Source of the DNA: Pseudomonadota bacterium | GTDB lineage: Bacteria > Pseudomonadota > Gammaproteobacteria > CALCKW01 | Direction of reading: 5' to 3' | NCBI GenBank assembly: GCA_039196715.1 | Contig: JBCCUP010000051.1 | Span: forward strand, 1-32,184 | Length of the DNA stretch: 32,184 nt | Shown: positions 1 through 32,184 of the stretch, piece after piece | Position numbering within the stretch: the stretch's first letter is position 1 | How the letters are laid out: each line of letters opens with the position of its first letter | Program-made: the position numbers and the translations under genes | Notes under the pieces: model-generated | The model's database searches: none | What the model saw: only the letters and a program-made list of their open reading frames with translations | What the model was told of the DNA's origin: nothing

Positions 1-773
1 AGCAGGCCGGCGGTGTTGTTGATCAGCGCGTCGCGCACGAACTCGCGGCCCGAGGTCAGGCTGCGCGGCTCTTCGCTGCTGAGGATGGTGATCAGGTACT
101 TGTTTTGACCGTCTGCGCCGTTGACGTACCAGTTCATCACGGTGGCGAAGGTGTAGGTCGCGATCAGCAGCGACACCAGCACCAGCGGGAAGCCCCAGAC
201 CTTGATGTTGTAGATCAGGAACACCACGACCGAGGCGAACAGGATCAGCGGCAACCACGCGCCGGTGGTGCTTTGGCAGGCCGGGTCGTCGGCGGTGTCG
301 GGGATCGGCAGGCCGAGCAGTTCGGCGTACTCGATGTCGGCGTCCAGGGCCTGCTGCACCAGGGCGGCACGGTCGCCTTTGACCACGTCGATCAGGCACA
401 CGGCTTCGAGCTCGGTCAGGTAGCTCAACGAAATTGCGGCGGCGGCGAACACCAGCGCAAAGTCGACCACCAGACCGAAACGGCGCGTGAGCGCGCCGCG
501 GTCGAACCAGCTCCGCCACATCGAGTGCTTCAGCGCGACGATCAGCATCATCCAGAAGAACACGATCGGGTAGAGCCACTCGGTCGGGAAGCGTCTGACT
601 TTGAAGCCGCTGTTTCCGGTGATGGACTTCCAGAGCTCATCCCAGCCGGGGATCGCCGGTGTGACGTTCAGCAACCCGACGACCACCAGGCCGAGCCCGA
701 GCCAGTAGACCAGGTCGTCGACCGGGCCGGAGGATGTCAGCTTGGCGTGTTGGGCGGGTGCGCTGTTGGCCAT
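1..773 (-). CDS. TRAP transporter permease, TAXI-associated fused type (partial, N-terminal part)
   Basis: This reading frame starts at an ATG at 773 and runs off the left edge, giving 257 N-terminal residues. It is an inner-membrane protein: hydrophobic segments are visible at about residues 20-35 (WLGLGLVVVGLL), 65-80 (EWLYPIVFFWMMLIVAL), 100-115, 170-185 (WLPLILFASVVVFLI) and 190-205. Short charged loops and a cysteine-containing periplasmic-type loop separate them. This helix-rich start, next to a TAXI-type binding protein, fits the fused DctQ-DctM permeases of TRAP-TAXI systems, which import small organic anions using an ion gradient; that part is family knowledge. No strong Shine-Dalgarno is seen. 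The gene lies downstream of the binding-protein gene on the same strand, with a hairpin and T-run between them. The substrate cannot be told. Confidence 0.8.
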   Translation of the reverse strand, partial: MANSAPAQHAKLTSSGPVDDLVYWLGLGLVVVGLLNVTPAIPGWDELWKSITGNSGFKVRRFPTEWLYPIVFFWMMLIVALKHSMWRSWFDRGALTRRFGLVVDFALVFAAAAISLSYLTELEAVCLIDVVKGDRAALVQQALDADIEYAELLGLPIPDTADDPACQSTTGAWLPLILFASVVVFLIYNIKVWGFPLVLVSLLIATYTFATVMNWYVNGADGQNKYLITILSSEEPRSLTSGREFVRDALINNTAGL

Positions 774-803
774 GGATGCTCAGCTGCGTGACGTACTTGC
801 GTT

Positions 804-831
804 AAAAAACGGGCGGCCCCGGTGGTCGCCC
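804..831 (-). terminator. Intrinsic terminator or attenuator between TAXI binding-protein and permease genes
   Basis: Read on the minus strand, two 8-nt arms (GGGCGACC and GGCCGCCC) pair at seven of eight positions around a 5-nt loop. G and then six T follow, the classic form of a Rho-independent terminator. It sits 31 nt before the permease start and about 180 nt after the binding-protein stop. It could therefore lower permease expression relative to the binding protein by partial read-through. Efficiency is not known. Confidence 0.65.
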
Positions 832-976
832 GCTGTGTTGCAATCTATTTTCGAGGTCAGATGGTGTCGTCACGGGCTGCGCAGTGAGGTGAGGGTGGCC
901 ATGTGCGAGATCCGTAGCGCAGTGTATGTGGGAATACACTCGCGTTGGTCGCGCAGCAATCCGTGCCACGGCGGAG

Positions 977-1000
977 CCGCACACAGCCCCGTGTGTGGCC
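977..1000 (-). other. 3' hairpin just after the TAXI binding-protein gene
   Basis: Nine-base-pair arms (GCCGCACAC and GTGTGTGGC, one G-T pair) enclose a 6-nt loop, 14 nt past the binding-protein stop codon. No T-run follows on the minus strand. An mRNA-stabilising 3' hairpin is therefore more likely than an intrinsic terminator. This would fit the usual need for excess binding protein. The rest of 774-1014 shows no gene. Confidence 0.4.
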
Positions 1001-1014
1001 CGTGACATCAGCAT

Positions 1015-2070
1015 CTAGGGCTTTGCACAGTCGGCGACAGTTTGCCCGGCCTCTTCCCAGGCGCGTACGGCCCCGGGGTGGAACTTGACCGGGTTCGGAC
1101 CGCAAAGTCCGGCTACTTTCGAGTCGAGCACGCCGAAGTTCAGCGTCGCCATGAACGGCGCGAGCTTCTTGTGCGTCTCGAGGTTCTCGATGTGGGCCTT
1201 GGTCAACTGGTAGGCGATGTCCTCGTCCATGCTCTTGTTGACGAAGTCGCCGCCGACCACGGCCATGCCGCGGAAGGTGTCGTCCTCGGAGACCACGGTC
1301 CAGTTGTCACCCATGCTGGCCTGCGCCTGCGCGAGCGGGATGGTGTAGGCGACCGAGCCGGGCTTGTTCAGGAGCTTCTTTGCCTGCTCGCTCTCGAAGG
1401 TGTCCTTGGGCAGCGAGAAGAGCGTCATCGCGCCGGCGGCACTGGCACGCGTGACGCGCGGCCCCGGAAACATCAGCGGAATCGCGGCGACGTCAGCGGT
1501 GCCGTCGATCACGGCAGAGGCGGCCTGGTTCCAGTTGACGGTGACCGACTCGTAGTCGGTCTCGGCCTTGGCGCCGCCGAACAGCTGGATCAGGGCGCGC
1601 GAGTTGGTGGTAGCCGCGCCGCGCGGGGGCCCGTTCAACACCTTGCGGCCCTTGAGGTCGCCCCAACCTTTGATGCCCTTGGCGTCGTAGGCGTAGAGAC
1701 TGAAGACGCTCAGCGTGTAGGGGTAGAGCAACTGGATGTTCGCTCCGAGTTCGGCGCCTTTTTCCTTGCCAAGCTTGGCATAGGGACCGGCGCCTCGGGT
1801 CAGCAGGAACGGCAGAATGAACGGTCCGTTGACGATGTCGACCTTGCCTTCGGCCAGCGCCTGGACGTAGTTGGTGCCGGTTTGGCCGTCCTTGAGCTGG
1901 ATATTGGCGATGCCGCGGTCGGCGGCGTACTCGACCAGCGCCGTGGCCGTGAGGCCGACCGCGGTACCGGCGCCGGCGGTGTTGGACGTGAGGTTCACCT
2001 CGGCCAGCGCGGCCGTCGCAGGGAGCGCAGCGAGCAACGCCACGGCCGTGGTTTTCAAGCGTTTCAACAT
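1015..2070 (-). CDS. TAXI-family TRAP transporter solute-binding protein
   Basis: A 351-residue periplasmic protein. It begins MLKRLKTTAVALLAALPATAALA, a clear Sec signal peptide with cleavage near residue 24. The mature start (EVNLTSNTAGAGTAVGLTAT, then DGQTGTNYVQALAEGKVDIV) is the typical N-terminal lobe of TAXI solute receptors. The ATG at 2070 is chosen because GGAGG lies 5 nt upstream at 2076-2080; an in-frame TTG four codons earlier overlaps that ribosome site. It captures the substrate and delivers it to the fused permease encoded downstream at 1-773. Two palindromes lie upstream at 2159-2192, so the gene probably has its own promoter separate from the ABC gene before it. The ligand cannot be predicted; TAXI receptors are known for glutamate and other organic acids. 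Confidence 0.88.
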   Translation of the reverse strand: MLKRLKTTAVALLAALPATAALAEVNLTSNTAGAGTAVGLTATALVEYAADRGIANIQLKDGQTGTNYVQALAEGKVDIVNGPFILPFLLTRGAGPYAKLGKEKGAELGANIQLLYPYTLSVFSLYAYDAKGIKGWGDLKGRKVLNGPPRGAATTNSRALIQLFGGAKAETDYESVTVNWNQAASAVIDGTADVAAIPLMFPGPRVTRASAAGAMTLFSLPKDTFESEQAKKLLNKPGSVAYTIPLAQAQASMGDNWTVVSEDDTFRGMAVVGGDFVNKSMDEDIAYQLTKAHIENLETHKKLAPFMATLNFGVLDSKVAGLCGPNPVKFHPGAVRAWEEAGQTVADCAKP

Positions 2071-2158
2071 GGGTGCCTCCAAGTGGTGGTCTGCCGGTCT
2101 CTGCGCCGTCTTACAGGCGCCATGGTGTGTTGTGGTTTGGTTGACGAGTCAATCTATC

Positions 2159-2192
2159 GCAACGTTGCAATGCAGTCCACGTGCAGCTGCAC
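2159..2192. promoter_or_regulatory. Two perfect palindromes upstream of the TAXI binding-protein gene (possible operators)
   Basis: GCAACGTTGC (2159-2168) and GTGCAGCTGCAC (2181-2192) are perfect palindromes, with centres 23 bp apart, in the 191 bp gap before the binding-protein gene. The first has the central CG step common in LacI-family operators. No -10/-35 pair was convincing and no regulator gene is adjacent, so the regulator family is a guess. Confidence 0.35.
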
Positions 2193-2261
2193 TTTTGTTC
2201 ACTCTGCTGTGGTGCGGCGCCAGCGTGCTCAGCGAGCGAACCGTGACAACCCGGACCGTCG

Positions 2262-4184
2262 CTAGGCCAATTGCGCGGCCGCGGTCGTCGGTTCGTACAC
2301 CCGCGCATTCAGTGGGGTGTCGGGGTCGAGCGACGGGATCGCCGAGAGGAGCGCATCGGTGTAGGCGTGTCCCGGGTTGCTGAAGATCGACCGGGTGTGA
2401 GCCTGCTCCATGATTTCGCCGTGGTACATCACTGCCACTTCGTCGCACACATGGGCAACCACGGACAGGTCGTGACTGATGAACAGAATGGTCAGGTCGA
2501 GTTCGTGTTGCAGGCTCTTCAGGAGGTTCAGGATGTCGGCCTGGATTGACACGTCCAGCGCGGCGACAGCCTCGTCGGCGACAACGAACTTCGGACCGCA
2601 GACCAGGGCCCGTGCGATCGAGATCCGCTGGCGTTGACCGCCCGAAAAGGCGTGCGGGAAGCGGCGCAGGTGCTCGAGGTTCAGGCGGCACTTGGCCGCG
2701 ATGTCGCGCACCCGCTCGTCGGTCTCGGCGCGGCTGCTGGTCAGGCCCATGACCTCCAGGGGTTCAGCGATGATGTCGCGCACGGTCATGCGGGGGCTGA
2801 GTGCCGCATACGGGTCCTGGAAAATCAACTGGCTGCGTTGGCGGTAGTCCCGCAACTCGGTCGGGTTGAGCGCGCCGACGTCGTAGCGGACGTCACCGTC
2901 GTCGTAGACGATTGCGCCGTGCGTCACCGGTGCCGCACGCAGGATGGCGCGCCCGAGCGTGGTCTTCCCCGAGCCGCTCTCGCCCACCAGGCCGTAGAAG
3001 GAGCCTTTCTCGATGGACAGGCTGACCTCGTTGACCGCCTTGACGACCGGTGTCTCCCCGATCCAGCGCCGACCCAGTGCATAGTGCACCGAGACGCGGT
3101 CAATCGTCACGAGCGGCCCGCCGGTCGACTCGGGTTTTGTGTCGGCGTGCGCCGCCACTGGCGTGACGCTCGGTGTCTCGATGCCAACCGGGCTTGCAAT
3201 GTCATCGGGAAACAGCGCGGCAAAGTGGCCCGGTGACACCTCGCTCAAGGGCGGCACCTCGGTTTCGTAGCGCGACCCAGCCTGCAGTGTGGGGTTGCGG
3301 GTGTGGAAGACGCAGCCGTTCGGTCGGTCCAACGGGCTCGGGATGTCGCCAGGTATCGGCATCAGCGGCGCGTCGAGGTCGTCGAGCTTCGGCAGGGCGT
3401 TGATCAGTCCCCGCGTATAGGCGTGGGCAGGCTTGCGGATGACGTCGCGCACCGGGCCGGTTTCCATGATGCGACCGAGGTACATGACCGAGATGCGGTC
3501 GGCCACTTGGGCAATCACACCGAGGTCGTGGGTGATGAACAGAATGCCCATGCCGAACTCGGACACGAGGTCTTTCATCAGGCCGAGCACCTGCGCCTGG
3601 ATGGTGACATCGAGCGCGGTGGTGGGTTCATCAGCGATCAGTAGGAGCGGCTTGGTCGACAGCGCCATGGCGATCATCGCGCGTTGCCGCATACCGCCGG
3701 AGAGCTCGAAGGCGTACTGGTTGAAACGGCTGGCGGGTTCTCGGATGCCAACGCGGTCGAGCATCGTGATCGACAGGTCCTTCGCGGCGGACGCCGACAG
3801 ATCGGTGTGGAGTTGCAGCTGCTCGACCATCTGCTTGCCGATCGAGATGGCCGGCGCGAAACTCGCCATCGGCTCCTGGAAGATCATGCTGACCGCGCCG
3901 CCCCGCACCACTTGCAGCTCGCTCGCTGTGCGCAAGGACAGCACGTCCACAGCGCCGTCGTTGGTGTGCAGGGTGATCCTGGAATGCGGCCCGTAGACCG
4001 CGTTCTTGGCATTGAGGTGCATCAGCGCCTTGGCCGTCACCGATTTGCCGGAACCGCTTTCACCGACCAGACCCACCACTTCGCCCGCCCCGATCGAAAA
4101 CGAGACGTCGTCGACGACCGTGATCAGCCCTTCGTCGGTCTTGAACTGGATGGACAGGTTTTTGACGTCGATCAGCGGTTTCAT
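2262..4184 (-). CDS. Dual-ATPase ABC transporter ATP-binding protein (DppD-DppF / GsiA-like fusion)
   Basis: 640 residues with two complete nucleotide-binding domains, as in GsiA or YejF, which power import of peptides, glutathione or related solutes at the inner membrane. The first domain shows Walker A GESGSGKS (41-48), Q-loop Q103, signature LSGGMRQR (161-168) and Walker B LLLIADEP with the catalytic Glu. Between the domains lies the oligopeptide/dipeptide C-terminal region, including a CVFHTRNPTLQ segment of the usual type. The second domain has Walker A GESGSGKTT (about residue 400), signature FSGGQRQR and Walker B FVVADEAVAALDVS. The start at 4184 has TGAGG 5 nt upstream. Unusually, no permease or binding-protein gene of a peptide ABC system lies nearby: upstream there is 400 bp without a gene and downstream comes a TRAP-TAXI system. 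Partners must be encoded elsewhere. Confidence 0.9.
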   Translation of the reverse strand: MKPLIDVKNLSIQFKTDEGLITVVDDVSFSIGAGEVVGLVGESGSGKSVTAKALMHLNAKNAVYGPHSRITLHTNDGAVDVLSLRTASELQVVRGGAVSMIFQEPMASFAPAISIGKQMVEQLQLHTDLSASAAKDLSITMLDRVGIREPASRFNQYAFELSGGMRQRAMIAMALSTKPLLLIADEPTTALDVTIQAQVLGLMKDLVSEFGMGILFITHDLGVIAQVADRISVMYLGRIMETGPVRDVIRKPAHAYTRGLINALPKLDDLDAPLMPIPGDIPSPLDRPNGCVFHTRNPTLQAGSRYETEVPPLSEVSPGHFAALFPDDIASPVGIETPSVTPVAAHADTKPESTGGPLVTIDRVSVHYALGRRWIGETPVVKAVNEVSLSIEKGSFYGLVGESGSGKTTLGRAILRAAPVTHGAIVYDDGDVRYDVGALNPTELRDYRQRSQLIFQDPYAALSPRMTVRDIIAEPLEVMGLTSSRAETDERVRDIAAKCRLNLEHLRRFPHAFSGGQRQRISIARALVCGPKFVVADEAVAALDVSIQADILNLLKSLQHELDLTILFISHDLSVVAHVCDEVAVMYHGEIMEQAHTRSIFSNPGHAYTDALLSAIPSLDPDTPLNARVYEPTTAAAQLA

Positions 4185-4584
4185 GCAACCTCATGGCGTG
4201 ACGACGGGCGTCTCGGGTCGTCCGCCCGAGTGAACGCGCCACGCGATGCCCAGATGGAACGGGATTACGGTATCACATCAGGTTACGGTGTTGATCCGCG
4301 GCCGCGTGTCGCCAACGACGGAGCGCCTTGTCGTCCCCGGCCTGTTGGCGAGACGGCAGCGCGTTCCGTGTGCTGTGACTGGAGGTCGAGCAGAGCGGCG
4401 GGCCCGGCGTTGACGTCACTACCACAGTTGCAATTGACCAACTGATTGCCCACGTCTCACGCAGATTGCACAGGAGACACTCGCCTGGCGCGGTTGGTGT
4501 AAAACGGGCCAGTGGGACAGCGGGCCAGATGGTCTGGGTCGCCGATGCGTTCACCGGAGCTCGGCGGTCCGGTGAGCCCCGGTG
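4185..4584. other. 400 bp without a recognisable gene
   Basis: This stretch between the ThDP-enzyme gene and the ABC gene holds a 93-codon open frame at 4273-4554 (minus). It has no recognisable domain and an Arg/Ser/Thr-rich composition, so it is not called. It contains the hairpin at 4551-4575 and ACGGT repeated 18 bp apart near 4266-4290. It should hold the promoter of the ABC gene, but no convincing -10/-35 pair was found. Confidence 0.5.
4551..4575 (-). terminator. Hairpin after the ThDP-enzyme gene (candidate transcription end)
   Basis: Perfect 8 bp arms TCACCGGA and TCCGGTGA with a 9-nt loop lie 9 nt past the stop codon of the ThDP-enzyme gene. There is no T-run, so this is a 3' stabilising hairpin or a factor-dependent terminator rather than a classic intrinsic one. 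Confidence 0.45.
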
Positions 4585-6312
4585 TCAGTGTCGGTGAGCG
4601 CGTTCAATCGCGATGTTGAGCAACACCTGCCGGCGTTCAGTTCGGGCGATGTGGATCGCTCGATCGAGTGCAGCGGGCAGTGCACCCCCGTCGGTCACGG
4701 TTTCGGTGTGGGCACGGCTCGCCTGGGCTGTGAGTGTGAAGTCGGGGCTCGGTCGCAGTGACGTGAGCGGCACGTCGTTGGACTTGCGCGCGAGTCCGTT
4801 CTTGTAAAGTCCTTCAACCGAGTGGCGGACAGCGCCCCATTCTTCGTTGTTCAGGACCAGCGTGATGACGGGCAGGCCGAGAGCCTCGCACACCTGGTGG
4901 CACGCCGTGGGGTTGGCGAACATGTAGCTGCCGTCGCCGACGGTTGCGAAGCAGAGTCGGTCCGGGTCTGCCAGTTGTGCGCCCATCGCCGCCGGTAGCC
5001 CCCAACCGAGCCCACCGGCGTGCGGCTCCTGGAAATAGCTGAGGTGGGTGTCGAGTTCCAGCGCAGGCAGCGGGCAACCGAGCTCGTGGAAAACACTCGC
5101 ACGCTGACCGCGGATGGCCTGGCCGAGGCAGTGGCTGACCCACTCCTTTGACATCGGCGTGCCGTTGCCTGTGGCAGCTTGTGTTCGAGCGGATTCGCGC
5201 GCTGCATCGGACGCAGCCGTGACGCGGGCGCGGCGTGCGTCCACGTGCGCCCTGTCGACGCCCTGAGCCCGGACTGCCTCGATCAGTTCGAGCAGTGCGG
5301 GCCCGGTATCGCCGGCCAGGGTCAGGTCCGAGCGAAAGCTGCGCATCGGTGTCGAGCGGGCGAACAGCGGGTCCGGGCCGAGTTGGATCACGGTGGCGTC
5401 GGGGCTCGGCGCGGCGCGGTCTGGCCACCAGGGTGCCAACGCGTTGATCACAAGCACCACGTCGGCGTCCTTCAACAGCTCACCCGGGAACCAGTCGACG
5501 TGACAGGGCGACGACATCGGGATCGCGATCTGATTGGCCCAGTAGTGGGAAAGCGGTATCGCATGGTCTTCGACAAAGTGCGCCAGGGCCCGGAATGCCT
5601 CGTCTGAACCGGCGCCGCGTTGTGCGATGATCAGGGGGCGCTCCGCCTTGGCCAGACAGGCAGCGGCCTGGGCCAGCGCCGCCCGGTCCGGTGCTGCCCG
5701 CACGGGCGCGAGGGCTGACGGTGCGTCGAGTCCGGTGGGTGGGCAGGGCTCGCAGAGCACCTCGCGCGGGAGACTCAGGTACACCGGCCCCTTCGGTGTG
5801 GAGTTGGCGATCGACCAGCCGCGGTCGAGCACCGGAGCAACCTGGTCGGGGAACTTGAGTTCGTACTCCCACTTGCAGGCTTCACGCACCAGCGCGGTTT
5901 GGTCGTACATCTCCTGACCCCAACCGATCGGCACCGTCCGCGCGCCAAAGCGGTCCTGCTCGGCCACTGGCGTGCGCCCGGACATCATGAACACGGGGAT
6001 CTGGTCGCAGGCTGCGTTGATCGCGCCGATGCTGCCGTTGGCGAGTCCGACGTTGGTGTGCAACATGACGGCTTGGGCACGCCCGGTGAGCAACGTGTAG
6101 CCGTGTGCCATACCCATGGCGACGTGCTCGTGTGGCACCACCACCGCCTCGGGCAGTGGGATGCCCTGGTCGCGCGCTTCGATCAAGCCCTCGATGATGG
6201 GCGGGAAGTCCGTACCGGAGTTGGCAAAAACATAGTCGACGCCAAGCGCCTTGAGCTTGCCGAAGAGGGCGCCACCGGCGGTGACGCCGTCAGTCTGTGC
6301 GTCGCCGGACAT
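4585..6312 (-). CDS. Thiamine-diphosphate-dependent enzyme (acetolactate synthase / 2-oxo acid decarboxylase superfamily)
   Basis: 575 residues. The N-terminal PYR domain carries the conserved Glu62 in a PHEHVAMGMAHG context, which activates the ThDP cofactor. The C-terminal PP domain has the ThDP/Mg motif GDG at 459-461 and NN at 488-489 (LVLNNEEWGAVRH). The start GTDFPPIIEG matches a group usually named only thiamine-pyrophosphate-requiring protein, related to acetolactate synthase and benzoylformate decarboxylase. The ATG at 6312 is chosen because its A is also the last base of the aldehyde dehydrogenase stop (TGATG), giving translational coupling; the longer frame from 6354 would overlap the neighbour by 43 bp. 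Coupling to an aldehyde dehydrogenase suggests decarboxylation of a 2-oxo acid to an aldehyde, as in the mandelate pathway (MdlC-MdlD). That reaction is inferred; substrate unknown. Confidence 0.8.
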   Translation of the reverse strand: MSGDAQTDGVTAGGALFGKLKALGVDYVFANSGTDFPPIIEGLIEARDQGIPLPEAVVVPHEHVAMGMAHGYTLLTGRAQAVMLHTNVGLANGSIGAINAACDQIPVFMMSGRTPVAEQDRFGARTVPIGWGQEMYDQTALVREACKWEYELKFPDQVAPVLDRGWSIANSTPKGPVYLSLPREVLCEPCPPTGLDAPSALAPVRAAPDRAALAQAAACLAKAERPLIIAQRGAGSDEAFRALAHFVEDHAIPLSHYWANQIAIPMSSPCHVDWFPGELLKDADVVLVINALAPWWPDRAAPSPDATVIQLGPDPLFARSTPMRSFRSDLTLAGDTGPALLELIEAVRAQGVDRAHVDARRARVTAASDAARESARTQAATGNGTPMSKEWVSHCLGQAIRGQRASVFHELGCPLPALELDTHLSYFQEPHAGGLGWGLPAAMGAQLADPDRLCFATVGDGSYMFANPTACHQVCEALGLPVITLVLNNEEWGAVRHSVEGLYKNGLARKSNDVPLTSLRPSPDFTLTAQASRAHTETVTDGGALPAALDRAIHIARTERRQVLLNIAIERAHRH

Positions 6313-7760
6313 CAGATCGGGTAGTGCTGCTGGGGGTCTTCGACCGTGATCCAACGCAGCTCGGTGAATTCGTCGATTGCTGCCGAGCCGCCGAAGCGGC
6401 CATAGCCGCTCGCCTTGGTGCCGCCGAAGGGCATCTGTGCCTCGTCACCGACGGTTGGGCCGTTGATGTGCGCGATACCCGTTTGCATGCGCTTGGCGAT
6501 CTCCATGCCTCGACGGACATCGCGTGTGAACACGGCGCCCGAAAGCCCGTACTCCGTGTCATTTGCGATCTCGACGGCATTGTCTTCGTTCGAGGCGCGG
6601 ATGACCGTCGTCACCGGGCCGAAACTCTCGGCCGAGTAGATGGCCATGGACGGTGTGACATCGGCGACGACGGTCGCCGGCATGATCGTGCCGGTGTCGG
6701 GCGCGCCGCCGGCCAGTAGCCGGGCACCATGGTCGAGTGCATCTTCGATCAGGCGGGCGACGTGGTCGACGGTGTCGCGGTCGACAACGGACCCCAACGG
6801 CACACCGTCGTCCGGTGTGCCGGATGCGAGGCTGTTTGCTTTTTCGGCAAAGGCCGAGCAAAAGGCGTCGTAGACACTCGAGTCGACAATGACCTTCTCT
6901 GTCGACATGCAGATCTGGCCCTGATTCATGAAGGCGCCGAAGCCGGCCGCGTTCACGGCAGCGTTGATGTCCGCGTCGTCCAGCACGATCAGCGGGGCCT
7001 TGCCGCCGAGTTCAAGCAGGCAGGGCTTGAGGTGTGTGGCTGCGCGCTCGGCGATCAGCGAGCCGACGCGGGTTGAGCCCGTGAAGTTGATGCGCCGTGT
7101 CAGTGGGTGGTCGATCAGCGCATTGACGACGTCAGGCGCGTCGTTGGCCGCGTGCGTGATGACGTTCAGCACCCCGGGTGGCAGGCCGCCCTCGGCCATG
7201 CACTGACCGATCAGACTGTGCAGGCCCGGGCACTTCTCGGACGCTTTCAGCACCACCGTGTTGCCACAGGCGATCGGCATTGCAAAGGCCCGCACACCGA
7301 GGATGATCGGCGCGTTCCAGGGTGCCATGCCAACCAGCACACCGACCGGCTGACGGTAGCCCATCGCGAGCGTACCGGGCTTGTTTGCGGGGATCACCTC
7401 GCCCTTGATTTGCGTCGTCATCGCAGCGGCTTCGCGCAACATGCCGGCGGCCAACATCACGTTGAAGCCGAACCAGGGCGCCGTGCCGCCCGTCTCGCGT
7501 TTGCCGAGTGCGATGAAATCGTCCGAGCGTGCCTCGAGGGCATCGGCGCAGGCGTTCAGCACGGCCCGCCTTGCACTCGGCCCCAGGGTTGACCAGGCGG
7601 GGAAGGCCGCGTCGGCGGCGCGGACCGCCTTGTCCACATCGGCGGCACGTGCCGCCGCCGCTGTGCTTGCCACCTCGCCGGTGACGGGAGAGAGACGGGT
7701 GAACACGTCGCCGCTGTCGGCGGCCACGGCGGCGTTGTCAATCAAGAGATCAACGTGCAT
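6312..7760 (-). CDS. NAD(P)-dependent aldehyde dehydrogenase (salicylaldehyde/vanillin dehydrogenase-like)
   Basis: 482 residues, the normal length for the ALDH superfamily. The sequence shows the oxyanion-stabilising Asn149 (APWNAPIIL), the coenzyme motif FTGST (226-230), general-base Glu250 (LLELGGKAP) and nucleophile Cys284 in FMNQGQICMSTEKVIV. The QGQICMSTE context is typical of the benzaldehyde/salicylaldehyde/vanillin dehydrogenase branch. It oxidises an aldehyde to a carboxylate in the cytoplasm. AAGGA lies 6 nt before the ATG. It is the first gene of a two-gene unit with the ThDP enzyme, whose start overlaps its stop. A promoter (-35 TTGGCA at 7814-7819, -10 GATACT at 7791-7796, 17 bp apart) lies upstream and overlaps a near-palindrome, so repression or activation by the divergent IclR protein is likely. 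The natural aldehyde is unknown. Confidence 0.9.
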   Translation of the reverse strand: MHVDLLIDNAAVAADSGDVFTRLSPVTGEVASTAAAARAADVDKAVRAADAAFPAWSTLGPSARRAVLNACADALEARSDDFIALGKRETGGTAPWFGFNVMLAAGMLREAAAMTTQIKGEVIPANKPGTLAMGYRQPVGVLVGMAPWNAPIILGVRAFAMPIACGNTVVLKASEKCPGLHSLIGQCMAEGGLPPGVLNVITHAANDAPDVVNALIDHPLTRRINFTGSTRVGSLIAERAATHLKPCLLELGGKAPLIVLDDADINAAVNAAGFGAFMNQGQICMSTEKVIVDSSVYDAFCSAFAEKANSLASGTPDDGVPLGSVVDRDTVDHVARLIEDALDHGARLLAGGAPDTGTIMPATVVADVTPSMAIYSAESFGPVTTVIRASNEDNAVEIANDTEYGLSGAVFTRDVRRGMEIAKRMQTGIAHINGPTVGDEAQMPFGGTKASGYGRFGGSAAIDEFTELRWITVEDPQQHYPI

Positions 7761-7770
7761 GAACGGTCCT

Positions 7771-7819
7771 TAATCTTAATAATTGAGATTAGTATCTAAC
7801 ATTTTGTAATATGTGCCAA
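7771..7819. promoter_or_regulatory. Divergent promoter region with 21 bp near-palindrome (candidate IclR operator)
   Basis: A 21 bp near-palindrome at 7771-7791 matches at nine of ten arm positions; its outer arms are TAATCT and AGATTA. On the minus strand TTGGCA (7814-7819) and GATACT (7791-7796), 17 bp apart, form a good sigma-70-type promoter for the aldehyde dehydrogenase gene, with the expected start near 7784 inside the palindrome. On the plus strand TTGAGA (7783-7788) and TAATAT (7807-7812), 18 bp apart, could serve the regulator. IclR proteins often bind such inverted repeats next to their own gene. Confidence 0.55.
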
Positions 7820-8599
7820 TCGTCGTCAACGCAAACCGGTTGTACGCCCGTGCCCACGCCCCTGAACAGTTCGCTTGTCAAAGGGTTCGAAATCCTCTCC
7901 TTGTACACACGATCCCGGCCGGAGCTCTGCGCGGCTGACCTGGTTGCGCAGCTCGGGTTGAACAAGGCGACGGCGCACCGCTTCCTGGTGACGCTCGAAG
8001 CGGTTGGCGCGGTGAGGTCCACCAAACGGGGCTACTTCGCGCTTGGCCCGAAGATCGACGAACTCGGGCAGACCTCAGCGGACACCGGGGCCATTGCCGT
8101 GCTTGCGCAACCTGAACTGAGGGCACTGGCCGACACACTCAACGAATCGGTCATGCTGTGCAGACTTGGCAAGGGTGGCCCCACTTGCGTCGCGGTGGCC
8201 AACTCCACCCAGGCCATTTCAGTCAACATCACAGTGGGCACGGTGCTGCCCGTTCACGCCTCGGCGCAGGGCAAGCTCTGGCTGGCCGAGATGGACCCGA
8301 GGACCCGCGCCGCCCGGCTCGATGCGGCAGGGGTACTGGCGGCACCGGGCGCGCCGCTCGACCGGGAGCGCCTGGAGGCCGAACTCGACAGCGTTCGACA
8401 ACAGGGGTACGCAACCAACCTCGGTGAGAACGAGACCGACATTGCAGCGGTGTCGGTCGCCGTCCGCTGGCCTGACGGCAGGATGGCCTATTCGCTCTCG
8501 GTGTTCGGCCTCCTTCGTCGGTTTGACACTGCATTCAGAGCCAGAGCGAAAGCGGCCTTGGACACCGCTGCGCAGCGCATTGGAGCGTTCGTTCAATGA
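7811..8599 (+). CDS. IclR-family transcriptional regulator
   Basis: 262 residues from the ATG at 7811. Residues about 20-80 form the winged helix-turn-helix (SSLVKGFEILSLY, then ADLVAQLGLNKATAHRFLVTLEAVGAV). Residues about 90-255 form the IclR effector-binding domain (LPVHASAQGKLWLAEM, GYATNLGENETDIAAVSVAV). It should control the divergent aldehyde dehydrogenase/ThDP-enzyme pair and possibly itself. The start is uncertain: no Shine-Dalgarno precedes 7811, and the plus-strand promoter candidate (-10 at 7807-7812) would place the transcript start after that ATG. An in-frame GTG at 7850 (residue 14), just before the conserved domain, is an alternative. The effector is unknown but is probably a 2-oxo acid or aromatic acid related to the pathway. 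Confidence 0.9.
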   Translation: MCQSSSTQTGCTPVPTPLNSSLVKGFEILSLYTRSRPELCAADLVAQLGLNKATAHRFLVTLEAVGAVRSTKRGYFALGPKIDELGQTSADTGAIAVLAQPELRALADTLNESVMLCRLGKGGPTCVAVANSTQAISVNITVGTVLPVHASAQGKLWLAEMDPRTRAARLDAAGVLAAPGAPLDRERLEAELDSVRQQGYATNLGENETDIAAVSVAVRWPDGRMAYSLSVFGLLRRFDTAFRARAKAALDTAAQRIGAFVQ

Positions 8600-8760
8600 G
8601 ACTGACGGACGGCGTGTGACGGCGTCCCTGCCGAATGTGTCGTGATGGGCCGCGCCACTGTTGCAGGTATGGGCACGCTCGAAACGGCAACGCAGTGAAC
8701 GGGTCTGCGGTACGCGCGTCTCACAAAGCGTAAGCGGTGAGGAGTGTCGAGGGGTCGCTT

Positions 8761-10194
8761 GTGGGCAACAGCCTGGTTCGGGGATCAGTAGGTTGGCTGT
8801 TCTCTCTGGTGCGGAATGCCGCCGCTACCCTCCGATGCGGTGCGGTCCTGTGGACTGTGTGTTTGTGTTCGTTGCTCGGTGGCGGCGCGGCCCACGCAAG
8901 CTCGACCGCAATGCTCTCAGACTACGCGCTGGCGCAGTTCGGTGCGCCCCCGGCGGTGCCGAGCGGGGCGTTGCCCGACGCGGCCCGTCGGGCGGTCGAT
9001 GCGTTTGTCGCGCACAGCCTCGACCCCGCTGCCGACCCCGGGGCCGATGCGGCGGTGTTGCAGGCCGTCGCGGACACCGCCGACCCGCGGCTGGTCTGGG
9101 TGATAGCCGATGTCATGCGCTTCACCTGGCGGTCTGCGACGTTCTCGGCGCTCGCCGACACGGGGCGCGCACTGCTGGGCATCGCATTCGAGTCGATTTC
9201 GGTGCGTGAGGAACTGCTCGACCACTTGATCGCCTGGCGGGTGCCGGCCTACCCCGGGTACCTCGCGCACAAGCGGGCGGTGTTCACGCGCTACGTGGAC
9301 GGCTGGGACCGCCTTTTCGTCGAGGGCGACATCGCCTGGGAACGCGTGTCCTGGGGCGGCGTCAACATCGATGCCCGGCGGTTCGGCGACCCCGACACGG
9401 CTTGTGCGTGCATCCCGGCCGCGGACAACCCGGACGTCAGCAACGCAAGCGATGCCACGTGGCTGCGCGACACCGACATCGTCTTCGGGGTGTCGGTGAA
9501 CGGCGAGCACCGGGCCTACCCGCGGCGCATCATGGAGGTGCGCGAGATGGTCAACGACACCCTCGGGGGGCGTGCACTCGGCATCCCCTACTGCTCGCTC
9601 TGCGGCGCGGCCCAGGCCTATTTCACCGACGGCCTGCCGCCGGGTGTGGCGCGCCCGGTGCTGCGCACCTCTGGGCTCTTGATGCGGTCGAACAAGGTGA
9701 TGTACGACCTCAACACCGACTCCCTGTTCGACACCTTCCTCGGGCGTGCGGTAACCGGGCCACTTTCGGAGGCGGGTGTGGTGCTGAAAGCGGCGTCCGT
9801 GGTCACGACCGAATGGGGCGCGTGGAAAGCCGCGCACCCGGACACCACGGTGTTGGTCGAGGCCTTGGCGCTGGGTCGCGACTACGACCTGCGCAACACC
9901 CGCGATGCGCGCGGGCCGATCTTTCTGGTCGGCGACGTCGACCCGCGGCTGCCGGTGCACGAGGACATTGTTGGCGCGATCGCGCCGGACGGCACCCCAG
10001 TGGCGTTTCAGCGCACCGCAGCGGTGCTGGCACTGCAACGCGGCGAAACGGTGCAGCTCGCGGGCGTGCAGCTCGTGGTTGACGCGGGCGGGCTGCGTGC
10101 GACCGATGCGGACGGGAGCGACCTTGGCAGCCATCCGGCCTACTGGTTTGCCTGGTCGCAGTTTCACCCGGGCACCGAACTCTGGTTGCCCTAG
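8761..10194 (+). CDS. Exported DUF3179-domain protein
   Basis: 477 residues from a GTG at 8761, chosen because GAGGGG lies 6 nt upstream; a GTG at 8737 is the longer alternative but has no ribosome site. An N-terminal hydrophobic stretch (AVLWTVCLCSLLGGGAAHA) forms a signal peptide with likely cleavage after Ala46. The second half carries the DUF3179 signature: a VFGVSVNGEHRAYPRRIM segment, then PYCSLCGAAQAYF with Cys278 and Cys281, and later GAWKAAHPDTTVL. The C-x-x-C pair and His residues are conserved in the family; the function is unknown. The first ~150 mature residues are a helical region without recognised domain. It converges on the small exported gene at 10267-10791, sharing the hairpin at 10231-10253. 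No operon partner is seen. Confidence 0.82.
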   Translation: MGNSLVRGSVGWLFSLVRNAAATLRCGAVLWTVCLCSLLGGGAAHASSTAMLSDYALAQFGAPPAVPSGALPDAARRAVDAFVAHSLDPAADPGADAAVLQAVADTADPRLVWVIADVMRFTWRSATFSALADTGRALLGIAFESISVREELLDHLIAWRVPAYPGYLAHKRAVFTRYVDGWDRLFVEGDIAWERVSWGGVNIDARRFGDPDTACACIPAADNPDVSNASDATWLRDTDIVFGVSVNGEHRAYPRRIMEVREMVNDTLGGRALGIPYCSLCGAAQAYFTDGLPPGVARPVLRTSGLLMRSNKVMYDLNTDSLFDTFLGRAVTGPLSEAGVVLKAASVVTTEWGAWKAAHPDTTVLVEALALGRDYDLRNTRDARGPIFLVGDVDPRLPVHEDIVGAIAPDGTPVAFQRTAAVLALQRGETVQLAGVQLVVDAGGLRATDADGSDLGSHPAYWFAWSQFHPGTELWLP

Positions 10195-10230
10195 GCGCGA
10201 CACCGTGTGTGCCGCGCATGTATTCAGTGA

Positions 10231-10253
10231 ACGGCACCGTGGGCCGGCGCCGT
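10231..10253. terminator. Shared hairpin between two convergent genes
   Basis: Nine-nt arms ACGGCACCG and CGGCGCCGT (one mismatch) enclose the loop TGGGC in the 72 bp between the convergent DUF3179 and NTF2-like genes. No T-run exists on either strand. It may end transcription with Rho or protect both 3' ends. Confidence 0.4.
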
Positions 10254-10266
10254 CCGCTCAGGTCCC

Positions 10267-10791
10267 TCAGGACGGGTTGTACGGCAGCGAAGAGTGGTGG
10301 AGGTTGATCTTCAGGTTGCCGTCAGCGTCCATCACGTAGCCAAAGGAGTACTCCACTTTGGTCTCGGTGCCGTCCGGACCGGTGAAGTAGTAGTTGCCCA
10401 TGGCGGTTGCCGCGTCTTTCGTGGTGAAGATACCGTTGCTCTCCCAACGCACGTTGGTCCAGCCCTTGATGGCGAAGCCGCTGTCCTCGCTGCCTTGGGT
10501 GCCGATGAAGTAGCTCAATGCCTCGTCGAAGGTTTCGCGGAACTGGTCTTCGGCTGCGAGTGTGGGCTTGAACATCACGTCGGAGACGCCGTACGCGTAG
10601 AGCGCGTTGATGTGGTCGGTCGCGCGCGCAGCGTAGTCACCGCCCTCGGTGTGGATCTTGGCGATCGCGACGATCCCCTCGCCCCAGGTGGTCTGCGCGT
10701 CGATCACCTGCTGTTCGGTGATGGCGCTCGCCCAGGCTGAACTGGCCAACAGGGTTGCGGCTGTGCCGGCGAGAAAGGAATTCCGTGTCAT
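10267..10791 (-). CDS. Exported NTF2/SnoaL-like (CaMKII-association-domain-like) protein
   Basis: 174 residues. MTRNSFLAGTAATLLASSAWA is a signal peptide, so the mature protein of about 153 residues is periplasmic or secreted. The body has the layout of the NTF2-like fold: a helical start (ITEQQVIDAQTTWGEGIVAIAKIH), then FKPTLAAEDQFRETFDEALSYFIG, then beta strands NVRWESNGIFTTKDAATAMGNYYFTGPDG and VEYSFGYVMDADGNLKINLHHSSLPY. It resembles small exported proteins with a CaMKII-association-like/DUF4440-type domain found in many marine bacteria. Their role is unknown; binding of a small ligand in the NTF2 pocket is typical of the fold. AGAGG lies 8 nt before the ATG. Upstream is a tandem 9 bp direct repeat at 10928-10947. 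Confidence 0.7.
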   Translation of the reverse strand: MTRNSFLAGTAATLLASSAWASAITEQQVIDAQTTWGEGIVAIAKIHTEGGDYAARATDHINALYAYGVSDVMFKPTLAAEDQFRETFDEALSYFIGTQGSEDSGFAIKGWTNVRWESNGIFTTKDAATAMGNYYFTGPDGTETKVEYSFGYVMDADGNLKINLHHSSLPYNPS

Positions 10792-10927
10792 GGGTTATAC
10801 CTCTGTGTCGGGGCATCGTGGAGGGTGGCGACCGGTCGTGGCCCCGGCTCGGTCCGGCCGTGTGCGTTCTCTCGGATGACGCGATGCAGTAGAGGGCTGG
10901 AAGCCGGAGGAATTCCGATTAAAACCC

Positions 10928-10947
10928 CATGAACGGAGCATGAACGG
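10928..10947 (-). promoter_or_regulatory. Tandem direct repeat with 11 bp period, upstream of the NTF2-like gene
   Basis: The minus strand reads CCGTTCATG twice with an 11 bp period, that is two 7-mers CGTTCAT separated by 4 bp. This is the spacing used by OmpR/PhoB-type response regulators. The half-site shares five of seven bases with the PhoB half-site CTGTCAT. A TTTTAAT follows after another 4 bp and may be part of a -10 box. It lies about 140 bp before the start codon. No regulator gene is nearby. Confidence 0.3.
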
Positions 10948-11018
10948 CGTGGTCTGCCGCCTGGCCACGCTGCCGTACTGCGTCGTTGTCACGGGGAATT
11001 TCAGGCGGGTGTATAAGA

Positions 11019-11055
11019 CAAGGCCGTGTCACGCCCAGCGCGTAACACGGCCTTG
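11019..11055 (-). terminator. Strong terminator-like hairpin after the G8-domain gene
   Basis: CAAGGCCGTGT (11019-11029) and ACACGGCCTTG (11045-11055) pair perfectly over 11 bp. ACGC/GCGT extend the stem inside after one mismatch, leaving a 5-nt loop. On the minus strand TCTTAT follows directly. It starts 12 nt past the stop codon of the large gene at 11067. Confidence 0.65.
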
Positions 11056-11066
11056 GATTGCCGTCC

Positions 11067-14000
11067 CTACGGGATCAGCGTGGCCCTGACCGTGCTCACC
11101 GGCGACTGCGTGGTACCGTCAGTCAGTGTCACGGCGTAGGACGGTACGACGCTCCCGCCACCGTGGACGAACCGGATCACGCCGCCGTCCACTTCCGCTT
11201 GGGTGAAGCCGGCGATCGCGGTGGTCGGGTTGTCGCGGTGCGCGAAGTAACCGCCCCTCACCTGGGACACGCTGTAGCGCAGCTCGGACGGTGCCGAATC
11301 CGTGTCGGTGGCGTTGAGGTTGGTTCGCATCAGCGTCAGCGTTTGGCCTGGTTTGATGTTGAGGTAGTTGCCTGTGATTTCCGGCCAGGGGTTGCCTTCG
11401 GCTGGTTCCGGGTTGGCGCCACCGTTTGTTGTGTCGCGCAGCGGCGGTAGTGTCGTTGCTGCCGCCGGTGCGCTGCCCACGAATCCACCTGTGACGCGTG
11501 CATCCGTCTGGGCATCTGCCGGCAGGATCGCACCGCCGAATGCCAAGCCGTACTGTGTTAACAGCTGCTGGTTGGTCTGGCCAACAAAGCGTTGCGGTAC
11601 CTGCTCGGAACCTGGCTCATCGCCCGGTGCGAGCAATTCCGGCAGAGGAACGTAGCTCGCAGCTTGCTGAGGAAAGTAGATTCCACGACCGTCCAGAACC
11701 AGGTGATCGGGCAGCACGAAGTAGTATGGCTGGAAGTCGACCTCGAGGACCGGGGAGAGCTCGATGTTTCGGCGCTCCGATTCCCGGCCTGCGACCGCTG
11801 TGCCGCTCAGGTCACCAAAGGTGACGTTGTTCATGGTGATGGTTCTCGGCCCTTGCACGGGTTCTGAGATCAGCATGTCGCGCACGTTCCGCAGCGTGAG
11901 GTTCTCCATCAGCCACTGGTCGTTCCGGGGGGCGACGAAGCCCATCTCGAAGCCCTCGATGGTGACCGAATCGATGTGGCCGAAGCCGTTGGTAATCTCC
12001 GTGCCAAGGTCAAGCCCGACCCCCGAGTTGGCGGTGCCCGGGTCGAGGTAGAAGGGTGCGCCGATGCCGACGATTCGGCTGTCCTTCAAGCTCATGCGCG
12101 CGGTGTAGTTCAGCAGCACGCCATCGCGGTTACCCCAGACTGTGAGGCCGGAGATGGTCGGGTTCAGTGTGTCGATGTACGCCTGGGGCGGGGGTGCGTG
12201 AAACGCGCTGCCGCCTTCGCCCATGTAGCTCTGCGAGTGGGTGTACCGCACCCGGAAACCGATCGAGGAGCCGTAGGCTTCGTTGCCGCTGATCTCGGCG
12301 ACCGGCGCCCACCACGTCGGGATCTCCTCGCGGTTGGGAATCAGGTTGCCATTTTCGACGTGCGCCACCTTCACCGTGCGACGGCCGGGGTTGGCAAGGT
12401 CGGCCTCGACGAGTCCGTCAGCCCAGTAGATGATGCCGTGTGCGGTCGAGCCCGCCGAGACGTTGTTGATCATGCTCACGCCGTGGCCGGACAACCAGTA
12501 GCCGTCGCCGTCGTTGCCGAACTCCTGGTTATCGTGGCCGAGGTCCGGGTCGATTGCACCGCCGACCGAGTCGAACTGAAAGGCATCGTTGACCGAGCGG
12601 ATTGCAATGTTGCCTTGCATCGAGCCGATCTCGTCGCCCGCTTCGGTGTAGAAGCCCGTGCCCTGCACGTCGTAGGACACGTTGTCGACGAAGTTGACGT
12701 GCGCCGAGTGCATCACGAAACCCCAACCTGGGCTGTTGAAGACCACGCTGCCGCGGACGAGCGCCGGCGTGCTGCTCGGGTCCACACCGCCGCGGTGGAA
12801 GTGTATTGGGTAGCGTCCTCGGACGTTGTAGCTGTTGCCCCGGCTTGTGGTGAAGACGACGGGTGCGCCGCTGTTGTTGCCGACGGCGTCTTCGCTGAAC
12901 TCGAAGCGGATGTCATCGAGCTCGTGGGTCTTGTCGGTGCGCCCCATGTCGGTGAAGCGCGCGTTTTCGATCGACACATCGAGCGTGTGCATCAACATCA
13001 TGTGGGCGCGGTGGTGCAGAGAGGGGTTCTCCGAGCGAAACTCGATGTTGCGGGTGGTGTTGGCCACGTAGACATTCAGGCCTGCGCTCGGGGCGGCGTG
13101 GTCCAGCGCGAGCGGTTGGTCGAAGCCGATGATGCGGCCGTTGATTGATGACACGGTCCTGACTTCGTCACTGCGCGGGTCACCCACCACTGTGCCGGTG
13201 ATGACAATCTGGTCGCCGACGGCCCAACCTGACGGCATCGCGTTGAGTTCGATCGTCTGTGCGCCTCTGGCCGCGGGCGCAGCCAGGACGGCGCGGTGGG
13301 TCTTGGCGGCCCCGTGCATCTCGGTCCGGCCCATCAGCAAGGCACCACGGCCGACTTGCGTGGTGTCGCAGGCCGCGTTGACCGCGCCGTCGTCAACGAA
13401 CACGACCTCGGCCGTCACGGTGTCCTGGATGGGCGCCGAAGCCGTGCCGACGTGCAGTTGTCCCATCATCGTGCTCACCAGGGTGTCGACCAGGAGGCGG
13501 GTGTTGACCGTGTTCGCGAAGGCGAGGGTGCCGTCGACGCGGACCGTCTCCAACCGTGCAGACGCTTGTCCGTCAAGGGTGACCGTCGTCTGCGGTGGGA
13601 TGTGGACGCGCGCGCCGTCGGTCGGCACGGTGTTGTTGGCCCAGGTGGCGGGGGACGACCAGTTGCCGGACGCAACCGCCGTGTGGGTCACGTGCTCGAG
13701 CGCGACCAGCTCCATCATGTTGTTGGCGACGAAGGTGCACTCGGCGAGGTTGGTTGGCGCCGTGGGCTCCCGGTCGACTAGCTGCGATCCATCGCCATCG
13801 CCATCGCCATCGCCGTCCGAGCCATCGCCGTCCGAGTCATCGCCGTCCGAGCCATCGCCGTCCGAGTCATCGCCGTCCGAGTCATCGCCGTCGGAGTCAT
13901 CGCCGTCGGAGTCATCGCCGTCCGAGTCATCGCCGTCGGAGTCATCGCCGTCGGAGTCATCGCCGCCAGAGTCATCGCCGTCGGAGTCGCCTGTATCGTC

Positions 14001-14483
14001 CTCGTCGTCGGCTTCCTCGTCGTCGCGGTCGTCATCACCCTCATCCGGGCCGTCTTCCTCGTCCGAGTCCCCGTCTTCCGCGTCGTCCTCACTGTCCTCG
14101 TCGTCCGGTTCGACGTCGTCGTCCTCGTCTTCGAGATCGCCGTCTTCGGTCTCTTCATCTTCGGTCTCTTCATCTTCGAGGTCTTCGTCCTCGGGGTCCT
14201 CCTCTTCAAGGTCCTCGTCATCGAGGTCTTCGTCATCAGGGACGTCCTCCTCGTCGGCATCGCGGCCCTCGGCACGCGCCTTGGCCATCGAGGCCTCGAG
14301 CGCTGCCAGGAACGTCTCGAAATTCCGGATCTCTTCACGCGACAAGCGCGTGTTGACCATGCTGCGGATTGCCGGGCTGACCTCCGGTGCGGCGGTCTCG
14401 GCGGCGAGGGGCGCCTGATGCAGTCCGAATGTGGACAGGATCAGAACGGACAGGGTGTTTCTCTGGAATCGAAGGGTCTTCAT
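11067..14483 (-). CDS. Exported G8-domain beta-helix protein with hyper-acidic Asp/Ser/Gly repeat linker
   Basis: 1138 residues, with AGGAG 7 nt before the ATG. Residues 1-28 are a signal peptide (LSVLILSTFGLHQAPLAA). Residues about 74-233 are almost only Asp, Glu, Gly and Ser: first an irregular DE-rich part, then DSDGD/DSDGDD units that resemble calcium-binding DxDxDG loops. About 270-395 is a G8 domain (SGNWSSPATWANNTVPTDGARVHIPP), the domain named after eight conserved glycines in human CEMIP, TMEM2 and fibrocystin. About 480-930 is a right-handed parallel beta-helix rich in N, G, V and I. About 1040-1138 resembles a CSPG/cadherin-like repeat (LNIKPGQTLTL..., FTQAEVDGGVIRFVHGG). No membrane anchor is seen. 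Polysaccharide binding or cleavage at the cell surface is plausible from the G8/beta-helix relatives but not shown. A strong hairpin follows the stop. Confidence 0.8.
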   Translation of the reverse strand: MKTLRFQRNTLSVLILSTFGLHQAPLAAETAAPEVSPAIRSMVNTRLSREEIRNFETFLAALEASMAKARAEGRDADEEDVPDDEDLDDEDLEEEDPEDEDLEDEETEDEETEDGDLEDEDDDVEPDDEDSEDDAEDGDSDEEDGPDEGDDDRDDEEADDEDDTGDSDGDDSGGDDSDGDDSDGDDSDGDDSDGDDSDGDDSDGDDSDGDGSDGDDSDGDGSDGDGDGDGDGSQLVDREPTAPTNLAECTFVANNMMELVALEHVTHTAVASGNWSSPATWANNTVPTDGARVHIPPQTTVTLDGQASARLETVRVDGTLAFANTVNTRLLVDTLVSTMMGQLHVGTASAPIQDTVTAEVVFVDDGAVNAACDTTQVGRGALLMGRTEMHGAAKTHRAVLAAPAARGAQTIELNAMPSGWAVGDQIVITGTVVGDPRSDEVRTVSSINGRIIGFDQPLALDHAAPSAGLNVYVANTTRNIEFRSENPSLHHRAHMMLMHTLDVSIENARFTDMGRTDKTHELDDIRFEFSEDAVGNNSGAPVVFTTSRGNSYNVRGRYPIHFHRGGVDPSSTPALVRGSVVFNSPGWGFVMHSAHVNFVDNVSYDVQGTGFYTEAGDEIGSMQGNIAIRSVNDAFQFDSVGGAIDPDLGHDNQEFGNDGDGYWLSGHGVSMINNVSAGSTAHGIIYWADGLVEADLANPGRRTVKVAHVENGNLIPNREEIPTWWAPVAEISGNEAYGSSIGFRVRYTHSQSYMGEGGSAFHAPPPQAYIDTLNPTISGLTVWGNRDGVLLNYTARMSLKDSRIVGIGAPFYLDPGTANSGVGLDLGTEITNGFGHIDSVTIEGFEMGFVAPRNDQWLMENLTLRNVRDMLISEPVQGPRTITMNNVTFGDLSGTAVAGRESERRNIELSPVLEVDFQPYYFVLPDHLVLDGRGIYFPQQAASYVPLPELLAPGDEPGSEQVPQRFVGQTNQQLLTQYGLAFGGAILPADAQTDARVTGGFVGSAPAAATTLPPLRDTTNGGANPEPAEGNPWPEITGNYLNIKPGQTLTLMRTNLNATDTDSAPSELRYSVSQVRGGYFAHRDNPTTAIAGFTQAEVDGGVIRFVHGGGSVVPSYAVTLTDGTTQSPVSTVRATLIP
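13792..13987 (-). repeat. In-frame 15 bp minisatellite (DSDGD codons)
   Basis: On the plus strand, units of the form TCCGAGTCATCGCCG, with TCGGAG and GAGCC variants, repeat with exact 15 bp period from 13816 to 13980: eleven full units, flanked by shorter ATCGCC repeats at 13792-13815. The unit is five codons, so changes in copy number keep the frame. Base differences between units are nearly all silent, which points to selection on the peptide plus slippage. Confidence 0.9.
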
Positions 14484-14587
14484 GGGGTTGCTCCTGGTCG
14501 GTCTTCCGATGGAAGCAATTTATGAAGAAGTTCCTGTTAACACTGTTGGGGAAGTGTTCGGGATTTGTAGCCGGGTTCGGGTTGCGT

Positions 14588-16255
14588 TCAGGGATGTTCG
14601 GCTTTTGTCGCCGATTGCGCGCAAAAGCACGAGGCGCCAACCGGTTGATCCGTGCGGGCGGCGGCGAGCTCGCGTTGCTGTCGGATCAGGGTTGCCTCCG
14701 CGGTGTCGCCGGCGCCGCGCTGGCGCAGGCAAGCGTCGAGGCCGGTGAGGCTCCAGACGTTGTCGGGGTGAATGCAGGCCCGAGGCAGCTCGCCTGCGAG
14801 CCCGAGGTCTTCCCGGTAGGCTTGCTCGGCGAGGTCGAGTCGGTCCTGCTCGAGTGCCAGCGCACCGAGGGCATGCCGGACGGGTTGCATCCAGCCCCAG
14901 GGCTCGTCGTAGTTGAGGCCATCCTCGAGTGCAATGGCTTTTTGCAAGTGTGTGAACGCGACGTCGTGGTTGCCCTTTCTGTATTCGAGTTCGCCGTCGA
15001 GCATCTCGGCAGCGATATCGAGCAGATCGACGCAGCGGTTGTTGTGGATGCGGCGACTGTCAGGCACGTGTGCGCGCGCTTTGAGGAAGTCCTGCCGTGC
15101 CGACTCGGCCGCCGGGACATCGCCGAGCGCGGCGTGGGCGACGGCCTTGGCGTAGTGCTGCGAGGCCGTCGTGTGGCAGTAGAGCGCCTGGTCCTCGCGC
15201 AGCGGGGCCGACACGATGTCGTGCCAGCGGCCAAAGCGGATCTGCACGTGGGTCTTGATCGAGAAGTAGCCCTCGAGCATGTCGGCCATCGGGGGGCTCG
15301 TCTTGCGCAGCAGCCGTTCCGGGATCTCCGACATCATGTCCTCGGCCGCCGTCATCGCCGGCGCGTATTGGCCGAGGAACATCGCGCTGTAGACCGCGAA
15401 GTGGTAGGCGTGAATGCGGTAGCTGGTGTAGAAGTTGATCCGCCCGTTGCGGTTGGCGAACTTGAGATCCGCCTCGATCCCTTTCAGGTTCCAGAACAGC
15501 GCGTCGTGGTAGTGGCCGCATTGAATGTCGATGTGGGTCGGCATGTGGATCAGGTGCCCGGCGTCGGGCACGAGCTCGCGCAACCGGTCTCCGGCACCCA
15601 GGGCTTTCTCCGGCGTCGGCGACATTTCCATCAGGTGCACATAGAGATGGAGGATGCCCGGGTGGTCTCGGCCGGTCGGCGTCTCGAGCGCGCGTTCGAG
15701 CACGGCTTGAGCGGCGAGTGAGTCAGCGCCATCTGCAACCGTGTTGTGCCGGATGTCCCACATGCGCCAGGGCGTTTGGTTGAGGATCGATTCCGCGTAG
15801 ATTGCCGTGAGGTCGAGGTCGTCCGGGTGTGCTGCGTGGGCCGTTTTCATCGCCGCCGCGAAGTCGTCGTTCCAGGGCCGCTGGTCGTCGATCGGATCGC
15901 GCTGCGGGTAACGCGCAGGCAGGGCCTCGATCAGGGCGCGCTCCACCGGCGTGACTGCACCGACGAGGGCGAGTGCAGCCTTCGTGCTGTCGTAAGCGCG
16001 AGCGAGCGCGTCGGCCTTGGTGGTGGGGTCCATCTTCCACCACTCGAAGTTGTAGTTTGGCCCTGCGGCGTAGGCGATGCCCCAGTGGGCCATGGCGCAA
16101 GTCGGGTCGTGTGCGAGCGCCGTTTCGAAGCAGGCGACGGCTTTCTCGTGGTTATAGCCGTAGGTCCAGATCAGCCCGCGGTCGAACCAGGCCTGCGCGT
16201 CGCGGTTCGCCGTTGAGACCGGTCGGCGATACGCGCCAAGATTGTAGTAATCCAT
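14588..16255 (-). CDS. Tetratricopeptide-repeat protein, His-motif family
   Basis: 555 residues from the ATG at 16255; a GTG two codons earlier is also possible and no strong ribosome site separates them. The protein is almost entirely alpha-helical, with TPR-like pairs such as AQAWFDRGLIWTYGYNHEKAVACFETALAHDPTCAMAHWGIAYA at the start. The middle carries two conserved motifs of a widespread TPR family: HPGILHLYVHLMEMSPTPEKAL and GHLIHMPTHIDIQCGHYHDA. Their many His residues could bind a metal, which is inference. There is no signal peptide, so the protein is cytoplasmic. The C-terminal tail CFCAQSATKAEHP is unusual. It sits between the strong hairpins at 16278-16346 and the G8-domain gene 104 bp downstream on the same strand. 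Family members are known as general protein-interaction scaffolds; the exact role is unknown. Confidence 0.75.
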   Translation of the reverse strand: MDYYNLGAYRRPVSTANRDAQAWFDRGLIWTYGYNHEKAVACFETALAHDPTCAMAHWGIAYAAGPNYNFEWWKMDPTTKADALARAYDSTKAALALVGAVTPVERALIEALPARYPQRDPIDDQRPWNDDFAAAMKTAHAAHPDDLDLTAIYAESILNQTPWRMWDIRHNTVADGADSLAAQAVLERALETPTGRDHPGILHLYVHLMEMSPTPEKALGAGDRLRELVPDAGHLIHMPTHIDIQCGHYHDALFWNLKGIEADLKFANRNGRINFYTSYRIHAYHFAVYSAMFLGQYAPAMTAAEDMMSEIPERLLRKTSPPMADMLEGYFSIKTHVQIRFGRWHDIVSAPLREDQALYCHTTASQHYAKAVAHAALGDVPAAESARQDFLKARAHVPDSRRIHNNRCVDLLDIAAEMLDGELEYRKGNHDVAFTHLQKAIALEDGLNYDEPWGWMQPVRHALGALALEQDRLDLAEQAYREDLGLAGELPRACIHPDNVWSLTGLDACLRQRGAGDTAEATLIRQQRELAAARTDQPVGASCFCAQSATKAEHP

Positions 16256-16277
16256 GTCCACCCACCCCGTTGCGCTC

Positions 16278-16346
16278 GTGCAGGAGACGCCGCGGCGTGG
16301 GCGCCTGCACGCAGCTTACCCGCTGGCCGATGGCGCGGGCCAGCGG
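16278..16346 (-). terminator. Two strong hairpins after the glutamate-synthase/hydroxy-acid-dehydrogenase operon
   Basis: Arms CCGCTGGCC (16320-16328) and GGCCAGCGG (16338-16346) form a perfect 9 bp stem. GTGCAGG (16278-16284) and CCTGCAC (16304-16310) form a second stem with an inner ACGCCGCGGCGT palindrome. Both lie in the 170 bp between the hydroxy-acid dehydrogenase stop and the TPR gene start. There is no T-run. They probably mark the end of the large operon by structure-dependent or Rho-dependent termination. Confidence 0.45.
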
Positions 16347-16425
16347 TCTCGACCCGGTGTTGGGGTGTGTTTCGTGCTCGGGCGCATCAGCCGTTCAGGC
16401 CCGGCCAGCAACCTGCGCCTCGCAC

Positions 16426-17574
16426 TCAGCGCCAGCGCAGGTTCTCGCGGTTCAGTTGGTCGATCTTGGTCACACCCATGAGCTTCATGTCACGCTCGAT
16501 CTCGGTGCGCAGGTTGCCGAGCGCGCGCTCGACCCCGGCCTGGCCTGCCGCTGCGAGGGCGTAGAGGTAGAGCCGCCCGCCCGAGCAGGCCTTGGCACCG
16601 ACGGACAGTGCCTTGAGGACGTGGGTGCCGCGCTGGATACCCGACTCGCAGATCACATCCAGTCGGTCGCCGACCGCGTCGACGATTTCGGCGAGCTGGT
16701 CGAACGGCGCACGAGAGCCGTCGAGTTGGCGGCCCCCGTGGTTGGACACCATGATGCCGGTGCAGCCGATGTCGGCGGCGCGCTTGGCGTCTTCCACGCT
16801 CATGATGCCTTTCAACGCGAACTGACCGTTCCACTGCGCGCAGAGTTTCTCGGCGTCGTCCCAGTTCATCGACTGGTCGAGCATGGTGGAGAAGTACTCG
16901 CCGACCGACACCGCGAGGTTGGTGCCCGCCGAGACGTGGCCCGAGAGGTGTGGCATGTCGAACTTCTCCTTGGTGAAGAAATTCCACGCCCACATCGGAT
17001 GGGTGGCGAAACTCAGGGCGCTCGCCGCCGTGAGTTTCGGCGGTGAGGTGAAGCCTGTGCGCAGATCGCGTTCCCGGTTGCCGCCGGTGATGGTGTCGAC
17101 GGTCAGCGCCATGACGTTGAAATTGGCCGCGCGAGCGCGCTCGAGCAACGCGTCGTTCAGCCCGCGGTCCTTGTGGAAGTAGAACTGGAACATCTTCGGA
17201 CCGGGCGCGAGCTTTTCGATTTCCTCGACGGTCACGGTTGCGAGCGATGACACCCCGAACATGGTGCCGAATTTGGTCGCGGCCTTGCCGACGGCGCGCT
17301 CGCCGTCGTGGTGGAACAGACGCTGGAGGGCGGTCGGTGCGCAGTAGAGCGGCATGTCCAACTTCTGGCCCATGACCTCGACCGACATGTCGACGTCATC
17401 GACGCCGGCCAGCACGTTGGGCACGAGGTCGCAGTCGTCAAACGCTGCGGTGTTGCGGTTGTAGGTGCGCTCATCGTCGGCGGCGCCGTCGATGTAGTGG
17501 AAGATGGGCCCCGGCAGTCGGCGCTTCGCCAGTTTCCGGAAGTCGTTGAAATTGTGACAGTCGTTCAGGCGCAC
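16426..17574 (-). CDS. FMN-dependent alpha-hydroxy-acid dehydrogenase (LldD / glycolate oxidase family)
   Basis: 382 residues from a GTG at 17574, chosen because it gives the family length (about 380) and a typical start (FNDFRKLAKRRLPGPIFHYIDGAADDE) with GGAG about 9 nt upstream. The FMN TIM barrel is complete: YIDGAADDE (27-35), FQFYFHKDRG (129-138), the strand ALTVDT near residue 158, LKGIMS with the FMN-contacting Lys, catalytic His279 in SNHGGRQLDGSRAP, and SGIQRGTHVLKALSVGAKAC then GRLYLYALAAAG near the end. It oxidises an L-2-hydroxy acid such as lactate to the 2-oxo acid, passing electrons to quinone or oxygen; the exact substrate cannot be told. It is the last gene of the operon led by the large glutamate synthase, 119 nt after the HemS-like gene. 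Confidence 0.85.
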   Translation of the reverse strand: MRLNDCHNFNDFRKLAKRRLPGPIFHYIDGAADDERTYNRNTAAFDDCDLVPNVLAGVDDVDMSVEVMGQKLDMPLYCAPTALQRLFHHDGERAVGKAATKFGTMFGVSSLATVTVEEIEKLAPGPKMFQFYFHKDRGLNDALLERARAANFNVMALTVDTITGGNRERDLRTGFTSPPKLTAASALSFATHPMWAWNFFTKEKFDMPHLSGHVSAGTNLAVSVGEYFSTMLDQSMNWDDAEKLCAQWNGQFALKGIMSVEDAKRAADIGCTGIMVSNHGGRQLDGSRAPFDQLAEIVDAVGDRLDVICESGIQRGTHVLKALSVGAKACSGGRLYLYALAAAGQAGVERALGNLRTEIERDMKLMGVTKIDQLNRENLRWR

Positions 17575-17693
17575 GCGGTGTGTCTCCAGCTGTGTGTCGG
17601 GTACGGCGCAATCCGCCAGTATATCGCTGAAACCGTCGATGGCGCAGGAAGTGTGTCGTCCCGGCGTGCACGACGGGCACGGCGCGGGCCGTG

Positions 17694-18677
17694 TTACGCG
17701 GTCCTTGAAACCCGGCCGGGCAGGCTGTTTGTCACGCTGCGCCAATAGTGGAGGCCGTGCTCCCGGTAGGGTGCCATCACCGCGAGACACGTCCCCTGCG
17801 CGCTGTACAACTCGATGAAGGTCACGTCTCGATCGCCGTCGGTGAAGCGCGTTTCCCAGCACGAGCCGATGTTGTTCAGGTCCAGTACCGACAGGCCAAG
17901 TCTGGACTGGAGCAGTACGTGTGAGCTCTGCACTGCCAGCCCGGTCACGACGCTCCCGTCCGCCTGCGTGCTCATGTCCCCGACCATCAGGCGCCAATAG
18001 GCCATGCCCATCTCCCGCATGTGTTCCAGCCAGCTGGGAATCACCAGCGGTGACACCGGGCGGGCGCGCTCGACACCCAGCAAGGGCAGGGCGCGCAGCC
18101 GATCTGCGCTGGTGGCCTGCTGGAACTGTGCGAGATGCCAGGCGGCCCCACCGGTATGCCAGCGGCGCTTCAGTGCGAGGGTGGCGGTCAGTGAATGCAC
18201 GTTGTTGTCGTGTGCTGACAGCGGCCCGTCGGGTGAAGCCGGCACGCTGTCCGGCAGGGCATCCAGGGCCAGCCCCAGCGCCAGGTCGTTCAGCGCAACA
18301 CGAAACTGCAGCGCGCCGGTGTGACCGAAGAAATGCAAGACGTCGAGATCGTCGTGCAGACCACTCGTGGGTGTGTAGGCGACGGTGGCAGGGGCAGTGT
18401 CGGCAAGTTGCAGAGCGAGACACTCGGTGGCCGGGTGCGAATCGAGCGCAGCCGTGCCCCAGCGAATACGGTGTGGCCGCGCGCAGCTCAAGGAATCCCC
18501 CTGCACAGTCGTGACCAGTGTGCGCGAGTGGTTCAGGGATTTCAGCGTGGCAGCGACGCTGGCGGGGTCAAGGTAGCGCAGGCCTGCAGGTCGCGAGGCA
18601 TGCAAGTCCGCCAGGCACCGGATCTCGAGCGCGCCATCGTACTGCGCACGCCCACAAGGGCAGTGGTCACGTTGCAT
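17694..18677 (-). CDS. Divergent HemS/ChuX-like (hemin-degrading factor family) protein
   Basis: 327 residues from the ATG at 18677, five nt after the stop of the diflavin reductase gene. Two weakly similar halves follow the HemS plan. The N-terminal half has LRYLDPASVAATLKSLNHSRTLVTTVQGDS and later VLHFFGHTGALQFRVAL, matching the LQFFDxxGxAVHKVYL-type strand. The C-terminal half has LPLLGVERARPV, YWRLMVGDM, a LGLSVLDLNNIGSCWETRF strand, DVTFIELYSAQGTCLAVM and a final Trp-containing helix, matching the LHLREDxIAxAWVVRKPTxDGxVTSLELFDAxG ending of HemS. HemS/ChuS proteins bind and open heme in iron-starved cells. The segment that carries the heme-ligand His in HemS relatives appears to read SADRL here, so the ligand may be lost. 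The N-terminus CPCGRAQYDGALEIRC is Cys-rich. The family assignment is by eye. Confidence 0.55.
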   Translation of the reverse strand: MQRDHCPCGRAQYDGALEIRCLADLHASRPAGLRYLDPASVAATLKSLNHSRTLVTTVQGDSLSCARPHRIRWGTAALDSHPATECLALQLADTAPATVAYTPTSGLHDDLDVLHFFGHTGALQFRVALNDLALGLALDALPDSVPASPDGPLSAHDNNVHSLTATLALKRRWHTGGAAWHLAQFQQATSADRLRALPLLGVERARPVSPLVIPSWLEHMREMGMAYWRLMVGDMSTQADGSVVTGLAVQSSHVLLQSRLGLSVLDLNNIGSCWETRFTDGDRDVTFIELYSAQGTCLAVMAPYREHGLHYWRSVTNSLPGRVSRTA

Positions 18678-18682
18678 GGTGG

Positions 18683-20458
18683 TCAGTACACATCCCGCAG
18701 GTACCGCTTGTCGCGGCGAAGTTGGTTGATGTAGGCCACGGCGTCCTCTTCGGTCAGACGGCCGTGGGTTCTGACGACGTCGAGCAAGGCCTGGTCGACG
18801 TCGCGCGCCATGCGCGTGGCGTCGCCGCACACGTAGAAGTGGGCGCCCTCTTCGAGCCAGGCGTACAGCGCTTTGCCGTTTTCCCGCATCCGCTGTTGCA
18901 CATAGATCTTCTCTTGCTGGTCGCGCGAAAAGGCGAGGTCGAGCCGTGTCAGCGTACCGTTACTGCAGAACTCGCCGATCTCGTCCTCGTAGATGAAGTC
19001 GCACTCGCGGTGCTGATCGCCAAAGAAAAGCCAGTTCTTGCCCGCTGCACCGCTGGCGTGCCGGGCCTGCAGGAAGGCGCGGAAGGGCGCGATGCCCGTG
19101 CCGGGCCCCACCATGATGACGGGACGGTCGCCGTCGGCGGGCAGGCGGAAGCTCTTGTTGGGCGAGAGAAAAATCCGACCGCTGTCGCCGTTCTGCAGGT
19201 GATCGGCGAGCCAGGTCGAGGCGACACCGCGGTGCTCCCGTCCGGTGTTGCGCCAACGCACAGCCGCGACAGTCAGGTGGATCTCGTTCGGGAAGGCCAA
19301 GGGGCTCGAGGAGATCGAGTAGGCCCGGTGTTGCAAGGGGCGCAGGCATGCCACCAGGTCTGTGGCAGAGATCGAGAGCGCCGGGTTCAGGTTGAGCAGG
19401 TCGAGCGTGTCTCTGCCCCAGAGGAACGTCTCCAGCGCCTCCTTGTCGCCATTGCTGACCACACGACTCAACTCGTCGTCCGCGCCGAGGTCATGCAGCC
19501 ACTGCAGCAGCGTTTTGGGCGGCGTCACGATTTCGAGTTGCTGCTGGAGCACCTGAGCGAGCGGCTGGTCGTAGCCAGCGACGACCTCCTCGCCTGTCGC
19601 ATTGACGCGTTGGAGCAGCAGCTCGACCAGTGCCGGGCAATTCCGTGGCATCACACAGAGCGCGTCGCCCGCGTCATACTCGATTCCGCTGTCGCCGAGT
19701 GAAAAGCTGAAGTGCCTGATCTCCTTGGCTGAGTCGGCGCCGGAGAGCAGGTGGTTCTCGAGAGTCTGTGCGGTGTAGGGGTTCTTGCGCGTCCAGGTGG
19801 GTTTCTTGCGCTCGGTCGGGGTGGGTGTCTCGGACGCCGTGTCAGCGAGCTCGTCGTCCGCAACGGTGTCGCGCACCTTGGGCAAGACGGCCTCGAGCCA
19901 GTCGTTGGCCGGGTCTTCGAAGTCGACATCGCAATCGATTCGGGCTGCCACGCGGGTGGCGCCGAGCTGCTCGAAACGCGTGTCGATGAGCTTGCCGGCT
20001 TCGCAGAAGTCGTCGTAGCTGGTGTCGCCGAGCGCGAGCACGGCGTAGTGCATCTGCTCGAGGCGTGGCGCGGTGGTGGCCGACAGGCTTTCCCAGAACA
20101 GTTCGGCGTTGTCGGGCATCTCCCCTTCGCCGTAGGTGGACACCACCACGAGGCAGCGCCGCACCGAGGCCAGGGCCGCCATGTCGAGGTCGTCCAGGCA
20201 CCGCAGCGCAGGGCTGAAGCCCGACTGTGACGCGAGCTCGGCCGCGCTCTCGGCGAGTTGTTCGGCGTTGCCGGTCTGCGAACCGAACACGATGTCGAGC
20301 GTGGCACCAGCAGATTGGGTCGGCGCAACCTGCGCGAGGGTGCCCATCTGGGCTTTCATGCCCGCGAGGTAACCCGCAAGCCAGATGCGCTGCTCGTCGC
20401 TGATCGGTGCATCCAGCGCGATATCGGGAAGCTTCGTCGTGGCGGGATCCGGCGTCAC
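18683..20458 (-). CDS. CysJ-like NADPH diflavin reductase (flavodoxin + FAD/NADPH domains)
   Basis: 591 residues, close to E. coli CysJ (599). It starts at a GTG (20458) whose last bases overlap the TGA of the glutamate synthase gene (GTGA), which strongly couples translation. The flavodoxin domain begins near residue 55 (VFGSQTGNAE at 58-66, then STYGEGEMPDNAELFW and LGDTSYDDFCEAGK). The connecting/FAD domain has RAYSISSSP near residue 378, and the NADPH-binding part has GPGTGIAPFRAF near 451, WLFFGDQHRECDF, YVCGDATRMARDVDQAL and the typical CysJ ending RYLRDVY. It moves hydride from NADPH through FAD and FMN to a one-electron acceptor. The normal partner CysI is not in the window; instead it is packed between a glutamate synthase and a HemS-like gene, either of which could be its acceptor. 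Confidence 0.88.
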   Translation of the reverse strand: MTPDPATTKLPDIALDAPISDEQRIWLAGYLAGMKAQMGTLAQVAPTQSAGATLDIVFGSQTGNAEQLAESAAELASQSGFSPALRCLDDLDMAALASVRRCLVVVSTYGEGEMPDNAELFWESLSATTAPRLEQMHYAVLALGDTSYDDFCEAGKLIDTRFEQLGATRVAARIDCDVDFEDPANDWLEAVLPKVRDTVADDELADTASETPTPTERKKPTWTRKNPYTAQTLENHLLSGADSAKEIRHFSFSLGDSGIEYDAGDALCVMPRNCPALVELLLQRVNATGEEVVAGYDQPLAQVLQQQLEIVTPPKTLLQWLHDLGADDELSRVVSNGDKEALETFLWGRDTLDLLNLNPALSISATDLVACLRPLQHRAYSISSSPLAFPNEIHLTVAAVRWRNTGREHRGVASTWLADHLQNGDSGRIFLSPNKSFRLPADGDRPVIMVGPGTGIAPFRAFLQARHASGAAGKNWLFFGDQHRECDFIYEDEIGEFCSNGTLTRLDLAFSRDQQEKIYVQQRMRENGKALYAWLEEGAHFYVCGDATRMARDVDQALLDVVRTHGRLTEEDAVAYINQLRRDKRYLRDVY

Positions 20459-23400
20459 GTGACGGCCCCCAGCCGTTGCACGCGCTGCGGCAGAGCGTGA
20501 CCGGCGAACAACTCTTCGAAATCGGGTATGCGGTCGAGCTTGGCGCGGTTGCTCTGTTGCTGGTGCAGGATCCAACCGTAGGTGGCCGGGCTGTCAACCG
20601 AACGTACGCTGCGCTGGCGCAGCGCGGTTGTAAAATCGCGCAGACGCTTGTCCGCGATCAGCACTGCGAGTTGCGTCTGATCGTAGGTCGCCAGTGCGGC
20701 ACGGGCGTGCTTGAGCAACTGTTGGCACAAGCCGAAGTCCTCGGTCATGACGAGGTTGCGCACGTGGCGCTGCAGCAGTGTGGGTTCGCTGTCCGCGCCG
20801 ACGCGCTTGCGGGCAATCTCCAACGCCATGTCGAGCACGGTCCAGGTGTTCAACAACGGGTACATGCTGACCGAGTCGCCGAGTTCCTCGAGCGGCGCGC
20901 GGCCATCGAGCAGGGGCAGGCGGTCCTTCCAGGCCCGCTTCAGGCGCGCAATCTGGTGAGCCGACAGGGCGGCGGCCAACTCTTCGAGCAGCGCCTTGGC
21001 CGTCTTTGCCGCGAGGATTTCTCCTGCGTCCTGGTATTGCAGGAGCGCGCGCGGCATAACCCAGACGACATCGGCCTTGCAGGTGTCCCAGTCCGCCAAC
21101 AGCCGTTCGGCCAGCGGCGAACCGGTGGCCTCGTGGTGCCAACGCAACAGCGTCTGCACCGCCTGTGCGTGCGTGTCGGCCATGGCGTCGCCGTCGCTCA
21201 GGCGGCCGGTCAACACCGAATCGTGGCTGACCGACTCGGCGAATTGCCGATTCGGGTCGTACTGGTACGCGAAGCCGCCAGACATGCCATTGCCAAAACC
21301 CTTGGCATAGCCACCGAGATTGAGCACGGTGCCGTTGGTCATGTACTCGCAGCAGAAATCGCCGACGCCCTCGACCACCGCCGTCGCCCCGGAATTGCGC
21401 ACGGCGAAACGGTCGCCCGCTTCACCGGCGACAAACAGCCGACCACCCGTGGCACCAAACAGGGCGAAGTTGCCGATCAACACGTTTTCACCCGGTGCCA
21501 TCGCACGGCTGTTTTTTGCCGGAACGACACTGATTTCGCCACCGCATGCACCCTTGCCGACGCCGTCGTTGCAGGTGCCTTCGTGTCGCATCCGGATGCC
21601 ATCGTTGCAGAACGCGGCGTAGCTCTGGCCGGCCGATTCGCGCGTGTGAACGTGCAGTGTGCCCGGGGCGAGGCTGCGCCGACCGCGGTCGTCGGTGTGC
21701 ACCGCCGGGTGCTGCACGTCGCGATCGGTGTAGTTCAGCAGGCGTTCGATGTCGATCGACAGTTGACCACCGACGCTCTTGTCGCTGTTGTCGAGCGTCA
21801 CAGGCCCGAGGTCGACGTGGTCGGACGCGGTGTCGAAGAGCGCGTGACGTGCCGTCTCGATGAGCATGTCGTCGACGCGGTAGTTGCGCTCCAGGTAGGT
21901 CGGGTTTTCGACCGCTGTCTCCGGCACATGCACCAGCATACGGCGCAAGTCCATCTGACCCACCGAGGCCGGGTGGTCGAGCAGGTGCAGCAGGTCAGCC
22001 CGGCCACGCGCCTCGTCGAGTGAGCGCAGTCCGAGCGAGGCCAGAATGCGCCGGACGTCGTGCGCGATGTTCAGCAGGTACTGTGCAAGCGCGCGCGGGT
22101 CGCCGTCGAAGGCCTCGGGGTTGGTGGTCAGTCCGGCCGGGCATTTGATGTTGCAGTTCTTGGCCATGACGCACTTCAGCATCATCAGGGCACTGGTGCC
22201 GAACTCAAAGGAGTCACCGCCGAGCAGACAGGCCTTGACAACGTCCGAGCCCGTCTGGATGGCACCCGAGCACCGGAGTTGCACTTTCTGACGAATGCGG
22301 TTGGCGCAGAGTGCCTGATGCACCTCGGCAATGCCGAGTTCGGCGGCGCGCCCGGTGTACTTCAGCGAGGTGACCGCCGCAGCGCCGGTGCCCCCGGTGT
22401 TGCCGGCGACATTGATCACATCGGCACCGGCCTTGGCGACGCCAACGGCGATGGTGCCAATGCCCTCGGAGCTCACGAGCTTGACGATCACCCGCACGCG
22501 CGCGGCCTTGGCGTCGTGTATGAGCTGGGCGAGGTCTTCGATCGAGTAGGTGTCGTGGTGCGGGGGTGGTGAGATCAGCTCGACACCGGGCGTGCCGCCG
22601 CGCGCCGCGGCAATTTCCACCGTGACCTTGGGCGCGGGCAACTGGCCGCCCTCGCCGGGCTTCGCACCCTGGCCAATCTTGATTTCGATCTCGCTGAGGT
22701 TCGGGTCGGCGAGGTAGCCCGCCCAGACGCCGAATCGGCCCGAGGCAAACTGCTTGATGCGGCTCGAGCGTATCGTGCCGAAACGGGAGATGTGCTCGCC
22801 GCCCTCGCCGCAATTCGACATGCCGCCGACCATGTTGGTGCCGTGCGCAACAGCCTCGTGGGCCGCCGCCACGAGCGCGCCGTGCGACATCGCACCCGAG
22901 GCGAGTCGGGGGGTGATCTCGGAAGCCGGTTGCACCTGCTCCAGCGGCACCGGGTCGGTGCCGGCGCGCAACCGCGAGATGTAGTCCTCGGCCGAGCCGT
23001 CACACTCGACCACCAGGCCACCGCCTGCGAGCCAGTGGCCGCGAATGTCGTCACCAAAGCGTTCCACCAGTGACTGCGCCAGCGCGTCGAGACGCGCCAG
23101 TTGGTGGGCCGGATTGCCAGTCAGCATCAGGCGGTAGTGGCCGGCCTCAAGCGGCTCGATGGCGAGTCCGCGAATGACGAAATCGAGGTTGCCCGCGCGG
23201 TTGAACAACATCATCTCGCGCTTGATGTCCTCGACCGAATTCAGGTGTGTGATGTCGGCTGGAAACGCGAGCACATCGCGCAGGGCGGCCGGGCGTCGGT
23301 GGCGCTCGCGCGCCATCGCACGGGCAAACTCACGGTAGCCCGGTGTCATCGAGAAACCGTCGATCTGCTCGGTGGTCAGGCGTTCGAAGCTGGTGTTGAC

Positions 23401-26001
23401 GTAACCGGATTCATCAAGCCCGAAGGCGTCGTGCATCTGATTCAGCGTGAGCAAGCGCATCGGATCGATCGCGTCCTCGGCCTCGGCCGACGGACCCTGT
23501 ATGCCGATGCGCTCCTCGGTCAGGTCGACAAAGCCGCGCACCGCACGGGTGCCAAAGGAATGGCCCGCGCCCTCCGCACGCTCCTTGAAGAGGCCCAGCA
23601 TCGGTATGTCATCGAGTGTGTCGACGTCGCAGGCGCGCAGGTGCCAATCGAGCGTCGACTGGGCGATGCGGGCGAACTGCACACCGCCGACCGGCGATGT
23701 CATGTTGGGGAAGTAGCGTTTCAACACCGGCGAGTGGGTGTCGAGAAAGTTGGGCTCGAAGAATTCACCGCCTGAGTAGCTCTCGACCGTGCACAAACCG
23801 ACCTTGCCCAGCGTTTTCATCAACGCTTTCTCTGCCGCTTTGGCAAAGCGCGCGTAGGCGGCGTTGGTGTCGCCCGCGTGGTTCAGACTGGCGCGTGCGT
23901 GCACGCTCGAGGCATAGACCGCGCTGGCACCGAAGCCAAGCGCGACGGCGATGTGGTGCGAGGACGCGATCTGACCGCTCTCAACCACCAGTGAGACACG
24001 GAACCGAAGCCCTTCTTCGATCAGCGCCTGGTTAACGGCGGAGACGGCAAGTGCGAGTGGAATGGCGGCGCGCGTGCGTTGCAGGCCGGAGTCGGAGAGC
24101 ACGACGATACCGCCCTGCTCACGCGCGAGTGCGACCACCTCCGCGGCGAGCGTGTCGATGGCCTCGACCAACGCGGTCTCGTTGGCGTGCGCGTCGTTTT
24201 CCACCGGCGCGAACAGCATGTCGGCTGTGGTGCAGGGCGTGTCCGATTGCGTCTTGAGGCGCGACAGTTGCGCCAGGCTCAGCACCGGCGAGTCGATGAC
24301 GATCTGTTTTTGCGCAACCCCGTCACCGTGCGGTTTCGCGCCCAGTGCGACCCGCATGGTCATGCCATCGGCCTCACGGATCGAGTCGAGCGGCGGGTTG
24401 GTCACCTGGGCAAACCGCTGGCTGAAGTACTTCGCCATGCCGCCCTCGGTGTCGTTCAGCGCGTTGATTGCGTTGCCATAGCCCATTGCCGACACTTTCT
24501 CCGCGCCGGTCTCGAGCATCGGGTCCATCAGGAACCGGAACGTTTCCTGGTTGTGGCAAAAACCGACGAAACGGCCCGCGTCGCTGAGGTCCGATTCGGT
24601 CGGTGGTTCGGGCGTCGTGTCTCCCGCGACACTGACGTCGTCCAGGTGCACCTGCGCCGCAGCGAGCAGGGCATCGTAGTCTCGCTCGTTGGCCAAACGC
24701 GCGAGACCGGCGCGACTGTCGTAGACGCGTTTGTGGGCGTGGTCGTAGTAGAGCATCCCGCCGGCTTCGATGCGACCGCGTCGGATGACCGACTCGGGCG
24801 GGAAGCTGATCTGACCTGCCTCGGACGTGACGACGAGGTAGGTGTCGGTCTCGACGCTGCGCAAGGGCCGCAAGCCGAGCCGATCGAGCCGTGCGCCAAC
24901 AATCGTCCCGTTGCCGAAAATGAGCGCAGCCGGGCCGTCGTTCTTTTCCTCGTACAGTGAGAAGTAGGCGAGCATGTTGCGCACCTTGTCTGGCACGCTG
25001 CGGTCGTTTTCCCACGCCGGTGGCATCATCGATACCACCGCCGTGACGATGTCCATGCCGTCACCGTGCACCCGACTGTTGAGCGTCTGGTCGAAGCGGC
25101 AGCTGTCCGACTGGCCTTTGGGTCTGAAGATCTTGCGGTCGCGCGCTTTGGCCACCGCAGCATCCGACAGGCGGTTCTTCTTGTCGGTGTTCAATTCGCC
25201 GTTGTGCGCCATCAGGCGAAACGGTTGCGCCATCGACGGGTGTGGGTCGGTGTTGGTGGAAAAGCGCGTGTGGAAAAACACCGTGTGCACGGCGTGATCC
25301 GGGTTGCTGAGGTCGGCGAAATACGGGATCACTTCCCACGAATTCAGGCGACCTTTGAGCACTTGTGTCGAAGCGGAGAACGAGAGCGGGTAGAACCCGA
25401 TCAGCGATTCGTCCACGTAGGCGGTGGCCTCGATCTCCAACAGCACCGCATGCAACAGCGGTTCGACGCGGTCCTGTGCAAGACCCCCCGGCAGGTGAAA
25501 CACCCACTGCACAATCGGCAGTTGCAAGTCCACGCCTCTGGGCTCGATTGCGGCGTTGTCGACCGGCACGTCGCGACGCGTCAGCACCTGGAGGTCGTGT
25601 TTGCCGAGCAGTGATTCGATGAGGTCTGTGGCGTACGCCCGCTTTTTCGGGTTGGCCGGCAAGAAGAAGTTGCCCACGCCGAAGCTGCCCACGCGCAGCG
25701 TGCGCTGCGTCAGCTTGGAGAAAAACGCCGACGACAGGTCGACGCACACACCCGCGCCGTCACCGACGCCGGTCGATGACATGCCGCCGCGGTGCGGCAC
25801 GGCGCACAACGCCTCGTGCGCTTTGCGCAACACGTCGTGGTGTTGTTCGCTGTCCTTGCGCGTGATGAAACCAACGCCACACGCGCTGTGGCCGAAAGCC
25901 GGATCGAACAGGGTCGGTTGTGGGTTCGCTGTGGGACTCAAGGGTGTCTGCTGTCGGGTGGCCGTGCGCCCGTCTTCTGTGGTCGACCGAACAACATACA
26001 C
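20455..26001 (-). CDS. gltB: Glutamate synthase large-subunit-like protein, enlarged form
   Basis: 1848 residues, against about 1500 in usual GltB. After a 40-residue propeptide comes the N-terminal amidotransferase nucleophile Cys41 (HSACGVGFITR), followed by HNGELNT and other class II glutaminase motifs. The FMN synthase barrel shows SGAMSHGALVAAAHEA, GEGGEHISRFG, SNCGEGGEH, GQGAKPGEGGQLPAPKV, SPPPHHDTYSIEDLAQLI, GGTGAAAVTS and the Fe-S cluster cysteines CVMAKNCNIKC near residue 1277. The GXGXG helix (NFALFGATGGRLFVAGEAG, GYAKGFGNGMSGGFAY) ends near 1580. Two parts look extra: about 95 residues near 913-1010 between central and FMN domains, and a long helical C-terminal region to 1848. The GTG start at 26001 has no clear ribosome site and lies 6 bp from a Fur-box-like element. 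No gltD gene is present. It makes glutamate from glutamine and 2-oxoglutarate if it acts as the family does. Confidence 0.85.
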   Translation of the reverse strand: MYVVRSTTEDGRTATRQQTPLSPTANPQPTLFDPAFGHSACGVGFITRKDSEQHHDVLRKAHEALCAVPHRGGMSSTGVGDGAGVCVDLSSAFFSKLTQRTLRVGSFGVGNFFLPANPKKRAYATDLIESLLGKHDLQVLTRRDVPVDNAAIEPRGVDLQLPIVQWVFHLPGGLAQDRVEPLLHAVLLEIEATAYVDESLIGFYPLSFSASTQVLKGRLNSWEVIPYFADLSNPDHAVHTVFFHTRFSTNTDPHPSMAQPFRLMAHNGELNTDKKNRLSDAAVAKARDRKIFRPKGQSDSCRFDQTLNSRVHGDGMDIVTAVVSMMPPAWENDRSVPDKVRNMLAYFSLYEEKNDGPAALIFGNGTIVGARLDRLGLRPLRSVETDTYLVVTSEAGQISFPPESVIRRGRIEAGGMLYYDHAHKRVYDSRAGLARLANERDYDALLAAAQVHLDDVSVAGDTTPEPPTESDLSDAGRFVGFCHNQETFRFLMDPMLETGAEKVSAMGYGNAINALNDTEGGMAKYFSQRFAQVTNPPLDSIREADGMTMRVALGAKPHGDGVAQKQIVIDSPVLSLAQLSRLKTQSDTPCTTADMLFAPVENDAHANETALVEAIDTLAAEVVALAREQGGIVVLSDSGLQRTRAAIPLALAVSAVNQALIEEGLRFRVSLVVESGQIASSHHIAVALGFGASAVYASSVHARASLNHAGDTNAAYARFAKAAEKALMKTLGKVGLCTVESYSGGEFFEPNFLDTHSPVLKRYFPNMTSPVGGVQFARIAQSTLDWHLRACDVDTLDDIPMLGLFKERAEGAGHSFGTRAVRGFVDLTEERIGIQGPSAEAEDAIDPMRLLTLNQMHDAFGLDESGYVNTSFERLTTEQIDGFSMTPGYREFARAMARERHRRPAALRDVLAFPADITHLNSVEDIKREMMLFNRAGNLDFVIRGLAIEPLEAGHYRLMLTGNPAHQLARLDALAQSLVERFGDDIRGHWLAGGGLVVECDGSAEDYISRLRAGTDPVPLEQVQPASEITPRLASGAMSHGALVAAAHEAVAHGTNMVGGMSNCGEGGEHISRFGTIRSSRIKQFASGRFGVWAGYLADPNLSEIEIKIGQGAKPGEGGQLPAPKVTVEIAAARGGTPGVELISPPPHHDTYSIEDLAQLIHDAKAARVRVIVKLVSSEGIGTIAVGVAKAGADVINVAGNTGGTGAAAVTSLKYTGRAAELGIAEVHQALCANRIRQKVQLRCSGAIQTGSDVVKACLLGGDSFEFGTSALMMLKCVMAKNCNIKCPAGLTTNPEAFDGDPRALAQYLLNIAHDVRRILASLGLRSLDEARGRADLLHLLDHPASVGQMDLRRMLVHVPETAVENPTYLERNYRVDDMLIETARHALFDTASDHVDLGPVTLDNSDKSVGGQLSIDIERLLNYTDRDVQHPAVHTDDRGRRSLAPGTLHVHTRESAGQSYAAFCNDGIRMRHEGTCNDGVGKGACGGEISVVPAKNSRAMAPGENVLIGNFALFGATGGRLFVAGEAGDRFAVRNSGATAVVEGVGDFCCEYMTNGTVLNLGGYAKGFGNGMSGGFAYQYDPNRQFAESVSHDSVLTGRLSDGDAMADTHAQAVQTLLRWHHEATGSPLAERLLADWDTCKADVVWVMPRALLQYQDAGEILAAKTAKALLEELAAALSAHQIARLKRAWKDRLPLLDGRAPLEELGDSVSMYPLLNTWTVLDMALEIARKRVGADSEPTLLQRHVRNLVMTEDFGLCQQLLKHARAALATYDQTQLAVLIADKRLRDFTTALRQRSVRSVDSPATYGWILHQQQSNRAKLDRIPDFEELFAGHALPQRVQRLGAVT

Positions 26002-26006
26002 AAAAC

Positions 26007-26025
26007 GTGAATGAGAATCATTCTT
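26007..26025. promoter_or_regulatory. Fur-box-like operator before the glutamate synthase operon
   Basis: GTGAATGAGAATCATTCTT matches the 19 bp Fur consensus GATAATGATAATCATTATC at 14 of 19 positions. Its core is a perfect inverted repeat, GAATGA-GAA-TCATTC (26009-26023). It lies just upstream of the GTG start at 26001. Fur with iron would block the promoter, so the operon should be switched on under iron limitation. A weak -10-like CAATAA lies upstream around 26030; no clear -35 was seen. Confidence 0.6.
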
Positions 26026-26437
26026 GGTTATTGCATGAACCGAATTGGGCGGTGATTCCAGACAATTTGCTACCGGAATGCGGCTTATCCGGCACCATTG
26101 TGCAGGTCATGTGCCCGGCGGTCACGAGACGGGGGTGCGGGCTGCGGTCGCGTTGGCACCGGCGCGTGTGTGATGGACCGCGCGCTCACTGAACCGGAAC
26201 GTCGGACCCGCAGGAGCCGGTCACGGCACCGTCAACGTGGTGATCGCATGCACAGTGTTAACCCTGACCCGCGGGGTTGACCGGGCACATTCGTGCACCG
26301 CATCAACCCGCAGTCGCGCGCCCCGTGATCGGCATGGCCGAGTTCGCCCGGGGGCTTGCCGCGGTGGCAGAGCGAGTGCATTCAGCCGCCACGGTAGGTA
26401 CCATCGGGCGACCGCCGAACTCGGAGACTGGCCGGTC
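26026..26437. other. 412 bp divergent intergenic region without a recognisable gene
   Basis: This separates the glutamate synthase operon from the 2-oxo acid dehydrogenase operon and must hold both promoters. An AACCC...GGGTT inverted repeat lies at 26260-26278, and TTGACC (26277-26282) could be a -35 box, but no good -10 follows. The open frame of the E1alpha gene extends upstream to 26237 by chance; the added residues are low in family resemblance. Confidence 0.45.
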
Positions 26438-27526
26438 ATGAGCCGCGACGATTTGCCCCCTCAGTTTGTGCCGACGGCGCAGCCAGTCGAACCGCACAGG
26501 CTGCTCGAGGTCGACGGCGCCCTGGTGGCCGGGGCGACCGCGCCAATGACCGATGACCAGGCGCTCGAGGCACTGCGCCTGATGATGTTGGGCCGTGCCT
26601 TCGACACCAAGTGCTTCAGCTTGCAGCGCCAGGGCAAAATGGGCACGTTCGCACCGATGCACGGGCAGGAGGCGTCGATCGTCGGCTCGGCGATGGCCTT
26701 GAACCCCGAGACCGACTGGATCACGCCGCAGTACCGCGAGATGCCCGCGGCGATCCGCCAGGGCATGCCACTCAAGAACATCATCCTCTACCGCCAGGGC
26801 CACCCTGCCGGTGGTGTGGTGCCGCCCGGCGTCAACGTCATGCAGTTCAACATCTCGCTCGCGGCGCAGATCCCGCATGCTGTCGGGCTCGCCTGGGGGA
26901 TGCGGCTGCAGGGCACGTCCGGTGTGGCCGTGGCCTACTTCGGCGACGGGTCGTCCTCCGAGGGGGATTTCCACGAGAGCTGCAACCTCGCCGGTGTGAC
27001 GAAGGCGCCGGCGATTTTCCTGTTGCAGAACAACCAGTGGGCGATTTCGACGCCGCGCGACATCCAGAGCGCGGCGATCGACCTCGCAGCGCGCGCGCCG
27101 GGCTACGGCTTCCCGGGTGTCTCGGTCGACGGCAACGACCTGTTCGCGGTCTACCGTGTCATGTGCGACGCGGTCGAGCGCGCGCGCAATGGCGACGGCC
27201 CGACGCTGATCGAATGCCACACCTACCGCATGTGGGCGCACACGACGGCCGATGACCCGACCCGTTACGTCGACGATGATGTGCAAGCGGTGTGGGCCGC
27301 ACGGGACCCGATCGAACGCGTCCAGCAGTACCTCACGGGCCGTGGCCGTTGGGACGCCGAGCTGGCCGCTGCGTGGGACTCCGAGATCGCGGCGGAGGTC
27401 CAGGCGGGGTTTGACGCCGCCGCGGCCGAGCCGCCGGCAGGCCCGGAGAGCCTGTACGAGCACGTTTTCGCCGAACCCACCCCGTCGCTGGTGCGCCAGC
27501 GGCGTGCCCACCTCGAGGAGCGCTGA
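26438..27526 (+). CDS. pdhA: 2-Oxo acid (pyruvate) dehydrogenase E1 component, alpha subunit
   Basis: 362 residues from the ATG at 26438 (GGAGA about 12 nt upstream). The ThDP/Mg motif is present: GDG at 169-171 and NN at 198-199 (GDGSSSEGDFHESCNLAGVTKAP, LLQNNQWAIS). The start MMLGRAFDTKCFSLQRQGKMGTFAPMHGQEA and the phosphorylation-loop region AHTTADDPTRY are typical of heterotetrameric E1 enzymes like Bacillus PdhA. It decarboxylates the 2-oxo acid and, with the beta subunit, transfers the acyl group to the lipoyl arm of E2. It is the first of four tightly packed genes (E1beta starts 3 nt after its stop). Pyruvate is the most likely substrate; a branched-chain 2-oxo acid is possible because the families overlap. 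Confidence 0.88.
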   Translation: MSRDDLPPQFVPTAQPVEPHRLLEVDGALVAGATAPMTDDQALEALRLMMLGRAFDTKCFSLQRQGKMGTFAPMHGQEASIVGSAMALNPETDWITPQYREMPAAIRQGMPLKNIILYRQGHPAGGVVPPGVNVMQFNISLAAQIPHAVGLAWGMRLQGTSGVAVAYFGDGSSSEGDFHESCNLAGVTKAPAIFLLQNNQWAISTPRDIQSAAIDLAARAPGYGFPGVSVDGNDLFAVYRVMCDAVERARNGDGPTLIECHTYRMWAHTTADDPTRYVDDDVQAVWAARDPIERVQQYLTGRGRWDAELAAAWDSEIAAEVQAGFDAAAAEPPAGPESLYEHVFAEPTPSLVRQRRAHLEER

Positions 27527-27528
27527 CA

Positions 27529-28506
27529 ATGGCCCGCATGACCATGGTCGAGGCGATCCGCGAAACCTTGCGCGACGAGATGGCGCGCGACGAACGCGTG
27601 ATCCTGATGGGCGAGGACGTCGGTCACCTCGGCGGCGTGTTCCGCGCCACCGACGGCTTGCAACAACGCTTCAGCTCGCAGCGCGTGATCGACACCCCGC
27701 TGGCCGAGAGTGTGATTGCCGGGTCCGCCCTGGGCATGGCGCTCTCCGGTCTGATCCCGGTCATCGAGATGCAGTTTCTCGCCTTCTCGCAAAACGCGTT
27801 TCACCAGATCTGCCAGCAGATCGGCCGCACGCGGTTTCGCACGCGCGGCTCACACACGGCGCCGATCACCATCCGTGCGCCCTTTGGGGGCAACGTCAAG
27901 ACGCCCGAGCTGCACAGCGATTCAATGGAGCCGATGTACGCGCACACCACGGGGCTCAAGATCGTCATGCCCTCGACCGCAGCCGACGCGAAAGGCCTCC
28001 TCACCACCGCCATCCGCGACCCGGACCCGGTGTTGTTTCTCGAGCCGTTGCGCGGCTACCGACTGATTGCCGACGAGGTGCCGGACGGCGAGCACACCGT
28101 GCCCTTCGGCGAGTTGCGCACCGTGCGCGAGGGCACGGATGTCACCATCGTCACCTGGAGCGCGTGCGTGCCGGTGGTCGAAGAGGCGGCCGAACAGCTG
28201 GTGGCCGAAGGCATCGACCCGCACATTGTCGACCTCCGCACGATCGTGCCGCTCGACGAGGCCGCGCTGATCGCTGCGGTGGAAAAAACCGGCCGGTGTG
28301 TGGTGGTGCACGAGGCAGCTGCCGTGTCGGGCTTTGGCGCCGAGATCATTGCGTTGGTGCAGGCGCAGGCCTTCTACGTGCTCGAGGCACCGGTCGCGCG
28401 CGTGACCGCTCCGGACGCACCCTACCCGACACCGGGTGTCGAAGCGTTCTACATACCCGATGCCGATCAGGTCGCGCGCGCGGTGCGCGACACGCTGGTC
28501 GACTGA
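27529..28506 (+). CDS. pdhB: 2-Oxo acid (pyruvate) dehydrogenase E1 component, beta subunit
   Basis: 325 residues. GAGGAG lies 8 nt before the ATG at 27529; a second ATG three codons later is also possible. The sequence starts MTMVEAIRETLRDEMARDERVILMGEDVGHLGGVFRATDGL, the standard beta-subunit pyrimidine-binding domain with the ThDP-activating Glu in VIDTPLAESVIAGSALGMA. The C-terminal transketolase domain (VTIVTWSACVPVVEEAAEQL, DLRTIVPLDEAALIAAVEKTGRCVVVHEA) is complete. It pairs with the alpha subunit, forming the active sites at the interface. It sits second in the operon, 13 nt before E2. Acetoin or branched-chain dehydrogenase beta subunits look alike, so the substrate is not fixed by this gene alone. 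Confidence 0.9.
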   Translation: MARMTMVEAIRETLRDEMARDERVILMGEDVGHLGGVFRATDGLQQRFSSQRVIDTPLAESVIAGSALGMALSGLIPVIEMQFLAFSQNAFHQICQQIGRTRFRTRGSHTAPITIRAPFGGNVKTPELHSDSMEPMYAHTTGLKIVMPSTAADAKGLLTTAIRDPDPVLFLEPLRGYRLIADEVPDGEHTVPFGELRTVREGTDVTIVTWSACVPVVEEAAEQLVAEGIDPHIVDLRTIVPLDEAALIAAVEKTGRCVVVHEAAAVSGFGAEIIALVQAQAFYVLEAPVARVTAPDAPYPTPGVEAFYIPDADQVARAVRDTLVD

Positions 28507-28519
28507 GCGAGGCGTCCGC

Positions 28520-29776
28520 ATGGCAGCGCACGAATTCCTGTTACCCGACGTCGGTGAAGGCCTCGAATCCGGTGCCGTGGTGCGATGGCTCGTCGCCGAG
28601 GGCGACGCGGTGGTCGTCGATCAGATCATCGTCGAGGTCGAGACCGACAAGGCCGTCGTTGAAATTCCGGCTCCGGTCACCGGAACGCTGACGCGGCAGG
28701 GCGGCGCGCCCGGCGACACGTTGCCCGTTGGCGCGGTGCTGGCTGTGTTTGAAAGCGACGCGCCGGCGGCAGGCGGCTCAGTGGCACCCGCAGCGGCGGC
28801 GACGAGCGCGGTCGACGTGGCCGTAACCGAGAGCGCTCGACCCGCTCGCAGTGGTCGCGCACTGGCAAGCCCCGCCACGCGCAAGTTCGCGCGCAACCAG
28901 GGCGTGGACCTCAGTCAACTGAGCGGCAGCGGTACGCGCGGGCAAATCACGCGCGCGGATGTCGAGGCTTTTTTGAGTGGCGGCGGTGCGGCCCCTGTCG
29001 TCGACACAGGCACGGTGTCGAGCGCGCTGGCGGTGGCGCCGCGCCAAACCGTGCCGCCCCCGGCGGTCGACCCCGCGTTCAGCGGTACCCAACCGCTGAC
29101 AGGACTGCGCAAGCAGATCGCGGCCAACATGCAAACCGCCTGGCGCGAGATTCCGCACATCTTCACCTTCGAAGAGGTGGATGCCTCCGGGTTGATCGAA
29201 GCACGGCAGGCGATCAACGCCGAGCTCGCCGAGCGCGGGCAGAAGCTGAGCTTCCTGCCGTTTTTCGTCAAGGCTTGTGTGATCGCCCTACAGGCGCACC
29301 CGCGCTTCAACGCGTCACTCAACCTGGCCGACGAAACGGTCACCTACCACCCGCAGTGCAACATCGGCATCGCGACCGCGACGCCGGAGGGCCTGATCGT
29401 CACCGTGGTACACCACGCGGAGCAAAAATCCCTTATCGAGATCGGCGAGGAGATCGCGTCGCTCGCGTCGCTTGCCCGCGAGCGCCGTGTCGGTGTCGAG
29501 CAGATTCGCGGTGGCACCTTCACCATCTCGAACTTCGGCAGCTACGGTGGCACGCTCGGCACACCAATCATCCGACCGCCCGAGGTCGCCATCGCGGGCT
29601 TCGGCCGCATCCACGACAAGGTCGTGCCCGAGCAGGGGCAGCCGGTGGTGCGGCCCATCCTGCCGATCGCCATGTCGACCGACCACCGGCTCAACGACGG
29701 CGAACACCTCGGCGGATTCGTGCGCACCTTGAGCCGATTGCTGTCGCACCCTGTGCGGATGCTGAGCCACCTCTAG
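28520..29776 (+). CDS. pdhC: Dihydrolipoamide acyltransferase (E2), single lipoyl domain
   Basis: 418 residues from the ATG at 28520, with GAGG 7 nt upstream; the open frame begins earlier inside the E1beta gene but the lipoyl domain starts here (MAAHEFLLPDVGEGLESG). Lys44 in EVETDKAVVEIPA is the lipoylation site. An Ala/Pro/Ser-rich hinge follows, then the peripheral subunit-binding domain (SPATRKFARNQGVDLSQLSGSGTRGQITRADVEAFL, about 115-150), a second flexible linker, and the catalytic domain ending STDHRLNDG with catalytic His389. It forms the core of the complex and makes the acyl-CoA. One lipoyl domain and this length suit PdhC or branched-chain E2 proteins rather than the multi-lipoyl E. 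coli AceF. Confidence 0.9.
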   Translation: MAAHEFLLPDVGEGLESGAVVRWLVAEGDAVVVDQIIVEVETDKAVVEIPAPVTGTLTRQGGAPGDTLPVGAVLAVFESDAPAAGGSVAPAAAATSAVDVAVTESARPARSGRALASPATRKFARNQGVDLSQLSGSGTRGQITRADVEAFLSGGGAAPVVDTGTVSSALAVAPRQTVPPPAVDPAFSGTQPLTGLRKQIAANMQTAWREIPHIFTFEEVDASGLIEARQAINAELAERGQKLSFLPFFVKACVIALQAHPRFNASLNLADETVTYHPQCNIGIATATPEGLIVTVVHHAEQKSLIEIGEEIASLASLARERRVGVEQIRGGTFTISNFGSYGGTLGTPIIRPPEVAIAGFGRIHDKVVPEQGQPVVRPILPIAMSTDHRLNDGEHLGGFVRTLSRLLSHPVRMLSHL

Positions 29777-29796
29777 CCCGACGCAGTGAGGACACC

Positions 29797-31185
29797 ATGG
29801 TTGTAGGCAATGCACCCGAAGCGGTCGACCTCGTCGTCATCGGCGCGGGGCCGGGCGGTTACACGGCGGCGCTGCACGCCGCCTCGCGGGGCCGGGACGT
29901 CACCTTGATCGACCGCGGCGGTGATGCGGCGGTCGGTGGTGTGTGTCTGCACGCGGGCTGCATCCCGAGCAAGACCCTGATCGAAGCCGCGGGCGTCTTC
30001 CACCGTAGCCAGCACAGCAAGGACATGGGCGTCTCGGTCGACTCGGCCCACTTCGACCTCGCGCAATTCCACCGCTTCAAGGGCGGCGTCATCGACGGCT
30101 TGGCGGGCGGTGTGCGTGGCAAGTTGACACACGCCGGGGTCAGCACGCTGACCGGCACGGCGCGGTTCATGGACAGCAAAACGCTGGTGCTCTCGGCCGA
30201 GGACGGCGCCGCCCGTTTTCTGCAGTTCAAGGACTGCATCGTCGCAACCGGCTCGCGCCCCGTTGCCGTGCCGGGCTTTGCGTTTGGCGAACGCGTGCTG
30301 GACGCACACGGCGCCTTGCAGCTTGACACGGTGCCATCAACGCTCGCGGTTGTGGGCGGTGGCTACATCGGACTCGAGCTCGGCTGTGCTTTTGCCAAGC
30401 TCGGTACCGCTGTCAGCGTGGTCGAAGCGCTCGACCGCGTCCTGCCGACCTTGCCGGCCGGGCCCGCTGTGCCGCTGCAGCGGCGCATGGCGTCGCTGGG
30501 CGTGCGCTTTCACTTCGGCTGTCGCGCCACCGCCTACGACGGTGGGGCCCTGACGATCGCCGACGCCGCGGGCGACACGCACGCCCTCGACGCCGAATAC
30601 GTCTTGATGGCCGTTGGTCGCACGCCCAACACCGACGACCTCGAACTCGAGGCGGCCGGTCTGGGCACAAACGCCAAGGGGTTGCTCGAAGTGGACATCG
30701 ACCGGCGTCTCACACCGCACATCGCGGCGATCGGCGACATCACGCCGGGACCGGCACTCGCGCACAAGGCGAGCGCCGAGGCGATCGTTGCCGTCGACGC
30801 GCTCTGTGGTGACACCACGGCCTTTGAGCCCGAGGCCATGCCGCTGATTGTGTTCACCGACCCGGAAATCGCCCACGTCGGTCTGGACGCGGACCAGGCA
30901 AAGGCGGACGGCATCGACGCCTCGTCGCACAAGCTGCCGTTGCGCGCTTCGGGCAGGGCGGCCACTCTCGGTGAAACCGACGGCTACGTCGAGCTCACCC
31001 GTGCCCGCGACGACGGCACGCTGCTCGGCGCCACGGTCGTCGGCCCGCACGCCTCCGAGTTGATTGCCGAACTCTGCGTCGCAATCGAGCTCGGCGCGAG
31101 CGTCGAGGACCTCGCCCTCACTGTCCACCCGCACCCTACGCTCAGCGAACTCACCATGGACGTCGCCGGCCTCGCGGGCCGCTAA
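29797..31185 (+). CDS. lpdA: Dihydrolipoyl dehydrogenase (E3)
   Basis: 462 residues from the ATG at 29797, with GAGG 5 nt upstream. The FAD motif GAGPGGYTAALHA (17-29), the redox disulfide Cys50/Cys55 in GGVCLHAGCIPSK, the NAD motif GGGYIGLELG and the AIGDI FAD segment are all visible. The C-terminal HPHPTLSEL gives the catalytic His446-Glu451 pair. It reoxidises the E2 lipoyl arm and makes NADH. There is no fused lipoyl domain. It is the last gene of the operon, 20 nt after E2; a 6 bp hairpin (31191-31209) without T-run follows. Confidence 0.92.
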   Translation: MVVGNAPEAVDLVVIGAGPGGYTAALHAASRGRDVTLIDRGGDAAVGGVCLHAGCIPSKTLIEAAGVFHRSQHSKDMGVSVDSAHFDLAQFHRFKGGVIDGLAGGVRGKLTHAGVSTLTGTARFMDSKTLVLSAEDGAARFLQFKDCIVATGSRPVAVPGFAFGERVLDAHGALQLDTVPSTLAVVGGGYIGLELGCAFAKLGTAVSVVEALDRVLPTLPAGPAVPLQRRMASLGVRFHFGCRATAYDGGALTIADAAGDTHALDAEYVLMAVGRTPNTDDLELEAAGLGTNAKGLLEVDIDRRLTPHIAAIGDITPGPALAHKASAEAIVAVDALCGDTTAFEPEAMPLIVFTDPEIAHVGLDADQAKADGIDASSHKLPLRASGRAATLGETDGYVELTRARDDGTLLGATVVGPHASELIAELCVAIELGASVEDLALTVHPHPTLSELTMDVAGLAGR

Positions 31186-31418
31186 CGCGACACACCCCGC
31201 CAAGGTGTGCTGCCCACGCAGTCGCCCCACACTCACTCGCTTTGGTCACCCATGGTGAGTTTGCGGCAGACTGGGTAAGATTGAAATTCATACTCAGACA
31301 CGTCGCGTAAAAAGCGTGAAAAAACAGCGGTGTAGACCGTGATGTCGAAGACCAAGCCAGTTTGCTTATTGGATGTCCGAGTAATAAGTAATAACCAGTG
31401 CGCTGGTTATTACAGCTG
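31186..31418. other. Intergenic region where base composition changes to AT-rich
   Basis: The E3 gene ends in GC-rich DNA; from about 31265 the sequence becomes clearly AT-richer and stays so. The region has a CACACC/GGTGTG hairpin (31191-31209), a short TCACC/GGTGA hairpin (31246-31258) and the long palindrome at 31388-31413. No open frame with support, no integrase gene and no recognisable attC or attI lies here. It marks the edge between core genes and cassettes. Confidence 0.6.
31388..31413. repeat. Perfect 11 bp inverted repeat at the left edge of the cassette
   Basis: GTAATAACCAG (31388-31398) and CTGGTTATTAC (31403-31413) pair perfectly around TGCG, ending 5 bp before the cassette crossover point at 31418/31419. 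It may be an operator or terminator, or part of the recombination target. It does not have the R and L box order of an attC site. Confidence 0.6.
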
Positions 31419-31840
31419 TTAACTGTATGAGGAGGGTATCGATGTTTCCAGAAGTCAAGAACATGATTAGTCCAGACCTTGACAATGGAACGGTGCCCAA
31501 AGATCCTAAAAATTTCCAGATTTTTATTGAAGTCGAAATCGGTCCGAAAGGCCAGAAAAGTTCAGATATATTTTCCCTTACAGCTATCACTCCCTCTTCG
31601 ATTTCAGCGAATCAAGGTCCAATTTGGGGGCATGGATATTTGATTATGCCTGTGTTTTCTTGGCAGAATGTTGAAAGGTCTCTTAATCTGTTGATGATGC
31701 ACTGTTCAGGCGAGAATTGGGAGGAAGTTGTAAAAAAACTACGTAGAGAGTTGAACTGGGAATTTGACAACTACTATACATAGGGCAGTTAACAAGTTTA
31801 GTCAGTTGGACTGACGTGCCGCCAGCCACTGTTAAGGGCG
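31419..31840 (+). mobile_element. Integron-type gene cassette 1
   Basis: The element starts within GTTAACT (31418-31424) and ends at the G of GTTAGGC (31840-31846). Its own attC begins with AGTTAAC (31787-31793), the exact reverse complement of the GTTAACT at its start. This is what the circular form of one cassette requires, since both come from the same R box pair. It holds one gene in the usual orientation, ending 3 nt before its attC. Its composition is far more AT-rich than the rest of the window. The match to the RYYYAAC/GTTRRRY consensus is imperfect at one base. Confidence 0.75.
31442..31783 (+). CDS. Immunity protein 8 (Imm8)-like cassette gene
   Basis: 113 residues from the ATG at 31442; GAGGAGG 6 nt upstream selects it over an in-frame ATG at 31427 that overlaps the ribosome site. 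The pattern SPDL..., then FQIFIEVEIGPKGQKSSDIFSLTAITP, then HGYLIMPVFSWQNVERSLNLLMMHCSGENWEEVVKKLRRELNWEFDNYY, fits the Imm8 family of small immunity proteins from polymorphic toxin systems, which bind and block a partner toxin in the cytoplasm. No toxin gene is beside it. It is the only gene in cassette 1. Any promoter must lie in the 233 bp to its left. Family call is from pattern recognition; function as an orphan immunity gene is inference. Confidence 0.7.
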   Translation: MFPEVKNMISPDLDNGTVPKDPKNFQIFIEVEIGPKGQKSSDIFSLTAITPSSISANQGPIWGHGYLIMPVFSWQNVERSLNLLMMHCSGENWEEVVKKLRRELNWEFDNYYT

Positions 31841-31846
31841 TTAGGC
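31787..31846 (+). other. attC (59-base-element) recombination site
   Basis: This 60 bp imperfect inverted repeat begins with R'' AGTTAAC and ends with R' GTTAGGC. Inside, TTTAGTCAGTTGG can pair with CCACTGTTAAGG, leaving unpaired bases as in the folded attC strand, and GTCAG-TTGGA-CTGAC (31801-31815) forms a small perfect hairpin. The GGGCGTTAGGC end and length are typical of integron cassettes. The next gene starts 20 bp beyond, as expected for a following cassette. Confidence 0.78.
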
Positions 31847-31865
31847 GGCAACACTTAGCTCAAAT

Positions 31866-32184
31866 ATGTCAGAAAATTGGACAACGAATCTACCTACCGT
31901 GCTAGAGTCGCTACATCAAATAGAATTCGATTACGCAGATGGTGAAGGAATCGATTTCGAGCCTTACCAGCAGTTTCTTAATGTGGAAGATACGAAAGAT
32001 TGGTTTCGGGCTTGGACTGGAAATGATGCAGTCACCGGAGAGGAGTTTCGAATATTTGGCGAGGATGGGACAGGTGGATACGCTGCATTTTGGCTTGTTA
32101 GGGACAGTGAAGACGTCTTAGAGCAACCAATTGTTTTCCTAGGCTCAGAAGGCGCGAGAGGGGTCGTGGCATGCTCCTTTAATG
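31866..32184 (+). CDS. SUKH (SMI1/KNR4)-like protein, partial; gene of cassette 2
   Basis: The frame from ATG 31866 stays open to the window edge, giving 106 residues. The visible sequence has an acidic start (MSENWTTNLPTVLESLHQIEFDYADGEGIDFEPY) and the segment FRIFGEDGTGGYAAFWLVRD, then EQPIVFLGSEGARGVVACSFN. This resembles SMI1/KNR4-type (SUKH) proteins, which often act as immunity proteins against contact-dependent toxins. No good Shine-Dalgarno is seen; cassette genes often lack one. It starts 20 bp after the attC, at the front of cassette 2, whose first bases are TTAGGC. The end and its own attC lie outside the window. A related small fold is possible. Confidence 0.6.
   Translation, partial: MSENWTTNLPTVLESLHQIEFDYADGEGIDFEPYQQFLNVEDTKDWFRAWTGNDAVTGEEFRIFGEDGTGGYAAFWLVRDSEDVLEQPIVFLGSEGARGVVACSFN

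Follow-up and report, generated by a model that had tools for sequence, protein, structure and literature searches.

Orphan Imm8 gene in an integron cassette array lacking an integrase, from a draft bacterial genome

Background

Bacteria are shielded against contact toxins by orphan immunity genes, and how such genes are collected is debated. The window analysed here (32,184 nucleotides, the whole of contig C51; the draft genome has 169 contigs that total 4.95 Mb) ends in what a sequence-only reading took for integron cassettes, the first with an Imm8-like gene and the next with a SUKH-like gene, and it was suggested there that such cassettes are a bank of protection against rival toxins. The locus raises the question of whether immunity genes are here carried as true cassettes, how these came to lie at this place, and whether they amount to a collection. 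Immunity proteins have been listed among cassette products in one integron paper (PMC11089894), and a metagenome survey of cassettes makes no mention of them (PMC7370490).

Construction of attC models

Rfam gave no match in the window, and for this reason attC models were built from integrons of other genomes of the class. Integrases were detected in 103 of 274 class genomes and the arrays adjacent to them were used as the source of attC sites. A first model (R1), made from ten short sites, proved too narrow and served to gather 58 attCs from other class members. These 58 sites, none of them from this genome, were the training set of a wider model (R2).

Cassettes and their attC sites

The features at the right end of the window are as follows.

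31376 to 31421, plus strand: attI-like leader of 46 bp that ends at the crossover, made of a hairpin, the spacer AGCT and G^TTA
31419 to 31840, plus strand: cassette 1, complete, 422 bp, complementarity of R'' and start 7/7, low G+C
31442 to 31783, plus strand: Imm8 immunity gene (PF15586), 113 aa, frame open from 31427
31787 to 31846, plus strand: attC of cassette 1, 60 bp, with R'' AGTTAAC at 31787-31793 and R' GTTAGGC at 31840-31846, found with model R2
31841 to 32184, plus strand: cassette 2, truncated where the contig stops, with a full length of 636 bp, continuing in contig C117 (L020, from 9565 downwards, minus strand)
31866 to 32184, plus strand: 5' part of a SUKH (SMI1/KNR4)-like gene, whose full protein has 173 aa once joined to C117

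The array sits 233 bp 3' of a pyruvate-dehydrogenase operon and its left neighbour is lpd, with the stop at 31185. An ortholog of lpd was not found in three relatives of the genus (best match 39%), so that no comparison with an empty site could be made. The sequence GTTAACT at 31418-31424 is cut after the G, which places the beginning of cassette 1 at 31419, and the R'' box of the attC is the exact reverse complement of this start over 7/7 positions. The G+C content of the cassette is 42% vs 66% for bases 1-31185.

When the full window was scanned with R2 without filters, the top-ranking site was 31787-31846, at 20.0 bits and E 0.0062, and the second-best had 12.9 bits. The attC at 31787-31846 was missed by the narrower R1 and by the default filters of Infernal; it is judged real but unusual in sequence, with a modest R2 score. 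By reading of the sequence its pairing is sound, with R boxes TAAC/GTTA, an unpaired spacer and L arms TTA-CAGT that have an extra base on one side. The complete cassette bounded by GTTAACT and a 60 bp attC, the complementarity of its two ends and the covariance-model check that had been proposed for it are all confirmed by these results.

Extension of the contig to the right, which had also been proposed, was achieved through the last 137 bases of the window, which match one end of contig C117 without a difference, and it brought two further cassettes. In joined coordinates cassette 2 has the boxes GTTAGGC (31840) and GCCTAAC (32410) and cassette 3 the boxes GTTAGAC (32476) and GTCTAAC (32769), exact complements in both pairs. 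In three successive cassettes, then, R'' and the start of the same cassette are exactly complementary, 7/7 each time, and the box heptamers of cassettes 1-3 are unique within 31201-34500 of the joined sequence. The attC of cassette 2 lies at L020:9340-9268 of C117, on the minus strand; cassette 3 closes at GTTAGTT, with an attC candidate at L020:8981-8904 assigned by box logic. In array order the matches to the attC model are 20.0, 37.7 (E 2.8e-7) and only 11.4 bits. The genes of cassettes 3 and 4 matched no family and no plasmid protein, the fourth being membrane-type. Past gene 4 the right end of the array breaks down into fragments in which no attC scores, followed by an alpha/beta hydrolase gene and an aldo/keto reductase. 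PADLOC gave no match among five cassette proteins.

The link between C51 and C117 is an end overlap in a 169-contig draft, with contig ends inside arrays and an estimated contamination of 2.4%. This link, or the second copy of the leader described below, could in principle be a mis-join between strains. Such an artefact is very improbable, given that cassette 1 lies entirely within C51, that the 137-bp overlap is exact at both contig ends and that the boundaries of cassette 2 agree over the join.

An array without integrase

The genome contains one intI above the family cut-off, on contig C129. There it forms the complete integron of the genome (L007, 219-2543), in which intI is followed by two cassettes and then by pyrE and a dihydroorotase-like gene; the cassettes encode a protein without known family (157-166 aa) and an RHH/ParE toxin-antitoxin pair. 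At the locus of the window no intI is present, with lpd on the left and none in C117 on the right, and the array therefore lacks the adjacent intI and attI of a complete integron. It does have what defines a CALIN, two or more attC sites with no intI next to them (31787-31846, L020:9340-9268 and the third by box logic). As the sole intI has its own closed array on C129, the array of the window is a CALIN, in which three or more cassettes are complete. No recombinase was seen at the array head, where the rAID arrays of Bacteroidales have a dedicated tyrosine recombinase.

The hairpin leader

Immediately before cassette 1 a hairpin at 31388-31413 has a perfect 11-bp stem (GTAATAACCAG/TGCG/CTGGTTATTAC; z -3.45) that ends 4 nt upstream of the crossover. 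A second copy of the leader was found on contig C76 (L021:392-437, 89% identical, E 1.3e-9), where it directly precedes the start of a different cassette-type gene, a methyltransferase. The pattern search of the genome itself returned these two copies only, and the leader was not found in the plasmids or viral contigs searched. The two loci are unrelated and neither copy adjoins intI. No other contig overlaps C76 at its left end, and the cassette could not be extended there.

Hairpins were counted when the stem had at least 6 bp and ended 3-14 nt upstream of the crossover, with other GTTR sites of the same loci as controls. Defined in this way, a hairpin precedes the crossover in 7/12 attI sites of other class integrons vs 13% of the control sites, a feature found in this work and not a published attI criterion. 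The hairpin-bearing attI regions are those of L087, L090, L094, L097, L057, L041 and L089. The attI sites of the own genus (C129 and the relative G002) carry the hairpin as well. Because the hairpin is common in the attI sites of the class and present in those of the genus, the leader resembles an attI that has lost company with its integrase and exists in two copies; the adjacent intI that belongs to an attI is missing at 31376-31421. A role of the hairpin as the terminator of lpd was considered and rejected, since a T-run 3' of the hairpin exists only on the minus strand and the C76 copy stands upstream of a sulfatase-like gene.

This two-copy attI-like leader away from intI is a separate oddity. 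One integrase could serve several cassette platforms in trans, through solitary attI-like hairpin sites such as those of C51 and C76 far from intI, and with immunity genes among the cargo this would be an integron-based acquired defence against contact toxins. We regard this proposal as improbable.

The Imm8 gene

The first gene had been called Imm8-like and this assignment is secure, as its product matches Pfam PF15586 (Imm8) with E 4.3e-23 and 82.1 bits against a gathering cut-off of 27, over positions 13-114 of the 114 of the profile. The start is more likely to be the ATG at 31442 than position 31427, because a good ribosome-binding site, GAGGAGGG at 31429-31436, precedes it. A scan of genome contigs with Imm8 found no relative. 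In a sequence search of the PDB the Imm8 and SUKH-like proteins gave matches at chance level only, including lectin repeats.

Relatives on plasmids give the gene its context. They overlap the toxin-type gene before them by 4 bp at its end; in Paraburkholderia this is a filamentous hemagglutinin gene, and in Pantoea one for a filamentous hemagglutinin or VENN pre-toxin. Such overlaps with CdiA/VENN pre-toxin genes support a predicted immunity role, the identity of the Imm8 of the window to these toxin-linked relatives being only about 23-31%.

The absence of toxins that the sequence-only reading had noted beside both genes also stands. Toxins were not recognised among the cassette proteins and the neighbouring proteins scanned for domains (ten large ones encoded in the window, together with some from C117), so that no cognate toxin adjoins either gene within this set; the ten large window proteins were all metabolic, transport or other non-toxin proteins. 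At 11067-14483 of the window, on the minus strand, lies the gene for a 1138-aa protein that combines G8 and cadherin-like domains with a CEMIP beta-helix, which is unusual in a bacterium.

Neither the Imm8 nor the SUKH-like family was present in the 368 other class genomes sampled, this genome being the only one of the 369 with either. Because of this absence and of the low G+C, both genes were probably acquired horizontally, and the Imm8 gene likely represents acquired orphan immunity.

The SUKH-like gene

Evidence on the second gene is of a different kind. By tblastn its product shares 50% identity with a protein annotated SMI1/KNR4 on an Acinetobacter plasmid. Pfam SMI1_KNR4 (PF09346) reached 13.0 bits with the protein itself, below the gathering cut-off of 25.4, and it matched 5/8 members of the family with a best E of 0.0016. 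The model of a homolog (41% identical, pLDDT 88) had as top structures HPF1, the SMI1/KNR4-type 3d5p, 2icg and 2prv, and the Rhs immunity protein 8bd1_B, all of them weak matches (Z 4.5-5.6, and 4.6-4.9 for the SMI1/KNR4 structures; Foldseek E at least 0.3). A match to PT-TG (E 0.03) was dismissed as chance. The gene is thus remotely supported as a distant SUKH relative; the SUKH-like label given earlier holds for the annotated homologs and the weak fold matches, and fails at the Pfam cut-off.

No toxin genes were recognised beside members of this family in the Actinobacteria sampled, where the neighbours are dehydrogenases, transporters and other ordinary genes. An immunity role of the protein is accordingly putative. 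In the Acinetobacter plasmid NZ_CP113935.1 (L024) the closest plasmid relative of the gene is about 2.7 kb from an Imm41 gene, and this locus is possibly a polyimmunity locus.

Origin of the array and the question of a bank

The explanation that we favour, and consider reasonably probable, is that the window holds the start of a CALIN of at least three cassettes put in by an integron integrase at an attI-like hairpin, with Imm8 captured as orphan immunity. The integrase of C129, or one since lost, would have inserted the cassettes by attC recombination at the hairpin site, and Imm8 would have been captured as a stand-alone gene. Its product would bind and block the toxin domain at the C-terminus of a contact toxin of the CdiA/VENN type that competitors deliver, and the SUKH-superfamily-like protein of cassette 2 may do likewise but need not. 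Expression would probably come through read-through from the upstream operon, or from a promoter not recognised here: the promoter scan gave no site above chance, and none upstream of the cassette genes.

The lack of a recognised promoter, together with the decayed right end, the anonymous genes 3 and 4 and the ordinary surroundings of the SUKH-like relatives, would suit a plainer history. The array could be a remnant with random and mostly silent cassettes, in which Imm8 counts among many captured genes, the SUKH-like gene has nothing to do with immunity and no bank was ever selected. We hold this to be quite possible while placing it below an even chance, and CALINs are indeed common (PMC9024848). 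It is opposed by the intact frames of the Imm8 and SUKH-like genes and by their place in the first positions of the array. In integrons in general the first position is usually the newest and the best expressed.

The opposite reading takes both genes for immunity genes and the array for a selected repertoire, the cassette-borne equivalent of the rAID arrays. Two immunity-type folds do stand consecutively at the array head, and there is a precedent in Bacteroidales, where arrays of orphan SUKH immunity genes next to a tyrosine recombinase are protective (PMC12247911). Another class member has, in its own cassette array, a gene for an Imm-NTF2-2 protein (E 1.7e-21; alignment A5; array L083, L085 or L086), which is an independent immunity-type cassette. 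Only a single array is at hand, however, its second gene has no tie to a toxin, and among the families listed for 108 ORFs of other class arrays immunity has a base rate of about 1-2/108. These families include at least one Imm-NTF2-2 and one OmdA 'bacteriocin-protection' family, besides several toxin-antitoxin families, which suggests that immunity genes occur as cassettes but rarely in this sample. A selected repertoire accordingly seems unlikely to us.

The proposal of cassettes as a bank of protection was not borne out, as the SUKH-like family stands mostly without recognised toxins, genes 3 and 4 match nothing and only two genes in one array are concerned. It is a fair hypothesis whose support is confined to this array. 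The observation of a cassette array that has an orphan Imm8 gene and no integrase is sound and of a known kind, and the array resembles an ordinary, if well-formed, instance of a ready-made protection gene picked up as a movable cassette. With Imm8 inside a textbook attC cassette it is a clear example of how the integron system can make an immunity gene mobile, and it makes testable the question of whether immunity families are enriched among cassettes.

Comparison with known systems

The array agrees with the CALINs of IntegronFinder (PMC9024848) in having successive cassettes ended by attC, no intI at the locus and an integron elsewhere in the genome. It differs in opening at an attI-like hairpin leader that is present twice, whereas CALINs are usually described by their attC sites alone. 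The attG-site integrations of Loot et al. 2024 (cited in PMC12901181) likewise concern chromosomal cassettes away from intI; compared with a short attG, the present target, a hairpin element of 46 bp with two copies, is more attI-like.

The Imm8 of the window and that of polymorphic and CDI toxin systems belong to one family (PF15586). In those systems the relatives lie directly 3' of CdiA/VENN pre-toxin genes, whereas Imm8 is here alone in an integron cassette without a toxin.

Among collections of orphan immunity genes, the rAID arrays (PMC12247911) share with the present array a row of short co-oriented orphan immunity-type genes, SUKH included, and the association with a tyrosine recombinase. 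They gather these genes with another recombinase; here the genes are in attC cassettes, the integrase is not adjacent, protection is at most predicted and the other genes match no family. The hosts differ as well, being Bacteroidales for rAID and, for the class relatives of this genome, intI-rich proteobacteria-like genomes. The T6SS orphan immunity arrays of Vibrio cholerae (PMC5361080) also hold immunity genes without effectors and were likened by their authors to integron cassettes. They are attributed to homologous or illegitimate recombination, the authors stating that there is no evidence of an integrase, whereas the immunity-type genes of the present array lie in true attC cassettes.
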